Shown here: positions 1 through 64,000 of the stretch, piece after piece | Layout: each line of letters opens with the position of its first letter | How positions within the stretch are numbered: the first letter of the stretch is position 1 | NCBI RefSeq assembly: GCF_013402815.2 | Contig: NZ_CP058601.1 | Span: 3,720,001 to 3,784,000, forward strand | Source: Natrinema halophilum | GTDB lineage: Archaea; Halobacteriota; Halobacteria; Halobacteriales; Natrialbaceae | Direction: 5' to 3' | DNA length: 64,000 nt | Program-made: the position numbers and the translations under genes | The notes under the pieces: model-generated | Databases searched by the model: none | The model's input: only the letters and a program-made list of their open reading frames with translations | What the model was told of the DNA's origin: nothing

Positions 1-661
1 CGTCGTTGATCAGGTCGTGACGCTTGAATCGAACGTTCCGTTTCACATCGTTATCGATCCGATACGTCCGCCCGTCGACATCTACGTACTGGCTGTAGTT
101 ATCGAGAAAGGAGAGTTGATCGTCCAGGTCGACGGTTCGAGACTCCTCGTAGACGCCCGCTCGGGCAGTCTCGAGTGCCGGTGCGCTGATATCGGTTCCA
201 AGAATATAGACGTTGGATTCGTCGATCTGGGGATCGTCGTGTGCGAGCATCGCCAGCGAGTACGGTTCTCGGCCGTCGGCACACGCCGCGCTCCAGACTC
301 GAACGGGGGGACTGTTCGCGGAGAGCCTTCGAAGGACGACTCGGATTCCCGACCAGACGTCGGGATTCCGAAAGAACCCGGTGACGTTGATGCTCAACGC
401 CTCGAGTAGCGCCTCCTGCTCGTCCGGTTCAGATCGCAGCGTTTCGAAATAGGCGTCGTACGTGTCGTTTTGTGTGCGCCGCATCCGCGAGGAAACGCGC
501 CGGTCGAGGTAGCTGTCGTTGTAGTGGCTCGTTGCAAAAGCCAGTTCGTCCTCGACGAACGCGAGGAGGTCGTCGAACGCTTCGGATCCGTCGCTGTCGT
601 CGGTATCGCCGTCGGTACCGTTGTGAGCGGTACCGGCGTCGCCAGCGTTGCCGCCGATCAC
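1..661 (-). CDS. cheR: CheR chemotaxis methyltransferase (3' end outside window)
   Basis: SAM-dependent methyltransferase that methylates glutamates on transducer (MCP) proteins in the taxis adaptation system. About 220 residues are visible. After a Gly/Asp/Thr-rich N-terminus comes the CheR alpha domain, then the motif SINVTGFFRNPDVW and the SAM-binding segment WSAACADGREPYSLAM; the catalytic domain runs off the window. The start is GTG, and its last two bases overlap the cheD stop (GTGA), which is typical translational coupling at the end of the chemotaxis operon. Family assignment is secure; the C-terminus cannot be judged. Confidence 0.93.
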   Translation of the reverse strand, partial: MIGGNAGDAGTAHNGTDGDTDDSDGSEAFDDLLAFVEDELAFATSHYNDSYLDRRVSSRMRRTQNDTYDAYFETLRSEPDEQEALLEALSINVTGFFRNPDVWSGIRVVLRRLSANSPPVRVWSAACADGREPYSLAMLAHDDPQIDESNVYILGTDISAPALETARAGVYEESRTVDLDDQLSFLDNYSQYVDVDGRTYRIDNDVKRNVRFKRHDLIND

Positions 662-1173
662 AGTTCCGTCACTCCCGTTTCGCCGTTCGAGGTCTTCACC
701 ACGAGTGACCCCGATCCGGGCGTGAACTCGACGGTTCGACCGTGTTCGCCTCCGACGTCCTCTGCCTCGAGCGGGACACCGAGCTTCTCGAGTTCTTCTT
801 TCGCCGCGGCGATGTTTCGTTGTCCGACGCCGTCGCCGAAGCTTTCGAACTCGAACATATCGCTGCCGCCGGCTATTTTCGCTTCGACGGTTGTGTAGTT
901 GGCACCTTGCTCGACCATGCGACGGAGAAGTGCACGGATCGCCGTATCGGCGTATTTTCCGGGTTTGCGATCGCTGTTGTCCGCGGCGTCGCCGTCGGGA
1001 AGCATGACGTGTGCCAACCCACCGATCTCGGACTCGGGATCGTACAGCGCAATGGCGAGACACGAGCCGAGCCCGTAGGATTTGAGCGTGTCGTCGCCGT
1101 CACTGACGACCAGTTCGGAGATACCGACCTGGACGGGCGTCGGTGCGCCTGGTTCGGTTCCGTACGTTTTCAT
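658..1173 (-). CDS. cheD: CheD chemoreceptor glutamine deamidase
   Basis: 171 residues, normal for CheD, which deamidates glutamines on transducers and is modulated by CheC. The conserved core LGSC places the catalytic cysteine at C38. H55 (in AHVML) lies 17 residues downstream, the spacing of the known Cys/His pair, and S32 stands where the family usually has Thr. GGSDMF, GQRN and VGGEHGRT complete the fold signature. Its ATG overlaps the stop of the double cheC gene (ATGA), and its own stop overlaps the cheR start, so the three are coupled. CheC and CheD side by side suggests the CheC-CheD-CheY adaptation loop described in Bacillus and haloarchaea. Confidence 0.94.
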   Translation of the reverse strand: MKTYGTEPGAPTPVQVGISELVVSDGDDTLKSYGLGSCLAIALYDPESEIGGLAHVMLPDGDAADNSDRKPGKYADTAIRALLRRMVEQGANYTTVEAKIAGGSDMFEFESFGDGVGQRNIAAAKEELEKLGVPLEAEDVGGEHGRTVEFTPGSGSLVVKTSNGETGVTEL

Positions 1174-2429
1174 GCGTTATCGACTTCCTGAAACTCCGCC
1201 GTCGTCGGCGTTTCCTCGATCCGATCGACGTCTAGGTTATTCAACGCGCGTTCCAGATCCGACTCGTCGGGAATCGCGTACACTTCACAGTCGAACTCGC
1301 GTCCGTCTGCCATGACGACCGTGTCGAAAACGAACGCGAAATCCTGATTTTCGCCGAGTTGAATGATGACCGGATCGACGGCTGCAGCGCCGATATCGTG
1401 GATAAATTCCGGCGTCGAGTGGTCGATCGTCGTATCGAGGACGTTCGCCCAACCGTCGAGAAATCCGCTGGCCATGATGTTGCCTAATTCCGTGATCGCA
1501 CTCGTTCCCATCTCGCCGAAGCCGTCTTCTTCGACCTCCATTGGAACCATCGCGTCGACGATTTCGTGGGCCGATTCCTCGTCGAACAGGAAGAGGAGGT
1601 ATCCACTCGGCATTCCGTCGAATTCGAACGCGACCCCGACGAGTTTTTCGTTGGCCACCTGTTCCGGGATTGCTTCGAGCGAAACGAAGTTCAATCGGCG
1701 TATTTCGACGCTTGTATCGATCCCTGTAAGCGTGGTCGCGGTCTTGGCAATCTCTTCGGCGCCGCGTTCGGCCATCCGGTCGTAGCCGTCGAGTTTGTCG
1801 TACTCGATGCCGTCGCTGGTACGTAATCGCTCCAGGAGCGTCGACATCGACTCGCGTTTCGGAAAGAGATAGTGGCTGAAGCCGACTTCGGTGCCGACGG
1901 TTTCGATCTGGCTCTGGAAGAGCAAGGCGAGGTCGTCTGCGGCCGGTGCTTCGTCGATGTCGCCGAAAAACGGCTCGGCGGTTTTGCCCTCGACGAACTC
2001 GGGCGTGGAAACGTCGATGACCGCCTCGAGGACGTCGGCCCAGCCGTCGATGAACCCGCTGTTCATGATATGGCCGACTTCCGTCGCAGCGCTTCGCGTC
2101 ATCTCGTCGAATTCGTCGATGTCGGACGCATCGTCAGCGTCCGGACCGGCTTCGGCGAGCAGCGTTTCGACGACTCTGAGCGCGTTCTCACGTTCGAAGA
2201 CGACGACGGAATAGCCCTCGATCGCGCCGGTCAGTTTGACCCGCACGCCGACTTTTTCCGTCGAATCCTCGAAGTCGCGACGGATCTCCTGGCCCCGCAT
2301 GAAGTTGAGTTTCGTCACGCCCACCTGCGTCTCGACGCCCAACATATGGGTGAGCCGCCCCGCTGCGAGTCCGGCTCCTTCTCGAGCCATCTGGTAGAAC
2401 GTACCGAGTGCGTTAACGTCGAGTTTCAT
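1170..2429 (-). CDS. cheC: CheC, two tandem CheC domains
   Basis: 419 residues made of two CheC units of about 200 residues each, which should dephosphorylate CheY-P and/or regulate CheD. The phosphatase motif S/D-x3-E-x2-N-x22-P appears twice. In unit 1 it reads S113/E117/H120, with His in the Asn position and the Pro correctly spaced; in unit 2 (SAITELGNIMASGFLDGW) it is intact. One active and one possibly impaired site suggests a division of labour. The start overlaps the stop of the upstream single-domain cheC by four bases (ATGA). Haloarchaea commonly carry several cheC genes, so the duplication itself is expected. Confidence 0.9.
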   Translation of the reverse strand: MKLDVNALGTFYQMAREGAGLAAGRLTHMLGVETQVGVTKLNFMRGQEIRRDFEDSTEKVGVRVKLTGAIEGYSVVVFERENALRVVETLLAEAGPDADDASDIDEFDEMTRSAATEVGHIMNSGFIDGWADVLEAVIDVSTPEFVEGKTAEPFFGDIDEAPAADDLALLFQSQIETVGTEVGFSHYLFPKRESMSTLLERLRTSDGIEYDKLDGYDRMAERGAEEIAKTATTLTGIDTSVEIRRLNFVSLEAIPEQVANEKLVGVAFEFDGMPSGYLLFLFDEESAHEIVDAMVPMEVEEDGFGEMGTSAITELGNIMASGFLDGWANVLDTTIDHSTPEFIHDIGAAAVDPVIIQLGENQDFAFVFDTVVMADGREFDCEVYAIPDESDLERALNNLDVDRIEETPTTAEFQEVDNA

Positions 2430-3031
2430 GCAGGTTGGACTTCGATCCCGTTGACCATTTCGACGAACTCTTCGAGGTCGGGGAAGGCATAAATTTCGGC
2501 TTCGATCTGGTAGCTAGGAACAGACAGGTCGGAGTCGAAAAAGAGGGCGAGGTCGTCGCCACCAAGGCTTGCTGTTCGAGTGACGATGTCCCCAGTCGGC
2601 GCATAGACGAGTTGCGGCGCGGCGATATCGATCGCCCGTCCGAGGACGTCGGCCCAGCCGTCGATAAACCCACTGGCCATCATGTTCCCCATCTCCTCGA
2701 CGGCGCTGCGGGCCATCTTGCCGGAGACGTCTCCCATGTCGTCGACTACGTCGCGCAACATGATCGCCGTGATCTTCTTTGCGCTCGCTTCGGGGAAGAG
2801 GATGAGGATGTGTCCGTGAGGCGGGTCTAGCAATCGGACGCGGACGCCGACCCGCTTTCCGCCGTCGAGTTGTGACTCGATGTCCTCGACGTCGATGAAA
2901 TTGGTCTTTGTCACCTCCATCTGGGCGTCTTCGCCTGTCAGCTTGCTCATGTTGTCGGCGACGCCGTTCGTTCCGACCTTCGCCATTTCGTTTATAAAGC
3001 TCAACTTTCGAATGTCGACCATCATCGTCAT
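2426..3031 (-). CDS. cheC: CheC, single-domain CheY-P phosphatase
   Basis: 201 residues, the standard single-unit CheC length. One complete motif is visible, SAVEEMGNMMASGFIDGW followed by the conserved Pro (IDIAAP). The ATG is preceded five bases upstream by GGAGGA, a clear Shine-Dalgarno sequence that fixes the start even though two more Met codons follow at once. It lies 34 bp after cheA and overlaps the double-domain cheC by four bases. Probable role: removal of phosphate from CheY and contact with CheD. Confidence 0.91.
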   Translation of the reverse strand: MTMMVDIRKLSFINEMAKVGTNGVADNMSKLTGEDAQMEVTKTNFIDVEDIESQLDGGKRVGVRVRLLDPPHGHILILFPEASAKKITAIMLRDVVDDMGDVSGKMARSAVEEMGNMMASGFIDGWADVLGRAIDIAAPQLVYAPTGDIVTRTASLGGDDLALFFDSDLSVPSYQIEAEIYAFPDLEEFVEMVNGIEVQPA

Positions 3032-3065
3032 AGATTCCTCCGTCTGTGTTGGTGTTCACGTTCGT

Positions 3066-6000
3066 TCATAGTGTCGTCACATCCAGTATGTTGACTACTT
3101 CCCCTCGTCCCCGTACCGTCGCACCGCTGAGCCCCGGAATGTCGCTCATGAACCCCTCGAAGGGTTTGACGACGACTTCCTGTTGGCCGCGGACGCGATC
3201 GCAGTGCAAGGCTACTTCACGGACTTCTCCGCGGATTCGAACGACCATTCCGTCGCCGTTCGCAGCGGGAGCCGGCGTCTCGAGGACGTCGGCCAGTTGG
3301 ATGACGGGGTAGTCGCCGTCGTCCCTGGGGAGGACGGATTCACCGTCTGCCGTCTCGAGAGCCGCGGCACCTTCGATTTCGCGAACGGCCTTTGCCGGAA
3401 CGCCGAACTCCTCGCCGCCGCATTCGACGAACAGAATTTCGTCGATCGCGACCGAGACGGGGAGTTGCATCGTAACGGTCGTTCCCTCGCCTTCTGTGCT
3501 GTCGATCGAGACCGTCCCATCGAGATCTTCGATCGTCCGTTTAACGACGTCCATCCCGACCCCCCGGCCGCTTACGTCGGTCACCTCGTCGGCCGTCGAC
3601 AGACCTGCGTGGAAGATGAGGTCGTACGCGTCCTCGTCGGTCATCTCGGCAGCCTCGTCCTCGTCGAGGATGTCAGCCTCGACGGCCTCGGTTCGGAGTC
3701 GGTCGGGGTCGAGCCCGCCCCCGTCATCTTTGACGGTGATGGTGGCGCGGTCACGCGACCGTTCGGCGTGAACCTCGACGGTTCCCTCTCGGGGCTTATT
3801 TGCGTTCTCGCGCGCTTCGGGGGGTTCGATTCCGTGATCGACGGCGTTACGAACCAGATGGATCAACGGGTCTCCGATCCGATCGAGGATACTCCGGTCG
3901 AGTTCGACGTCTTCGCCGACCATCTGGAAGGAGACTTCCTTGTCTTGCTCACGGGCGATGTCGCGAACGACTCGCGGTAGACGGTTCGTTACCGTCCGCA
4001 ACGGTACCAGACGGATGTTCATGACCGTTTCCTGAAGGTCCGTCGTCAGATCCGTCAGCGAGCCGAGTTCGGTCTCGAGCGCTTCCCCATCGTCGTCGGC
4101 CTCGGCCGCATGGCGGAGGCGAACGCGACTCGTCACCAGCCCCTCGACGAGAGTGAGCAGCGAGTCGATCTGCTCGACGTCGACTCGTACCGACTGAATC
4201 TCGTCGGTCTCGGCGTCGGTGTCCGGCCGGTCGCCCGTCTCGGGGATGGTGAGATCCGGAATCTCCAGTTCGGGCTCCTCGATGATCCGTACGGCATCGT
4301 CCTCGTCGCCCTCGTCTGCACCGGCCGAGTGGTCGTCGAACGACGGCGCAGACTCGGCACTCGAGTCATCGTCTACGCTCGAATCTTGCGTCGGCGCGTC
4401 GAGTCCGCCGCTACCTATGTCGAACTCGTCGGTTCCCTCGAACACCTCGTCGTCGAGTTGCTCGTCGAAGTCGCTCTCGAAGCCGTCGTCTGCCGGTTCA
4501 GCATCGGAATCGACGGAGTCCGCTGTTGACTCGTCGAACGCGTCGTCGTCGAACGCGTCGTCGTCGAACGTGGCGAAGTCGCCCTCATCATCGTCGAATC
4601 CGTCCTCATCGTCAGCCGAGGAGACAGACATATCGCTGAAGCCCGCCGTCGGATCGAATTCGTCGTCGACGTTCGCTCCGAACGAGTCGCTTGCCGCAGC
4701 GTCTTCCGTCTCCTCGGACCCCATCGTCTCGTCGATCTCGAGGTCCATCTCATCAGTCGTCCCGAACGCAGCAGCGTCATCGATCGGCTCGTCGTCAACC
4801 GTGTCGAACTCAGCAGCGTCATCGATCGGCTCGTCGTCAACCGTGTCGAACTCAGCAGCGTCATCGATCGGCTCGTCGTCAACCGTGTCGAACTCAGCAG
4901 CGTCATCGATCGGCTCGTCATCGGGCGTCGCTGTGACTTCATCGTCGATCGGCTCGACAACTTCGAGGTCGTCGGCACCGTCAGCCTCGTCGACACCGTC
5001 GTCAGTTACAGAGGTGTCGTCGGTTGTCGTCTCGTCGTTATTTTCGGCGACAGCCGTCTCATCTACAGACGCTCCGTCCGGGCCTGTTTCGGCTGTCACT
5101 TCGTCGTCGAGCTCGAGGCCAGGGAGTTCGGCCGTATTTGCAGTCTCGGTACCCGCCGTCGATTCGGTCGTCTCGTCGCCGGGCATTACGGAGGTCGAGT
5201 CTGGCTCCTCGGATTCGTCAGTTGGGTGGGTCGATGATGCAGCGTCGACAATGTCGCTGTCCGGTGCTGTCTCGACTGTATCGTCGGTCCCGGTTTCCGA
5301 CGCTGCCGAAGCGGCATCGGCAGGCGTCTCGAGGTCATCTTTGGTATCCTCGGGAGTGACGTCAGTGCCACTCGTTGCTACCGTGTCGACATCGGCGTCG
5401 TGGCCATCGTCAGTTTCGTCGGCAGTGACGTCATCGTCAGCCCCTGCGTCCACGAGAACGTCGTCGACGTCGCTTTCGGGCGGTTCCCCGTCATCGAGGA
5501 ACGAGTCGTCGGCGTCATCGCCGAGGAGTTCGTCCATGTCGACTTCCTCTTCGTCGTCGAACTCGTCGAATTCGAGTTCCGCGAGTTCGTCCTGTAGCTC
5601 GTCGAAGCCGACCATTTCGACCTCGTCTTTGAGCTCGTTGAAGACCGCGCTGGCGTCTTCGACTTCGTCGGCGTCCTCGGCCGCCTGTTTCGCATCGGCC
5701 GCGGTCCCGTCGTCGGATGCCGCATCGGCGTCTGCTGTCCCCGTGTCCGACTCGGACGTTGTCTCTGCGGCATCCGGCGGTTCGCCCGGTCCGGACTCGA
5801 GATCGTCGACGGCTTCCCCGTCGAGGAGATCGTCGAAGGAACCGGCCTCACCCATGTTCTCGAAGGCCGCGAGCTCGTCGTCGTCGACCTCTTCGACCAT
5901 CTCGTCTAGGTCGTCGAATTCGGAGAATTCGTCGAGGAGATCGTCGACCTCGAGGTTTTGGGCGTCTTCGGACGAAATTCCTTCACCTGATACGGCCGCG

Positions 6001-6764
6001 TCCACAGCACGTTCCGCAGCCGATTCCCCATCGTCACCATCGAATCGATCCGTTACGTCGACGATTTCGAAATTCTCGACTTCCTCGACCGGCTCGAGGC
6101 CGGACGCGATCGCTGCCTTGCCGACTGCGGTGGCGAAGACGGCGTCGAATCGACCGTCGTAGTCAGCGGCTTCGATTCGCTTCTGAGACGGGACGGTGCC
6201 GATCAGATCGAACGCATCGATCAAGGCGTCGACGACTAATTTTCCGTTATTGACGCCCTCACGGTCGGCGATCGCCAGACGGGCGAGATAGACGTCGTGT
6301 GTATCGTCGGCTGGCGGATCGAACCGCGAGCAAACGTCGTCTATCTCGGCGGCCGATATGGAGACGTGCCCTGTCGCCGCTTCGTCCGTCGCATCCTCGA
6401 GGTAGATCCGAAGCGCGTCGATCGTCGCCGTCGGATCAGTTTCGATTTCCCCGGTGGCTGCGACCTCGCTGATCATCGTCTCGAGTACGTCGATGGCATC
6501 GAAGACGACGTCCATCAGTTCTGGCTCGACGTCGAGTTCGTCCGCGCGGACGGCATCGAGCAAATCTTCTATCGCGTGGGCGAGTTCGCTGGCCGACTCC
6601 AGGCCCATCGCCCCGCAGTTACCCTTGAGCGTATGGGCGATCCGAAAAATGCTCTCCATCGCCTCCTCGTCGTTCGGATCCTGCTCGAGAGTGAGCAACG
6701 CGTGGTTCAGTTCTGTGATCCGTTCTTCGCTCTCCTGAACGAAATCTGTCAGATAGTCAGTCAT
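3066..6764 (-). CDS. cheA: CheA sensor histidine kinase with giant acidic linker
   Basis: Kinase that passes transducer signals to CheY and CheB. From the chosen ATG it has 1232 residues, roughly twice a usual CheA. Order: HPt domain with phospho-His H44 (AHTLKGNCG), a probable P2 response-regulator-binding domain (about 155-255), an Asp/Glu/Thr-rich low-complexity linker of about 600 residues, dimerisation helices, HATPase (N box HLVRNAVDHGIEPPEAREN, DDGGGLD, GRGVGMDVVK, GEGTTV) and a C-terminal CheW-like domain. The linker contains 14-residue repeats of DEPIDDAAEFDTVD. The ATG was preferred over a GTG nine bases upstream because GGTGAG stands just before it; it overlaps the cheB stop by eight bases. 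Confidence 0.95.
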   Translation of the reverse strand: MTDYLTDFVQESEERITELNHALLTLEQDPNDEEAMESIFRIAHTLKGNCGAMGLESASELAHAIEDLLDAVRADELDVEPELMDVVFDAIDVLETMISEVAATGEIETDPTATIDALRIYLEDATDEAATGHVSISAAEIDDVCSRFDPPADDTHDVYLARLAIADREGVNNGKLVVDALIDAFDLIGTVPSQKRIEAADYDGRFDAVFATAVGKAAIASGLEPVEEVENFEIVDVTDRFDGDDGESAAERAVDAAVSGEGISSEDAQNLEVDDLLDEFSEFDDLDEMVEEVDDDELAAFENMGEAGSFDDLLDGEAVDDLESGPGEPPDAAETTSESDTGTADADAASDDGTAADAKQAAEDADEVEDASAVFNELKDEVEMVGFDELQDELAELEFDEFDDEEEVDMDELLGDDADDSFLDDGEPPESDVDDVLVDAGADDDVTADETDDGHDADVDTVATSGTDVTPEDTKDDLETPADAASAASETGTDDTVETAPDSDIVDAASSTHPTDESEEPDSTSVMPGDETTESTAGTETANTAELPGLELDDEVTAETGPDGASVDETAVAENNDETTTDDTSVTDDGVDEADGADDLEVVEPIDDEVTATPDDEPIDDAAEFDTVDDEPIDDAAEFDTVDDEPIDDAAEFDTVDDEPIDDAAAFGTTDEMDLEIDETMGSEETEDAAASDSFGANVDDEFDPTAGFSDMSVSSADDEDGFDDDEGDFATFDDDAFDDDAFDESTADSVDSDAEPADDGFESDFDEQLDDEVFEGTDEFDIGSGGLDAPTQDSSVDDDSSAESAPSFDDHSAGADEGDEDDAVRIIEEPELEIPDLTIPETGDRPDTDAETDEIQSVRVDVEQIDSLLTLVEGLVTSRVRLRHAAEADDDGEALETELGSLTDLTTDLQETVMNIRLVPLRTVTNRLPRVVRDIAREQDKEVSFQMVGEDVELDRSILDRIGDPLIHLVRNAVDHGIEPPEARENANKPREGTVEVHAERSRDRATITVKDDGGGLDPDRLRTEAVEADILDEDEAAEMTDEDAYDLIFHAGLSTADEVTDVSGRGVGMDVVKRTIEDLDGTVSIDSTEGEGTTVTMQLPVSVAIDEILFVECGGEEFGVPAKAVREIEGAAALETADGESVLPRDDGDYPVIQLADVLETPAPAANGDGMVVRIRGEVREVALHCDRVRGQQEVVVKPFEGFMSDIPGLSGATVRGRGEVVNILDVTTL
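4771..4920. repeat. 42-bp tandem repeat inside cheA linker
   Basis: Three identical 42-bp units and a fourth 24-bp partial unit, in frame, each encoding DEPIDDAAEFDTVD on the minus strand. Because the unit is a multiple of three, copy-number change would lengthen or shorten the linker without breaking the kinase. Confidence 0.95.
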
Positions 6765-7998
6765 CGTTCTCACCGTCCGTCCTGAACGCGTCGACGATCG
6801 CGTCGACGATTCCGTTTGCGGGTGCGACCGTATCTACACAGCCCGTTTCGATTGCCTGACAGGGGATGCCAAAGACCGGACTCGTCTCTTCGTCCTGTGC
6901 GATCGTCTGGCCGCCAGCAGCTTTTATCGCCTCGATCCCGGCTGCGCCATCGCGGCCCATACCGGTCAAGACGACGCCACAGAGCGCGTCAGAAACCCGC
7001 TCGGCAGCACTGATCATCGTAACGTCGATCGCCGGTCGGACGCCGTGGAGCCGGTCGTCGTCGTCGAGTTTTAGACGAAGCGCGTCGCCGACGTTGCTCG
7101 CGACCTCGAGGTGGAAGTTACCCGGTGCAACCGCTGCTTCGCCGGGCCGGAGTCGTTGTCGGTCCGTTGCTTCGCTAACGTCGTATGCGCTCAACGAGTC
7201 GAGACGCGTGGCCAGACGCGTCGTGAATTCCGGGGGCATGTGCTGGACGACCAGTACCTTGGCCTCGAGGTCGGCGGGTAGCCGTTCGAACAGTTGTTCG
7301 ACGATTTTCGGCCCGCCGGTCGACGCACCGAGGATGATAGTCGGTGCGTCTGCACAGTTGCCGTCGACGGTAACTGGAGTCGCGTGTTCGTCGAATTCGA
7401 CTGCCGGTGCGATTCCGGGGGTCGTGTCTGGCTCGCTCGTTCCGCGATCACGGGCCAGTGGGGCGTCGGAACTGCCTCCGGCGACGGCGTTCCCAGCCCC
7501 AGCCTCGGCACCGGCCGTACTCATAGTCGCTTGGCCAGCGTTCTCGGGCTGGTCTGTCCTCGTTGCGTAGGCTGTCGCGGCGGCATGAGCGAGCGCTACG
7601 GAGGAGACGTCTGCTTCCGCGAGGTCGTCGACCGTTTCGACGACCTCGTCGACTAGATGTGCGATGTTTCGTGACCCGGAGCCGTCGGGCTTCTTGATGA
7701 AATCCACGGCGCCTCGCTCCAGTGCGTCGAGCGTGGCCTCGGTACCGCGTTCAGTGTGGGCACTGAGCATGAGGATCACGGTCGGATTCCTCGCCATGAT
7801 TCGTTCGACGGCATCGATACCGTCCATTTCCGGCATTTCGACATCCATCGTTACGACATCCGGCTCGAACGTGGTGGCGAGTTTGACGCCTTCAGATCCG
7901 TTTTCGGCCGTTTCGACGTCGTAGCCAGCCTCGGTGAGCGCGTTGCCGATGACTGTCCGCATAAATCTCGAGTCGTCGACAACGAGTACTCGCGTCAT
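6757..7998 (-). CDS. cheB: CheB protein-glutamate methylesterase
   Basis: 413 residues: an N-terminal receiver (VDDSRFMR, phospho-acceptor D52 in VTMDVEMP, K in KKPDGSG) and a C-terminal methylesterase with the catalytic Ser in GASTGGPK, His in VVQHMPPEFTTR and Asp in LTGMGRDGAAG. A variable Ala/Gly/Thr-rich linker of about 80 residues joins them. It removes methyl groups (and can deamidate) on transducers, opposing CheR. Its start overlaps the cheY stop (ATGA), and it overlaps cheA, so cheY-cheB-cheA are translationally coupled. Confidence 0.95.
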   Translation of the reverse strand: MTRVLVVDDSRFMRTVIGNALTEAGYDVETAENGSEGVKLATTFEPDVVTMDVEMPEMDGIDAVERIMARNPTVILMLSAHTERGTEATLDALERGAVDFIKKPDGSGSRNIAHLVDEVVETVDDLAEADVSSVALAHAAATAYATRTDQPENAGQATMSTAGAEAGAGNAVAGGSSDAPLARDRGTSEPDTTPGIAPAVEFDEHATPVTVDGNCADAPTIILGASTGGPKIVEQLFERLPADLEAKVLVVQHMPPEFTTRLATRLDSLSAYDVSEATDRQRLRPGEAAVAPGNFHLEVASNVGDALRLKLDDDDRLHGVRPAIDVTMISAAERVSDALCGVVLTGMGRDGAAGIEAIKAAGGQTIAQDEETSPVFGIPCQAIETGCVDTVAPANGIVDAIVDAFRTDGENDD

Positions 7999-8357
7999 GC
8001 CGCAACGACGTCTGAAAGGGCCTTTCTGACGCTGGGTTCCTCGAACGGTTTCGTGACGTAGCCGTCTGCGCCAGCCTTCACGGCGAGTTTCATTTTCTCA
8101 CGCTGTCCGACACTCGTACACATGATGACGCGAGCGTCCGGATCGATCTTTTTGATCGCCGCGGTCGCCTTGATACCGTTACATTTCGGCATCACGATGT
8201 CCATCATGACGATATCGGGATCGTGTTCTTTGTACAGTTTAACGGCTTCTGCTCCGTTGGACGCCTCTCCGAGAATGCGGTAATCCTGCTCCATGATCTG
8301 TCGCAGTAGATTCCGCATAAAATGAGAGTCGTCCACGATGAGCACCCCTGTCGACAT
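7995..8357 (-). CDS. cheY: CheY chemotaxis response regulator
   Basis: 120-residue stand-alone receiver. The acidic pocket D9/D10, phospho-acceptor D53 (MMDIVMP), the conserved Thr/Ser near residue 81 (CTSVGQ) and Lys in TKPF are all present. Phospho-CheY acts on the archaellum switch through CheF-type adaptors in haloarchaea. It starts 134 bp after cheW and has its own TATA-like ATTTATGG about 40 bp upstream, so it may head a second transcript through cheB and cheA. Confidence 0.95.
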   Translation of the reverse strand: MSTGVLIVDDSHFMRNLLRQIMEQDYRILGEASNGAEAVKLYKEHDPDIVMMDIVMPKCNGIKATAAIKKIDPDARVIMCTSVGQREKMKLAVKAGADGYVTKPFEEPSVRKALSDVVAA

Positions 8358-8393
8358 TCAGTAGTACACCAAATTTTGGTAGAGATACAACTA

Positions 8394-8402
8394 CCATAAA
8401 TG
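8394..8402 (-). promoter_or_regulatory. TATA box candidate upstream of cheY
   Basis: ATTTATGG-type AT-rich element in a GC-rich background, about 37 bp before the cheY ATG and inside the only sizeable gap of the chemotaxis cluster. Compatible with an internal promoter that leaves a short leader. Confidence 0.45.
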
Positions 8403-8491
8403 CTGTCTCTCGATTATCAGACATGATAAACGTCGAATATTCCCCGGAGACCCGCTCAAAACGGCCAATCGGGAATGTATGTGACCGGTAC

Positions 8492-9295
8492 TCAGGCCTG
8501 GCCTGATGCCAGCAGTAGCCGGTCGACGTCTATCAACGCGGTCGCCTCGACGATGATTTCCTGTGGTGTGTCGTCTGATTCCTGACCGTCCTCTTCGGTC
8601 GATTCCATCTCGAACGTTTCGCCCATCGACCTGTCGAACTCGCTTTCTGCTTCCCGAGCCGGTGTCAATGCCGCCGACCCACTGACTCCGGCCATGCTAC
8701 TGGAAACCTCATTGGTACTTTCGACGCCTGCACTCCGTTCGTCCGGTTCGTCCGTCACCGCGTTGTCGATCTCGGTGCGACCCTCTCGTTCCTGCGTCAC
8801 GAGTGCGACGACGAGCGGGTGCTCGAGCGCGTGGCCGGTGAGTTCGCTGTCGTCGAGCGAGTCGTCGTCGATCACGTTGCTCTCTGGGATCGTTTCGACG
8901 CCGATGACTTCGTCGACCCGAATCGCGGCCGATTGCTGGTCGTTCGGCCGATCCAGGACGAGCAGCTGTTCCCGTCCTGCTCGGGACTCGTTCACCGGGA
9001 AGTGGACCTGTGGATCGATTACTGCAGTAATCTCGCCTCGAAGGTCCATCAGCCCCTCGATAGCGGGTGGCGACCGCGGTACTCGCGTCAACGTTGCCGG
9101 CGGTTCCGTGAGGGTCCGGACTTCGTCGACCGGGAGTGCGAGTCGGTGTTCGCCCACGCCGACGAAGACGAATTGAGCGAGTTCCTCGTGCTTGCCTTCC
9201 TCATCGTCTCCGCCCCCGTTCCCGTCCCCGTCCGGGGTACGGTTTGCGTTGTCGATATCGATTCCGAGGAGCTTTTCAGAGAGGTCCGGGGCCAT
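8492..9295 (-). CDS. cheW: CheW coupling protein with C-terminal insertion
   Basis: Scaffold protein linking transducers to CheA. 267 residues against 150-180 for a usual CheW. A Gly/Asp-rich N-terminus (about 35 residues) precedes the CheW fold (AQFVFVGVGEHRLALPVDEV, IEGLMDLRGEITAVIDP). A Ser/Glu-rich insertion of about 75 residues separates the body from the last strand (EIIVEATALIDVDRLL). First gene of the cluster in transcription direction, with TTTTATT about 30 bp upstream of the ATG. The insertion looks like a flexible acidic loop typical of salt-adapted proteins. Confidence 0.92.
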   Translation of the reverse strand: MAPDLSEKLLGIDIDNANRTPDGDGNGGGDDEEGKHEELAQFVFVGVGEHRLALPVDEVRTLTEPPATLTRVPRSPPAIEGLMDLRGEITAVIDPQVHFPVNESRAGREQLLVLDRPNDQQSAAIRVDEVIGVETIPESNVIDDDSLDDSELTGHALEHPLVVALVTQEREGRTEIDNAVTDEPDERSAGVESTNEVSSSMAGVSGSAALTPAREAESEFDRSMGETFEMESTEEDGQESDDTPQEIIVEATALIDVDRLLLASGQA

Positions 9296-9322
9296 AGTCC
9301 TGTTCGTGTATCAAGTTCCATC

Positions 9323-9329
9323 AATAAAA
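9323..9329 (-). promoter_or_regulatory. TATA box candidate upstream of cheW
   Basis: TTTTATT on the minus strand, centred about 30 bp before the cheW ATG, at the distance expected for a nearly leaderless haloarchaeal transcript. Confidence 0.45.
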
Positions 9330-9504
9330 CGTTGACTCCCCTCCTCAAGTGATACGTTGGTCCGTCATCTCGGGAGGGCGTCGTTTGCCTGTGCGAGAAC
9401 GAACCGCTATCCACCGTTTTGGTGTGTCGCTTTGTTTGTCCTGACATACAATTTGAATCGCACGCGCACGTGTCTCGTTCCGTTTCGGAAAGCAATCCCT
9501 TCGA

Positions 9505-9842
9505 TCACGATACCGGCTCGTGCTCATCGGTCGTCCCGCGATGGTGATGCCAGTGGATGAACTGCTCAAGCGCGTAAAAGAAACAGAATCCGGTGATGAG
9601 AACGAGAAACAGCGGTACGGTGTCCGCGGTCCCCGGCACTTCGATAGCACGCGGGAGGTGGTGGAGAAACGCCCCACCGATCAGCCCCTGCGGCGAGAGC
9701 GACCAGTACCGAAAGGGCCTGATCAAGCGATTCCTCGTTCACAAATACGCCACGGTACCGATCCAGGCGAGAAGATTGATCAAGAACGTCGATTCGATGA
9801 TCCAGATCAGCGGACCCACGATCGATAGACATTGGTCACAGG
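9505..9842 (-). pseudogene. ZIP-family metal transporter remnant
   Basis: Three pieces in successive reading frames together read like the N-terminal third of a ZIP (zinc/iron-type) permease: a membrane segment (IVGPLIWIIESTFLINLLAW, then a stop), then VFVNEESLDQALSVLVALAA, then LIGGAFLHHLPRAIE and a second membrane segment ending FYALEQFIHWHHHR, followed by a stop. The junction between ALAAG and LIGGAF needs a frame change. No start codon is visible and the rest of the family (several more helices) is absent, so this is a truncated, frameshifted relic rather than a gene. Confidence 0.7.
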
Positions 9843-9846
9843 TCGC

Positions 9847-10329
9847 TCAGGCAGTTCCGGCGCTGCGGACGGTTCTGTCGTTTGTGAGGTAATCGTATAC
9901 GGCCCCAAGTGTTAGACCGTAGACGAGATATGCGGCTAACGTGATGGCTGATAGCGTGACGGTTTCGACAATCGTCCGATCAGCGACGGGGCTTCCAGAG
10001 AGGACGACGACGTAACCCGTCCACAGGACGAAACCGAAGACCACGCCGTGGGCGGCACCCGTTTCGCCGGGGATCGCCCAGGTAAACCCACCGAAGAGGA
10101 GCGGCCAGGCAAGGGCAAAGAGTCCGCTATACGAAACGAACAGCAGTCCCGCTGCCATCGGACTCCCTCCCTCACAGTACGGCGGTCCGCCGATCGCACA
10201 GAAACTCGTAAACGTAACGAATACGAAGAGGTCGGAACCACGGAGCAGCGCGTCCACGCCGAGTAAAAATATCGTGAGGACAACCGTGGCAGCCAGGCCG
10301 CCGCCGATACTGCTTCTGATGGGCCCCAT
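9847..10329 (-). CDS. Small integral membrane protein (DUF6789-like)
   Basis: 160 residues with four predicted membrane helices, the first right after the start and the last ending near VYGLTLGAVYDYL. The fold and the closing GAVYDYL segment resemble haloarchaeal DUF6789-type proteins, but no function is known and the assignment is by impression. The ATG at the chosen start lies 28 bp behind TTTTATAG, which fits a leaderless transcript better than the GTG seven codons upstream. Downstream is the ZIP relic. Confidence 0.72.
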   Translation of the reverse strand: MGPIRSSIGGGLAATVVLTIFLLGVDALLRGSDLFVFVTFTSFCAIGGPPYCEGGSPMAAGLLFVSYSGLFALAWPLLFGGFTWAIPGETGAAHGVVFGFVLWTGYVVVLSGSPVADRTIVETVTLSAITLAAYLVYGLTLGAVYDYLTNDRTVRSAGTA

Positions 10330-10352
10330 AGCAACAGACTGCGCCGCCAAAC

Positions 10353-10360
10353 GCTATAAA
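10353..10360 (-). promoter_or_regulatory. TATA box of the small membrane protein
   Basis: TTTTATAG on the minus strand, 25-28 bp before the proposed ATG; it decides the start. Confidence 0.55.
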
Positions 10361-12121
10361 ACCACAGCGGATTGATAGCTTATCGTCACACAGAAAAAAC
10401 CGTGACAACTGCAGCCGCTCAATCTTCGACTGATAGCCGGTCCTCTACTGGACTGACGTCCCTTGCGGTGATCGTGTCTTTTTGTTGTTATTCTGTCGGT
10501 GAACGCGAACTCACCGTCTCGCTGTCTAACTGACGCCCGCTGGTGATATCCGACTCGCGTCAACCCGTCGGGTTCGATCGCAAAGGCGTCACGGTCGAGC
10601 ACGAAAACGACGACTCAGGCGAGACGAGAGAGCAAGCGGCTGTGATCTCGGATTTCGTATAGCGATATTCGATATACGGTGGCCGGATAGTGATCGATGC
10701 GCCCTCTCGCCACGTTCCGCTGGCCGCTCTCGTCGGTGACGACGCGATAGCAGCCGTCTGATTTGTGCCGGAGAAGAACGCGGCCGAATCGTTCCAGTGA
10801 TACCCCCAACAACGAACGCCGAATGACCGACCGGCGGTATCAATCGAGACCGTTCGGTGTTGGTGTGGGAGGAGGAACATTCTCACCGGTCGCGATCAGC
10901 GACTGGAGGTGGGTGTCGGGACAGGTGACGTTGGGTATCTGTGGAAGCTGCCCCCTCGCTCCGTCACGAACGACGCCGTTGGCCGTCCGCTGTAATCGGA
11001 CATCTCTCGAGTATCAGTCGAGGACAAACGGTATTGGCCCTCTCCACGCCGTACCCGTCGTGGACCCCCATCATGGGATCGGCTGGTGCAGCCTTCGAGG
11101 TTGGAGCCCGCAGTTCCGACAGAACCGCCAGCATTCCGGAGAATCAACTCGATTTGACTCCATCGGGAGGGCTACGGCGATCGACGAAGTCGTCCGAAAA
11201 CTGAGGAATTCCGTGATCGGGAGAGACGAAGTCTCTCGGATGACTCCCTCCAGCAGGGCTCTTGGAAATCTCCGATTTTCTCGACATCGGGGGCGGCTTC
11301 TCTGGCACGCCGCTCGGTAACTACGGCGGGCCGCTTGCCCGCAGGTGCTGTTTGTCGACTCTGGCCTTCCCCTCGATTCGCGCTTGACGACACGGATATG
11401 CCTAATACCGTGTGTTTCACTTGGGACTACCCATTTGCCCATCAGGACGTGGTTCTCGAGGAATAGCGAATTATAGTTTGATCCGTCTCTTCCGGGACCG
11501 TAAACCCCGGGTGTAGCCTCGTCATCGACCCGTTTACGATCAGACGCGCGGTCGACGCCCATCCACACAATGAGATCGATTAGACATCTTCGTGACCGGC
11601 CGATGTGCAAAATAGTCGGCACAGAGTGTGGCTTTCGACTACCCTTCCTGGGAACTGTACTGGGCTGCCAACCTCGGCGTTTCGATTGCCTGAGTCGGAT
11701 CGGTCCGCTGACTGGGGGCCGGAGCGGCCGCTCTTTCTCGTTCTCTCCGGCCACGGCATTCGATAGCACCTGGCTCTGATTACGGTGACGGGATCGCCGT
11801 ATACCTGCCGCCGATTCGAAATCCGGGTGTCGATAGGACACCGACCGGCATCGACATCTCCCCGGTCGGACGACGATAGAACGCCGGTCGGGTGCCGATC
11901 GGACTGAGCGGCCGACCACGTCGGTAGCTGTGCCCAGCCTCACGGTTCCGCTACCCGTTACTAACTGGTGCTGTGCGCTCGAGATCGTCTCCGGCCGAAA
12001 CATAGAATCACCGATCGGCCGCCGGAGAGAATATGTCCCTCCGCATCGGCGCTAATAAATCGTATAATGGTATACCGAATCTCCGTTCGATATCGGAAAT
12101 TTCGGAACTACCCCGGCGTCG
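10361..12121. other. Gene-poor region upstream of orc1/cdc6
   Basis: About 1.76 kb without a recognisable gene. Open frames here are Arg/Ser-rich and look like chance frames of GC-rich DNA. One short minus-strand stretch near 10620-10800 has coding-like third positions (RVVTDESGQRNVARGRIDHY) but no recognised family. Near 11841-11892 the octamer CCGACCGG and its reverse complement CCGGTCGG occur repeatedly as short inverted repeats. The position beside an orc1/cdc6 gene makes it a candidate for a replication origin or a decayed segment, but I did not find convincing origin recognition boxes. Confidence 0.5.
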
Positions 12122-12127
12122 TTTAAG
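12122..12127 (+). promoter_or_regulatory. TATA box of orc1/cdc6
   Basis: TTTAAG, the classic haloarchaeal TATA core, ends 25 bp before the proposed GTG start and so supports a leaderless mRNA. Confidence 0.65.
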
Positions 12128-12152
12128 AGCCTCGAGGCCGAACCGGTCGGGT

Positions 12153-13217
12153 GTGATCGTCGACGGCCGCGTCTTGCGCGAGGATTTCGTGCCCAGCGAG
12201 GTGGTCCACCGCCACGACGAGGTGAACCTCCTCTCGGAGGCCCTCGAGCCACTGCTGTACGATGAGAGGCCGGATCCCGCCTTCCTCTTCGGGCCGACGG
12301 GCGTCGGCAAGACCTGTATCGCTCGCTACACGCTCGCACAGTTGCGCGAACAGGAGCCGACGGTGCGGGTCGCGTACGTCAACTGCTGGCAGGAGTACAC
12401 GCGCTTTCGGGTTCTGTACAGCATCCTCGAAGCGGTCGACCGTGCGGTCGACGTCCACCGGTCGACGCCGAAAGACGAACTATTCGACCGACTCTCCCGG
12501 GCGGATGATGGATCGATCGTCGTCATTCTCGACGAGGTCGATCAACTGGAGGAAACGAGCGCGCTGTACGATCTTCACCGGTTACCGCACGTCTCGCCCG
12601 TTTTGATCGCCAATCGCGAGGAAGAGCTATTCGCGAGCTTCGACGATCGAGTGAGATCGCGGTTCCACGCCGGCACTCGAGTCCGATTCGACCGATACGG
12701 CACCGCCGAGCTCGCGGCGATCCTCGCGAACCGATCCGAAAAGGCCCTCGAACCGGGTGTCGTAACCGACGCGCAGCTTCGAACGATCGCCGACGCCGCG
12801 TCGGGCGACGCGCGCGTCGGTCTCGGCATCCTCCGGTCGGCCGCTCGCCGTGCGGAGCGCCAGGGACTCGCGTCGATCACCACCAGTGCACTCGAGGCGG
12901 CAATTCCGGATGCCCGGACGGCGATCCGTCGGAAGACCGTCGAGGGTCTGATCGAGCACCAGCGAGTGCTGTACGACGTGATCGCCGAGGCGGGCGAGAT
13001 CGAGCCAGGCGACCTCTACGACGTGTACGAGAAGCGAGTCGAGGAGCCGAAAACGAACCGGACGCTGCGAAATTACCTGACGAAGATGGTTCACTACGAC
13101 CTGATCGAAGCCGTCGGCGAGCGGCGCGGACGGACGTACCGCCTCGTCGACGAAAACAGCGAAATCACCGGGCAGGACGAAGAGTCGGAGATCGATCCGG
13201 CAAGCGACAGCCGGTAG
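12153..13217 (+). CDS. orc1: Orc1/Cdc6 replication initiator
   Basis: AAA+ ATPase that binds origins and loads the MCM helicase. From the GTG start it has 354 residues. Visible: Walker A (FGPTGVGKTCIARY), the archaeal Orc1 signature YVNCWQEYTRFRVLYSILE, Walker B (IVVILDEVDQLEE), sensor 1 (VLIANREEEL), Arg finger region (RVRSRF) and a C-terminal winged helix (RKTVEGLIEHQRVLYDVI to RTYRLVDE). The upstream frame is open for 40 more codons but lacks conservation, and the TATA box sits within it. The GTG start gives IVDGRVLREDFVP, the usual N-terminus. Haloarchaea carry many paralogues; whether this one drives a nearby origin is open. Confidence 0.93.
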   Translation: MIVDGRVLREDFVPSEVVHRHDEVNLLSEALEPLLYDERPDPAFLFGPTGVGKTCIARYTLAQLREQEPTVRVAYVNCWQEYTRFRVLYSILEAVDRAVDVHRSTPKDELFDRLSRADDGSIVVILDEVDQLEETSALYDLHRLPHVSPVLIANREEELFASFDDRVRSRFHAGTRVRFDRYGTAELAAILANRSEKALEPGVVTDAQLRTIADAASGDARVGLGILRSAARRAERQGLASITTSALEAAIPDARTAIRRKTVEGLIEHQRVLYDVIAEAGEIEPGDLYDVYEKRVEEPKTNRTLRNYLTKMVHYDLIEAVGERRGRTYRLVDENSEITGQDEESEIDPASDSR

Positions 13218-13300
13218 CTCGCCGGTTCGGGATCGCAGCGGTTCGAAGGGTGAACGTGTGGAATCAGCGATCGAAACCGGCTGATATCGTCGGGCTGGGG

Positions 13301-13480
13301 ATGGTATGGTTCGAGTTACTCGTTCCCGACGAACTGGCGGTCGATGCGGTCCGAAATAGGCTGGCTGACGCCGGTGTTTCGATCTCCGAGATCGGGACCG
13401 AACGCGGCTTCGAGGTCGCAGATCCCGACGGGAACAGGATTCGGATTCGGATTCGGATTCGGATTCGGTCCGATGCGTGA
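13301..13480 (+). pseudogene. VOC/glyoxalase-family C-terminal fragment
   Basis: About 60 residues matching the second half of a VOC domain: VWFELLVPDELAVDAVRNRL, then ADAGVSISEIG and GFEVADPDGNRIRI, the last being the classic DPDGN strand. The N-terminal betaalphabetabetabeta module is missing. The end runs into an Ile-Arg repeat coded by a hexanucleotide repeat. Probably a decayed gene, although expression as a tiny protein cannot be excluded. Confidence 0.65.
13439..13468. repeat. ATTCGG hexanucleotide repeat, five units
   Basis: Five perfect units in tandem at the 3' end of the VOC fragment, coding (Ile-Arg)5. It looks like slippage expansion of the DPDGNRIRI codons. Confidence 0.95.
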
Positions 13481-13628
13481 TCACACGGGCGCGTTTCGGA
13501 ATCGGAATCGGTAACTCGAAATCGGCCCCGAGAAGCGCTACAATCGCCTATCCCGGCGATTAACTGAGTTTCGGAATTATCGGAAAACGGGTTCCGCCGC
13601 TTATGGGCGTTCGCTCTAGCCCTCACGT

Positions 13629-14333
13629 ATGCACCGACTCGAACTCGAGCCCGGAGTAACGCTGCTTAACGTTCCGTCGCCGCGGTCGGGAATCGTTCAT
13701 CGGCTGGTCTGTGATCGGCTCGCCGACAGCGATGGTGGGGCGGCCTACTGGATCGATGCGCGAAACGCGGCGTCGACTCACGCCCTGTACGACTGTGCCT
13801 CGAGCCCGCGTGTTTTCGAGGGGCTGCGGATTGCGCGGGCGTTTACCGCCTACCAGCACCATTCGCTGGTGCGGGCGGTCGCCCGACGGGCAGGGCCGAC
13901 GACCGCGTTGCTCGTCGCGCCGAACGTCGCCAGTCTCTACCGGGACGATGACCTCACGGCCTGGGAGCGCGAGGACCTGCTGGCCGCGACCCTCGAGATC
14001 CTGTCCGAACTGGGGGGGATACTCGACTGCCCGGTGTTGCTTTCGAGCGCCAGACGCGGCGGCCGTGACGGGTGCGACCGTACCACCGACGCCGCAACCG
14101 GTGCAGCTTCCGACTACGCCGATACGGTCATCGATTGCGTTCGCACGCGCGAGGGACTTCGACTCGAGGCCGCGGGTGACGGCGCGGATTCGGCGACCGC
14201 GACGGCGGGGTATTGGCACGGAACCGTGTGGCAGACGACCATCCCTTACTGGGTCGAACGCTGTGGTGCCGTCGATGCAATCGATCCCGTCATCACCGCC
14301 CACGACCGGGGGCTGCTCGAGGTGAGCGGCTGA
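13629..14333 (+). CDS. RecA/RadB-like protein without canonical Walker A
   Basis: 234 residues. The layout (GVTLLNVPSPRSG near the N-terminus, AYWIDARNAASTHALYDCA, then LRIARAFTAYQHHSLVRAV) resembles RecA-superfamily ATPases such as RadB/KaiC, in which a P-loop is followed by an acidic strand and a DNA-contact loop. The P-loop lysine is missing, so ATP hydrolysis is doubtful. The last base of its TGA is the first of the next gene's ATG, and that gene overlaps a PolB2-like polymerase, so all three are coupled. A RecA-like partner next to PolB2 recalls mutasome modules. Fold assignment is my inference from pattern, not from a search. Confidence 0.62.
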   Translation: MHRLELEPGVTLLNVPSPRSGIVHRLVCDRLADSDGGAAYWIDARNAASTHALYDCASSPRVFEGLRIARAFTAYQHHSLVRAVARRAGPTTALLVAPNVASLYRDDDLTAWEREDLLAATLEILSELGGILDCPVLLSSARRGGRDGCDRTTDAATGAASDYADTVIDCVRTREGLRLEAAGDGADSATATAGYWHGTVWQTTIPYWVERCGAVDAIDPVITAHDRGLLEVSG

Positions 14334-14647
14334 TGGGCCGAACGAACCCGACCTACCGCGACGCCCTTCGGGACCTCGAGTCGGAGTGGGAGCCGATGCG
14401 CCGGGCGCTGCGGCGGGAGTACCAGGACGACTTCGATCGGCTGTTCGACCGGGCCCGGGAGTTCGCCGACGCGGCGGGGTACGCTAATCCGACGCGGCCC
14501 GAGCGCGCGCTCGTGCTGTCGCTGTTGCTCGCCCACGAGGTCGAACTGCGCAGACTGCGCGCGGAACTCGCGGCACTCGAGGATGAGGGCTGCTGTACCA
14601 GCTCCACCGCGGATGCGGCCGATTCCGCCGCGGATGCAGGAGAATGA
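14333..14647 (+). CDS. Small charged helical protein of the PolB2 operon
   Basis: 104 residues, rich in Arg, Glu and Ala, predicted almost all alpha-helical (DALRDLESEWEPMRRALRRE, AHEVELRRLRAELAALEDEG, the latter coiled-coil-like), with a Cys pair (GCCTSS) before an Ala/Asp tail. No family recognised. The start is fixed by TGATG coupling to the RecA-like gene, and the stop overlaps the polymerase start (ATGA). Its place between the two suggests an adaptor or DNA-binding partner; this is inference. Confidence 0.7.
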   Translation: MGRTNPTYRDALRDLESEWEPMRRALRREYQDDFDRLFDRAREFADAAGYANPTRPERALVLSLLLAHEVELRRLRAELAALEDEGCCTSSTADAADSAADAGE

Positions 14648-16848
14648 GCCCGTACACGTTCGAGTTCGAGGACGGTGTCGTCCGTGAGTGGACGTTGACC
14701 GAGGAGGGGGCCGAGCCGACGACCGTCGCGGACTACGCGCCGTCGCTGTTCGTCGCCGGACCCGACGCCGCGCTCGCGGACCTCCAAGACCGTCTCGAGA
14801 CCGATCCGAAGGTCCTCGGGACCCGAACCGAGCAGTGGGCGACGAGCCTCCACGAAGCCCACGCAGACGATCGCAGCCGCGTCCTGCGAGTCGATGGAGG
14901 GCGCGTCGATGAGGTTCGGACGCTGGCTCGAGAGATCCGGGGCATCCACGAGCGCGAGACGCACGCTCCCGGAACGTTCCGGCTGTTCGACGTGGACCTC
15001 GCGCCGGGCTTTCGCTACTGTCTTGATCGGGACATCGATCCGACACCGGACCGGGACCTGCGAACGCTTCGACTCTCCCTCGACGAGGCTGCGCTGGCCG
15101 ATGGCGATATCTCCGCGCTGGCGCGTGCTGGCGAACCGATCGACGGCGACGAACCGCAGGTGCTCCGAACGCTCCGGCACCACCTCGAGCGGCGGGATCC
15201 AGACGTTCTCGTGGTGAGCCACGCCGAGCTGGTACCGACGCTCGAGCGGCGGGCCGAGACGCTGGGAATCGAATTCCACCTCGGCCGCCTGCCGGGGATG
15301 ACGAAACTGGCGAGCGAGAACACGTACGCGAGCTACGGACAGGTGGGCCACTCACCGGCACGGTACCGCGTGCCGGGTCGAGCGATACTCGATACGTCGA
15401 ACAGCTTCCTCTGGCACCAGTCGGGGCTGGCGGGGATCCGTTACATGGTCGAGCGAACGGGTCGGCCGCTGCAGGAAGCCGCCTGGGGGAGTATCGGGGC
15501 GCTGTTGACCTCGAGACAGATTCGGCTCGCCCGCCGGCGGAAGGGCGTCCTCGCCCCGTGGAACAAGTGGGAGCCGGAGCGGTTCACTGACGTCGAGACG
15601 CTGCACGCGGCCGACCGCGGCGGCTTTACGTTCTCGCCCGAGGTCGGCTTTCACGAGGACGTCCACGAGATCGACTTCGCCTCGCTGTATCCGCGGATCA
15701 TCTGTGAGCACAACGTGAGTCCGGAAACGGTCGGCTGCGACTGCGACGGCGCCGACATCGGCCACGCTGAGACGAATCCTGTTCCCGAGATTGGCTACGA
15801 GATCTGCGAAACGGACGGGTTTCTCCCCGCCGTCCTCGAGCCGCTGATCTCGGACCGGGCTGCTATCAAGCGGCGGCTTGGCGACGATCCATCCGACGAC
15901 GAAGCCGCCAGGCTGCGGGCCGAATCGGGCGCGATCAAGTGGGTCCTCGTCTCCTCGTTCGGCTACCAGGGGTACCGAAACGCCAAGTTCGGCAGGATCG
16001 AGTGCCACGAGGCGATCAACGCGTACGCACGCAAAATCGCCCTGACGGCCAAACGGCGACTCGAAGAGGCAGGCTGGCGGATCGTCCACGGCATCGTCGA
16101 CAGCCTCTGGGTGACGCCACGGGGTGACGAGCCGGAGCCGCTCGAGACGGTGACGGCTGACATTTCCGAAACCGTGGGGATTCCGCTCGAGCACGACGGC
16201 AACTACGAGTGGGTGTGTTTTGTTCCATTGCGCGACTCGATCGGAAGCGGCGGTTCCGGCGGGAGTCGCGCTGGTGGTCGTCGTGCCGGGGGGAGCGCGT
16301 CGGCAGGCGCGCTCACGAAGTATTTCGGCAAGCGTTCGAGTGGCGGATACAAGTTTCGGGGGATCGAACTGCGCCAGCGGAGTACCCCGGCCTTCGTCGC
16401 GGACAGTCAGCGCGCGTTTATCGAGGCGCTCGACCGCGAACGCGATCCCGAGGCCGTCTGTGACGTTCTCGGCCGACGGCTGAGCGAGCTTCGGGAGGGG
16501 ACCGTCGATCCGGCCGATCTCACCGTTACGAAACGCGTCTCGAGGCGCCTCGCCGACTACAGCCAGCAGACTCATTCCGCCGCGGCACTCCGGCGGTACG
16601 AGCGCCGGGGGATCGACCGTCACCCCGGTCAGTCGGTCGAGTACGTCGTTGCAGACGACGACGCCCGCGGTCCGGAGCGCGTTCGACTCGCGCTCGAGGA
16701 GCCGCGAACGTACGACGCCGACTACTACGCGACGTTACTGGTTCGAGCCTGCGAGAGCGTCCTGTCGCCGCTGGGCTGGGACCGATCCCGAATCCGGCAC
16801 TCGCTGCGCGACGGCAGGACGGTCCGACTGTCGACGTTTACCGACTGA
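14644..16848 (+). CDS. PolB2-like family B DNA polymerase, catalytically altered
   Basis: 734 residues, shorter than replicative PolB. Motif A is intact (D344-F-A-S-L-Y-P). Motif B keeps K432 but reads KWVLVSSFGYQG. Motif C reads H482-G-I-V-D486-S instead of YGDTDS, so the first of the two catalytic aspartates is Ile. The exonuclease I position shows D116-V-D118 instead of DxE. Archaeal PolB2 proteins are known for such substitutions, and the Sulfolobus member (Dpo2) is linked to DNA-damage response. It is the last gene of a three-gene unit with four-base overlap. A gapless C-terminal thumb region follows, so the protein is not truncated. Function could be lesion bypass or a structural role. 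Confidence 0.85.
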   Translation: MSPYTFEFEDGVVREWTLTEEGAEPTTVADYAPSLFVAGPDAALADLQDRLETDPKVLGTRTEQWATSLHEAHADDRSRVLRVDGGRVDEVRTLAREIRGIHERETHAPGTFRLFDVDLAPGFRYCLDRDIDPTPDRDLRTLRLSLDEAALADGDISALARAGEPIDGDEPQVLRTLRHHLERRDPDVLVVSHAELVPTLERRAETLGIEFHLGRLPGMTKLASENTYASYGQVGHSPARYRVPGRAILDTSNSFLWHQSGLAGIRYMVERTGRPLQEAAWGSIGALLTSRQIRLARRRKGVLAPWNKWEPERFTDVETLHAADRGGFTFSPEVGFHEDVHEIDFASLYPRIICEHNVSPETVGCDCDGADIGHAETNPVPEIGYEICETDGFLPAVLEPLISDRAAIKRRLGDDPSDDEAARLRAESGAIKWVLVSSFGYQGYRNAKFGRIECHEAINAYARKIALTAKRRLEEAGWRIVHGIVDSLWVTPRGDEPEPLETVTADISETVGIPLEHDGNYEWVCFVPLRDSIGSGGSGGSRAGGRRAGGSASAGALTKYFGKRSSGGYKFRGIELRQRSTPAFVADSQRAFIEALDRERDPEAVCDVLGRRLSELREGTVDPADLTVTKRVSRRLADYSQQTHSAAALRRYERRGIDRHPGQSVEYVVADDDARGPERVRLALEEPRTYDADYYATLLVRACESVLSPLGWDRSRIRHSLRDGRTVRLSTFTD

Positions 16849-17477
16849 CGACCGGAGCCGATCCGTCCGCCGTCGCAACGATCACGCCGAACTGAGAGTC
16901 CATCCAGATTGAAGACCGGCGCCAGGTTTACACGGTTTGCCGGCGATTTACGTTACACTATGACGTCCTCGGTGTCACCAGTTCCGCACCGTGATCGCGC
17001 TCGGTGGCGGACGACTATCGCGATACTCGAGCGACGGACGGCTATCGCGATACTCGAGCGACGGACGGCTATCGCGATACTCGAGCGGCGGCCACTCGAG
17101 TCAACAGCGGTTCGCGAGGTTGGGTGCGCCGAGATCGACGCAGATGCGCTCTCAAAGATCCCCGGCGATTACGATCCGCTCTATCGGTCGGTGCGGAACC
17201 CCACGTATATCCGTATTCGTCGAGAAAGAGAGAGCAACATGGACGCTTTCACTTTGCAGTCGAGGAATCGGATCCGAGCCGGACGACTCGGATCGCGTTT
17301 CCCGAGCGCTCGGTCGACTCACCGCTCTCGAGAACGCCGCGGAATCGGAACTGACCTCAGACCGACTGGCAGACCTGACCGCGGACCGACCAGCAAGACC
17401 GGCCGTAATCGACGGGATCACCGCCCCACCCACGAAGGCCCGCCACCACAGCCCCGGAGACGGATACCTGACGACCA
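16849..17477. other. Intergenic region between polymerase and response regulator
   Basis: About 630 bp with no recognisable gene; the open frames are Arg-rich and shift between frames. It holds a 27-bp direct repeat array (listed separately). No clear TATA box was located for the downstream regulator. Confidence 0.6.
17008..17088. repeat. 27-bp direct repeat, three units
   Basis: Three consecutive near-identical 27-bp units (core CTATCGCGATACTCGAGCG), differing at one base in the first and one in the last. Each holds the palindromes TATCGCGATA and CTCGAG, so each unit has internal dyad symmetry, as binding sites often do. Confidence 0.9.
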
Positions 17478-17942
17478 ATGAGCAATTCAGACAGCTTTCA
17501 AGCCGAACCGGCACAGCTCCTGTTAGTCGAGGACAACCCCGGCGACGTCCGCCTGACCAAGGAGGCGTTCAAACAGGGCCGAATCGAGAACGATCTACAC
17601 GTCGTTTCGAACGGTGCCGAGGCGCTCGATTTTCTCGCCAGACGCGACGACTACCACGATGCGCCGCGTCCGGATCTCGTCTTACTAGATCTCAACCTCC
17701 CGGGAAAGGACGGCGAAGACGTCCTCGAGGAACTCAAGGACGATCCGGCACTTCGATCGATTCCCGTGATCGTCCTGACGAGTTCGCGGGCGGAAGAAGA
17801 CGTCGTCAAGTCCTACGAACTCCACGCAAACGCATACCTCACGAAGCCGGTCGATCCCGACGAGTTCATCGAAACTGTCCGCGCCTTCGAGAAGTTCTGG
17901 TTTTCGGTCGTTCGGCTCCCGCCAGAGGTCGATAACCCATGA
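17478..17942 (+). CDS. Stand-alone response regulator (Rcp1-like)
   Basis: 154-residue receiver with pocket residues in [12 protein letters not shown], phospho-acceptor D71 ([10 protein letters not shown]), conserved Thr/Ser (VIVLTSS) and Lys (YLTKPVD). The EDNPGDVRL signature and the C-terminal aromatic helix ([12 protein letters not shown]) match the Rcp1-like receivers that haloarchaea couple to PAS/GAF histidine kinases. Its stop overlaps the next gene's ATG by four bases, so the two regulators are made together. No histidine kinase gene lies in the neighbourhood, so its partner is elsewhere. Confidence 0.92.
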
Positions 17943-19633
17943 GCGAAACGGACTTCCAATCCGCCGGTGAAGAGGACCCGGAAACGGCCGACGCGCTTCG
18001 CATCCTCCTGATCGAGGACAATCCCGGCGACGCTCGCTTGATCCAGGAGATGCTCCGGGATACCGAGGAACTCGCACAGCGAGTCAAACCCTCCGACGAA
18101 GCGGGAACGAGACCGGACATCTCCCGAAAAACCCGCCTCGAGGACGGGCTCGAAGCGGTCGAAGCCAGTTCCATCGACATCGTCCTTCTCGATCTCAACC
18201 TCCCCGACAGCGAGGGACTCAAAACGCTCGAGACCGTCCACGCGGAAACGGCGGAGACGCCCATCGTCGTCCTGACCGGCGTCCGAGATCAGCAAGTCGG
18301 CGTCAAAGCGCTCCAGCGCGGTGCCCAGGACTTCCTCGTCAAAGACGAAGTGACGAGCGAACTGCTGGTGCGGACGATTCACCACGCGATCGAACGCGCC
18401 AATCAAGAGCAGGAGCGACGCCAGCAGCGCGAGCAACTCGAAGCGCTGAACCGACTCAATCGGATCGGCCACGACATCACGCACGCGGTGATCACGACGG
18501 AAACGCGGGCGGAACTCGAACAGCAAGTCTGCGATCGACTCGCCGAGTCCGACGCCTACCGGTTCGCGTGGATCGGTGGAGTCAATCCGGGCAGTGACAC
18601 CGTAATTCCGCAGGCGGCGGCCGGCGACGAGGACGGGTATCTCGATGAGATCGAGATCACGGTCGACGACGAGCACGAATCGGGTCAGGGACCGGCCGGA
18701 ACGGCGATTCGGACCGGTCGGGTTCAGGTCATGAACGACGCCGAATCCGCGTCCAATTTCGAGCCGTGGCGAGAGGCCGCACAGGCCCGCGGCTACCGGT
18801 CGTCGGCGGCGATTCCGATCATCCACGAAGACCTCGTCTACGGCGTACTGGGCGTGTATTCGTCGTCGCCGCGAGCGTTCACAGGGCCGGAGACGAACGT
18901 CCTCGCCCGCGTGGGCGACGTCGTCGCCCACGCGATCACGGCAATCGAGCGCAGAGACGCCCTGGTCAGCGATGCCGTCGTCGAACTCGAGTTTCGCGTC
19001 GATGCGATGGCCGAACCGCTGGTCGAACTCTCGACGGCCGAGTCGTGTACGATCGAATTCGAACAACTGGTCGGCGGCGACGAGACGCTACTGGCCTACG
19101 GTTCTGCACGCGGCGTCTCGCAAGAGGCGCTTACCGATACCATCGATCGAACCGACGGGCTCGGCGACGTTCGATTCCTCACGACCAGACGCGACGAGTC
19201 CGAGTTCGAACTCGTCGCGCCTGCAGCCGTCTCCCTGTTCGAGACGATCGCCACACACGGCGGCCGCGTCGCGTCGGCGACGATCGAGGACGGGGAGTTT
19301 CGCTTCGTCGTCGAACTCCCGCGCGGTCGAGACACCCGCCGGATGATCGAACTGATCAAGGACAGACGAGACGACGTCACCTACCTCGCCCAGCGCACAG
19401 TCGAGCGAAGCGAGCGCACCGATTCCGGTTCGCCGTCAGTCCTCGAGGAAGAACTGACCGACAAGCAACGAGCAGCCCTCGAGACTGCCTACTTCGCGGG
19501 CTACTTCGACTGGCCCCGCGGGAGTACCGGCGAAGAAATCGCCGATCGACTCGGTATCGCGCCGGCGACCTTCAACCAGCATCTCCGCACGGCAGAGCGG
19601 AAATTCTTCAGTTCGGTGCTCGGGGACCGGTAG
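17939..19633 (+). CDS. REC-GAF-Bat-HTH10 transcriptional regulator
   Basis: 564 residues in four parts: receiver (about 20-150; [31 protein letters not shown]), GAF domain (about 180-335; [12 protein letters not shown] to [17 protein letters not shown]), the bacterio-opsin-activator-type middle domain (about 340-490) and a C-terminal HTH-10 ([36 protein letters not shown]). A DNA-binding output fused to a receiver and a small-molecule or redox sensor implies a phosphorelay that controls transcription. Coupled to the preceding single-domain receiver. Targets cannot be read from the sequence. Confidence 0.93.
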
Positions 19634-19644
19634 CCGTAGCCGTT

Positions 19645-20664
19645 TCAGAGGCCGATGCCGGCCGCGAGGAGTTCGTGAGAACGGAGTACGTCGTCGTGAT
19701 CGGCGATGAGATTCTGGACGACCACGTCGTCGACGCCGACTCGATCCGTCAGCTGCTCGAGCAGCGCTGCGACCGTCTCGGGGCTCCCCGAAATCGAACG
19801 CGGCCAGTCGCCGTCGGGAAGCGGATTCGGCGTTTGCTCAGGGACGCCGCCGAGTTCGTCGATCGCGTTCTCGACGGTCGGGGGCGAGCCGACGTCGCCG
19901 CGCCGCATCCGCTCGTACGACGCCTCGGCGGTCGCTCGAAGTCGCGCAGCCTCGCGGTCGGTCTCGGCACAGGCGACGTTCACCGCGAGCATCCCGCTCG
20001 GTTCGTCCGGTCCTGCTCCGAGGGGCGAGGGATCGAAGGCGTCGCGGTACGTCTCGAACGCGCGCTCGGCGAGGCTCGGGCGGATGAACCCGGCAAAGCA
20101 ATAGCGAAGACCGAATGACCCGGCGATTTCGGCGCTCGAGGGGCTCGAGCCGAGGACCCACACCTCGGGGACGTCGTCGGCGGAGCGTGGCAGTCGCAAC
20201 TCGGCGTACGGATGGTCGTCCGGAAACCCGTCGTAGAGGTGGCTGACCGTCGCGTCGATCTTCTCGGCGTGGTCTTCGTCGGGATTCCGCTTCTGCCGTT
20301 CGGTCCCCAGGGCGCGATCGGCGGCCGGAATTCCGGTCGCCCGTCCGAGTCCGAGGTCGACGCGGCCCGGTGCCAGCGCGTCGAGAGCGGCGAACGTCTC
20401 CGCCACCTTGAACGGCCGGTAGTGGTTGAGCAGGACCGTCCCGGAACCGACCCGGATCTCGTCAGTTTCGGCTGCGAGAGTCGCGATCAAGGCCTCCGGC
20501 GTCGTACTGGCGATCGAATCCGCCATCCCGTGGTGTTCGGCCATCCAGAATCTTGAGTAACCGAGCTCTTCGGCCGTTCGAGCGAGTTCGACCGTGTTTT
20601 CGTATGCCTCGGTCGCAGTTCCACCGTCAGGTACTGGTGCGAGATCGACGATCGAGAGGTTCAC
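19645..20664 (-). CDS. Luciferase-like (LLM) flavin-dependent oxidoreductase
   Basis: 339 residues with the LLM TIM-barrel pattern: LSIVDLAPVPDG at the N-terminus, RFWMAEHHGMADSIASTTPE, VGSGTVLLNHYRPFKVAETF and LDLGLGRATG-type strand (RVDLGLGRATG). This is the subgroup often annotated as alkanal monooxygenase-like (FMN) in many bacteria and archaea; the substrate is unknown. Convergent with the HTH-10 regulator, 11 bp apart. The ATG is followed directly by the conserved first strand, which supports this start. Confidence 0.9.
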   Translation of the reverse strand: MNLSIVDLAPVPDGGTATEAYENTVELARTAEELGYSRFWMAEHHGMADSIASTTPEALIATLAAETDEIRVGSGTVLLNHYRPFKVAETFAALDALAPGRVDLGLGRATGIPAADRALGTERQKRNPDEDHAEKIDATVSHLYDGFPDDHPYAELRLPRSADDVPEVWVLGSSPSSAEIAGSFGLRYCFAGFIRPSLAERAFETYRDAFDPSPLGAGPDEPSGMLAVNVACAETDREAARLRATAEASYERMRRGDVGSPPTVENAIDELGGVPEQTPNPLPDGDWPRSISGSPETVAALLEQLTDRVGVDDVVVQNLIADHDDVLRSHELLAAGIGL

Positions 20665-20746
20665 ACCTGGCGTTCGAGACAGGCCGTTGAATAACAGTTC
20701 GATCCGGCCGCTCTATGGCACCCGAAGTCCATCTCCGAAAAATGGA

Positions 20747-21343
20747 TTACGCGCTGGGTTCGGACGCGGGTGGGGTCGCAACGTCGCCGGATCGGCCGGT
20801 GACGGCGACGGTCACCATCGAGAGGCCGATCACGAGGAGATTGACTCCCACGAGCAGGCCGATCGCCCAGGCCGCGGTGGCCGGGAAGCCAACCCAAAGG
20901 AGACCGGCGAGGACGAACGAGATGACGCCGCTGAGGGCGATCGCGGTCCGACCCGGAGAACTGTCCATCCGTGTCGCCGCCGTCAGTTCTGCCGCGCCGT
21001 CGACGATCAGGTAGGCCACGAGCGCAAGCGTCAGAGTGACGAGTGCGACGGCGGGAGCCGCGAGGACGGCGAGACCGGCGATCACCGAAACGATCGCGAG
21101 AACCGCCTGCCAGGCAGACCCTCGCCAGCCGCGTCCGGTGAACGCGTGGGCGCCGTGGACGATTCCGCCGAGGACGAGCAACGCGCCGATCGCGAGCGAT
21201 ACCGAAAGCCCCGTGACGAGCGGGAATACCATCGCGAGAATACCGATCAGGCCAATGATCCCGCCGGTAAGTGCGAGGGGCCGCCATTCGTTCTCGAGAG
21301 AGTAGTTTCCGCCGGAAACGACGTTTTCCGTGATTCTGTTCAT
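20747..21343 (-). CDS. HdeD-like membrane protein (DUF308)
   Basis: 198 residues with six predicted membrane helices after a short polar N-terminus (ENEWRPLALTGGIIGLIGIL); the repeat of paired helices is typical of HdeD/DUF308, known in enteric bacteria for acid resistance but of unclear role in haloarchaea. The ATG was chosen over a GTG three codons upstream because MNRITEN resembles family N-termini; both lie within about 35 bp of an AT-rich TATTATATA element. Confidence 0.85.
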   Translation of the reverse strand: MNRITENVVSGGNYSLENEWRPLALTGGIIGLIGILAMVFPLVTGLSVSLAIGALLVLGGIVHGAHAFTGRGWRGSAWQAVLAIVSVIAGLAVLAAPAVALVTLTLALVAYLIVDGAAELTAATRMDSSPGRTAIALSGVISFVLAGLLWVGFPATAAWAIGLLVGVNLLVIGLSMVTVAVTGRSGDVATPPASEPSA

Positions 21344-21373
21344 TTCTTTCACCGCTAGGACGTAGGTCGTGTA

Positions 21374-21391
21374 CGTATATAATACATATAT
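21374..21391 (-). promoter_or_regulatory. AT-rich promoter element of the HdeD-like gene
   Basis: TATATATGTATTATATAC on the minus strand, the most AT-rich run for several kilobases, 25-40 bp before the start. Probable TATA box with overlapping sites. Confidence 0.6.
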
Positions 21392-21543
21392 ACTGATTGA
21401 TAGTAGGTCGCGGAAACGGACCAGTCCGAAAGCCGGACGAACTGCGTTTCTGGCCGATCTCGAGCGAGAATTCGACTCTCGAGCGGCGTGTCCGTCGCAG
21501 TCGAACCGTGAGGATTAGTACGTCGGCGGCGACAGCGCAACTC

Positions 21544-21663
21544 GTGACCGACGAGACGCGCAACGAGTCCGGCGAGGACCGACTCGAATGCGACCTCTGT
21601 GGGGAGCACGTCCCGGCGGCGGTCTATCACGAACACCTGCTCAAGGAGTGCTCGGGCAGCTAG
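21544..21663 (+). CDS. Small zinc-finger protein
   Basis: 39 residues from a GTG start: a polar N-terminus and one finger LECDLCGEHVPAAVYHEH ending KEC, i.e. Cys-x2-Cys with downstream His and Cys ligands. Such one-finger mini-proteins are common in haloarchaea and usually lack a known function. Start uncertain: an in-frame GTG at 21509 would add 12 residues (RISTSAATAQL). Confidence 0.5.
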   Translation: MTDETRNESGEDRLECDLCGEHVPAAVYHEHLLKECSGS

Positions 21664-21978
21664 GCCGCGCACCGACGGTGAACGATGCATCGGCGGTGAA
21701 TCGCGCATCGAGAGTGCTCCGTCGGACCCCAGCCGCATTGGGGCCGACTCGTGGCGTCATCGTGGACGACGAAGTCGATAGTGGATTCACTATCGTGTGG
21801 CCCCAGACGCGGCACTCGCAATGTGGACGGGGGTCCTCGAACTGCGGCTATCGACGAGAAATCACGGGACGGACCCGCCGTCGCCGCTCGACTGCTCTGT
21901 TCCGGAGTCGTGCTTCGGGAGCACGGGAAACACCGAAGCGAATAGGTGGATGTCAGCCCGAGTAGCAATACCGATCCT
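21664..21978. other. Intergenic region without recognised gene
   Basis: About 315 bp between the zinc-finger mini-gene and a membrane protein. Only Arg/Ser-rich chance frames; no repeat or clear promoter seen beyond ordinary GC-rich sequence. Confidence 0.5.
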
Positions 21979-21990
21979 ATGGTGGTCGCA

Positions 21991-22326
21991 ATGACGGTCG
22001 CCAGAGAATGGCTCGACCCACAGCTCGCCCCCGTCCTCATCGCGGTGATCACGCTCGCGGTGCTCGGGACGACAGTCCTGTTCGTCGTCGGACTCGTCGC
22101 GTATGCCCGGCGACGGACGACCCGGTATTGCCTGATCACCGTCGTCCTCGGCGTGCTCGTCGTTCGGTCGATAACGGGGCTGGGAACCGTCCTGGGTCTC
22201 GTCCCGATGACGATTCACCATCTCGTCGAACACGGCTTCGACTTCTTGATCGCGGTGCTGGTCCTCTATCTGGTCTTTCGGAGCGGCACGACGTCCAACG
22301 GCGCCGCTGCGGAGTACGACGATTGA
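21991..22326 (+). CDS. Three-helix membrane protein (DUF7471-like)
   Basis: 111 residues, three predicted membrane helices (LAPVLIAVITLAVLGTTVLF, TRYCLITVVLGVLVVRSIT, FDFLIAVLVLYLVF) and a conserved MTIHHLVEHG stretch in the loop before the last helix. I recognise it as a conserved haloarchaeal family found near stress and metal genes, function unknown; the His-rich loop could bind a metal. An ATG four codons upstream is also possible. Confidence 0.72.
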   Translation: MTVAREWLDPQLAPVLIAVITLAVLGTTVLFVVGLVAYARRRTTRYCLITVVLGVLVVRSITGLGTVLGLVPMTIHHLVEHGFDFLIAVLVLYLVFRSGTTSNGAAAEYDD

Positions 22327-22458
22327 TTCGTGCCGGCCGCTCGGAAGGCTGGCCGCACGAGGTCCTGAACGGCGAGTGCGAGACGGTCAGTCGGGCCCCG
22401 AAACCGACTGCGATCCGTCGCGCTTTTGATTCGCGAGACCCGAGAGAGTTCCAAGCGA

Positions 22459-23712
22459 ATGGCCCGGTACCACATCGAAACATACGGCTGTACGTCAAAT
22501 CGCGGAGAGAGTCGCGAGATCGAGCGACGGCTCCGCGATGCGGGCCACTACCGGGTCGACGGTGTCGACGAGGCGGACGTGGCCATTCTCAATACCTGTA
22601 CCGTCGTCGAGAAGACGGAGCGCAATATGCTCCGACGAGCCGAGGAACTGGCCGACGAGACGGCGGACCTCTTTATCACCGGCTGTATGGCGCTGGCCCA
22701 GGGCGAGGCGTTTTCCCAGGCCGATATCGACGGTCGAGTGCTTCACTGGGACGAGGTACCCGAAGCGGTCACCAACGGCGAGTGTCCGACGACGACGCCC
22801 GATGCCGAACCCATCCTCGACGGCGTCGTCGGCATCCTCCCGATCGCGCGGGGCTGCATGTCCGACTGTTCGTACTGCATCACGAAGCACGCGACCGGCA
22901 AGATCGATTCCCCGTCGATCGAGGAAAACGTCGCAAAAGCCCGCGCGTTAATCCACGCCGGAGCGAAGGAGATCCGCATCACCGGCCAGGACACCGGCGT
23001 CTACGGCTGGGACGACGGCGAGCGCAAACTGCATCGATTGCTCGAGCGAATCTGCGAACTCGACGGCGACTTCCGGGTTCGAGTCGGGATGGCGAATCCG
23101 AAAGGTGTCCACGGTATCCGGAGGGAACTCGCAGCGGTCTTTGCCGCCTACGACGAACTCTACGACTTCTTGCACGCGCCCGTCCAGTCCGGTTCGGACG
23201 ACGTCCTCGGCGACATGCGCCGACAGCACCAGGTCGCGGAGTATCTCGAAGTCGTCGAGACATTCGACGAGGCACTCGATTACTGGACGCTTTCGACGGA
23301 TTTCATCGTCGGCTTCCCGACCGAGACCGACCACGACCACGAACAGTCGATGGCGCTCCTTCGGGAGACGCGCCCCGAGAAAATCAACGTCACCCGCTTT
23401 TCCAAGCGACCGGGCACCGATGCCGCCGATCTGAAGGGTCTCGGCGGCACGATCAAAAAGGAGCGTTCGAAAGCGATGAGCGAACTCAAACGCGAGATCG
23501 TCGCCGACGCCTACGCGGACATGGTGGGCGAACGCCGCGAGGACGTGCTCGTCGTCGAGGAGGGTACCGGTGACTCCGTGAAATGTCGCGATTCGGCGTA
23601 CCGTCAACTCATCGTACAGAACGCGAGCGAATACGGCATCGAACCCGGGGACTTCGTCGACCTCGAGGTCACGGCCCACGAGACGATGTACGCGTTCGGA
23701 ACGCCGGTGTGA
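22459..23712 (+). CDS. tRNA methylthiotransferase, archaeal MtaB type
   Basis: 417 residues. Radical-SAM enzyme that should convert t6A37 to ms2t6A in tRNAs reading ANN codons. UPF0004 domain first, with three iron-sulfur Cys in IETYGCTSN, LNTCTVVE and FITGCMALAQ; then the radical-SAM cluster site CMSDCSYC; then a C-terminal TRAM-like RNA-binding region (about 350-417). IETYGC immediately after the start fixes the ATG. Stands alone, with 130 bp or more on each side. Length and motif order are normal for the archaeal/eukaryotic e-MtaB group. Confidence 0.93.
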   Translation: MARYHIETYGCTSNRGESREIERRLRDAGHYRVDGVDEADVAILNTCTVVEKTERNMLRRAEELADETADLFITGCMALAQGEAFSQADIDGRVLHWDEVPEAVTNGECPTTTPDAEPILDGVVGILPIARGCMSDCSYCITKHATGKIDSPSIEENVAKARALIHAGAKEIRITGQDTGVYGWDDGERKLHRLLERICELDGDFRVRVGMANPKGVHGIRRELAAVFAAYDELYDFLHAPVQSGSDDVLGDMRRQHQVAEYLEVVETFDEALDYWTLSTDFIVGFPTETDHDHEQSMALLRETRPEKINVTRFSKRPGTDAADLKGLGGTIKKERSKAMSELKREIVADAYADMVGERREDVLVVEEGTGDSVKCRDSAYRQLIVQNASEYGIEPGDFVDLEVTAHETMYAFGTPV

Positions 23713-23857
23713 GACCGAAAGCCGATGTCGGTGATGGGGCTCTCGAACGTCTCGAGTCCGTTCGTGTGGCATCCTCGAGACGCTTGAAGAATGCGCCGAG
23801 AGCCAGTTGTCGGGAATTGGAGGTAAACGTAAGCCCGTCCGCCGGAAATCGACAGAT

Positions 23858-24223
23858 ATGAGCGACACAGTCGAGGAGCCGACCCGGTGCCCGCGCGCCG
23901 AACGGGACGGAGAACTCGGGTGTGAGCCCCGGCGGATCATGGACTTGCTCAACGATGACGACGCTCGATCGGTGTACCTGTCCGTCGAGGAGCCGACGAC
24001 GGTCCGCGAGATCGCCGACACCCTCGAGCTTCCGCAGTCGACAGCCTACAGGAAGGTAGAAAACCTCCGCGAGGCTGGGCTCATACGGCAGCTCAACCAG
24101 CGGTCGCAGGGGGGATTGCCCGCACACTACGTCCAGGCGATCGAGCACGTGTCGGTGACGTACGATGACCCGTTACGGATCGAGTGCGCCCAGCACGGGA
24201 AGACGCTCTACTGCGAACCCTGA
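23858..24223 (+). CDS. Winged-helix transcriptional regulator
   Basis: 121 residues: an acidic, Cys-containing N-terminus, then a winged helix (IMDLLNDDDARSVYLSVEEP, VREIADTLELPQSTAYRKVE, GLIRQLNQRSQGG) and a short C-terminal part with Cys residues (IECAQHGKTLYCEP). Resembles small ArsR/TrmB-like regulators of haloarchaea. The terminal Cys/His residues might bind metal or sense redox. It is next to a peroxiredoxin-like gene on the other strand, possibly related, but nothing in the sequence proves this. Confidence 0.85.
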   Translation: MSDTVEEPTRCPRAERDGELGCEPRRIMDLLNDDDARSVYLSVEEPTTVREIADTLELPQSTAYRKVENLREAGLIRQLNQRSQGGLPAHYVQAIEHVSVTYDDPLRIECAQHGKTLYCEP

Positions 24224-24257
24224 CCCCCGCCGTGACCGTAACGGGTCGCGGCGACCG

Positions 24258-24737
24258 TCACAGCTCCGCGACGGCGGCTTCGATCTCCTCGCGGGGAAGC
24301 GGTGAGATCCAGTCGTCAGCGACGAATGCGTACGTGACCGTCCGATCGGGACCGAGGACGAATGCGGACCGCCAGGGCGTCGACACGCCGGCCATGTGCG
24401 ATCGGTCGGCGAGTAAATCTAGCGACTCGCTTACGACGCCGTTTACGTCCGCGAAGAATCTGAACCCGGGTTGATCCAGCCAGCGGAGGAACTCGTTTTG
24501 CGCATACGGACCGTCGCGACTCACGCCAAGTACCGGGACGTCCTCGAACTCGTTCCAGCCGGCGCGAACGAACCGTTTCCACCAGTTCTGTGCAATCGCG
24601 CTGAACGCGAAGCCGGTAGAGACGACGATACCTCCTCGAGAGCCGAGCACGTCGGAGAGCGTCGCCGAGCGAAACGTCTCGCCGTCACAGAGAACCGCCT
24701 CGAAATCGCCGATGGTCTCTCCCTCGGTCGGTGGCAT
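24258..24737 (-). CDS. Peroxiredoxin-like (AhpC/TSA fold) protein lacking peroxidatic Cys
   Basis: 159 residues with the thioredoxin-like AhpC/TSA layout: IGDFEAVLCDGETFRSATLS, GGIVVSTGFAFSAIAQNWWK, VLGVSRDGPYAQNEFLRWL, WRSAFVLGPDRTVTYAFVAD. In real peroxiredoxins a Cys sits in the loop FxxxC after the third strand; here that loop reads GFAFSAIAQNWW, and the only Cys in the protein is in the N-terminal strand. Peroxidase activity by the normal mechanism is therefore unlikely. The family is found in several haloarchaea, so it is probably retained for another role. Confidence 0.85.
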   Translation of the reverse strand: MPPTEGETIGDFEAVLCDGETFRSATLSDVLGSRGGIVVSTGFAFSAIAQNWWKRFVRAGWNEFEDVPVLGVSRDGPYAQNEFLRWLDQPGFRFFADVNGVVSESLDLLADRSHMAGVSTPWRSAFVLGPDRTVTYAFVADDWISPLPREEIEAAVAEL

Positions 24738-24883
24738 ATTCGTGGACTCTCGCGCGTCTACAAAAACCTCGGTATCGCGGTGACGAGCGTCCGTGTGGCG
24801 TCAGCTCGCTGGACGGCCTACCTCGATTCGGCACTGTTCGAACGACATGTACTCTTTTGACGGTCTGGGCCATACGACCGTTT

Positions 24884-25120
24884 ATGCTCACGATCTACCG
24901 GCTGGAGGGCTGTCCGTTCTGTGAACACGTCGTGGATCGCCTCGAGACACTCGAGATCGATTACGAGAGCGTCTGGGTCGAGGGGCTCCATTCGAAACGC
25001 AACGAAGTCAAACGCGTCTCGGGACAGCGACAAGTCCCCGTCGTCATCGATGACGAACAGGGCGTGACGATGGCTGAATCCGAGCGCATCCTCGATTATC
25101 TCGACACGATATACGCCTGA
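24884..25120 (+). CDS. Glutaredoxin-like protein
   Basis: 78 residues with active site CPFC (EGCPFCEHVVDRLETLEIDY), the cis-Pro strand QVPVVIDDEQG and the GST-like helix AESERILDYLDTI. A small dithiol oxidoreductase; in haloarchaea, which use gamma-glutamylcysteine, the reductant is uncertain. The start ATG is directly before the first strand (LTIYRLEGC). Opposite strand to the peroxiredoxin-like gene, starting about 150 bp away, so a divergent redox pair. Confidence 0.92.
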   Translation: MLTIYRLEGCPFCEHVVDRLETLEIDYESVWVEGLHSKRNEVKRVSGQRQVPVVIDDEQGVTMAESERILDYLDTIYA

Positions 25121-25144
25121 GGCCGCTCGGAGGCCCCGCAGCGA

Positions 25145-25555
25145 TTATTCGTCACCGTTGTCGAGGCTGTGCGGGTCGATTCCGGGGTCCTCGACTGCGG
25201 GTGCACCGATTGCCAGGACGACGCCTTCGTCGTCGCCGACGTTGCGATGGCCGTGACCCACTTCGGGTTTTGCGATCCAGAACGTCCCCGGACCGGCGTC
25301 GACGTATTCTTCTTCGCCCGATCGTCCGATTTTCACCGAGAACTCGCCCTCGATGACGTAGAACAGCTCTTCCTGTTCGTTGTGGGCGTGGTACCCGATC
25401 TCCTCTCCGGGCTCGAAGTACCAGAGTTTGAGGTTGAGCGAGTCGGTATCGAGGACTTCGTCGAGCGCTCGAATTCGCAAATCCGGTGGAATCTCATCGA
25501 CGGTGGAGAGGTCGGTGATTGGTACGTCGTCGGTGTGGATTACTTCGTAATCCAT
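25145..25555 (-). CDS. Cupin-domain protein
   Basis: 136 residues, single cupin barrel: motif 1 GYHAHNEQEELFYVIEGE (two His and Glu) and motif 2 PEVGHGHRN. Metal ligands are present, so an enzyme or a sugar/ligand-binding role is possible. The start MDYEV was chosen over an upstream in-frame ATG because the latter's extension is unconserved-looking. Convergent with the glutaredoxin gene, 25 bp apart. Confidence 0.88.
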   Translation of the reverse strand: MDYEVIHTDDVPITDLSTVDEIPPDLRIRALDEVLDTDSLNLKLWYFEPGEEIGYHAHNEQEELFYVIEGEFSVKIGRSGEEEYVDAGPGTFWIAKPEVGHGHRNVGDDEGVVLAIGAPAVEDPGIDPHSLDNGDE

Positions 25556-25691
25556 GCTACTGTCTCCCAGGATAACGGATGACAAAAAATAACCGGTTGA
25601 CGGCCCCAATTTACCGATTACGACGGAATGGAATCATTCTGTACATGTCGAAGAAGCGCGAACCGAACACAGCGAATTCGGTGCCGATTTC

Positions 25692-26231
25692 TCAGGCGAA
25701 CTCGACGGCGCTGTGTCCGCCGGGATCGGTCGTCCCATCCTGGTCGACAAAGGCTTCGCGGAGGTGTTCGTAGGTCGCATCGAGCGCCTCGACGATCACC
25801 GTCGTATCACTTATCACGGGCATAAAGTTAGTATCGCCCTGCCAGCGGGGGACAACGTGGGTGTGAAGATGATCGGCTATCGAACCGCCGGCCCCGCTGC
25901 CGATGTTCAAACCGGCATTGAACCCGTCCGGCTCGAAGGTCACCTCGAGCGCCTCGAACGTTCGTTGTTTCAGTCGAGCGTGACCCAAGAGCACCTCGTC
26001 TTCGAGTTCGGTGTAGTCTCCAGTATGGGCGTGGGGAATGACCATCGTGTGGCCCGGATTGTATGGATAGTTGTTTAGCATGACAAATGCGTGTTCGCTG
26101 CGTGCAACAATCAGATTCTCTCGGTCGGTATCCCGCTCGGGTAGTTCACAGAAGACGCACTCTTCGACGTCCGGATTTTTCTCGTCGCGCTTGATCCAAT
26201 CGATCCGCCACGGTGCGAACACCTGCTCCAT
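25692..26231 (-). CDS. HIT-family nucleotide hydrolase/transferase
   Basis: 179 residues. Zinc-binding N-terminus (ECVFCELPE), central strand VMLNNYPYNPGHTMVIPHAH and the histidine triad HLHTHVVPRW. Similar to the Ap4A hydrolase/GalT-like branch of HIT proteins in haloarchaea. Hydrolysis of dinucleoside polyphosphates or AMP-lysine-type compounds is the likely role. Start at MEQVFAPWRIDW, where family similarity begins; the open frame goes four codons further. Confidence 0.92.
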   Translation of the reverse strand: MEQVFAPWRIDWIKRDEKNPDVEECVFCELPERDTDRENLIVARSEHAFVMLNNYPYNPGHTMVIPHAHTGDYTELEDEVLLGHARLKQRTFEALEVTFEPDGFNAGLNIGSGAGGSIADHLHTHVVPRWQGDTNFMPVISDTTVIVEALDATYEHLREAFVDQDGTTDPGGHSAVEFA

Positions 26232-26452
26232 ACACGTTACCACTCGAGGCTCACCTAAAGCATTTCAGTTCGTCTGCTCGAGGCACGTACGCCGACAAGG
26301 GCTGCTTGAAACTGTTCTGTCCGAACCAGCTGTTGCACCATAACTGGATGAGAATAGAAATTAAACGATATAAAACTCTCTCAGGCGTTTTTAGCCCATG
26401 GGTAATACTGTATTGCGATTTTCACAACTCAGTTCTCAAAACGAAGCATGGG

Positions 26453-26458
26453 TTTAAG
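26453..26458 (+). promoter_or_regulatory. TATA box of the zinc-ribbon gene
   Basis: TTTAAG ending 26 bp before the ATG; standard spacing for a leaderless transcript. It shows that the promoter of the frameshifted gene is still intact. Confidence 0.6.
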
Positions 26459-26484
26459 AGGTGGCTATGATAAGTAATCTGCTA

Positions 26485-26684
26485 ATGGCAACGACCGATA
26501 ACTCATTCAATGGGATGACCGAACACTGTCCGAAATGCGATCTGGATACGCTTCACGAAGTCTCGGTTCAGATACGGACCGAGAGTCTGAAAAAAGAGAA
26601 CGCACAGTTTTCCCCGAACCGTACCGGGTGGCAGAATGCCAGCAATGTGGGAACCGTACGAGCCAACGAATGAACAACGCCTGA
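26485..26684 (+). pseudogene. Zinc beta-ribbon protein (DUF7835-like), one-base frameshift
   Basis: The N-terminal half (SFNGMTEHCPKCDLDTLHEV, VQIRTESLKKENAQFS) carries the first CxxC. At the CCCC run 26612-26615 the frame changes: the annotated frame continues as SPNRTGWQNAS and stops, while the +1 frame gives EPYRVAECQQCGNRTSQRMN, supplying the second CxxC needed for a four-Cys zinc ribbon and ending at TGA 26682-26684. One missing base therefore splits an otherwise perfect 65-residue protein. This is either a real mutation or a homopolymer sequencing error; the intact promoter favours the latter or a very recent event. Confidence 0.8.
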
Positions 26685-26808
26685 CGATCGGTAGTTATCG
26701 ATCGATCGACGAACAGCCCTCGTTGCCCCCGTCTTCAATCCCCTCCCTTCTCTCCGCCGAAAACTCTCCACACTCCCTTCCAATTACCAAATCGAATCTC
26801 CAATAAAA

Positions 26809-27705
26809 TCACGACGTCGTCACTTCACAACCATCCTCGGTGACGATGATCGTGTGTTCCTTCTGACTGACGAGGAACCCATCATCTTCCTTGAGAACCG
26901 GATAACTGTGAACGATATCGTTGCGCTTGAGTCGTCGTAGCGCCATTTGCGGGCGGTCTGTTTCGAGCCAGCGCGTCGCGAACGGTAACGTGCGGAACTC
27001 CGACGTGATCTGCTCTAATGCGTCGCGAGCCTGTCTGTTGCGAACGGTTCCATCGCGCTCGAGTGAGAATATTTCTGCACTGCTGCCCTCGGTGACTTTC
27101 CCGCCGCCATCGGTCGCGAACGGTTCGATCGCGACGACGTCGCCGACTTCGAGCGTCGTACCTTGCGAGACGGCACGGTTCGGGATGTTGGGGCTTGTGT
27201 GTTGTTCCCAGTGACCGAGCCCGTGGCCGGTCAGGTTGACGACGGGATTGTAACCGTAGCCGTCGATGACGTCTTCGACCTCCGCACCGATATCCCCGGT
27301 GTCGACGCCCGGTTCGATCACCTCGAGAGCAGCCTCGAGCGCCTGTTCGGATGCTTCGGCGAGTTCCGGATTGCCGGACAGATCGACGGTGACTGCGGTG
27401 TCGGCCAGCCGGCCGTCGATGTGGACGCCGATGTCGAGGTTGATCATCTCCTCGCCGAACGTCGTCTCGTCGTCGATCGACGGCGTCGCGTGAGCCGCTT
27501 CTTCGTCGACGGAGATGTTGACCGGGAAGGCGGGCTTGCCACCGAGCTCGCGGATTCGATCTTCTGCCCACTCGGCGATCTCCAGATGACTGGCGCCGAC
27601 CTCGACGCGCTCGGCTGTTTCCCGACGCACTTGCGCGAGGATTGCTCCCGCTTCGCGGTGTTTCTCGTACTGCTCGGACTCGAGGTCCACTTCAGATTCG
27701 GCCAT
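26809..27705 (-). CDS. map: Methionine aminopeptidase, type II
   Basis: 298 residues. Removes N-terminal Met from nascent proteins. Metal ligands are visible: Asp pair in NLDIGVHIDGRLADTAV, His in LTGHGLGHWEQHTSP, Glu in AIEPFATDGGG and Glu in SQKEHTIIV. The type II helical insertion (QARDALEQITSEFRTLPFA, LKRNDIVHSYPVLKE) is present. The start MAESEVDL follows the family; the frame is open further upstream without conservation. Essential gene in archaea, monocistronic here. Confidence 0.95.
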   Translation of the reverse strand: MAESEVDLESEQYEKHREAGAILAQVRRETAERVEVGASHLEIAEWAEDRIRELGGKPAFPVNISVDEEAAHATPSIDDETTFGEEMINLDIGVHIDGRLADTAVTVDLSGNPELAEASEQALEAALEVIEPGVDTGDIGAEVEDVIDGYGYNPVVNLTGHGLGHWEQHTSPNIPNRAVSQGTTLEVGDVVAIEPFATDGGGKVTEGSSAEIFSLERDGTVRNRQARDALEQITSEFRTLPFATRWLETDRPQMALRRLKRNDIVHSYPVLKEDDGFLVSQKEHTIIVTEDGCEVTTS

Positions 27706-28574
27706 GTACACGGGTTGGACCGATCGACAAAAAGAGGTTCCGTCTCTTGCCGGTCGGGGCGATGGACCCCTGCCATTGCTATCCGCTACCATCCTCGCTT
27801 CCCGTCGGTTCCACTCCCTTCACGGTGGGTTGGACTGCCCTGTACGTTTGGCAGAGATGCGACACAGCGGGACCACCGGCGCACGGGATGTGCAGATTTG
27901 CCACGTCGTTCTTACGTGTGCCCCGATAGAAAGACGTGAGACTGCCTCCCGCGACACACAGACGCGTTGTTCGAGACCGGACACTGTGGAGATGCTCGCG
28001 GGACTCCGGCTGAATGATTGCCTGTATGACCGTTCGCGGAAGAAATGTCGACTAACGCCCCTCAATTCTGTGAAACGGTGGCCGCGAGTTATATCGCGCG
28101 ACCGTCTCCCCTCGACTGGCGTGAGAGACGCCAGCGATCCGAGTAGCGCGGGCCCGATTCGAAGGCCACGCCCGTCATCCTCGAGGTCGACGACGCGAAC
28201 GGCGTACCTGGCGGGTGGACTCGTCGAGTTCGGGATGGCGGAATCACTGCGGTTTCTCGTCAGACAGTTCGCGTGATCGAGGCCGGACGCGAGCGGTCAA
28301 CGGTTTTCTCTGAGTCGACCGAGTCGCGAACCGAAACGGAAGGCGGCCGTGGAGTTCCCCGTTCGGCCGAATTGTGCTGATTGGACCGATCAATCGGCCG
28401 TACGTCCGGCGAATCACCGTTCGACCGGGCGAGAACCATCTCGCCGGTGGCGAGGTGAACCCTTGTTTCCGGCGAGATCATCACCGGTGCGATGAATTGC
28501 TATCGTTCGGCGTTTGCCGAACCGCAACGGAAATGGTAGACCTTTTACCCCCGTCGAAGAACCGTGTAGACGAG
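27706..28574. other. Intergenic region between map and icd
   Basis: About 870 bp with no gene I can support. A short plus-strand stretch near 28180-28275 is coding-like (AYLAGGLVEFGMAESLRFLV then stop) but has no start or recognised family and may be a relic. A TATA-like TTTTAC sits about 30 bp before icd. Confidence 0.5.
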
Positions 28575-29837
28575 ATGAGTTACGACAAGATTGAGCAACC
28601 AGAGACGGGGGAGAAGATAACGCTAAAAGAGGGGGCCGAAGACGAACTCGAAGTGCCTGACAACCCAATCATTCCGATTATTTACGGCGACGGTGTGGGA
28701 AGCGACGTCGGGCCCGCTGCACAGAGCGTTCTCGAGGCTGCTGCGGAGGCGACCGGGCGCGATATTAACTGGATGCGCGTTTACGCTGGCGAGTCTGCCC
28801 GCGAGAAGTACGACGAGAACCTCCCGCAGGAGACCGTCGAAGCGATCAAGGAACACCGCGTCGCGATCAAGGGTCCGCTGACGACGCCGGTCGGAGCCGG
28901 CTTCCGATCGCTCAACGTCGCCCTGCGAAAGAAACTCGACCTCTACGCCAACGTCCGTCCGACATATTATCTCGACGGCGTTCCGTCGCCGGTGTCAGAG
29001 CCGGAGCAGATGAACATGGTCACCTTCCGTGAGAACACGGAAGACGTCTACGCCGGCATCGAGTGGGAGGAAGGCACGGACGAAGTCGAGCAGGTCAAGG
29101 AGTTCGTCGAAGACGAGATGGGCGCGACGGGCGTCATCCACGACGGTCCCGTCGGTATCGGTATCAAACCGATCACGGAGTTCGGATCCAAGCGTCTCAT
29201 CCGCCGGGCGATCGACTACGCCCTCGAGCACGACCGTGACTCCGTTACGCTGGTCCACAAGGGTAACATCATGAAGTTCACCGAAGGCCAGTTCCGTGAC
29301 TGGGGCTACGAGGTCGCCGAAGAGGAGTACGGCGACGAAGTCATTACCGAGGACACCCTCTGGGAGGAGCGCGACGGCGAACAGCCCGAGGACGCGGTCG
29401 TCGTCAACGACCGCATCGCCGACAACATGCTCCAGCAACTGCTGACCCGAACCGACCAGTACGACGTCATCGCGACGATGAACCTGAACGGGGACTACAT
29501 GTCCGACGCTGCCGGTGCACAGATCGGTGGCCTCGGCATCGCCCCGGGTTCGAACTTCGGTGACGGTCTCCTGCTCGCCGAACCCGTCCACGGTTCCGCA
29601 CCCAAGTACGAGGGCCAGGACAAGGTCAACCCGACCGCCATGATCCTCTCGGGTCGCATGATGCTCGAGTACATGGGCTGGGACGACGCCGCCGACCTCG
29701 TCCGCGACGCCGTCGAGGAGACGATTTCGTCCGGGAAGGTCACGTACGACCTCGAGCGCCAACTCGATGACGCCGAGAAACTCGCCACCAGCGAGTACGC
29801 CGAGGAAGTCGTCAACAATATCGAGAAGCTTTCGTAA
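28575..29837 (+). CDS. icd: Isocitrate dehydrogenase (NADP+-type)
   Basis: 420 residues. TCA-cycle enzyme producing 2-oxoglutarate. Substrate site VTFRENTEDVYAGIEW, LVHKGNIMKFTEG, NGDYMSDAAGAQIGGLGIAP and the coenzyme loop EPVHGSAPKYEGQDKVNPTA are all present and complete. The start MSYDKIEQPETG is preceded by a TATA-like element. Highly expressed genes in haloarchaea show this strong C-ending codon preference, which is visible here. Monocistronic. Confidence 0.96.
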   Translation: MSYDKIEQPETGEKITLKEGAEDELEVPDNPIIPIIYGDGVGSDVGPAAQSVLEAAAEATGRDINWMRVYAGESAREKYDENLPQETVEAIKEHRVAIKGPLTTPVGAGFRSLNVALRKKLDLYANVRPTYYLDGVPSPVSEPEQMNMVTFRENTEDVYAGIEWEEGTDEVEQVKEFVEDEMGATGVIHDGPVGIGIKPITEFGSKRLIRRAIDYALEHDRDSVTLVHKGNIMKFTEGQFRDWGYEVAEEEYGDEVITEDTLWEERDGEQPEDAVVVNDRIADNMLQQLLTRTDQYDVIATMNLNGDYMSDAAGAQIGGLGIAPGSNFGDGLLLAEPVHGSAPKYEGQDKVNPTAMILSGRMMLEYMGWDDAADLVRDAVEETISSGKVTYDLERQLDDAEKLATSEYAEEVVNNIEKLS

Positions 29838-30072
29838 GCCGTTTTGCTGACGGTCAACCGACGTCTTTGTGCGTTCTTTCGATCCGTTTTCGTTTCTCCC
29901 GCTTTGGATCGCCGTTCTTCGAGGTATCTCTGAGGCGTCTATCCCGGAATCCCCTCCAGAGACGTCGATACGATCGTGACGGCACGGTGCAAGGTGGCGG
30001 TACGAATAGGTCGACATCGGTTCCCCTTCGGAAGGGTAACGCACTCACTTACGGCACGCGTAAGCACCCACG

Positions 30073-30516
30073 ATGGACGATCTCGAGATCCGCGTCGCCG
30101 ACACCGACCGAGAGCGCGAGGATGCCTTCGCGGTCCGTCACGAGGTATTCGTCGAAGAGCAGGGCGTCGACGAGGAACTGGAGTACGACGAGCACGACGA
30201 GACGGCGATTCACTTCGTCGCATACGGCGGGGACGAGCCGATCGGTGCCGCACGGCTCCGCGACCTCGGGGAGGGGGTTGGGACGGTCGAACGCGTCGCA
30301 GTCCGCGAGTCGTGGCGGGAAAACGGGGTCGGTCGTGCGTTGATGGCGACCCTCGAGGAGCGAGCCGACGCGCTCGGATTCGTGACGCTGAAGCTACACT
30401 CGCAGACGCGGGCGGCGCCGTTCTACCGCGAACTCGGCTACGAACGACGCGGCGCGGAGTTCGAAGAAGCCGGCATCCCCCACGTCGAAATGCAGAAACC
30501 GCTCGAGGGACCGTAA
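30073..30516 (+). CDS. GNAT-family N-acetyltransferase
   Basis: 147 residues. Acetyl-CoA site VERVAVRESWRENGVGRALM with the R/QxxGxG/A core, followed by FVTLKLHSQTRAAPFYREL and the C-terminal strand HVEMQKPL, which is typical for ElaA-like/YjcF-like GNATs (start: AVRHEVFVEEQGV). Substrate unknown. The start ATG directly precedes the first strand. Confidence 0.9.
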   Translation: MDDLEIRVADTDREREDAFAVRHEVFVEEQGVDEELEYDEHDETAIHFVAYGGDEPIGAARLRDLGEGVGTVERVAVRESWRENGVGRALMATLEERADALGFVTLKLHSQTRAAPFYRELGYERRGAEFEEAGIPHVEMQKPLEGP

Positions 30517-30536
30517 ACTCTAGCGTGCCGTGACGA

Positions 30537-30779
30537 TTACCCGAGTCGCGGCAGTTCGCCCGTCCGTTCTCTGCGAACCAGGTCGCGACCGAACAGTCGA
30601 AGCTGTCTACACCATTCCTCGCGGTCGTCGGAGGAGTAGACACGGGCATCCCAGCGGTCGCGGACGGCAGGGGGACGAGGTAGTACTCATTGAAACGATG
30701 TACCCACGGCTCGCACTGCTGCGACCAGCGAGTACTCGCTGGCCGCGAATTCGCGAGCGGGGTGTGCAATGACGTTCAC
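30537..30779 (-). pseudogene. Small gene interrupted by in-frame TGA
   Basis: From a GTG start the frame reads NVIAHPAREFAASEYSLVAA, VRAVGTSFQ, hits TGA at codon 31 (30687-30689), then continues in the same frame as VRDRWDARVYSSDDREEWCR and QLRLFGRDLVRRERTGELPR to a natural stop. The second half is strongly protein-like (charged, helical). Family not recognised. Possibly a short conserved haloarchaeal protein with a nonsense mutation, or the second half alone belongs to a relic. Confidence 0.4.
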
Positions 30780-30796
30780 CGTCGACTATACTGTCC

Positions 30797-30961
30797 GAGG
30801 AGAGCATCCTCTCGCTCAAGGAGTACCTCGCGATGCAACGCTCGATCGGCATCGAAACGGATTTTCGCGTTCTCGACGTGCGCGTAGAAGACGGCCCACG
30901 GAGCGCAGGCGAGTTGCGGGATCGACTCGAGAGAGAATCGGAAACGGAAAGCGCCCGATAG
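30797..30961 (+). pseudogene. 3' fragment of an unidentified gene
   Basis: 54 coding-like codons (ESILSLKEYLAMQRSIGIET, DFRVLDVRVEDGPRSAGELR, DRLERESETESAR) with no start codon in frame except an internal ATG. The preceding DNA, MTFTVDYTVRGE in another frame, could be its displaced N-terminus. Family unknown. Confidence 0.35.
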
Positions 30962-31252
30962 CGACGGGCTCTATTCCTTTTATCTGGCGACTTCGCTCGG
31001 TGAGGGTATTCTGGAACACGGATTCGCGAACTGATGTGACAGGGGTGAGATGCACTCGAGGACAACGACGAGTAGCAACGCACGGTTCATCGAGGAGTCT
31101 GTGGCAAACTCGTCCGGTAGTTGGATCGGTCCGGTCGAGAAAGCAGGTCACTCGGCGCACGGGTCGCTGATCCTCGAGAGGACAGGCTCCGCGATTGGCG
31201 TCTTTCGGATGTCTGACTGACTTTCAAGGCACAGGCCGTGGGCGTCACTGAT

Positions 31253-31411
31253 ATGGAACAGGAACTTCAGGTCCCATCGAATGCGGAAACACCCACGGCA
31301 CGGACGCTGCAGACGGATAGCCGTCTACTGCTCTCGCTGGCGGTTACAGCTGCTATCACTGGCGGGGGACTCCTCGTTTTCTTTACGGTAGTCACGGCCG
31401 TCGGATGGTGA
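31253..31411 (+). CDS. Small single-span membrane protein
   Basis: 52 residues: polar N-terminus (MEQELQVPSNAETPTARTLQ) and one hydrophobic helix (LLLSLAVTAAITGGGLLVFF) to the end. A CTTTCAAGG element lies about 30 bp upstream. No family known to me; small one-helix proteins of this shape are frequent in haloarchaea. It ends about 60 bp before the NRAMP gene on the other strand. Confidence 0.5.
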   Translation: MEQELQVPSNAETPTARTLQTDSRLLLSLAVTAAITGGGLLVFFTVVTAVGW

Positions 31412-31468
31412 TGACTCGAGCGCTCCAGCAGTCATCGAACCGTTCGCTTCGCGGGCGTGACGACCGAA

Positions 31469-32818
31469 TCAGCGAGCGGTAGCCCGATCGCGTACGTATT
31501 TTCCGGCCAGCCCGACAATCGCAAGCGCCACCGCTGCGGCGAAGACGACGACCAACGCCGAGAGTGGTTCGGTGATCGTCTCGAGTTCGCCGCGGACGAA
31601 CTCGCCGGCGAGAACGACGGCGACGGCGAACAGCGCGAGACCACCGATATTCGCCGGCAACGCGTTCGTCTCCGGAACGACAGCGGGGTCGTTCAACAAG
31701 TAAAGAATCACCGCGATAGCGAACGGCGTCCCAACGAGTCCGAACGCCAACGTGAGAACGAGCAACTGAAAGAACGCCCCTGCGAGGAATGGGCCAATAG
31801 CCGAAGCGAGCGCGACCCCAACGATCGCGGTTCGATACCGGGAATCCTCGATGGATTGCGACCAGCCGAGTTAGTCGGCGAGCAGGTACGGTGGGACGAT
31901 CGTATTGCCGCCGAGCGTCGACACCGCTGCACCAAGCAGTCCGGCGAAGAACAGCCAGGTGGCGTATTCGCCGGCGATCGGGCCGAGCGTCTCGGCGGCC
32001 TGTATCCCACCGATCATCGCCGGATCGATGTCGGCCGCAGGAAGGACGCTCGCTGCGACGAGAAAGACAGCGAGGCTGAAAGTCCCGAACGCGACGAGCA
32101 TCGAACTGCCGTCGTCGACGACCGCAACGTCCGCGTCGCGGCTGGTCCAGTTGCGCGCACGCATGGTATAGCTTTGCATGGTCAGGAGGGTGACGTGGAC
32201 GGCACCGCCGAGGATTCCTGCGGCCACGAGCGCGCCGTCGACGCTGGCCGGTATTTTGGGGACGAGCCCGGTCGCCGCAGCGGCGGGATCGATCGGAACG
32301 ATGAACACGGAAACGACGAACGCGCAGACGACGGTCGAGACGAGGAGCTTCGCACCGATTTCCGCGACGCGGTAACCGCCGCCCGCGAGGCCCAGCGCGA
32401 GGATCAGTGCCCACGCGATTCCCCAGAGTCGCGGGTCGGCCAGTACGCCGACGCCAACTCCTGTCGCTTCGACGATGGTTGCGCTGACCGATGCCACCGT
32501 CTTCATGATGACGAGCTGGGCTAGACCTGCCGCCAGCACGACGTCAGCGACGAGTATCCAGGCCCAGCCTGAACCGAGTCGGCGTTCGACGACCGCGACG
32601 ATCCCAGCTTCGGTGAGCAATCCGAGCCGCATCGCGAGGTACTGTCCGACCGTTCCCAACGCCGCCGACAGGACGACGACCCACAGGAGGGCGTAGCCGA
32701 AGCTCGCACCAGCCACTAGAAGGCTGGCGAGCGTCGCTGGCCCCGCCGCGATCGCACCGGCGAGCCACGTCGGCCCCAGACGCTCGAGAGATGTTTTGAT
32801 CCGATCTACTGTTCGCAT
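31469..32818 (-). pseudogene. NRAMP-family metal transporter split by in-frame TAA
   Basis: The frame from MRTVDRIK codes 315 residues with eight or more membrane helices (LERLGPTWLAGAIAAGPATL, VHVTLLTMQSYTM), then meets TAA at 31871-31873 right after PPYLLAD. The same frame continues as LGWSQSIEDSRYRTAIVGVA, LASAIGPFLAGAFFQ and LVLTLAFGLVGTPFAIAVIL through the missing helices to a normal stop. So one nonsense codon interrupts a protein of about 448 residues; no frameshift is needed. The classical DPGN metal site of helix 1 reads GPAT here, so the substrate may differ from Mn/Fe. Confidence 0.85.
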
Positions 32819-32909
32819 GTGCCGTTCGGTTGTCATCGCCCGTCCTTTCGAACGGCATTATATAACTCCGTGGTATCTCTCGATAATAGGGGTGATCAGG
32901 TCGGTGGTC

Positions 32910-33251
32910 TCACTCGTCGTCCCAGCTCGGGTTCTCCCTCGGTGGGCTAAAAATGTCGACACCGCGGACCGTCTCGTCGCCGCGGTTCTCCGCAGCGTGG
33001 GCCTGTTTGCCGGGGATGCCGTAGGAATCGCCGGGCCCGCAGACGATTTCGTCGCCGTCGACGGTGAACGTCAACTCGCCTTCCACGATGTATCCCGTCT
33101 GCTCGTGCGGATGGCTGTGTTCGTCGAGCGCTGCCCCGGGTTCGATTTCGAAGTGCTGGACGTTCATCGAATCGGTTCCGGCCAGCAGCGCAAGTTGGAC
33201 GCCGTCGGCGACTTCGGACGACTCGAGGTCGGCAAGGGAAACGCGTTCCAT
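32910..33251 (-). CDS. Cupin-domain protein
   Basis: 113 residues, one cupin: motif 1 EHSHPHEQTGYIVEGELTF, motif 2 GDSYGIPGKQAHAAENRGDE. Likely metal-binding; often annotated as a dioxygenase or pectin-degradation-like cupin, without evidence. The ATG was placed at MERVSLADLES because TTTATG lies about 25 bp upstream; the longer open frame would start within the neighbouring promoter region. Divergent from the SMR gene. Confidence 0.87.
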   Translation of the reverse strand: MERVSLADLESSEVADGVQLALLAGTDSMNVQHFEIEPGAALDEHSHPHEQTGYIVEGELTFTVDGDEIVCGPGDSYGIPGKQAHAAENRGDETVRGVDIFSPPRENPSWDDE

Positions 33252-33353
33252 AAACGGGAACACGTCGGCGAAACATAAATTTCCGCGGATACCGCTGGCG
33301 GTCCCGGTGGTCACCCACACCGTCGCATCGGGCCGGTCGCGAGCCGAAGCCGC

Positions 33354-33360
33354 TATAAAT
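33354..33360 (+). promoter_or_regulatory. TATA box of the SMR gene
   Basis: TATAAAT, 22 bp before the second in-frame ATG; it favours a leaderless start there over the first ATG only 13 bp away. Confidence 0.6.
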
Positions 33361-33381
33361 TTTCGTTGAGCAATGTCTCGT

Positions 33382-33714
33382 ATGAATCCGTACGTGATCC
33401 TCGGCGGCGCGATCTTATCGGAACTGTTCGGAACGACGGCGCTCAAACTGTCCGACGGGTTCTCTCGGCCGCTGCCGAGTCTCGGCGTCGTCGTCGGGTA
33501 CGGTGTCGCCTTTTATCTCCTCTCGCTCACGCTCGAGGAGTTGCCGGTCGGGATCGTCTACGCGACGTGGGCCGCACTCGGCATCGTCGGCGTCGCGTCG
33601 ATCGGCGTCGTCGCGTTCGACGAGCGACTCGATGCCCCAGCGGTCGCCGGGGTCGGGCTGATCCTCGCAGGCGTGTACTGCCTCACTATCGTCTCCGACG
33701 TCTCGACCCATTGA
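33382..33714 (+). CDS. Small multidrug resistance (SMR/EmrE-like) transporter
   Basis: 110 residues with four membrane helices. The essential membrane Glu is in helix 1 (ILGGAILSELFGTTALKLS), and the W-containing helix 3 (LPVGIVYATWAALGIVGVAS) and GxG motif (AGVGLILAGV) are intact. Proton-coupled export of cationic compounds or quaternary amines is expected; in halophiles guanidinium or betaine-like solutes are also possible. Functions as a homodimer or with a partner; none is adjacent. Confidence 0.92.
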   Translation: MNPYVILGGAILSELFGTTALKLSDGFSRPLPSLGVVVGYGVAFYLLSLTLEELPVGIVYATWAALGIVGVASIGVVAFDERLDAPAVAGVGLILAGVYCLTIVSDVSTH

Positions 33715-33812
33715 CGGGCCGCCGCTGGAGTGGCGAACGCTTCCCGTGACGACACGACTACTTCCGCCTCGCTTACCGAACCTTGAACTACTCGGACGGC
33801 CCACTGCGAGCC

Positions 33813-34337
33813 ATGTACGCCGTGGTCGGCTGTGGCGAGTGCTCGAACCTCTGGATCATCGAGGGGCGCTCGGAGACGACCCAGTGTCCCCGCTGCGGTT
33901 CGCGCAGGCCCTACGAGAAGCGCAAGAAATTCGTCGAGACCGACGATGCCGCCCACGCTCGCGACGTTCGGGCGTCGATGCTCGCGAACCGCCAGGGTGA
34001 AGGCGAGGCCTTCGCCAGGCTCGATTCCTTCGCAGCACTCGAGGACGACGTCGCCGACGGCGTCGTCGACGAGGCGGAATATCTCGAGGAATCCGGACTG
34101 GACGTCGACGAAGTCGAGGCCGCCGGCGATCGAGACCCCCGGGGGCCCGCCCGCAGCGGAAGCAAAAAGGAAATCGTGAAGGGATCTCTCGAGGCGCTCG
34201 ACCGGCCGACCGAGGACGAAATCGTCGCGTACGCCGGCGAGCGCGGGGTGTCCCCCGAGTACGTCGAGACGGCGCTCGAGAAACTGATGCGGCGTGGGGT
34301 CGTCAGTGAGAGCCGTGGTCGGTATCGATTACTCTGA
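33813..34337 (+). CDS. DUF5817 zinc-ribbon/winged-helix protein
   Basis: 174 residues. N-terminal zinc ribbon with two Cys pairs (VGCGECSNLW, TQCPRCGSRR), a charged helical linker (about 50-120) and a C-terminal winged-helix-like module (PTEDEIVAYAGERGVSPEYV, LEKLMRRGVVSESRGRYRLL). This is the haloarchaeal DUF5817 family; a DNA- or RNA-binding replication/repair accessory is plausible but unproven. Start at MYAVVGCGEC, ten codons inside the open frame. Confidence 0.88.
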   Translation: MYAVVGCGECSNLWIIEGRSETTQCPRCGSRRPYEKRKKFVETDDAAHARDVRASMLANRQGEGEAFARLDSFAALEDDVADGVVDEAEYLEESGLDVDEVEAAGDRDPRGPARSGSKKEIVKGSLEALDRPTEDEIVAYAGERGVSPEYVETALEKLMRRGVVSESRGRYRLL

Positions 34338-34473
34338 GGCGACGAAACTCGAGGTCGATGTCTCCCCCCGGCTCGTCGCTCACTGTGTCTCGGTGAACGT
34401 CACCGCTCGACTTTCGCATCGAGCGGAGCTGTGTTGTAAACGTGGAACTCATCGTCTACTCGTCTACTGGCAC

Positions 34474-35700
34474 TTACCGGCCCAGATCCTCGTGTGCGCT
34501 GGCGAGATGTCGCGAGGAGAGCGCGCCGAGCAGGGAGAGTTCGCCGGCGAGTGCGCCGACGGCGATGATCTCCGCGAGCGCGTCGGCGTTCGAGCCCGGC
34601 GGATCGCCGCCGCCCCGGAGGCCGAGGATCTCGAGCGCTTCGGCCTGCGTCGGTAGTTTCGTCCCGCCGCCGACGGTCCCGACCTCGAGCGAGGCGAGCG
34701 AGACGCTGGCGTAGAGGTCGGTCGTGCCGTCGGCGCGTTTGCGGGCATCCATGGTCGTGATGGTGTTGGCGGCCTCGACGACCTGGGCTTCGTCCTGCCC
34801 GGTCGCGAGGAAGGCGGCCCCGACGACGTTTGCGGCGTGGGCGTTGAACCCGAGACTGCCGGCCTTGGCGCTACCGATCAGGTTTTTGCGCGTGTTGGCC
34901 TCCGCGATAGCGTCGGCGGTTGTGTGGAGTCGGTTCTCGACGAGCTCGCCGGGCACCAACACGTCGGCGGTCACGGAGCGTCCCCGTCCCTCGACGGCGT
35001 TGACCGCGGCTGGCTTCTTGTCCGAACAGAGGTTCCCCGACAGGGCCACGAGCGAAGCGGGGGTTTCGGACTCGACCAGTACGCAGGCCTCGCCGGTTGC
35101 GATCGTCGCCATGTTCATCCCCATCGCATCCTTGGTGTCGTAGGCGAAGCGCAAGAAGACGGAATCGCCGACGACGTACGGCTCGATGTCGAGCAGTTCG
35201 CCGTGACTGGTCGTCGATTCGGCGGCCTCCCGCAGCGCCTCGAGGTTATCCGCGACCCACTCGACGGTGTCGGCGGCCTCGGCGACGCCGTCGACCCGAA
35301 ACACGGGCGCGCGAGTCATGCCGTTTTTCGTGACGCGCGCCTCGGCCCCGCCCGCAGCACGTATTATTCCTAGCCCGCGGTTGACCGACGCCAGGAGCGC
35401 TCCCTCGGTCGTCGCGAGCGGCAGGTAGTGTTCGCCGTCTGCCGCGCCGCCGTCTACGTCGACGGGCCCCACGACACCCATCGGAACCTGCGCCGCCCCG
35501 ATCATGTTCTCGACGTTCGGGTCCGCCTGCTCGGCCGGAAACGCGTAGTCGCCGATCGCATCGAGTTCCGCTCCCGTCTCGCGTTCGACGAGCAATCGGC
35601 GCGCTTTCGCAGCGTCGTCGTGGTCCGCATATTCCTCGAGTTCGTGAAGTCGAAGGTCGCCGTCGTGCACCCGCTCGGCGAGATCCTCGGGGTCTGTCAT
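34474..35700 (-). CDS. hmgA: HMG-CoA reductase
   Basis: 408 residues, class I. Rate-limiting NADPH-dependent step to mevalonate for isoprenoid ether lipids. Catalytic Glu in ENMIGAAQVPMGVVGP, Lys in SDKKPAAVNAVEGRGRSV, Asp in GQDEAQVVEAAN and His in SSRHLASAHEDLGR are all present. ATG at MTDPEDLAERV matches family length. Haloarchaea depend on this enzyme and are killed by statins. The promoter region contains a 7-bp repeat array. Confidence 0.96.
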   Translation of the reverse strand: MTDPEDLAERVHDGDLRLHELEEYADHDDAAKARRLLVERETGAELDAIGDYAFPAEQADPNVENMIGAAQVPMGVVGPVDVDGGAADGEHYLPLATTEGALLASVNRGLGIIRAAGGAEARVTKNGMTRAPVFRVDGVAEAADTVEWVADNLEALREAAESTTSHGELLDIEPYVVGDSVFLRFAYDTKDAMGMNMATIATGEACVLVESETPASLVALSGNLCSDKKPAAVNAVEGRGRSVTADVLVPGELVENRLHTTADAIAEANTRKNLIGSAKAGSLGFNAHAANVVGAAFLATGQDEAQVVEAANTITTMDARKRADGTTDLYASVSLASLEVGTVGGGTKLPTQAEALEILGLRGGGDPPGSNADALAEIIAVGALAGELSLLGALSSRHLASAHEDLGR

Positions 35701-35787
35701 GGATGGATCGAGACAGTGGGGACCCCTAACAGTTGCTGATTTCCGTGGACGGTCACGACCGCAGACCATCGTGCAGCAATCCCGATT

Positions 35788-35822
35788 ACCGATCACCGAT
35801 CACCGATCACCGATCATCGATC
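35788..35822. repeat. 7-bp tandem repeat in the hmgA upstream region
   Basis: Four perfect ACCGATC units followed by one degenerate unit, about 90-120 bp before the hmgA start, overlapping the 3' end of the upstream gene. Unit number could vary by slippage and change promoter spacing. Confidence 0.9.
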
Positions 35823-36212
35823 ATCCAGTTCGAACGCGAAATCGGCACCCGACGAACGAAATTCCTCGAGCGTTTCGTAACAGAGCAGCCCGAGGATCGC
35901 GCCGGCTCCGACCGCCGCAGTCAACGGGAAGTGCGTTCCGCCGGTTCCATCGGCGAAGGCGGCGGCGAACGCGGCCGTCGCGATCGCAGCGAACCGCAGT
36001 CTACTGCGGGGCGTGGGACTGGAACCGTCTTCGAAAAACACGAGATAGAGCTGCGGCAGCGCAACAGCGACGCCGGCAAACAGGAACAGCGACGGGAGCG
36101 GTCGGCCGTAACGTGCGAACCCGAACTGGCGTTCGACGACGATCGAGACGGCTTGAACGAGTACGAACAGCAAGAACGATCCGAAGACGATTCGGCCCTC
36201 GCGGTCGATCAT
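35814..36212 (-). CDS. Small membrane protein
   Basis: 132 residues with four predicted membrane helices (GRIVFGSFLLFVLVQAVSIV, PLPSLFLFAGVAVALPQLYL, FAAIATAAFAAAFADG, LTAAVGAGAILGLLCY) and an acidic C-terminus. No family recognised. Same strand as hmgA and 113 bp upstream of it, so co-transcription is possible. The open frame extends 41 codons upstream without similarity or promoter evidence. Confidence 0.72.
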   Translation of the reverse strand: MIDREGRIVFGSFLLFVLVQAVSIVVERQFGFARYGRPLPSLFLFAGVAVALPQLYLVFFEDGSSPTPRSRLRFAAIATAAFAAAFADGTGGTHFPLTAAVGAGAILGLLCYETLEEFRSSGADFAFELDDR

Positions 36213-36523
36213 ACGGGTCGGCCAACGAGCAGACAGGTCAAGCTTGCGTTCCGTTGCAGTATCTCGGACGTGTGCCAGGAATTTCGTGCTTTCGAACCGT
36301 CTTCGCTGTCCGTTTGACGGGAACCCCCGGATCACCGCCGCATCGACCGTCGGGGTTGCCTCGAGCAGGATCGGTTCCGAAAGACGGTTCTCCTCGAGGT
36401 CACGCCATCTCGATTGCAGCGGTCAGTGCTGAGGCTGGATCGCCGAGTTCGAAGTTCCCACTGTCTCGAGAACTGTTCATTCGAGCAAGTCCATTTTTAT
36501 CGCTGGACATCCACTGGCGGCGT
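36213..36523. other. Intergenic region between two divergent genes
   Basis: About 310 bp. No gene seen. A TTTTTAT element at 36494-36500 lies 24 bp before the plus-strand oxidoreductase start and probably is its TATA box. Confidence 0.5.
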
Positions 36524-37507
36524 ATGGATGTCGGACTCATGGTGACTGGCTTCGGCGACAGATCTCTCGCAGATGTCGCCGTTCGTGCCGAAGATAGCGG
36601 ATACGACGCCATCTGGATTGGAGAACTCTGGGGAGCGAACGCCGCTGTTCAGGCGACGGAAATAGCCTGTCGAACCGACGAGATCCGTATCGGAACGGCG
36701 ATCTTGAACGTGTATTCGCGTTCGCCGGCAGTCCTCGCGATGACCGCGACCTCGCTCGAGGACGCGTCGGATGGCCGGTTCACACTCGGTCTGGGGACGA
36801 GTACGGCCACTGCAGTCGAAGGGCTCCACGGGTTGTCGTTCGACCGGCCGGTCCGACGCGCTCACGAAACGATCGAACTCGTTCGCGCGTTCACCGCCGG
36901 CGACGGCGAACCGGTCGAATACGAGGGCGAGTTGCTCGAGGCGTCGTCGTTCCCGCCGCTCGACGTCTCGGTACCGATCTATCACGCCGGTCTCGGACCG
37001 GCCAACCGTCGGGTCGTCGGCCGACTCTGTGACGGGTGGATTCCCCACAACATTCCCTTCTCCCGACTCGACGAGGCGTTCGAGGAGGTCGTGGCGGCCG
37101 CTCGGGAACGCGACCGCGATCCGGCCGAGATTACGATCGCGCCGTACGTCCCGTCCGCAGTCAGCGACGATCGAGAGGAGGCACGCGAAACCCTGCGCCG
37201 TCACATCGCCTACTACGTCGGGAGCGGCGAGGGGTATAGGCGGGCGGTCGCGATGAAATTCCCGGATGCAGCGGACCGAGTCGCTGCGGCCTGGCGCGAC
37301 GGTAATAAACGGGATGCGGCGAGTGCAGTGACCGACGACATGCTCACCGATCTCGGAGTCGCCGGAACGCCCGAGAAAGCGCGCGAGCAACTCCGGACGC
37401 TCGTCGATGAGACGGGGATCGATCACCCGATCGTCGTCGTTCCGGAGCCAGCCTCGAACGATGTGACTGAGATGACGATCGAAGCGCTCGCACCGGATCG
37501 GCTCTAG
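36524..37507 (+). CDS. F420-dependent LLM-class oxidoreductase
   Basis: 327 residues of the luciferase-like TIM barrel: DVGLMVTGFGDRSLADVAVR, YDAIWIGELWG, IRIGTAILNVYSRSPAVLAM, FTLGLGTSTATAVEGLHG and VPIYHAGLGPANRRV. This subgroup typically uses F420 (as in Mer-like/F420-dependent dehydrogenases), but the substrate is unknown. The ATG is 24 bp after TTTTTAT, fixing the start inside a longer open frame. Confidence 0.9.
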   Translation: MDVGLMVTGFGDRSLADVAVRAEDSGYDAIWIGELWGANAAVQATEIACRTDEIRIGTAILNVYSRSPAVLAMTATSLEDASDGRFTLGLGTSTATAVEGLHGLSFDRPVRRAHETIELVRAFTAGDGEPVEYEGELLEASSFPPLDVSVPIYHAGLGPANRRVVGRLCDGWIPHNIPFSRLDEAFEEVVAAARERDRDPAEITIAPYVPSAVSDDREEARETLRRHIAYYVGSGEGYRRAVAMKFPDAADRVAAAWRDGNKRDAASAVTDDMLTDLGVAGTPEKAREQLRTLVDETGIDHPIVVVPEPASNDVTEMTIEALAPDRL

Positions 37508-37884
37508 CACCCGAAACGATGCGAACACGCGAGCTCACGTCCGGGCGTGGGCCTCGCGAATCCACGGCCGGTGTTTTTGTCCGTCCCGACACAGTTCGGG
37601 GGACATCGAGGAACCATCCACGAGTACGTCGTTTGCGGATTTCATCGGCGAAACACAGCACCGAATCGAGGCCGATCGACGGGCCGAGGCCGAACCCTGG
37701 GCTGGGACGTAGCCGGTTCGACTGGATTCGGGCGGCGCTGACCCGCTTCGGCGAGTTGCCGTTCGGGCCGCGGGATCACCGCCTCACCGACGGCGGTTCC
37801 AGTACCGATACTGAGAACGTCGTGAACTCCCTCGAGACCACCTGGTTCGAACGGCTGGTTCGAACGGCCGGTTCGAACGGCCGC
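37508..37884. other. Intergenic region between convergent genes
   Basis: About 377 bp, no gene supported. Near 37849-37882 the sequence GGTTCGAACGGCC recurs two to three times back to back, each containing the palindrome TTCGAA; possibly a transcription-termination or repeat element between two convergent genes. Confidence 0.5.
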
Positions 37885-38955
37885 TCACTCGAGGTCGATC
37901 CGACGGCCCGTATCGGCCGACTCGTAGGCGGCCTCGATGGTGCGAAGGTCCGCAAGCCCGTCTTCGCCGTCGGGTTCGGGGTCGGTTCCCGTCAGCACGC
38001 AGTAGCCGAAGTAGTCGAACTCCTCGCGAACCTCGTCGATCCGTGGACCGGTGTACTCCATCCGTACGTCGCCGCTCTCGACGGTCATCTCCTGGGGAAC
38101 GACGCCCCCGAACGGCGACTCGATGTCGATCATCCCCTCGGTGCCGACGAGTTCGAGTGCGCTGCTCGCGTGGGCGTCGAAACTCGCCGTACACGACGCC
38201 GTCGCGTCGGTCTCGTACTCGAGTTGGAACGCGACGTGTTCGTCGACGTTCGCGAACGGACCGCCGGCCGAGTGGGTGGTGGCGAAGACGGTCGTCGGCT
38301 CGCACTCGAGGAGGAATCGGATCGTGTTGAGCGGGTAGATCCCGAGATCGACCAGCGCGCCGCCGCCGGCGAGCTCGGGGTCGAGTCGCCAGGTGTCGGG
38401 GTCCGAATGCTCGAGCAGCGGATGGGAGAAGCCGCCGTGGACCTGGACGACGTCGCCGATCACGCCATCGCGGACGAGGTCGCGAGTGCGGCGAACCGTC
38501 GGTTCCGTCTGCAGTCGGTAGGCCGTCATCAGCGTCACTCCGGCGTCGTTACAGGCATCGACGACGTTCCGAGCGCGGTCGACGCTGATCTCGAGGGGCT
38601 TCTCACAGAGGACGTGTTTTCCGAATTCGGCCGCGGCGGTCGCGTACCGTCCGTGAAGAGCGTTCGGGGCTGCGACGTAAATCGCGTCGTAGGCGTCGAC
38701 GTGATCGCCCGCGAGGAAAGCGTCGTAGCCGACGACGTATTCGGCGTCGTACGTGCTGGCGACGTCCGATACGCGGGCCGGCGATCCCGTGACCAGCATC
38801 GACGTTTCGCAATAGCTTCCCTCCGCGATCGCGGGCAACGCGCGCTGACGTGCGAATTCACCGATCCCGATAACGGCGAGTCGGATCGTTCCGTCAGCCT
38901 GCTTGCGTTGCCAGTCTCGACGCATGAAGTCCGAAAACGCGTCTTCGAGTTCCAT
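37885..38955 (-). CDS. gfo6: Gfo/Idh/MocA-type sugar dehydrogenase (Gfo6-like)
   Basis: 356 residues. Rossmann N-terminus RLAVIGIGEFARQRALPAIA, EKP motif (HVLCEKPLEISVDRARNVVD) with the catalytic Lys, and the C-terminal beta-sheet domain with substrate residues (HGGFSHPLLEHSDPDTWRLD, GGGALVDLGIYPLN). Closest by my recognition to haloarchaeal Gfo6, the NADP-dependent D-xylose/glucose 1-dehydrogenase of oxidative pentose degradation. No other xylose gene is adjacent, so the real substrate is open. Confidence 0.86.
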   Translation of the reverse strand: MELEDAFSDFMRRDWQRKQADGTIRLAVIGIGEFARQRALPAIAEGSYCETSMLVTGSPARVSDVASTYDAEYVVGYDAFLAGDHVDAYDAIYVAAPNALHGRYATAAAEFGKHVLCEKPLEISVDRARNVVDACNDAGVTLMTAYRLQTEPTVRRTRDLVRDGVIGDVVQVHGGFSHPLLEHSDPDTWRLDPELAGGGALVDLGIYPLNTIRFLLECEPTTVFATTHSAGGPFANVDEHVAFQLEYETDATASCTASFDAHASSALELVGTEGMIDIESPFGGVVPQEMTVESGDVRMEYTGPRIDEVREEFDYFGYCVLTGTDPEPDGEDGLADLRTIEAAYESADTGRRIDLE

Positions 38956-39160
38956 ACCCCTGGTAGGTCCTCTGCCAAAATGTGTCTCAGTGAGCGTGAT
39001 CCTGAATCTCGTCAACGAGAACCTGTCGTCGCCGGTAGTAGACGATCCGCTACGTTTCGATCGTCGTATCAATCGATGGTATTCGCCCAGACTCCTTCTT
39101 CGAAGGAAAAAGTTATTCAATAGCCGCGACTGACATACGATCAATCACAGGTGACGCAAG

Positions 39161-40294
39161 ATGGTCAAGATGGAAACGGCGGAACTGGAAACCGATTTGA
39201 GTCTGTTCAAATACGACAATCTCGAGCAACTGCCGCCCCGTTACCGGGACCTCGAGGAGGAAGAACGGACCGAACGTATCGAGGCGGCGCTCTCTGAACT
39301 CGGCGACGATGTCGTCATCCTGGGGCACAACTATCAGCGACGGGAGATCGTCGAGCACGCCGATTTCATCGGAGACTCATATCAGCTTTCGAAGGAGGCA
39401 GCCGAGGCGGATGCCGAGTACGTGATCTTCGGCGGCGTGACGTTCATGGCTGAAAGCGCGGACATCATCACGGACGACGATCAGTCCGTTATCCTCCCGA
39501 GCATGGAGGCATCGTGTCCGATGGCAGGGATGGCCGAAGCGCTGCAGGTCGACAGCGCGTGGGCCGAAATTACCGATGCGGCGCCCGATGCGGATATCAT
39601 CCCGATCACATACATGAACTCCTACGCGGACCTGAAGGCGTTCTGTGCGAGCCAGGGCGGGCTCGTCTGTACGTCCTCGAACGCGCACAGAGCGTTCGAG
39701 TACGCCTTCGACAAGGGCGACAAGGTGCTCTTTCTGCCCGACAAACACCTGGGGGAGAACACCGCCCACCGCCTCGGCATGGAAGACGAAATAGCCGAGT
39801 GGGATCCCTGGGACCCCGAAGGCAAGGACGCCGACGAGGTCGCAAACAGCGACATCATCCTCTGGGACGGCTACTGTCAGGTCCACGAGCGGTTCCGCGA
39901 GGATCATATCGAAGCGATTCGCGACGATCACCCCGATGCACAGGTCATCGTCCACCCGGAGTGTCGCCGCGAAGTCGTCGAGGCGGCGGACGTAGCCGGA
40001 TCGACGGCGACGATTTGCGAAACGATCGAAAATGCAGATCCCGGCGACACCTGGGCGATCGGCACCGAGATCCACCTCACGAACCACCTCCAGCGCTGGC
40101 ACCCCGAGGTCAACGTCTTGCCGCTCTGTGGCGACGCCTGCATGGACTGCAACGCCATGCGACAGATCGATCCCAACTACCTCGCCTGGGTCCTCGAGGA
40201 ACTCGTCGAGGGTCGGGAACACAACGTGATCGAAGTCGCGCCCGAAGAGAAGGAACTCGCGGGCGTCGCGCTCGATCGCATGCTCGAGATCTGA
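39161..40294 (+). CDS. nadA: Quinolinate synthase A
   Basis: 377 residues. Condenses iminoaspartate from NadB with dihydroxyacetone phosphate to give quinolinate. Three-fold repeated fold with [4Fe-4S] ligand Cys in MEASCPMAGMAEA, and further conserved Cys in HPECRREV and PLCGDACMDCNAM; ILGHNYQRREIVEHADFIGD and the second YMNSYADLKAF motif are intact. ATG with AT-rich leader. NadB starts three bases after the stop, so nadA-nadB form an operon. Confidence 0.96.
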   Translation: MVKMETAELETDLSLFKYDNLEQLPPRYRDLEEEERTERIEAALSELGDDVVILGHNYQRREIVEHADFIGDSYQLSKEAAEADAEYVIFGGVTFMAESADIITDDDQSVILPSMEASCPMAGMAEALQVDSAWAEITDAAPDADIIPITYMNSYADLKAFCASQGGLVCTSSNAHRAFEYAFDKGDKVLFLPDKHLGENTAHRLGMEDEIAEWDPWDPEGKDADEVANSDIILWDGYCQVHERFREDHIEAIRDDHPDAQVIVHPECRREVVEAADVAGSTATICETIENADPGDTWAIGTEIHLTNHLQRWHPEVNVLPLCGDACMDCNAMRQIDPNYLAWVLEELVEGREHNVIEVAPEEKELAGVALDRMLEI

Positions 40295-40296
40295 TC

Positions 40297-41919
40297 ATGA
40301 CCGAAACCGATACTGGCACGGCGACCACGACCGATGGCGAAACGATCGACGTCCTCGTCGTCGGCAGCGGCATCGCAGGCTGTGCAGCAGCGCTCGCGGC
40401 CGCCAGGGAGGGTGCGGACGTCCTCCTATTGACGAAAGCGACGAAACCCGACGGCGCGAGCACCGACTGGGCCCAGGGCGGCATCTCGACGACTCGCGGG
40501 AACCCGCAGTCGCTGAAAGAAGACATCATCGACGCCAGCGATGGCACCGCTGATCCGGATGCCGTCGACGTCCTCGTCGAGAATGCCGACGACGCGGTCG
40601 AGGACGTGCTCATCGACACCCTCGATGTGGGATTCGACGAATCAGACGGCGACCTCGACTACACGCGCGAGGCCGCCCACTCCGAGTACCGCATTCTCCA
40701 CGTCGACGCCGCGACCGGGACGCACATCCTGCGGCCGTTCCTGAATTACGTCGACGACCACGACCGCATCGAGGTTCGCCAGGATACCGCCGCGCTCGAG
40801 TTGATCACCGCCGAGGGCCGCGTTCACGGCGTGGTCAGTGACCGCGAGGGGTCACGCCCCTCGGATGACTCGAGCGGTGAGAGGCGCGACCGAAGTGAGG
40901 GCCTCGATGAAGCGAACGGCGAAGCCGTGAACGGGCAGCGCCCGGGAGAGAAAACTCCGAACGGCCACCCGATTTACGCCGGTGCAACCGTCCTCGCGAC
41001 GGGCGGCATCGGTGCGCTCTATGGTTGCTCGACCAACCCCGACGACGCCACCGGCGACGGCATCGCCATGGCCGCCCTCGCCGGAGCGGACGTCGCGGAC
41101 CTCGAGTACATCCAGTTTCATCCGACTGCATACGCCGGCGAGAACCCGTTCTTGCTCTCCGAGGCGCTGCGCGGCGAGGGGGCCGCCCTTCGAAACGGCG
41201 ACGGCGAGCGGTTCATGGAGGACTACCACCCGCAGGGCGATCTCGCGCCACGGGACGTCGTCGCCCGCGCAGTCGAGACCGAGCGCGAACGGACCGGCGA
41301 GGTCGTCCTCGACGTGAGCCCCCTCGAGTTCGAGGCTGACTATCCCGCCATCGCCGAGAAATGCCGGAGCCGAGGCATCGAGAGCGACGAAATCCCCGTC
41401 GCTCCCTGCGAACACTTCCTCTGCGGCGGGATCGACGTCGACGACCGCGGGCGAACGAGCCTCGATCGGCTCTACGCCGTCGGCGAGTGCGCCCGAACCG
41501 GCGTCCACGGCGCGAATCGTCTAGCGAGTACCAGTCTACTCGAGGGGCTCGTCTGGGGCCTCCGGGCGGGCGCGGATGCCACTGGCTACGAACCCGGGGT
41601 CGTCGAAGCGCCCGAACTCCTGGATCGCGATCCCGAACTGCCCGAGCGCTTCGCGGCGGAGAAGTTCACGCGCCTGACACAGACGATGGACGAGCATCTC
41701 GGTCTCGAGCGGAATCCCGACGACATCGCCCGAGCGAGCGCCGTCCTCCGGCGGCTCAAGGGAGAGGTCGACGCCTACATCCGCACGAGAACGGCTCGAG
41801 ACCTCTACGAACTTCGCAACGCCAGCGTCACCGCGCTGTTGATCGCGCGTGCGGCCGGCGAGAACACGGAGTCGGTCGGCTGTCACTACGTCGTCGACGA
41901 CGAAGCGCCTCCCGCCTAG
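40297..41919 (+). CDS. nadB: L-aspartate oxidase
   Basis: 540 residues. Flavoprotein oxidising aspartate to iminoaspartate. FAD site VVGSGIAGCAAALAAA, active-site STDWAQGGIST, FAD-linked EYIQFHPTAY and succinate/aspartate-site HFLCGGIDVDDRGRTSLDRL are present, plus the C-terminal helical domain (TARDLYELRNASVTALLI). Between about residues 185 and 230 is an acidic/Gly-rich insertion not needed for the fold. ATG immediately after the nadA stop; nothing in the longer upstream frame is conserved. Confidence 0.95.
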   Translation: MTETDTGTATTTDGETIDVLVVGSGIAGCAAALAAAREGADVLLLTKATKPDGASTDWAQGGISTTRGNPQSLKEDIIDASDGTADPDAVDVLVENADDAVEDVLIDTLDVGFDESDGDLDYTREAAHSEYRILHVDAATGTHILRPFLNYVDDHDRIEVRQDTAALELITAEGRVHGVVSDREGSRPSDDSSGERRDRSEGLDEANGEAVNGQRPGEKTPNGHPIYAGATVLATGGIGALYGCSTNPDDATGDGIAMAALAGADVADLEYIQFHPTAYAGENPFLLSEALRGEGAALRNGDGERFMEDYHPQGDLAPRDVVARAVETERERTGEVVLDVSPLEFEADYPAIAEKCRSRGIESDEIPVAPCEHFLCGGIDVDDRGRTSLDRLYAVGECARTGVHGANRLASTSLLEGLVWGLRAGADATGYEPGVVEAPELLDRDPELPERFAAEKFTRLTQTMDEHLGLERNPDDIARASAVLRRLKGEVDAYIRTRTARDLYELRNASVTALLIARAAGENTESVGCHYVVDDEAPPA

Positions 41920-42003
41920 GGACTGGTGGGATCTCCTTTCGCATCCTGACCGTCGGTTGCGTGTTTTCCGTTTCGACAGTGGCAGACGGTATCCGGTCCG
42001 TCG

Positions 42004-43209
42004 TCACGCTCGCGGGTCCGACGGTGGCTCGTTTCCATCGCCGCGAATCGGCTGCGTCGACTCCGCCTCTTCGGCGGTCGTGTCCGTCCACTCGGTGGTC
42101 ACGTCCGCCTCTTCGGCGGTCGTGTCCGTCCACTCGGTGGTCACCTCCCCGCTCGAGATGTGGATCTCGCGCTGGGGGAACGGAATGTCGATTTCCGCCC
42201 CAGTCAGGGTCTTGTACATCGCTCTGTTGAGTTCGTGCGTGGCTCTGGCCGCACGTGTCGGCGCAGCCACCCAGCAGAGGAGTTCGTACTGGAGTGCCGA
42301 GTTGCCAAACGCCCGAAACCGCATCCGGGGTTTCGGTGAATCGAGAACGAGCGATTCGTCGGCCGCGATTTCCAGGACGAGTTCCTCGAATGCGTCGATA
42401 TCCGTCCCGTATCCGACGCCGATCGGGACCGCGAGGCGTTTTCGGCGCTGGGGCGCGGACTGGTTGATCACCTTCGCGGCGTTCAGGACAGAGTTGGGGA
42501 CCGTGACGAGGACTTCGTCGCGCGTCATGAGCGTCGTCGATCGGATACCGACCTCGACGACGGTGCCCGCCTCGCCGGAATCCAGTTCGATGTAGTCACC
42601 CAGCTTGTAGGTATCGTCGAAGTAAAGCGCAATCCCGCCGAAGAAGTTAGCCACGGTGTCCCGGGCTGCGAATCCGACCGCGATACCAGCGACGCCGGCA
42701 GCCCCGAGCAGCGGCGAGATGCTGTATTCCCACAGCGACAGCAGGGTGGCTATCGTGCCCGCAAAGACGATCAGTGTCCAGACGTTCGAGAAGACGGGAG
42801 CGAAGTCGTACCGCGAACCCTTGTCCTTTACCTCCTCGACGAATCGGTTGACGATCCGGTTCGAGGCCAACGCCCACGCGATGATGATGACGGACAGTGA
42901 GGGCTTTCCGAAGAAGATTTCGAGCTGATCGCCCGTCACGAGGACGGTTTCGGTAATAGAGGGGACCTGCGTGAGCAGATAGACGCCTGTCAGCGCGGCC
43001 GTCACGACGATCGGCAACCGAAGCTCCTCGACGAGGATGTGATCGTACTGCGTCTTCGTCCGACTGGTGTATCGAAGCAGCGTTCGGAGTACGACGACCT
43101 CGAGCGCGACCGCAATGGTAAGGGAGATGCCGACCAGCAAAATCGTCGCCTGCCAGCCGGGGACGCCATCGAAGAGCCGCGTGAGTAGGTCGAGGAGAAC
43201 CGCATTCAT
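42004..43209 (-). CDS. MscS-family mechanosensitive channel
   Basis: 401 residues. N-terminal membrane helices (ATILLVGISLTIAVALEVVV, LPIVVTAALTGVYLL, LSVIIIAWALASNRIV, VWTLIVFAGTIATLLSL), then the pore helix and beta domain (AAGVAGIAVGFAARDTVANF, GDYIELDSGEAGTVVEVGIR, TVPNSVLNAAKVINQS). It releases solutes on hypo-osmotic shock. The C-terminal tail carries two VTTEWTDTTAEEA repeats. It lies between nadB and nadC, both on the other strand, so it is a separate unit. Confidence 0.93.
   Translation of the reverse strand: MNAVLLDLLTRLFDGVPGWQATILLVGISLTIAVALEVVVLRTLLRYTSRTKTQYDHILVEELRLPIVVTAALTGVYLLTQVPSITETVLVTGDQLEIFFGKPSLSVIIIAWALASNRIVNRFVEEVKDKGSRYDFAPVFSNVWTLIVFAGTIATLLSLWEYSISPLLGAAGVAGIAVGFAARDTVANFFGGIALYFDDTYKLGDYIELDSGEAGTVVEVGIRSTTLMTRDEVLVTVPNSVLNAAKVINQSAPQRRKRLAVPIGVGYGTDIDAFEELVLEIAADESLVLDSPKPRMRFRAFGNSALQYELLCWVAAPTRAARATHELNRAMYKTLTGAEIDIPFPQREIHISSGEVTTEWTDTTAEEADVTTEWTDTTAEEAESTQPIRGDGNEPPSDPRA
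42066..42149. repeat. 42-bp direct repeat in the mscS-type gene tail
   Basis: Two nearly identical 42-bp units in frame, coding the duplicated acidic/Thr tail motif. Copy-number change would be neutral for the frame. Confidence 0.95.
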
Positions 43210-43357
43210 ACCAGAAGAAGGCGGATGGACGAAGTAATAGTTTCTGAAAAATAACTGTCAATATTACACGATTGTCTCCGGATCGAACAGGCGGGTCTGG
43301 GGTCAGCGCAAACGGTTCCTTTATTCTCGCCGGGGCCCCACCGGAGGTCACGGCTGT

Positions 43358-44173
43358 ATGATCACCGACGCACAAATCGAACGGTGGCTGCGCGAGGACG
43401 TCGGCCACCACGACGTCAGCAATCAGGTTCCCGGGGAGACGATCGGCCGACTCGTTGCCAAAGAATCGGGGACCGTCGCCGGCCTCGAGGTTGCTGCGGC
43501 CGTCTTCGACTACCTCGACGTAACCGCGTCCGACCGACTCGAAGACGGTACCGACGTCGAAGCCGGTGACGAACTGCTCCGCGTCGACGGCTCGGCTCGC
43601 GCGGTCCTCCGCGGTGAGCGCGTCGCTGTCAACCTCGCGGGCCACGCCTCGGGAATCGCGACGCGAACGCGAGAGGCGGTCGAGAACGCGCGGACCGAAT
43701 CGGACGACGTGGCCATCGCCGCGACGAGAAAGACCACGCCCGGTCTGCGCGGCATCGAGAAACGCGCCGTCGTCGCGGGTGGCGGTGACACCCATCGGCT
43801 TGATCTCTCCCACATGGTGATGGTCAAAGACAATCACATCGAGGAGATGGGCCTCGAGAACGCGGTCGCCCACTTTCGGGAGCGGACGTCGTTCGCGACG
43901 AAGATCGACGTGGAAGTCGAGACCGTTTCGGACGCGCCCAGAGCGGCCGAGGCGGGTGCGGACGTCGTCCTCCTCGACAACATGACGCCCGAGGAGACGC
44001 GGGCGGCGGTCGGCGAACTCGCCGACTACGGGGGCGTGCTGGCCGAAGCCAGCGGCGGCATCACCGTCGCAGACGTTCCGGAGTACGCCGCGACGGGCGT
44101 CGACGTGATTTCGATGGGTTCGCTTACTCACTCGGCACCGTCGCTTGACCTGTCGTTTCGTACGGGCGAGTAA
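43358..44173 (+). CDS. nadC: Quinolinate phosphoribosyltransferase (nicotinate-nucleotide pyrophosphorylase)
   Basis: 271 residues. Converts quinolinate and PRPP to nicotinate mononucleotide, the step after nadA/nadB. Conserved RKTTPGLRGIEKRAVVAGGG, HRLDLSHMVMVKDNHI, and VLLDNMTPEETRAAV with GSLTHSAPSLDLSF at the end. CTTTATTC about 40 bp upstream is a possible TATA box. Together with nadAB (interrupted by the MscS gene on the other strand) it completes the de novo NAD pathway within 5 kb. Confidence 0.95.
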   Translation: MITDAQIERWLREDVGHHDVSNQVPGETIGRLVAKESGTVAGLEVAAAVFDYLDVTASDRLEDGTDVEAGDELLRVDGSARAVLRGERVAVNLAGHASGIATRTREAVENARTESDDVAIAATRKTTPGLRGIEKRAVVAGGGDTHRLDLSHMVMVKDNHIEEMGLENAVAHFRERTSFATKIDVEVETVSDAPRAAEAGADVVLLDNMTPEETRAAVGELADYGGVLAEASGGITVADVPEYAATGVDVISMGSLTHSAPSLDLSFRTGE

Positions 44174-44214
44174 ATTATCTCAGTCGCTGTTTTTCCGTCT
44201 GATCTTCGTGCCTC

Positions 44215-44772
44215 TCACTTGCCACTCTCTCGTTGCGCGTTCCACGCCTGCACGTCGGACTCCTCGAGAAAGAGCGACGGATCGTCGTGGGAGAAGCTCA
44301 CCCAGCCGTCGTCCGGGTTCGACAGGACGTGAATCAGCAGTTCCTCCTCGACGAGTGCGGTTTCGAAGACGGATCGGACGTTCGCGACGTCGTACGAAAT
44401 CGGGATTACGATCGCCGTTTCGCTGTCATCGTCTCGCTCGACCGCAAGCGCGACGCGTCGGTCACCACCGTCCTCCGCGAGCGGGCGGTAGTAGACGTCG
44501 GCCGCCGTGATCGTCACCGCTCCCTCCTCGATGCGTTCCGCGACGGCGTCGTACTCCTCGTCGGAGACCGAGACGTCCAGTCCGATTCGTGCGTCTTCGT
44601 CGACCGGCGAGACATCGGTCGGCTCGAGAACGACGGCGTCCCAACCGTCCTCGCGGTACTCCTCGGCGATGGCCCTCGAATCCTGAACGAGGTCGCCCCA
44701 CAGCGAGTCGGTCGAGTTCGAACGGTCGGCGTTTGCCGCCTCGTCAGGCGTTTCCGAACGATCCGCCGTCAT
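44215..44772 (-). CDS. Conserved haloarchaeal protein (DUF7529-like)
   Basis: 185 residues, acidic, no membrane helix. LWGDLVQDSRAIAEEYREDG near the N-terminus, a middle alpha/beta part (DAVAERIEEGAVTITAADVY, TAIVIPISYDVANVRSVFET) and a C-terminal VLSNPDDGWVSFSHDDPSLF. I recognise it as a haloarchaea-specific family of unknown function. Convergent with nadC and 64 bp from the lipoate-ligase-like gene on the same strand. Confidence 0.78.
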   Translation of the reverse strand: MTADRSETPDEAANADRSNSTDSLWGDLVQDSRAIAEEYREDGWDAVVLEPTDVSPVDEDARIGLDVSVSDEEYDAVAERIEEGAVTITAADVYYRPLAEDGGDRRVALAVERDDDSETAIVIPISYDVANVRSVFETALVEEELLIHVLSNPDDGWVSFSHDDPSLFLEESDVQAWNAQRESGK

Positions 44773-44836
44773 CGGGTCCCCTCCGGTTGCGTTCGTGACG
44801 TCATACTCGAGGCGGACAACGCGGAGCGGAAAAACG

Positions 44837-45538
44837 TTACCTGACGTTCGTCACCGTTGTCTGTGCATCGCCGATCAGCGCGTCTTCGAGCGCAGTCCGA
44901 ACGGTCGCGGGACCGGGCTGCCCACCTGCGTCTTCGACAGTCCCGACGGATGCCGGATCGAACGATATTCCGAGGGTCCGATAGACTCCCTCGAGAACGT
45001 CCGTCAGTCTCTCGCGGTCGGCCACGAGAACGATGCCGGCAACGAGCGCAGCGTCCTGCTGAACGCGCTGAGCGATGCCAACGAGTTTTCGCGGTCGTCC
45101 GCCATCGGTTTCGTCAGCGACCGACAACGAGTGCGTTCCGGGACAGAACGAATCGTCCGGCTCCCCGCGGATCGGCTCGAGGTCGACCGATCGGAGCGCT
45201 TCCTCGATGTCGACAGTGGCCCGATCGTATCGGTCGGCTGTTCCGGTTCGGAAATCGTCGGTCGGTTCGGCGCGAGCGAACGCCAGCGTCGTCTCGCCGT
45301 CGTACGCGACTGCTCGACCACCAACGTCGCGTTCGACCGGGGGAAACCCGTGCTCCCGTGCAGCCTCGCGAGCGCGGCGGTACCCATCGAGTCGGGTATC
45401 TCGCCGGCCGAACGCAATCTGGCGGTGGGGTATCCAGACGCGGACGGCGCACTCGCCGCCGGCGGCGACGGACAGCAATCGGTGATTCACGTCGCGGTCG
45501 GCCGCGATCGTCGCTGCTCGGCCGCGAAACACGCGCAT
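44837..45538 (-). CDS. Lipoate-protein ligase A-like protein
   Basis: 233 residues of the biotin/lipoate protein ligase fold: HRQIAFGRRDTRLDGYRRAR, the conserved RDVGGRAVAYDGETTLAFA (lipoate/adenylate loop) and LVGIAQRVQQDAALVAGIVL with the usual catalytic Lys in RKLVGIA. Attaches lipoyl or octanoyl groups to E2 or GcvH subunits; a stand-alone protein without the C-terminal accessory domain. ATG at MRVFRGRA; the open frame runs eight codons further. Divergent from the M23-like gene, 58 bp apart. Confidence 0.87.
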   Translation of the reverse strand: MRVFRGRAATIAADRDVNHRLLSVAAGGECAVRVWIPHRQIAFGRRDTRLDGYRRAREAAREHGFPPVERDVGGRAVAYDGETTLAFARAEPTDDFRTGTADRYDRATVDIEEALRSVDLEPIRGEPDDSFCPGTHSLSVADETDGGRPRKLVGIAQRVQQDAALVAGIVLVADRERLTDVLEGVYRTLGISFDPASVGTVEDAGGQPGPATVRTALEDALIGDAQTTVTNVR

Positions 45539-45596
45539 AGTGGACCGTCGAACGCGATGCACCTAAACACTCCCGTCACCCATATCACGGTAATCG

Positions 45597-46484
45597 ATGG
45601 CTGTCACCCTTTCAGAAGACACGTTAGCGCAGTATGAGCGGTTCTCGCTGTACAACTCCCCGTATCCGGCCCACGACGGTGGCCGTGCGATCGATCTGTA
45701 TCCCGGAACGCAGGTCGATGGCCGGACCACTGTCGCGCCGAGCCCGGTCGCCGGCTCCGTCCGCGAGACTCGAACCGTCCGTGCGCCGCCGAAACCCTAC
45801 GCACCCGACCACGACCATCTGATTCTGATCGACTGCGATGGCCCCGGCCCGGTCGAGGGATTGACGGCCCGCGTCCTCCATGTCGAGCCGGCGGTCGAGG
45901 CCGGCGACCGAGTCGCTTGCGGTGACTCCCTGGGTCGCCTCGTCCGAGCGGGGTTTTTCGCACCGTGGGTCGACAATCACCTCCACGTCGGCTTCCGCGA
46001 ACCCGATCAGAATCCCTATCGTGCGTCGGGATCGCTGCCGATCGAACTCGACTGTTCGATCCGTTCGCTCGCGTGGGACGGGACCGGCCAGGTCGTCTCG
46101 AGCGGTGACACCTACGCGGTGCTGAACGCGCCCGCCCATCCCGACCCGGGAACGAGTTTCGTCGGTGTGCGGATCGACGGCGGTGGCGTCGTAGACGGGG
46201 GATTGCCCCACTACGAGGGAGGTGGGATACTCGATCGAGACGGAGAACCGGAGAGCCGCTGCGAACCCGTGGTTTCGTTAAACGGCGACCGACTTGGCGT
46301 GGTCGACGGCCGGACGGTCGCGTGGGACGACGTGACCGTTACGGCAAACGACGAGCCGATCACCGGACTGTCGCTGTTCTGCGCTCGGGACGGCGATTTC
46401 GGCGCGAAATTGATCTGCCCGGATCGCTCGTTCGAAACCGGGGAGCGAATTCGCGTTCGCGTTCGCTCGAGCGAGGTCGCCTGA
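45597..46484 (+). CDS. M23-like (LytM fold) protein
   Basis: 295 residues. The N-terminal half looks like an M23/LytM beta-barrel: H26 and D33 in HDGGRAIDLYPGT, PVAGSVRETRTV, then VEPAVEAGDRVACGDSLGRL and the metal-binding His pair in WVDNHLHVGFREP. No signal peptide, lipobox or membrane helix is visible, so it is probably cytoplasmic, where no murein exists. The C-terminal half (SFVGVRIDGGGVVDGGLPHY, LICPDRSFETGERIRVRV) has beta-rich sequence with no known family. It may bind metal or act on an unknown polymer; the active-site set is only partly matched. Confidence 0.72.
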   Translation: MAVTLSEDTLAQYERFSLYNSPYPAHDGGRAIDLYPGTQVDGRTTVAPSPVAGSVRETRTVRAPPKPYAPDHDHLILIDCDGPGPVEGLTARVLHVEPAVEAGDRVACGDSLGRLVRAGFFAPWVDNHLHVGFREPDQNPYRASGSLPIELDCSIRSLAWDGTGQVVSSGDTYAVLNAPAHPDPGTSFVGVRIDGGGVVDGGLPHYEGGGILDRDGEPESRCEPVVSLNGDRLGVVDGRTVAWDDVTVTANDEPITGLSLFCARDGDFGAKLICPDRSFETGERIRVRVRSSEVA

Positions 46485-46668
46485 CCGATCCCTCGATCAA
46501 CGGGCGCTGATTTTCGTCACGTGGCAGCCGGCTTTTCCCGTAAACGCCGCCGTCGAAACCGGACGTAGCGGGGAGCCGTGGGGACGGTGGAACGTCCGAC
46601 CGACGGGCCCGAAATTTGCCACAGCGCCCTTCTGTCTGTGGGACCGACTCTTCGGTGATCACGTTCGT

Positions 46669-47107
46669 TCACCGGCGTTCGCGATGGGCTGCTTTGGCCT
46701 GCTGATAGGCGTCGTCACGAACGTTGTCCCAGTACGTCTCGGTAATCATGGCAGCGGCCCGTTCGTCCGGGTCGGCCCAGGGCTGAGGGTCGCGCTCCTT
46801 GCCGTCCTCGTCGTTCTTTTTTCGCCGGGGTACTTCGCGTAGCGCATCGCGCGTGTATACCCCATCTGAAGGTACTTTCGGGCCATGTCCATCCCCGGAA
46901 ACTCGTCGTCCTCGCGGTAGCGTTCGTACTGTTCGCAGATCGCCGTCGCAGACTCGCGACCGCTTGAGCGTCCGCGTACGACCTCAGCGGGAGGAGTTCG
47001 CTTTTGTACGGTTCGATCTTAAACACGTCCGATTCGCCGCGGCCGATTTCGTACTGGTCTGGGTGATCACGGACATCGGTACCGTATTCGGGGTCGTTAT
47101 CACTCAT
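46669..47107 (-). pseudogene. DUF4385-family gene with two frameshifts
   Basis: Frame 1 gives MSDNDPEYGTDVRDHPDQYE and IGRGESDVFKIEPYKSELLP, typical of DUF4385. The match then moves to another frame: SATAICEQYERYREDDEFPG, MDMARKYLQMGYTRAMRYAK and YPG. After a run of six As (minus strand) it moves again: NDEDGKERDPQPWADPDERA, AAMITETYWDNVRDDAYQQA, then KAAHRERR and a stop. All blocks are in order, so one gene is broken by two small indels, one in a homopolymer. Real decay or sequencing error cannot be told apart here. Confidence 0.8.
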
Positions 47108-47258
47108 CGATCTCACCTCGAAAACGGGACTCTCCGATGAACGGGTGATCTGCTGTGGAGGACGGTGTCAACACGACGGTCCGGACACAGATGAATCCTC
47201 GAGAACGGATACACCGAGAAACGGAGTCGTAAAGACGATCGGTGGCTGACGCCAGCAT

Positions 47259-47750
47259 ATGACCGAGGAAATGCAGGCCCTGATCGAGGAGTACGGCGAC
47301 ATCGAGAGCGTCCTTCAGCACTTCCTCGACGAGAACCAGGAGTTCCTCTCCTGGCTCGGTACGACGGTCGAGCACATCGGCGACGGAACGATGACCCTCG
47401 CTATTCCGTACGACGACAAATTGACCAACGTCCGTCCGAACGCACCGGACGACCGCCGACCGGATCTCCACGGTGGCGTCGCCGCGACTCTCATCGATAC
47501 CGTCGGCGGCTTCTCGCTGTGGACGGCGATCGAAGACGAAGACCCGTTCAGCGTCGGCAGTGCGACGATCAACCTGAACGTCAACTATCTCCGCCCGGCA
47601 ACGGGTGATCTCACGGCGACGGCGAACGTGATCCGAGTTGGACAGAGCGTCGGAGTCAGCGAGATCACCGTCGAAAGCACGACACCGGACGGGGAGACGA
47701 AGGCCGTGGCGACCGGCCAGGGAGCCTATCGAGTGTTCCGACACGGGTAA
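47259..47750 (+). CDS. PaaI-type hotdog-fold thioesterase
   Basis: 163 residues with the hotdog signature: DLHGGVAATLIDTVGGFSLW (catalytic HGG region) and INLNVNYLRPATGDLTATAN. Hydrolyses acyl- or aryl-CoA thioesters; PaaI-like members act in phenylacetate or acyl-CoA clearance. Start at MTEEMQALIEEYGD, a normal N-terminal helix. Monocistronic. Confidence 0.91.
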   Translation: MTEEMQALIEEYGDIESVLQHFLDENQEFLSWLGTTVEHIGDGTMTLAIPYDDKLTNVRPNAPDDRRPDLHGGVAATLIDTVGGFSLWTAIEDEDPFSVGSATINLNVNYLRPATGDLTATANVIRVGQSVGVSEITVESTTPDGETKAVATGQGAYRVFRHG

Positions 47751-47781
47751 GCGACGATCAGGTGCGCTGGCGTCGTGATGG

Positions 47782-47946
47782 TCACGAGTCGGCGATCAGT
47801 CTCCGAAGACGTATCAAAAGGAGTACCGTCACGAGGCCGAACCCGGCAGCGAGCAGATTCGCGCTCGACGCGACGAAGTACCAGAGCGCGTACGCACTGG
47901 CCGCTATTCCCAGCACGTACGCCGACCGCAACTGTCGTTCGTTCAT
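47782..47946 (-). CDS. Small two-helix membrane protein
   Basis: 54 residues, two predicted membrane helices (RSAYVLGIAASAYALWYFVA, LLAAGFGLVTVLLLIRL) with a basic end. Compact, codon use like neighbours, so probably real although no family is known to me. On the same strand as the isochorismatase-like gene, 130 bp downstream of it, so possibly co-transcribed. Confidence 0.6.
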   Translation of the reverse strand: MNERQLRSAYVLGIAASAYALWYFVASSANLLAAGFGLVTVLLLIRLRRLIADS

Positions 47947-48076
47947 ACGGGGCCCTCTCCGGTCTCCGTTCCGGGTCGCGGTCTCCTCACTCGTCCCGCG
48001 AGAGGCGACTGTACCGTCGCCGTGACGACCCGTTGGAGCTGACGCGACGAATCGTCGGGAAAGACGTGCGGATACG

Positions 48077-48649
48077 TCACGCGAACGTGATGGTTTCGCT
48101 CGGTTCGACCTCTCCGAACAGCCACGCGGCGTGTTCGAGGGCGTACTCGTGGTGGTCGTCTTCGATCGCACCGATGCAATCTTCGACCAGTATCGGGCGG
48201 AAGTCCCGAATTCCCGCGCTGCCGCCTGTGTGGAGGACGCAGACGTTCGCGAGGGTACCACAGATAACGAGGGTTTTGATTCCGTGAGCGTTCAACCACC
48301 CTTCGAGTTCGGTGTTGTAGAAGGCGTCGTAGGTGTGTTTTTCGACGACGTGGTCTGCGTCCTCGACGGGAAGCTCGTCGACGATTTCGGCCTCCCACGA
48401 TCCCTCGAGAACGTGTTCGCCCCACTGCTCGAACTCGTCGTAATAGTGGGCCTCCTCGAACTGTTCGGGCGTGTGGACATCACGGGTAAAGATGACCTGC
48501 GTTCCGGCCTCCCGAGCTCGGTCGACCAGGGCTGCGATCGGTTCGATAACGTCCTCGCTGCCCGGCGCGTACAGCGAGCCGTCCGGGTGACAGAACCCGT
48601 TTTGCATGTCGACGACCACCACAGCGGTTCGATCTGGCTCGAGGCGCAT
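48077..48649 (-). CDS. Isochorismatase/nicotinamidase-like hydrolase
   Basis: 190 residues. Catalytic triad visible: D14 in VVVVDMQNGFCHPDG, Lys in VVEKHTYDAFYNTEL and Cys in LVICGTLANVCVLHT with the preceding cis-peptide. Several haloarchaeal members are nicotinamidases; given nadABC and pncB in the same window, deamidation of nicotinamide is a reasonable guess, but metal-binding His are not clear enough to decide. Confidence 0.88.
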   Translation of the reverse strand: MRLEPDRTAVVVVDMQNGFCHPDGSLYAPGSEDVIEPIAALVDRAREAGTQVIFTRDVHTPEQFEEAHYYDEFEQWGEHVLEGSWEAEIVDELPVEDADHVVEKHTYDAFYNTELEGWLNAHGIKTLVICGTLANVCVLHTGGSAGIRDFRPILVEDCIGAIEDDHHEYALEHAAWLFGEVEPSETITFA

Positions 48650-48928
48650 AGCTAAACGGTCCTACGGACGGAACCGTAAAAACGTTCGCGCCAGGTTCCT
48701 GGTCCACGGTGTCGGGAAAGCCGACGACGATCGCATTGTCGATCGGGGACGAGTCGTTCCCGATCCGGCAACAGTCAGAACGGCTGTGAGTGGGTATCGA
48801 TCGAAGTGGGTACGCGAGTCTGCGATCGGAATCCGGACGGTTACGTGAATCCGCTTCGTTTCTCATCGTCCCCGGAATCCGTCCTCTGGGATTATTGCGC
48901 CTGGGAGCGAGCATACATACGGAGGAGA

Positions 48929-49993
48929 ATGACCACCCAAACCAGACGGGAGCCGGATTCGGACGAATTCCCGGCAGACGCGGCGCTGGCGGATCAAGCG
49001 GCGTTCCTGCTTCGGTACGCTATTCTGGCGCCCTCGAGTCACAACTCCCAACCGTGGACGTTTGCCGTTGTGGACGGGGAAATACGGATCTACGCCGACG
49101 AGTCTCGACGACTCTCTATCGCCGATCCAGACGGTCGCGAACTGGACGTGAGTGTCGGCTGTGCGCTGGAGAACCTGCTCGTCGCAATTGAGCATTTTGG
49201 ACTCGGCTATTCGGTCGAGTACGCACCCGACAATGGCGGCCAGCGGGACGGCGAAGACCCGGACGGGCAGACCGTGCCGGGAGCGACCAAACGAGCAGGT
49301 GCTGAACCATACCACCACGCGGCAACGGTCACGGTCGAGCCGACCTCGGATAATTCGTCTTCGCGTGACCCTGTCCTGTTCGACGCGATTACCGAGCGTC
49401 GGACCAATCACCGACCCTTTACGGATCGCGCTATTCCGCAGACCCTTTTCGACCGGTTCGAAACGTGCGTGACCGGTGAGCAGATCGGGATCGAGTTCGT
49501 CACCGACTCGTCGGTCCGCTCGGACATTGCGGCCCTGCAAACCCGGGCCGACGAGCGACAGTTCGCAAACCCGGACTACCGGGCCGAACTCGGCCGCTGG
49601 ATCGGGTCCGGCGCGCTCGGAGCGAACTGGCTCACAGCCCGGATCGGACAGTTGGCGGTTCGGCACCTCGACATCGGCGAACGCGAGGGCCAGAAGGACT
49701 CCACGTTGCTCACGAGCGCACCTGCTATCGCCGTCGTGACAGCCGAGAGGGATACCCTCGAGTCCCGCCTCAGAGTCGGACAGACGTTCGAACGGATCGC
49801 GCTGCTGGCGACGATCGAGGGCCTCGCGGTCCACCCGATGAGTCAAATTCTGGAGGTACCAGCGTTCAGTGAGGAGCTTACAGCTATAGCGGGTCTCACA
49901 GAGTCGATACCCCTGCACCTCTTTCGACTCGGATACGCCGAGTCGGATTCGACGCGAACACCCAGACGACCGCTCGAGGACATGCTCCGGTGA
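48929..49993 (+). CDS. Nitroreductase-like FMN oxidoreductase (Acg type)
   Basis: 354 residues with the nitroreductase pattern twice: LRYAILAPSSHNSQPWTFAV with the FMN-binding SSHNSQPW, and a second module (ITERRTNHRPFTDRAIPQTL, WIGSGALGANWLTARIG, LATIEGLAVHPMSQILEVPA). This Acg-like duplication is typical of proteins that bind FMN but lack simple nitroreductase activity. Start fixed by GGAGGAG seven bases upstream of the ATG. Convergent with the membrane/HTH pair. Confidence 0.85.
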   Translation: MTTQTRREPDSDEFPADAALADQAAFLLRYAILAPSSHNSQPWTFAVVDGEIRIYADESRRLSIADPDGRELDVSVGCALENLLVAIEHFGLGYSVEYAPDNGGQRDGEDPDGQTVPGATKRAGAEPYHHAATVTVEPTSDNSSSRDPVLFDAITERRTNHRPFTDRAIPQTLFDRFETCVTGEQIGIEFVTDSSVRSDIAALQTRADERQFANPDYRAELGRWIGSGALGANWLTARIGQLAVRHLDIGEREGQKDSTLLTSAPAIAVVTAERDTLESRLRVGQTFERIALLATIEGLAVHPMSQILEVPAFSEELTAIAGLTESIPLHLFRLGYAESDSTRTPRRPLEDMLR

Positions 49994-50124
49994 TCGCCGG
50001 GCGGTCGTGGTCGTATCCGCCAACTGATGGGCACAAGCCGGCATGCTGGAACACCATATCGGTCCTCGAACGACCCGGACGAACGGCGTGCACTCGTCGA
50101 CCACCCTCACTCGACGCGTTGGGG

Positions 50125-50706
50125 CTAACGAGGAACTCCCGCTTTGTCGTCCGCCGCGGGGCTGGTTCTGAGTTGTCCCTGGAGATAGCGTTCACCGCGC
50201 CGCGTTAGCCCGTACTTGCCTCGTTCGACTTTCTCCACGAGCCCGTGTGACTCGAGTTCGATCAGGCGACGGTTTACCTCCTTCCGGCTGAAGCCGGTGT
50301 TGAAGGCGACGATGGCCGGTGTCAGGACGAGGCCCGTGCCGTGGAACGTGGCGAGAATCTCGTCGTCCATCGGTGTCATCCACTCGGCCGGTTCTCGAAT
50401 CCGGGACGGTTCACTCAGCAACGCGCGCGCCCACTCCGTCGTCCGTACGTCGTTCGCCACGGGATCGTAGAGACCAAAGACGACCAGCAGGGCGGCTGTC
50501 CCGTGGACCCAGTGGACGAGCGACGGTGCCACCAGTTCGGCGACCGGTCCGCCGATCACGGCCAGAACCAGTCCGCCGACGGTGAGGAGAACGATCCGAC
50601 GGTACGCCGTTACAGACAGTTCGAGCGAGAGGAAGTACAGAAGTTCCAGGGCGACGACGATACCGATCACCAGATTGTAGCTGGCGAAGGGCGTCAGTCC
50701 GTTCAC
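50125..50706 (-). CDS. Membrane protein with C-terminal winged helix
   Basis: 193 residues: three membrane helices (NLVIGIVVALELLYFLSLEL, RRIVLLTVGGLVLAVIGGPV, LVHWVHGTAALLVVFGLY) then a cytoplasmic winged helix (DEILATFHGTGLVLTPAIVA, FSRKEVNRRLIELESHGLVE, RGKYGLTRRGERYL). A membrane-tethered one-component regulator is the simplest reading. Its GTG overlaps the stop of the upstream gene (GTGA), so they are made as a pair. No family name recalled. Confidence 0.82.
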   Translation of the reverse strand: MNGLTPFASYNLVIGIVVALELLYFLSLELSVTAYRRIVLLTVGGLVLAVIGGPVAELVAPSLVHWVHGTAALLVVFGLYDPVANDVRTTEWARALLSEPSRIREPAEWMTPMDDEILATFHGTGLVLTPAIVAFNTGFSRKEVNRRLIELESHGLVEKVERGKYGLTRRGERYLQGQLRTSPAADDKAGVPR

Positions 50707-51041
50707 GACAGATCCCCACTCGATCGATTGCGGTGAAGCTGTCGGTGCCGGAGTATCAACAACCCGAGAAAAACTGCGATAGTCGTGTTCACCGTGCTTC
50801 GAAGCACGTGGAGGGCCAGCGGCTCCGGGCCGGTAACGAGCAGCGTCGCGTGGTATATCGTCAGTGCGACCATCCCGAGCGAAAGGATCGCGATCGCCGT
50901 TCCGAAGGGCGAGTTCCGAAAAATCTCCCAGGAAAGGAGCGCGAGTACGCCGGCCCCGGTCCCGGCAGAGATCGCGAAGGGGATACCGATGAGGTGGATG
51001 ACGGAGTGAGTCACGATGCGGGCTTTGGCTCCGAGAGTCAT
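50703..51041 (-). CDS. Four-helix membrane protein
   Basis: 112 residues, four predicted membrane helices (VIHLIGIPFAISAGTGAGVL, GTAIAILSLGMVALTIYHAT, VLRSTVNTTIAVFLGLLILR) with few charged loops. No family known. First gene of a coupled pair with the membrane winged-helix protein, so it may be its sensory partner. Start at MTLGAKARIV. Confidence 0.78.
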   Translation of the reverse strand: MTLGAKARIVTHSVIHLIGIPFAISAGTGAGVLALLSWEIFRNSPFGTAIAILSLGMVALTIYHATLLVTGPEPLALHVLRSTVNTTIAVFLGLLILRHRQLHRNRSSGDLS

Positions 51042-51297
51042 TACGCTGCGGCATGGGATTTCACCGCCGCATCGGCGACCGGATTGCGCCGCAATTCCGT
51101 ATTACTGTATCGAACGATGCCGGTTCCGGTTCATCGCGGTCGAAACCCGCCGTTCAGTCCACCGGTAAATCCTGTGTAACGGTCCTCGCTGATCAGTCGT
51201 GTCCCGATTGGCTGCCTCGAGAAACGTCCTCACCGTTTGGCCGACGCGTCGTGGGGAGTGGATAACAAAACTACACCGAGCCCACCGATCGACCGCT

Positions 51298-51651
51298 ATG
51301 GCACTGACACAGATCGATCACGTCAGCGAGAACGAAGCGATGCAGGAGTGCATCGACAGTTGCTTCGAATGCGTACAGGCCTGCGAGTGGTGTGCCGACG
51401 AGTGCGCCGACGAGGGCGAAGAGATGGCCGAGTGTCTGCGGCTCTGCCGGGATGTCGCCGACCTTGCGGAGAAACACGCGCGCTTCATGGCTCGCGATTC
51501 CGCTTTCAGAACGGATCTCGCCGGGATCACCGCCGACGCCTGCGAGGAATGCGCGGATGAATGCGAGCGACACGACGCCGAGCACTGCCAGGTCTGTGCG
51601 GACGTCCTCCGCGATTGTGCGGAGACCTGCCGGAACATGGCGTCGGCCTGA
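51298..51651 (+). CDS. Four-helix bundle copper-storage-like protein (DUF326)
   Basis: 117 residues with 15 Cys in a helical pattern (ECIDSCFECVQACEWCADEC, AECLRLCRDVADLAEKHARF, ACEECADECERHDAEHCQVC, CAETCRNMASA). Matches bacterial Csp/DUF326 four-helix bundles that hold many Cu(I) ions in the cytoplasm. No signal peptide, so cytosolic. Buffering copper or another soft metal is the likely role. It is 240 bp before the GH15 operon on the same strand, with no obvious functional link. Confidence 0.9.
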   Translation: MALTQIDHVSENEAMQECIDSCFECVQACEWCADECADEGEEMAECLRLCRDVADLAEKHARFMARDSAFRTDLAGITADACEECADECERHDAEHCQVCADVLRDCAETCRNMASA

Positions 51652-51890
51652 ACGCCCGATCGCTGCTCTGGTACGGTCTCGAGGCGGCGGTGCTGTGAAT
51701 CGCCGTCGTCTCGGGCGTTGGCCCCGCGGGCAGTACCGGAAACGACGCGGTTATCGCGGCTACCGTCGCCCCCGACTCCCCTTCGTATGACTGCCCAAAT
51801 GGGAACCTGATCCAGCGACAAAACATCAGTCACCTGTTGATACCCGCCCTGTGAGTGCGGCGACATACTCACATAGCACATCTGTTGCCC

Positions 51891-53798
51891 ATGCAGTACA
51901 AACGCCTCGACGAATACGGCGCGATCGGCGATAGGAACGCGATTGCCCTGGTTGGCCGTGACGGCTCGATCGACTGGTGTCCGTTCCCACACGTCGAGTC
52001 CCCGAGCGTCTTCGCCGCACTGCTTGACGCCGACCGCGGCGGACACTTCGCCGTCCGTCCCGCACAGTCGTTCGACTCCGTCCAGCGGTATCGCGACCGG
52101 ACGAACGTCCTCGAGACGACGTTCCAATCTGCCGGCGGAAGTGCGACAGTGACGGACTTCATGCCCGTCGACGATGCCACCGGTTCGACGGACCTCCCAC
52201 CGGCCGTCTACCGGAAACTGGACTGCGAGACCGGTCCGCTCGAACTCGAAGTCGCGTTCGAACCGCGCTTCGACTACGCGCGAGACGTCCCCGAGATCGA
52301 ACCCGTCGCCGACGGCGTCGTCGCGGTCGGAGACGACGAGCGGGCCGTCCTCTCGAGCGATGTGTCGCTCGCACCGTCGGCGGACGGCCGCGAAGCGTCC
52401 GGAACGGTAACGCTCGAGCCCGGCGAGACGCGCTGGCTGGTTCTCGGTTACGACGAGGCGATTCCACTCGAGCCGTCAAAGCATCGGGAAACCCTCGAAG
52501 GCGTCGTCGATTACTGGCGGGAGTGGACCCACGACTGCGACGAGACGGACTGTCCGGTCGGCGGTCCGTGGCACGACCTCGCGATCCGTTCGTCGCTCGT
52601 GCTCAAGCTTCTCCTCCACGGGGATACCGGCGCGGTGTGTGCGGCTCCGACGACCTCGCTGCCGGAGGACCTCGGCGGCGTCCGCAACTGGGACTATCGA
52701 TTCAACTGGATCCGCGACGCAGCCTTCACCGTCCGCGCGCTCTCCGAACTGGGTCACCTCGAGGAGGCCCGGTCGTACTTTCAACTGTGTCTCGACCATT
52801 GCCGGCATCACGACCCCGGGTCGGTTCCGCCGGTCTACGGACTCCACGGCGGGAGCGATCTCGACGAACGCATCCTCGATCACCTCGAGGGATACCGTGA
52901 ATCCGCCCCCGTGCGAATCGGCAACGCAGCCCGGAAGCAACACCAGCTCGACGTCTACGGCGAGTTGATCCTCGCGATATACGAGAGCGTTCGGTACGGC
53001 GAGGCGGTGACGACCGACGATTGGGCGGTGATGTGCGACCTCATCGATTACGTTTGCGAGGGGTGGGACGAACCCGACGCCGGCATCTGGGAGATGCGCA
53101 CCGACCACGAGCAGTTCGTCTACTCGAAGCTCATGTGCTGGACGGCGCTGGACCGCGGCATCGACCTCGCCGAGGCGGCCGACGACGTCGACGCACCCCT
53201 CGAGCGGTGGCGGACGTGCCGAGCGGAGGTCCGAGAGGCGATCCTCGACCGGGGATTCAGCGAGCGGACGACCAGTTTCGTGCGGTCGTTCGGCGACGAC
53301 GATACGCTCGACGCGGCGAACCTGCTCGTCTCGGTCGTCGGCTTCCTCCCGCCTGACGACCATCGCGTTCAGGGAACGATTGATGCGACGCTGGCCCGGC
53401 TGGCGACCGACGACGGACTCGTTCGGCGCTACGAGGGCAACGACGGCCTCCCCGGCACTGGGAGTCCGTTCGTCGTTAGCTCGCTATGGCTCGTCACCGC
53501 GCTCGCACTGTCCGGGCGGACCGACGAGGCGGCCGACCGTTTCGAGTCCATTCTCGAGTACGCAAGCCCGCTGGGGCTCCTGGCCGAGGCGGTCGATCCC
53601 GAAACCGGCGAGCAGCGCGGCAACTACCCGCAAGCGTACAGCCACATCGGGCTCATTAACGGGGCACTCTCCCTCGCCGACGCGGACGACTCGATCGACG
53701 GTCCGCCGGCTTCGCCGGCCCCGCTGGGCCGCGACGAATCGATCGCCGACGTCGCCGCAGACCAGGAAATCGTCCGACGGCAGACCGACACGAAGTGA
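51891..53798 (+). CDS. GH15 glycoside hydrolase (glucoamylase/trehalase type)
   Basis: 635 residues. N-terminal beta-sandwich (YGAIGDRNAIALVGRDGSID), then the (alpha/alpha)6 catalytic barrel: NWDYRFNWIRDAAFTVRAL, general acid in GIWEMRTDHEQFVYSKLMCW and base region NYPQAYSHIGLINGALSLA. Hydrolyses terminal alpha-glucosidic bonds; many archaeal GH15 proteins act on trehalose or maltose. No signal peptide, so internal. First gene of a unit with the VKOR/SPW protein (0-bp gap) and the SDR. Confidence 0.93.
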   Translation: MQYKRLDEYGAIGDRNAIALVGRDGSIDWCPFPHVESPSVFAALLDADRGGHFAVRPAQSFDSVQRYRDRTNVLETTFQSAGGSATVTDFMPVDDATGSTDLPPAVYRKLDCETGPLELEVAFEPRFDYARDVPEIEPVADGVVAVGDDERAVLSSDVSLAPSADGREASGTVTLEPGETRWLVLGYDEAIPLEPSKHRETLEGVVDYWREWTHDCDETDCPVGGPWHDLAIRSSLVLKLLLHGDTGAVCAAPTTSLPEDLGGVRNWDYRFNWIRDAAFTVRALSELGHLEEARSYFQLCLDHCRHHDPGSVPPVYGLHGGSDLDERILDHLEGYRESAPVRIGNAARKQHQLDVYGELILAIYESVRYGEAVTTDDWAVMCDLIDYVCEGWDEPDAGIWEMRTDHEQFVYSKLMCWTALDRGIDLAEAADDVDAPLERWRTCRAEVREAILDRGFSERTTSFVRSFGDDDTLDAANLLVSVVGFLPPDDHRVQGTIDATLARLATDDGLVRRYEGNDGLPGTGSPFVVSSLWLVTALALSGRTDEAADRFESILEYASPLGLLAEAVDPETGEQRGNYPQAYSHIGLINGALSLADADDSIDGPPASPAPLGRDESIADVAADQEIVRRQTDTK

Positions 53799-55313
53799 AT
53801 GACTATGAGTGACGACAGACACGACGACGCGACCGACGAACGGACCGCCGTGACGGCCGACGCGCGAGAACGCGACTCGCGGACGGATGGCCGGGGCGGC
53901 GACGAACACGATGGAGCCGACAACGAAACCGACGGCGAGAGCCGGGACGGTGGCGACGACGGATCGATGCGTCCGGGCACGATGATGCTCGCCCACCCGA
54001 CGAAAGAAATCTGGCCCCAGTATGCCATCGTCTCATTGGGTATCTGGCTCATCGCGACTGTACCAGCACTCGACTACGGGAGCGCGCCGCTGATCTGGAA
54101 CAGCGTCGTCAGCGGCCTCGTCCTTATCGCGCTCGCCGGCCTCACGATCTATCGCGAGAGCGGGTACGCCAATTACGCCAACGGGTTCGTCGGTCTCTGG
54201 CTGGTGTTCGCGCCGATCGCGTTCTGGGCGCCGTCGGCCGCCGCGTACGCCAACCACGCGCTCGTGGGCACCATGGTGATCACCTTCTCGGTCCTCATCG
54301 TGATGCGCTCGGAGATGGACGGGCCGACCGTCCCGCCGGGTTGGTCGTACAATCCGTCGACCGGCGCGCAGCGCGCGCCGCTGATCGCGCTCGGAATTTT
54401 CGGCTTTTTCGCCTCGTGGTACATGGCGGCGTTTCAGCTGGGGTACATCGGCAGCGTCTGGGACCCGATATACGGTACCGGCTCCGAACAGATCCTCACA
54501 TCGAAGGTGTCGAAGGCGTTCCCGGTTTCCGATGCCGGACTCGGCGCGGTCGCCTACTCGGTCGAGGCGCTGATGGGTTTCATGGGCGATCGGCGGCGAT
54601 GGCGCACGATGCCGTGGATGGTCGCTTTCTTCGGCGTCGTCGTGATACCCCTTGGCTTCGTTCAGGTGCTTCTGGTCATCATGCAGCCGATCATGGTCGG
54701 AACGTGGTGTACGCTCTGTCTGCTGTCGGCGTTTGGCATGCTCTGGATGATCTCGCTGACCGTCGACGAGGTCGTCGCGATGGGGCAGTACCTCGTCAGA
54801 CTGATGCGCCAGGGTGACTCACTCTGGACCGCTTTCTGGATGGGCGGGACGTTCCCCGAAGACGAGGCCGGCGTCGGTGAGAGCGCGATGCGCGAAATCG
54901 ACGATTCACCAGCGAGCGAGCCGTTCTGGGGCGTCTCGATCCCGTTGACGCTGGTGGCCGCGATGGCGCTCGGCGCGTGGCTCATGCTCTCGCCGACCGT
55001 CTTCGGGACGACCGGTTTCATGGCCGACAGCAGCCATCTGGTCGGCTCGCTCGCCGTCTCGTTTACCGTGATCGCGACCGCCGAACCCGCTCGCGCGATC
55101 AGGTTCCTCAACCTCCCGCTGGCCGTGTGGATCGCCGTCGCCCCGTGGCTGGCCGCCGGAGTTCCGACGATAGCCGCGATCAACGCCGTCGTCGCCGGCG
55201 TCCTCCTGGTGCTTCTTAGCGTCCCGCGTGGCCCGATCGAGGACCGTTACGGCGGCTGGGAGCGCTATGCAACCTTCGAGACGGTCGACCGACTGAACCC
55301 CCTCAGTAGCTAA
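53799..55313 (+). CDS. VKOR-like membrane protein with flanking SPW repeats
   Basis: 504 residues. Long acidic N-terminus (about 60), then membrane helices of an SPW-type repeat (PLIWNSVVSGLVLIALAG, GLWLVFAPIAFW), a vitamin-K-epoxide-reductase-like core with C304-T-L-C307 (VGTWCTLCLLSAF), and a second SPW-type part (LMLSPTVFGTTGFMADSSHL, LPLAVWIAVAPWLAAGVPTI). The first VKOR Cys pair is not seen, so disulfide chemistry may depend on a partner. The GH15 stop is immediately before the ATG (a second ATG is two codons on). Confidence 0.8.
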   Translation: MTMSDDRHDDATDERTAVTADARERDSRTDGRGGDEHDGADNETDGESRDGGDDGSMRPGTMMLAHPTKEIWPQYAIVSLGIWLIATVPALDYGSAPLIWNSVVSGLVLIALAGLTIYRESGYANYANGFVGLWLVFAPIAFWAPSAAAYANHALVGTMVITFSVLIVMRSEMDGPTVPPGWSYNPSTGAQRAPLIALGIFGFFASWYMAAFQLGYIGSVWDPIYGTGSEQILTSKVSKAFPVSDAGLGAVAYSVEALMGFMGDRRRWRTMPWMVAFFGVVVIPLGFVQVLLVIMQPIMVGTWCTLCLLSAFGMLWMISLTVDEVVAMGQYLVRLMRQGDSLWTAFWMGGTFPEDEAGVGESAMREIDDSPASEPFWGVSIPLTLVAAMALGAWLMLSPTVFGTTGFMADSSHLVGSLAVSFTVIATAEPARAIRFLNLPLAVWIAVAPWLAAGVPTIAAINAVVAGVLLVLLSVPRGPIEDRYGGWERYATFETVDRLNPLSS

Positions 55314-55315
55314 CG

Positions 55316-56332
55316 ATGTCAGAAGCCAACTCCGAAGTCGTCGTCGTCACCGGTGCATCGGCCGGCGTCGGGCGAGCAACCGCTCGCGCGTTCGCCGAAC
55401 GCGGCGCGAAGATCGGACTCCTCGCGAGAGGCGAGGACGGTCTCGAGGATGCGCGGAAGGACGTCGAGCGAGCCGGCGGCGAGGCGGTCGTCGTTCCGAC
55501 CGACGTCTCCGATCCCGACGCCGTCGAAGCCGCAGCCGAGACCGTCGAGGACGCGTTCGGGCCGATCGACGTCTGGGTGAACAACGCGATGGTGTCGGTG
55601 TTCTCGCCAGCCGCGGAGATGACTTCCGACGACTACCGCCGCGTCACAGAAGTCACGTATCTGGGATACGTGTACGGGACGCAGGCGGCGCTCGACCGAA
55701 TGCGGCCCCGCGACGACGGGACGATCGTGCAGGTCGGTTCGGCGCTGGCGTACCGTGGCATTCCGCTCCAATCCGCCTACTGCGGCGCGAAACACGCGAT
55801 CCAGGGTTTTACCGAATCCGTGCGGACGGAGCTCATCCACGACGACTGTGACGTTCAGCTGTCGATGGTCCAGATGCCCGCGATGAACACGCCCCAGTTC
55901 GAGTGGTCGAAAAGCAGGTTGCCGCGCAAGCCCCAGCCCGTGCCGCCGATCTACCAGCCCGAAGTCGCCGCTCGAGCGATCCTCTGGACCATCGATAACG
56001 GCAAGGACGAAATGTGGGTCGGCCGGTCGACCCTGAAAGCGATCCTCGGCAATCGTTTGATCCCACGTCGTCTCGACAACTATCTCGCCCGCGGTGGCTA
56101 CGAGGCACAGCTGACGGACGAGCCGACCGATCCCGACCGGGAGAACAACCTCGACGAACCGGTATCGGTCGATTACGGCGCTCACGGTCGGTTCGACGAA
56201 CGAGCTCGCGACCGGAGCTACCAGCTCCAGGCGTCGATGCACCGCCGCGCACTCGCCCTGTTCGTCGGACTCGCCGCTGCGATAGCGAGCGCGATTTTCG
56301 GCCGGCGCGTTCTGTCGGACGATCGGGAGTGA
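55316..56332 (+). CDS. Short-chain dehydrogenase with C-terminal membrane anchor
   Basis: 338 residues. Cofactor site VVTGASAGVGRATARAF, DVSDPDAV, active site SAYCGAKHA (Tyr-x3-Lys). Unusually for an SDR, a C-terminal extension ends in a hydrophobic helix (ALALFVGLAAAIASAIFG), suggesting membrane attachment. Starts two bases after the VKOR/SPW stop, so three genes form one operon. Substrate not predictable. Confidence 0.9.
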   Translation: MSEANSEVVVVTGASAGVGRATARAFAERGAKIGLLARGEDGLEDARKDVERAGGEAVVVPTDVSDPDAVEAAAETVEDAFGPIDVWVNNAMVSVFSPAAEMTSDDYRRVTEVTYLGYVYGTQAALDRMRPRDDGTIVQVGSALAYRGIPLQSAYCGAKHAIQGFTESVRTELIHDDCDVQLSMVQMPAMNTPQFEWSKSRLPRKPQPVPPIYQPEVAARAILWTIDNGKDEMWVGRSTLKAILGNRLIPRRLDNYLARGGYEAQLTDEPTDPDRENNLDEPVSVDYGAHGRFDERARDRSYQLQASMHRRALALFVGLAAAIASAIFGRRVLSDDRE

Positions 56333-56461
56333 GGGGCTCGCGGTCGCCACGGACCAGCCGCGATCGCCCGTCACGCGACACGTCACGGGCCCCTCGTATT
56401 CGATCGGTGCAACCGTCGCGCTTTTTGCACTTCCATTCGTACGGATAGGTAGCCAATCCAA

Positions 56462-58243
56462 ATGCAATCGACGCACCCCCGCTCGTCAGTCGCCCTCTTT
56501 TCGGCCGTGCTCGCTGCGGTGCTGATAACTGGCGGGCTCGCGGGACCGGCACTGGCGACGACCGCGGCTGCGACCCCAACCGGATCAGCCATGGAGTCCG
56601 TCGATATGACCGCGGACGCCGGGTCGACAGCCACCGGGACCAGTGAGTTAACTGCGGCCACGGCCATCGACACGGGCTCAGGGACCGGTCCAGCGGCCGA
56701 TCAGGCACGGACCGATCGTCCCGAGAATCCAACGACGGAGGACACCGTCGGCTACGTCGCGGGCTACTGGTACGACGACGAATTGCCCGTCGACGATCAG
56801 TCCGACGCGGTCGTGGCCGAAGACGAGCTCGCCCCCGTCGTCTACCGTTCGATGGCTCGCGTCGAGCGAATTCGAAATCTGACCTTCGAAGACGAGGTGT
56901 CCGTCGACGTCGTCACCCGTGCGGAGTACCGGCGGACTACCGGCGACCGGTTGGCGAACCTGACCGCGGCCGAACGCCTCGAGCAGAACGTCGGGTACGA
57001 GGCCCTGTTCACGGTCGATCGGAACACCGCAGCCACAGACGCGACCGAATCGATGTACGGCGGTGCCGTCGCCGGCTACTACGATCCCGAAACCGACGAA
57101 ATCGTCATCGTCTCCGAAAACCCCGAGACGCCCGAACTCGACGAGTTGACGCTCGGTCACGAACTCGTCCACGCGCTTCAAGACCAGCGGTTCAACCTGT
57201 CCCGCCTCCACGGATCGACTCAGGACGAGGACCTGGCTACCGACGGACTCGTCGAAGGTGACGCAAAGCGGGTCGAACTCGAGTACAAAAGCCGGTGTCG
57301 CTTCGATTGGAGCTGTCTCTCTCCAAGCTCCGAGAACGGAAATCTTCCCGCCGATATCAACTGGGGCATCTACTTCACCATCTATCAGCCCTACAGCGAC
57401 GGCCCCGATTACGTCAACTATCTCCGCGATCAGGATCGAGGGTGGTCGGCCGTCAATGCAGCCTACGACGATCCGCCGACGACCACCTCGGCCGTGATCC
57501 ACCCCGGTTCCGAACGCGAACCGGCGAACGTCTCGGTTCCGGACCGCTCGAGTGGCGACTGGCGACAGCTCACCGTCGACGGCCAGGTGGCGGCCGACAC
57601 CGTCGGTGAGACGGGCATGGTCGCGATGTTCGTCGCCGACGCGTTCGAATCGAGCCGACAACCGGTGATCGAACAGGGCGACTTCCTCGACGGCGGCAGT
57701 CAGGGGTACGACTACGATCACTCCGTCACGAACGGCTGGATCGCGGACCGACTGGTCGTCTACACGAACGACGACGCAGCCAACGCGAGTACACCGTCGG
57801 CGGCCGGCCAAGCCGGCTACGTCTGGCGATCCGAGTGGCAATCGGCTGCGGACGCCCAGGAGTTCGTCGACGGCTATCTCCAGCTGCTCGAGTCACACGG
57901 TGCCAAAGCCTCCGACGATCGACAGGACACCTTCCTGATCGACGACGGCGGCTACGGGGGCGCGTACTACGTCGAGCTAAACGGGTCCACGGCGACGATC
58001 ATCCGTGCGCCGTCCGCTGACGAGCTGTCGACCGTCGAGGCCGGCGCTGCACCCAGCGGAGATGATTCCCTCGAGTTCCCCGCGGACGACGATTCGGACG
58101 AGTCCGATACGATTCCCGGCTTCGGTCCGTCCGTCGCGATCGGCGCGCTCGTTCTCTTCCTGTTTGGCAGCCGTTCTCGGATCGTCCCAAATCAGGGTCG
58201 GTTTCGATCTGGCCCTCACGGACGGAACGATAACCGTGACTGA
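56462..58243 (+). CDS. Hvo_1808-family surface protein with PGF-CTERM anchor
   Basis: 593 residues. N-terminal signal peptide (LFSAVLAAVLITGGLAGPAL), a Thr/Ala-rich stretch, then the Hvo_1808-type domain with a zinc-protease-like motif H233-ELV-H237 (LGHELVHALQDQRFNL) plus a downstream EGDA segment (GLVEGDAKRVELEYK) that could give the third ligand. The C-terminus PGFGPSVAIGALVLFLFGSRSR-type tail (PGF, hydrophobic helix, basic end) is a PGF-CTERM signal for archaeosortase processing and lipid anchoring. Probable cell-surface metallopeptidase; the paralogue follows. Confidence 0.87.
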   Translation: MQSTHPRSSVALFSAVLAAVLITGGLAGPALATTAAATPTGSAMESVDMTADAGSTATGTSELTAATAIDTGSGTGPAADQARTDRPENPTTEDTVGYVAGYWYDDELPVDDQSDAVVAEDELAPVVYRSMARVERIRNLTFEDEVSVDVVTRAEYRRTTGDRLANLTAAERLEQNVGYEALFTVDRNTAATDATESMYGGAVAGYYDPETDEIVIVSENPETPELDELTLGHELVHALQDQRFNLSRLHGSTQDEDLATDGLVEGDAKRVELEYKSRCRFDWSCLSPSSENGNLPADINWGIYFTIYQPYSDGPDYVNYLRDQDRGWSAVNAAYDDPPTTTSAVIHPGSEREPANVSVPDRSSGDWRQLTVDGQVAADTVGETGMVAMFVADAFESSRQPVIEQGDFLDGGSQGYDYDHSVTNGWIADRLVVYTNDDAANASTPSAAGQAGYVWRSEWQSAADAQEFVDGYLQLLESHGAKASDDRQDTFLIDDGGYGGAYYVELNGSTATIIRAPSADELSTVEAGAAPSGDDSLEFPADDDSDESDTIPGFGPSVAIGALVLFLFGSRSRIVPNQGRFRSGPHGRNDNRD

Positions 58244-58302
58244 ATACCGCAAATACGACTCGGGAGGTCGTTTACGGTACGATTTCGACGAACAGCAGAC
58301 CG

Positions 58303-59883
58303 ATGAAACGGGGTAGACTACTCGCGGTCCTCGTCCTGGTGGTCCTCTCGGGGTGTGCCCTCCCCGGCGACACCGGCGGATTCGACGCTGATCGTGAACT
58401 CGGGCACGTCGGTGACTACGCGTCCGGTGACGATTTCACGTTCGATACGAGCAACGGCCTCACCCGAAACCAGCTCGAGGCAGTCAAGTACCGTGCGATG
58501 GCTCGGATCGAGGTCGTACGCGGGTTGAAGTTCAGCCGTGACGTCGAACTCGAGGTAGTGAGCCGAGCGGAGTACCGCAACCGGCGGGCGGGTACCGAGG
58601 GGAACGCATCAGCGTTCAGGAACGAACTCTGGCGCGGCGCGTTCGTCGTCGACGGAGAGACGGATGTCGGGCGCGCCTTCGACGATCTTTACGGTGACTC
58701 CGTCCAGGGCTACTACGTGAACGACCGGGTCGTGATCGTTTCCGACGACACCGACCGAATCCGAATCGACAGGTGGGTTCTGGTCCACGAGCTGACCCAC
58801 GCATTGCAGGATCAACAGTTCGGAATCGCCCGCGAGAGCGATCGCGTAGACGGCGTTCGTGCCGAGAACGGCTTGATCGAAGGGGAGGCGAACTACGTTT
58901 CTCGGCAGTACGATCGCCGATGCGGGGCGGAGTGGCAGTGCATGCCCGAACGGCGGGGACCGACGGCTTCCGGCGAGACGCTCTCCGATCGACCGTTCAA
59001 CGTCGGGCTCTTCCTCTCGATCTACGCGCCGTACGCGGAAGGGACGCCGTTCGTCGCCGATCTTCACGAGCGCGACGGCTGGGACTCGGTCGATCGAGCT
59101 CACGGAAACCCGCCCCGTAGCACGTCCCAGTTGATCCATCCGGACCACTATCCCGACAGGGAACCGATCGACGTCGCGATCCCGGATCGTTCGAGCGACG
59201 ATTGGCGCCCGATCACGAAAGGAACCGACGGGAGTAACGGTGGTGCCCCCGTAGCCCGCACGGAGACGCTCGGCGAGGCGACCCTGTTCGCGACGCTGTG
59301 GGCAAACGGTGTGATCGACCGCCCGCTCACTGCGGGCACGTCCGAATTCGCGACGTACAACTATTCCCACCCCGCGACCGCCGGGTGGGCCGGGGACGCC
59401 GTCCAGGTCTACCGAAATATGGCGAATCGAAACAGAACGGGACACGTCTGGCGGCTCACCTGGGACAGTCCGGCAGATGCGGCCGCGTTCGCCGACGCGT
59501 ATCGGACGCTCCTCACACGTCGCGGAGCAGAGATCGTCGAATCCACGGCGGTTACAGAGAGGGACGTGTATCGAATTCCGGACGGGACGCAATTCGCTGG
59601 CGCGTATCGTATCGACGTGACCAGCGACACGGTCGAGATCGTCGGCGCACCGTCGGTCGACGACATTGCGGCGATCCACGCCGCGGGGCCGGTGTCAGAA
59701 CAGAACGGGTCGCTCGAGACAGCGTCCGCCCTCGAACCGGCTACACCCATTTCGTCATCCCGATCTGAAGACGATATCGAACCGCAGGCAGTGGAAGGAT
59801 ACAGCAGTCCTCGAGATTTCGCGGGTAGAACCGGGACGTCACAGCGGACCTCGGGGACGACTCGAGCGGCGGTAGACGGGTAG
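58303..59883 (+). CDS. Hvo_1808-family lipoprotein paralogue
   Basis: 526 residues. N-terminal lipobox (LVLVVLSGCALPGD; Cys at residue 18 or so) indicates a lipid-anchored protein. The central part matches its upstream neighbour (KYRAMARIEVVRGL, H162-ELT-H166 in LVHELTHALQDQQFG, ENGLIEGEANYVSRQYDRRC). The tail is low-complexity (Ser/Thr/Arg) and has no PGF-CTERM. So two tandem paralogues use different surface anchors. Likely arose by duplication; function as metallopeptidase is inferred from the motif. Confidence 0.86.
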   Translation: MKRGRLLAVLVLVVLSGCALPGDTGGFDADRELGHVGDYASGDDFTFDTSNGLTRNQLEAVKYRAMARIEVVRGLKFSRDVELEVVSRAEYRNRRAGTEGNASAFRNELWRGAFVVDGETDVGRAFDDLYGDSVQGYYVNDRVVIVSDDTDRIRIDRWVLVHELTHALQDQQFGIARESDRVDGVRAENGLIEGEANYVSRQYDRRCGAEWQCMPERRGPTASGETLSDRPFNVGLFLSIYAPYAEGTPFVADLHERDGWDSVDRAHGNPPRSTSQLIHPDHYPDREPIDVAIPDRSSDDWRPITKGTDGSNGGAPVARTETLGEATLFATLWANGVIDRPLTAGTSEFATYNYSHPATAGWAGDAVQVYRNMANRNRTGHVWRLTWDSPADAAAFADAYRTLLTRRGAEIVESTAVTERDVYRIPDGTQFAGAYRIDVTSDTVEIVGAPSVDDIAAIHAAGPVSEQNGSLETASALEPATPISSSRSEDDIEPQAVEGYSSPRDFAGRTGTSQRTSGTTRAAVDG

Positions 59884-59913
59884 CTTTTTTGCCTCCCGGG
59901 GAAAACCGGCGAT

Positions 59914-61065
59914 ATGTCAAATCCGTTCGGAACGGTTTCCCCTGAGGCAATTCTCGACGGGGAAGCGACAGACGCGTACTTCGAGCGTACTCGGGACACG
60001 CTCGAGTTCGCGGACAAGAATCCGCACGTCGTCGCCGAAGTAACCGCGGATCAGTTTTCGACCGGCGATTTCGACGTCTTCACTGGTGTGAAAGATGTCG
60101 CAACGCTGCTCGAAGGGCGGGATCTCGATGCCGACGCGCTCCCCGACGGCAAGTTGTTCGACGGTGGTCCGGTACTTCGAATCGAGGGTCGATACCTCGA
60201 GTTCGCCGAACTCGAGACGTCGCTGTTGGGGTTTCTCTCCCAGCCCAGCGGATTCGCTACGGCGGCACTCGAGGCGCGACTCGCGGCTCCAGACTCTCTC
60301 GTCCTGTCGTTCGGCGCCCGCCACGTTCACCCATCGATCGCCACGACGGTCGAACGAGCGGCGTTGCTGGCTGGTTTAGACGGTTTTTCTCACGTTGCAG
60401 CAGGCGACATTCTGGACCGAGAGGCGAGCGGGACGATGCCGCATGCGCTCATGTTCTGCTTCGGCGCGGGCAACCAGGCAGACGCCTGGGCGGCGTTCGA
60501 TGACGCCGTCTCCGAGGCGGTCCCGCGGATCGCGCTGGTCGACACCTTCTGGGATGAGAAAAGCGAAAGTCTACTGGCCGCCGAGACGCTCGGTGACGAC
60601 CTCGACGGCGTCCGGATCGATACGACGAGCTCCCGACGCGGCGATTTCGAGCACATCATCCGCGAAGTTCGCTGGGAACTTGACGCCCGGGGCTACGAGG
60701 ACGTGGACATCTTTTGTAGCGGCGGTCTCGATCCGGACACCATCCGCCCGCTGTGTGCGTTCGCTGACGGCTTCGGCGTCGGCAGCCACATCACCGGGGC
60801 CGAATCGGTGGATTTCAGCCTCGATATCGTCGAAATCGACGGCGAACCGATTTCCAAACGGGGCAAACTCGCCGGCGTCAAGGACGTCTATCGAACCCCC
60901 GAAGGCGGCCACCACGTCTCACTCGCCGACCATGAGGGGCCGACTGAGGGCGAACCGCTGTTCGAGCCGCTAATACGCGACGGCGAGATCGTCCGATCGT
61001 TCGATCTCGATGCGGCGACCGACCGGTGTCTCGAGGACGCCGAGGTCGTCGGGGTTGGCCAGTAA
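59914..61065 (+). CDS. pncB: Nicotinate phosphoribosyltransferase
   Basis: 383 residues. Salvages nicotinate to nicotinate mononucleotide. Archaeal type related to NadC: conserved LLGFLSQPSGFATAALEARL, SFGARHVHPSIATTVERAAL, AGDILDREASGTMPHALMFC and barrel-end VDIFCSGGLDPDTIRPLCAF, GFGVGSHITGAESVDFSLDI with KRGKLAGVKDVYR. Monocistronic with a short AT-rich promoter region after the lipoprotein gene. Complements the de novo nad genes in this window. Confidence 0.92.
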   Translation: MSNPFGTVSPEAILDGEATDAYFERTRDTLEFADKNPHVVAEVTADQFSTGDFDVFTGVKDVATLLEGRDLDADALPDGKLFDGGPVLRIEGRYLEFAELETSLLGFLSQPSGFATAALEARLAAPDSLVLSFGARHVHPSIATTVERAALLAGLDGFSHVAAGDILDREASGTMPHALMFCFGAGNQADAWAAFDDAVSEAVPRIALVDTFWDEKSESLLAAETLGDDLDGVRIDTTSSRRGDFEHIIREVRWELDARGYEDVDIFCSGGLDPDTIRPLCAFADGFGVGSHITGAESVDFSLDIVEIDGEPISKRGKLAGVKDVYRTPEGGHHVSLADHEGPTEGEPLFEPLIRDGEIVRSFDLDAATDRCLEDAEVVGVGQ

Positions 61066-61398
61066 CCCGACCCTGCCGACACACGTCGACGTCGCGACTG
61101 AACTATCGATCAGACCGTCTTCGTTTCCGGGATTTCTGGGTTCTATACGTGGCCCACATATTGTAGTCCGCCGCACTGTCAGTACCGCTCGTTTCTCTCG
61201 TCGATCTGATCGCATTCTGGCGTACTTCGTCCGTCGCTGCTGTGGCGAACGATCAACTCGGATCGATGGTCGAGAATTCGAATTGTCTCACGACCATGAG
61301 AGTAACCGTACCCGTGATGGTGAAGGGACGCCCGGATCAGCTCTCCTGCGACAGGGACGGCTCTCGAGGGACGACTCGTCGGAAGAAGGGGATTCCAG
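61066..61398. other. Intergenic region between convergent genes
   Basis: About 330 bp; no gene, repeat or promoter identified. Both flanking genes point inward, so it likely holds their terminators. Confidence 0.5.
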
Positions 61399-61998
61399 TT
61401 ATACCTGTTCGATGCTGCCGTCGGCCTTGCGCTCACGGAAGACTTGGCCCTCGAACAGCGTGACGACGACGTCGTCGTTCTGCCAGGCTCCTGGTGAAAG
61501 TTTGGCCTTTCGACACGTTCGATCGAGATATTCGCGGGCGCTCCAGTCGTTTTCGACCGGCACCGTTGGATAGAGCCAGCCGCCTTCCCCGCCGTCGATG
61601 GCGACACCGTGAGTGCCGATTTCGAGGTCGGCCAACGGATCATCGGTTAGAACGACGTTCTTGACCGTACAGACCGAGACCGTGAGATTCGGTAGCTCCG
61701 AGGGACTCACTTCGGAGCCACAGGAATCCTCGCTCGCGGCCTCGATCGCCGCGTCGACGATGACGTGGCCGAGCTGATCACCCGAACGGTAGCCGCCTGC
61801 GCAGCCTCTCAGGCTTCCTCGGCCGCGGGTTGATTCGAGGCGGACGAACGCGCCGGTTCGCTCGTAGAAGGCTTCACGCATGCTTCCCGGTTGTTCTCGT
61901 TGCCCGTGTCGTACGTAAGATTCGACGGCTTCGCGCGCAAGTTCGACGGCGCGCGCACCGTCTTCGTAGGAGAGGTCGACGCCCTGTCGCTGGGACAT
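61399..61998 (-). CDS. AMMECR1-family protein
   Basis: 199 residues. AMMECR1 core LRGCAGGYRSGDQLGHVIVD with the invariant LRGCxG, followed by LPNLTVSVCTVKNVVLTDDP and GTHGVAIDGGEGGWLYPTVP, FRERKADGSIEQV. Often linked in bacteria to radical-SAM AmmeMemoRadiSam modules; here it stands alone. Function unknown. ATG at MSQRQGVDL; a longer frame (eight codons more) is possible. Confidence 0.9.
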   Translation of the reverse strand: MSQRQGVDLSYEDGARAVELAREAVESYVRHGQREQPGSMREAFYERTGAFVRLESTRGRGSLRGCAGGYRSGDQLGHVIVDAAIEAASEDSCGSEVSPSELPNLTVSVCTVKNVVLTDDPLADLEIGTHGVAIDGGEGGWLYPTVPVENDWSAREYLDRTCRKAKLSPGAWQNDDVVVTLFEGQVFRERKADGSIEQV

Positions 61999-62211
61999 AC
62001 AGATGTACATGGGGATCGTCATCCTAAAACGCTTCCATTCGACTCGAGAGGCAGTGACAACGGTAATGAGCGATTAAATTTGTCCACCGTCTGCCCGAGA
62101 ATTGGATGACGGCTTTGCTGTCCTGGGTGAGACGGGCAGTCGATCTGTTGTGGGATCACGCCTCGGTCGTTCAGCGACGCAGCGTTCTGTCCGTGCACTA
62201 CGACTGGCCCG

Positions 62212-63102
62212 TCAGTCGGTGGCGGTGAAGTCGTCGGTGAGCTGATTCACGCACCCGACCGTCCGGTCGGGATTGAAGTAATCGCAGTGCTGTGGCACCG
62301 ATTCCGTGACGTCGACCTCGTAGTAGTTGTCCGGAGTTGACCCGGTGGACCACCAGCCGCCGCAGTCCGAGCCTTCACAGCCGAGCCCGTTTTCGAACGT
62401 GCTGAAGTCGTAGAGCGTACAGACGACGGTGTCGTCTTCGGAACGGTAGCTGTAGACTTCGTCGGCGGAATTCCGTATTCCGTCCGAGAACCGGCCGTCG
62501 TTACAGACCGACGTATCCTCGACAGCAGCTCCGACCAGCGAGACGGTATCGAGGACGACGTCACCGTCGAGTTCTGAGAGGGCCTCGAGTATCACGCGGG
62601 TCCCCAGGGAGTGGCCGATGAGTCGCAACCTCGTATCCGTCCGCCCCTGAAATGTTCTGCGAAGGCAGCGACCGAGACGAACGCCCGCGTCGTCGGCGTT
62701 GCTCTCTGCGTCCCAGAAGTTGAGCGTATCCGACGCCCATGAAGCAGCCGTCATCGGCACGTCGTAGCCCGCCTCCTGAAGTGCCATATCGAGCGCGTAC
62801 GTCTGGTCGTCGCTGGATTGCCTTCCGTTCCAGCCATGGACGTAGAGACAGAGCTCGTCCCCGTCCAGTTCCACTGGCTCTGGTCGTTCTCGTGTCAAAT
62901 CGATCGTCGGATACGCCGTTGGCGAGTTGGGCCAGTTAGTGCAATCTTTGATATTACCTGCCGATACGGAACTGCTCGCTCCCACCAGTCCGGCCAGGCC
63001 GGCCGATCCAGCCGAGGCTGCCCTGAGAACTCGCCGTCGCGTCGGTCCACCCGGTTCCTCTCCACTATCCGTGCTACCGAACCCCATGCCAATGCCCCCC
63101 AT
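62212..63102 (-). CDS. Tat-exported alpha/beta hydrolase
   Basis: 296 residues. Twin-arginine signal (TRRRVLRAASAGSAGLAGLV, cleavage near SVSAG). Alpha/beta hydrolase pattern: oxyanion strand LCLYVHGWNGRQSS, nucleophile elbow LIGHSLGTRVILEAL, and late acid/His region (ESVPQHCDYFNPDRT). Eight or so Cys in the mature part suggest disulfides outside the cell. Possible lipase/esterase. The chosen start gives MGGIGMGFGSTDSG before the RR motif; a longer frame has Lys/Tyr-rich unlikely extension. Confidence 0.85.
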   Translation of the reverse strand: MGGIGMGFGSTDSGEEPGGPTRRRVLRAASAGSAGLAGLVGASSSVSAGNIKDCTNWPNSPTAYPTIDLTRERPEPVELDGDELCLYVHGWNGRQSSDDQTYALDMALQEAGYDVPMTAASWASDTLNFWDAESNADDAGVRLGRCLRRTFQGRTDTRLRLIGHSLGTRVILEALSELDGDVVLDTVSLVGAAVEDTSVCNDGRFSDGIRNSADEVYSYRSEDDTVVCTLYDFSTFENGLGCEGSDCGGWWSTGSTPDNYYEVDVTESVPQHCDYFNPDRTVGCVNQLTDDFTATD

Positions 63103-63294
63103 ACGTAATATATAATAATTACGTTTAGGTCTATATTTCTTTCTTACCATATACACTATTTTCATATTTTATATGTGAGTCCATGGAGCGAGAACGGGGC
63201 GCGGAGGGGCGTCGCGGCGTGGTCAGAGGCCCGATTCACCGAGTTCGAAAGCCGAGTATCCGCGACCGGGGGACTTATTCTCCAGAGGCTCCAA

Positions 63295-63302
63295 TTATAA
63301 TT
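63295..63302 (+). promoter_or_regulatory. TATA box candidate of rnpB
   Basis: TTATAATT, about 20 bp before the first base of helix P1 of the RNase P RNA, in an otherwise GC-rich context. Confidence 0.55.
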
Positions 63303-63316
63303 GGGAGAGAGAGCCC

Positions 63317-63694
63317 GGCTGCCGCGATGGTCTCGCTGGCAACGGCGCGGCCACCAGGTACCGTAGGTGCCCCTTCTGGGGAGCCTACTGTCCGCGAGGA
63401 AAGTCCCCCCACCTGTTTGGGCAGGTGACCGGGCGCAAGTCCGGAGCGGGAGACCGCTGGCTCTGGAACAGAAACGACACGTCTCGGCCCGACCGATGAC
63501 GCGTGCGAACCCGACCGCGAGGAAGGGGAGCTAACCCGCAGAGGGATCGGGTGACTCAGCGTGCGTATGACGTGAGTCGCCGAGCAGGCAGGTCGACCGA
63601 TCACGGTTCGAATCCGTCGATCGACCACCTCTAGACGGCCGAGGAACGATGGAACGGCGAATCCTCACCGGTGCAAGTCCACACCGTGGTAGCC
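63317..63694 (+). ncRNA. rnpB: RNase P RNA (archaeal type A)
   Basis: Ribozyme that removes tRNA 5' leaders. GAGGAAAGTCC (CR-I, P4 strand) at 63396-63406, the ACAGAAACGACA element (CR-IV) and GGGCGCAAGTCCGG of the specificity domain are present in order. Ten bases at the 5' end (GGCTGCCGCG) pair with ten at the 3' end (CGTGGTAGCC) with two G-U wobbles to form helix P1, which fixes both ends and gives about 378 nt. The 3' part also has the GGTGCAAGTCC loop. No open frame here is meaningful. Confidence 0.92.
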
Positions 63695-63702
63695 TGAACA
63701 CC

Positions 63703-63719
63703 CCACGGCGAAGCCGTGG
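63703..63719 (+). terminator. Hairpin after rnpB
   Basis: CCACGGC-GAA-GCCGTGG, a perfect 7-bp stem with a GAA loop, 9 bp behind P1. It lacks a T-run, so it may be a 3' processing or stability hairpin rather than a classical terminator. Confidence 0.4.
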
Positions 63720-63783
63720 ACGGTGTGGATGCTCAGCCGAATGCCGGGCCGAACAGAAGGGGGCTTACTCCTCTCACCCAGTT

Positions 63784-64000
63784 CTATACCCGTTCAGAAC
63801 GACGATACGGTCTCGAACGTTGGTTTCGACGCTGTCGGTATTCGAAGCCGGTGTCGTCCTTCCTTCCCGTGACTTCGCTTTCAGCCTCGCTACCGCAGTT
63901 TCGCGTTCGTTCGTTTCCCTCGGTACCGTCTTCGCGATCGTCCGGAGAGGCCCGGATTGCGGTCAGTCCATCGTCGTCGATGTAGATGGTTCGGTCGGCG
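63784..64000 (-). CDS. Unidentified protein, C-terminal 71 residues
   Basis: Open to the window edge. It begins IYIDDDGLTAIRASPDDRED-like (strand plus acidic loop) and ends in an Arg-rich tail (RQRRNQRSRPYRRSERV) whose codon choice is less typical than the first 45 codons, so a recent frame change near the end is possible. No family recognised. Convergent with rnpB. Confidence 0.5.
   Translation of the reverse strand, partial: ADRTIYIDDDGLTAIRASPDDREDGTEGNERTRNCGSEAESEVTGRKDDTGFEYRQRRNQRSRPYRRSERV

Follow-up and report, generated by a model that had tools for sequence, protein, structure and literature searches.

A haloarchaeal iRadA-PPB2-PolB2 gene set shares an operator-like direct repeat with the adjacent orc1/cdc6 gene

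What do three overlapping genes of Natrinema halophilum, coding for a RecA-like protein, a small helical protein and an altered DNA polymerase, form together, and how is their expression controlled? The genes are located on the forward strand of a 64,000-nucleotide stretch of contig NZ_CP058601.1, which is called the window here and to which all coordinates refer unless a contig is named. They code for iRadA (13629-14333; 234 aa), PPB2 (14333-14647; 104 aa) and PolB2 (14644-16848; 734 aa). Adjacent genes overlap by exactly 1 and 4 bases, in agreement with the first-pass annotation of this DNA: the ATG of PPB2 (14333-14335) lies inside TGATG, and that of PolB2 inside ATGA. Of 20 closer-clade relatives (PolB2 identity 59-88%), 18 keep the 1-base overlap and 16 the 4-base overlap. 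Conservation of gene order in haloarchaea, which the annotation had put forward as a check, was complete, as the order iRadA, PPB2, PolB2 on a single strand was found in 39 of 39 other loci as well as in the window. The overlaps are therefore not due to chance. The three genes are probably co-translated via these overlaps, and the earlier view that the products are made together is supported at the level of co-expression. A 27-bp tandem repeat (3.1 copies, 96%) is located downstream of PolB2 (17008-17091).

The first protein has the RadA/Rad51 fold. Pfam and NCBIfam contained no match to it; a profile of its family matched RadA structures (E = 2.5e-11), and its AlphaFold model (mean pLDDT 84.8) matched DMC1/RadA/Rad51 (E = 4.6e-11), confirming that it is RecA-superfamily-like as first described. 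The N-terminal domain of RadA is missing and so is Walker A, since VPSPRSGIVHRL occupies the P-loop position where GxxGxGKT is expected. A search for iRadA in phage records gave no match.

The middle protein likewise matched nothing in Pfam or NCBIfam, and a fold search against solved structures returned nothing significant. Its predicted model consists of three helices. The N-terminus reads MGRTNPTYR, with M1, G2, R3, T4 and R9 invariant in 36 sequences, and MGRT, or VGRT resulting from GTG initiation, opens PPB2 in every locus read. This diagnostic start identifies the protein, to which no recognised family had been assigned, as an arCOG07300-like PPB2. The accompanying suggestion of a clamp is unlikely, because published models show a trimer with an N-terminal arm bridging PolB2 and iRadA. 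Orphan iRadA genes starting with MGRNT were considered as carriers of the PPB2 arm and dropped, as their start varies (MGWNT and MGTNT elsewhere).

The third protein scored 848.8 bits with NCBIfam NF004418 (cut-off 692) and carries HGIVDS in motif C instead of YxDTDS, so that IVD replaces DTD; the description as an altered family B polymerase was correct. Operons of PolB2, arCOG07300 and an inactivated RadA (arCOG07763) have been reported, haloarchaea included, together with an arORC2 gene next to them and further copies made up of two genes (Makarova 2014, PMC4104785). More recently, the names PPB2 and iRadA were given and a heteropentamer of PolB2, iRadA and a PPB2 trimer was modelled in other species, in which the MGRT arm meets the D(K/R) motif of PolB2 (Timinskas 2025, PMC11791011). 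Judged by its sequences, the trio is the full iRadA-PPB2-PolB2 set, the published 'PolB2 mutasome' of archaea and bacteria. All tested sequence-level features of the mutasome were found, namely the PolB2 type, PPB2 with MGRT, Arg3 and Arg9, iRadA, adjacency of the genes and the D(K/R) motif. The composition, at first thought to be little described, is thus known from the haloarchaeal sets of 2014 and the complex model of 2025. The link drawn to the PolB2/Dpo2 loci of Sulfolobus is supported.

What had been overlooked is an orc1/cdc6-family gene directly upstream on the same strand and a promoter repeat common to this gene and the trio. The gene (12153-13217, +; 354 aa) scored 197 bits with TIGR02928, above the cut-off. 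Its true start is probably GTG 12153, since relatives keep the start VIVDGRVL and the spacing to the repeat; the ATG chosen by the ORF caller (12033) lies upstream of the promoter repeat. An operator-like direct repeat CGGAA-N4-CGGAA is located at 12094-12107 (+), 59 bp ahead of the GTG, followed 15 bp later by the TATA-like sequence TTTA (12122-12125, +). The trio promoter contains the same type of repeat, CGGAATTATCGGAA (13572-13585, +), at -57 from the ATG, and 15 bp after it the TATA box TTAT (13601-13604, +) at -28, indicating that the transcript is probably leaderless. At both genes the element lies upstream of the TATA box, as in an Orc1-2-type regulon. Exactly two repeat matches exist in the entire window, and these are the two promoters. 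A cluster of half-sites, TTTCGGAATCGGAATCGG, is located further upstream (13494-13511, +) at -135 from the trio ATG. The short ORF between orc and the trio has weak similarity to glyoxalase, and a perfect GGATTC hexamer repeat (5.3 copies; 13437-13468) lies near its 3' end.

The arrangement is conserved in the clade. CGGAA-N4-CGGAA was present in 17 of 21 trio promoters compared to 0.09 expected from dinucleotide-preserving shuffles, and in 14 of 17 orc promoters compared to 0.11 expected. At the trio it begins 57-62 bp ahead of the start codon and is followed after about 15 bp by TTAT; at orc1/cdc6 it is located 57-59 bp ahead of the start in the window and in relatives. The half-site TTNCGGAA near -135 was found in 18 of 21 clade loci versus 0.4 in shuffles. 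We scanned 29 genomes of the genus for the repeat pattern combined with a TATA box, using the reversed pattern as control. The full pattern was rare: about 60 rows were listed, corresponding to approx. 45 to 50 distinct places because some rows are one place at two gap lengths, and the reversed control gave 3 matches. Annotation of 60 distinct matches from the genus and class scans placed 23 within 90 bp before an orc gene, 12 before iRadA and 3 before other parts of the set, nearly all of them at 51-64 bp. Several of the other 22 matches lie at the end of a contig or precede a broken orc gene, and others resemble chance. Taken together, the shuffles, the reversed-pattern control and the match annotation rule out that the repeat is a chance or general promoter feature, as most annotated matches precede orc or iRadA at a fixed distance. 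An element of the radA1 type, published as TTTCACTTTCA from Halobacterium, is not what the trio promoters conserve; a near match to it exists upstream of the radA gene of this genome. No description of the CGGAA repeat was found in the searched literature, which covered few subscription journals, and the operator common to the trio and orc1/cdc6 is apparently a new element.

The N. halophilum genome contains five matches, which belong to the orc gene, the trio and three extra iRadA-PPB2 pairs lacking PolB2 (C1:631682, C2:147633 and C3:3511; L124, L125 and L126), each with the repeat in its promoter. Their PPB2 proteins start with MGKT instead of MGRT. The C3 pair is located near ParA-like and tail-fibre-like genes. 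Contig C2 also carries a C-terminal PolB2 remnant near orc-like genes (58382-58864; L074) with an open frame of 166 aa, probably a decayed copy of a second PolB2 clade. Divergent orc genes of the plasmid type (L178, L179, L186, L176 and others) lack the direct repeat and have the palindromic TTTCCGGAAA instead, and iRadA promoters at plasmid-type loci contain CGGAAAC-type variants, as if operator and regulator had diverged together.

An alternative reading is that the repeat works constitutively in the promoter, or that the regulator binding there has nothing to do with Orc1/Cdc6 or with DNA damage. In three genomes (G111, G114 and G117) the trio repeat is kept and an unlinked orc orthologue has none, so that autoregulation of orc is not universal; unlinked orc promoters of genus g24 without the repeat favour the alternative. 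The same applies to four genomes (L127, L128, L129 and L130) in which repeat and TATA box lie 216 bp before a gene that resembles a tyrosine recombinase by eye (MSDDLEPM...). In another genome (G032), the repeat is kept at an unlinked orc gene. The position of most annotated matches, at a fixed distance before orc or iRadA, speaks against the alternative. No operator match occurred in five genomes of the genus that lack a close orc orthologue, an observation that points in the same direction and is not independent evidence because the orc promoter itself is a site. On balance, we regard a constitutive or unrelated element as possible but somewhat doubtful.

We favour a damage-responsive operator. 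We infer that the trio products form a complex with translesion activity, that its synthesis is induced by DNA damage, and that the CGGAA repeat just upstream of both core promoters is most likely bound by the Orc1/Cdc6 protein or by a regulator that also controls orc1/cdc6. The bound factor would switch the trio on after damage, as Orc1-2 does in Sulfolobus. It is this parallel in layout that led us to propose a haloarchaeal Orc1/Cdc6, or the factor controlling it, as acting at the repeat, and by analogy it suggests a haloarchaeal damage regulon at CGGAA repeats. That the trio is a PolB2 mutasome for translesion synthesis whose damage-switched promoter is controlled by the repeat common to orc1/cdc6 appears likely to us. 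The wider proposal, that an Orc1/Cdc6 paralogue bound at CGGAA repeats would control itself, the PolB2 mutasome and the stand-alone iRadA-PPB2 pairs as a small SOS-like regulon, is put forward as evenly balanced. In the passages covered, UV arrays of Halobacterium list radA1 among the induced genes, with no mention of polB. They are a poor test of the trio, since polB2 on pNRC200 of strain NRC-1 has no adjoining iRadA or PPB2.

Would the polymerase be capable of synthesis? Motif A D344 and the last aspartate of motif C, D486, were invariant in 31 aligned PolB2 sequences, in which Ile or Leu takes the place of the first Asp of DTD. We take D344 and D486 to be the metal ligands of family B polymerases, in keeping with the reported activity of Sulfolobus Dpo2. 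Conserved acids were absent from the Exo I and Exo II places, and exonuclease motifs were unrecognisable in the aligned sequences. The DR motif (D324-R325), the D(K/R) contact of PPB2, was invariant in all 31. PolB2 would accordingly be a polymerase without exonuclease that probably extends DNA past lesions and mispaired ends; iRadA, a putative non-ATPase relative of RadA, would dock on it like a Rad51 neighbour, and the helical PPB2, as an oligomer, would insert its MGRT arm between the two near DNA. A different role was proposed in 2014, according to which the complex is catalytically weak or structural and helps Orc1/Cdc6 to initiate replication in an alternative way or to control origins instead of carrying out translesion synthesis. 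The linked orc1/cdc6 gene, the common operator and the loss of the first Asp of DTD agree with such a role. It is opposed by the invariance of both catalytic aspartates and by Sulfolobus Dpo2, a member of the same family with a similar motif C change, which is reported to be an active extender polymerase needed for damage-induced mutagenesis. We consider a role in replication initiation unlikely. The polB2 gene of H. volcanii has been reported to be deletable.

Clamp-binding motifs in iRadA or PolB2 have been reported for part of the family. No clear PCNA-box-like motif was recognised at the C-terminus of iRadA. In PolB2, [LIM]xx[FYW] occurs within 8 residues of the C-terminus in 39 of 39 sequences and within 4 residues of the end in 27 of 31, compared to about 5% for internal stretches under the same rule. 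Its position is comparable to that in PolB3 of this genome, which ends with QKGLDSFM. Since the Gln of the PIP box is lost, LxxF/Y is a candidate for a weak clamp motif. A Gly/Ser/Arg-rich insertion at about residues 533-555 of PolB2 (16240-16310) varies in length in the closer clade and is absent from the plasmid clade.

PolB2-like sequences were detected in 265 of 391 Halobacteria genomes (E <= 1e-20), and many copies are plasmid-borne or decayed. That the trio is plasmid cargo which moves horizontally and has no fixed role in the cell, as this patchy distribution and the three extra iRadA-PPB2 pairs (two of which lie outside the main chromosome contig) might imply, is very unlikely given that chromosomal copies conserve the residues of active site and interface, the gene overlaps and the operator.

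The trio thus represents a clear haloarchaeal case, with conserved order and key residues, of a recently modelled translesion complex. The common operator would matter more than the trio itself. In the literature searched, no regulator was found to be established for the DNA-damage response of euryarchaea; the operator offers one candidate protein by name, together with a short DNA site and a small, defined set of targets. If the proposal is true, an Orc1/Cdc6 regulator would be tied to mutagenesis in both Sulfolobus and haloarchaea.

Among known systems, the PolB2 mutasome, including the Dpo2 operon of Sulfolobus (PMC4104785, PMC11791011), consists of the same three families, and the gene order is that of bacteria and some archaea. 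Common features are the MGRT arm, the DR/DK motif, a degenerate DxD, inactivated exonuclease and RadA, and an orc1/cdc6 neighbour. In contrast to the published mutasome, iRadA of the trio has no clear C-terminal PCNA motif, PolB2 ends in a conserved LxxF/Y, some haloarchaeal PolB2 proteins contain the Gly/Ser/Arg-rich insertion, and the operator is unlike the element of Sulfolobus. Bacterial Pol V (UmuC-UmuD'2-RecA) and ImuA-ImuB-DnaE2 likewise combine a translesion polymerase with a RecA-fold partner and a small accessory protein. The polymerase families, however, are unrelated, and the trio contains no UmuD, ImuB or DnaE2: its sole polymerase belongs to family B, and both the Y-family-like ImuB and the C-family DnaE2 are absent. 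The likeness to ImuA-ImuB-DnaE2 in the first-pass annotation therefore holds as an analogy of architecture, and a relationship of the trio to ImuA/ImuB was rejected. As to regulation, the non-initiator Orc1/Cdc6 protein Orc1-2 of Sulfolobus drives the damage response via an ANTTTC element directly upstream of BRE and TATA box, its own promoter included (PMC9738581, PMC5817253), and the Sulfolobus PolB2 operon is damage-induced. The haloarchaeal locus resembles this system in having an Orc1/Cdc6-family gene and an element just upstream of the core promoter, again including the gene's own promoter, whereas the site is a CGGAA direct repeat with a 9-base period, known here from sequence, instead of ANTTTC.
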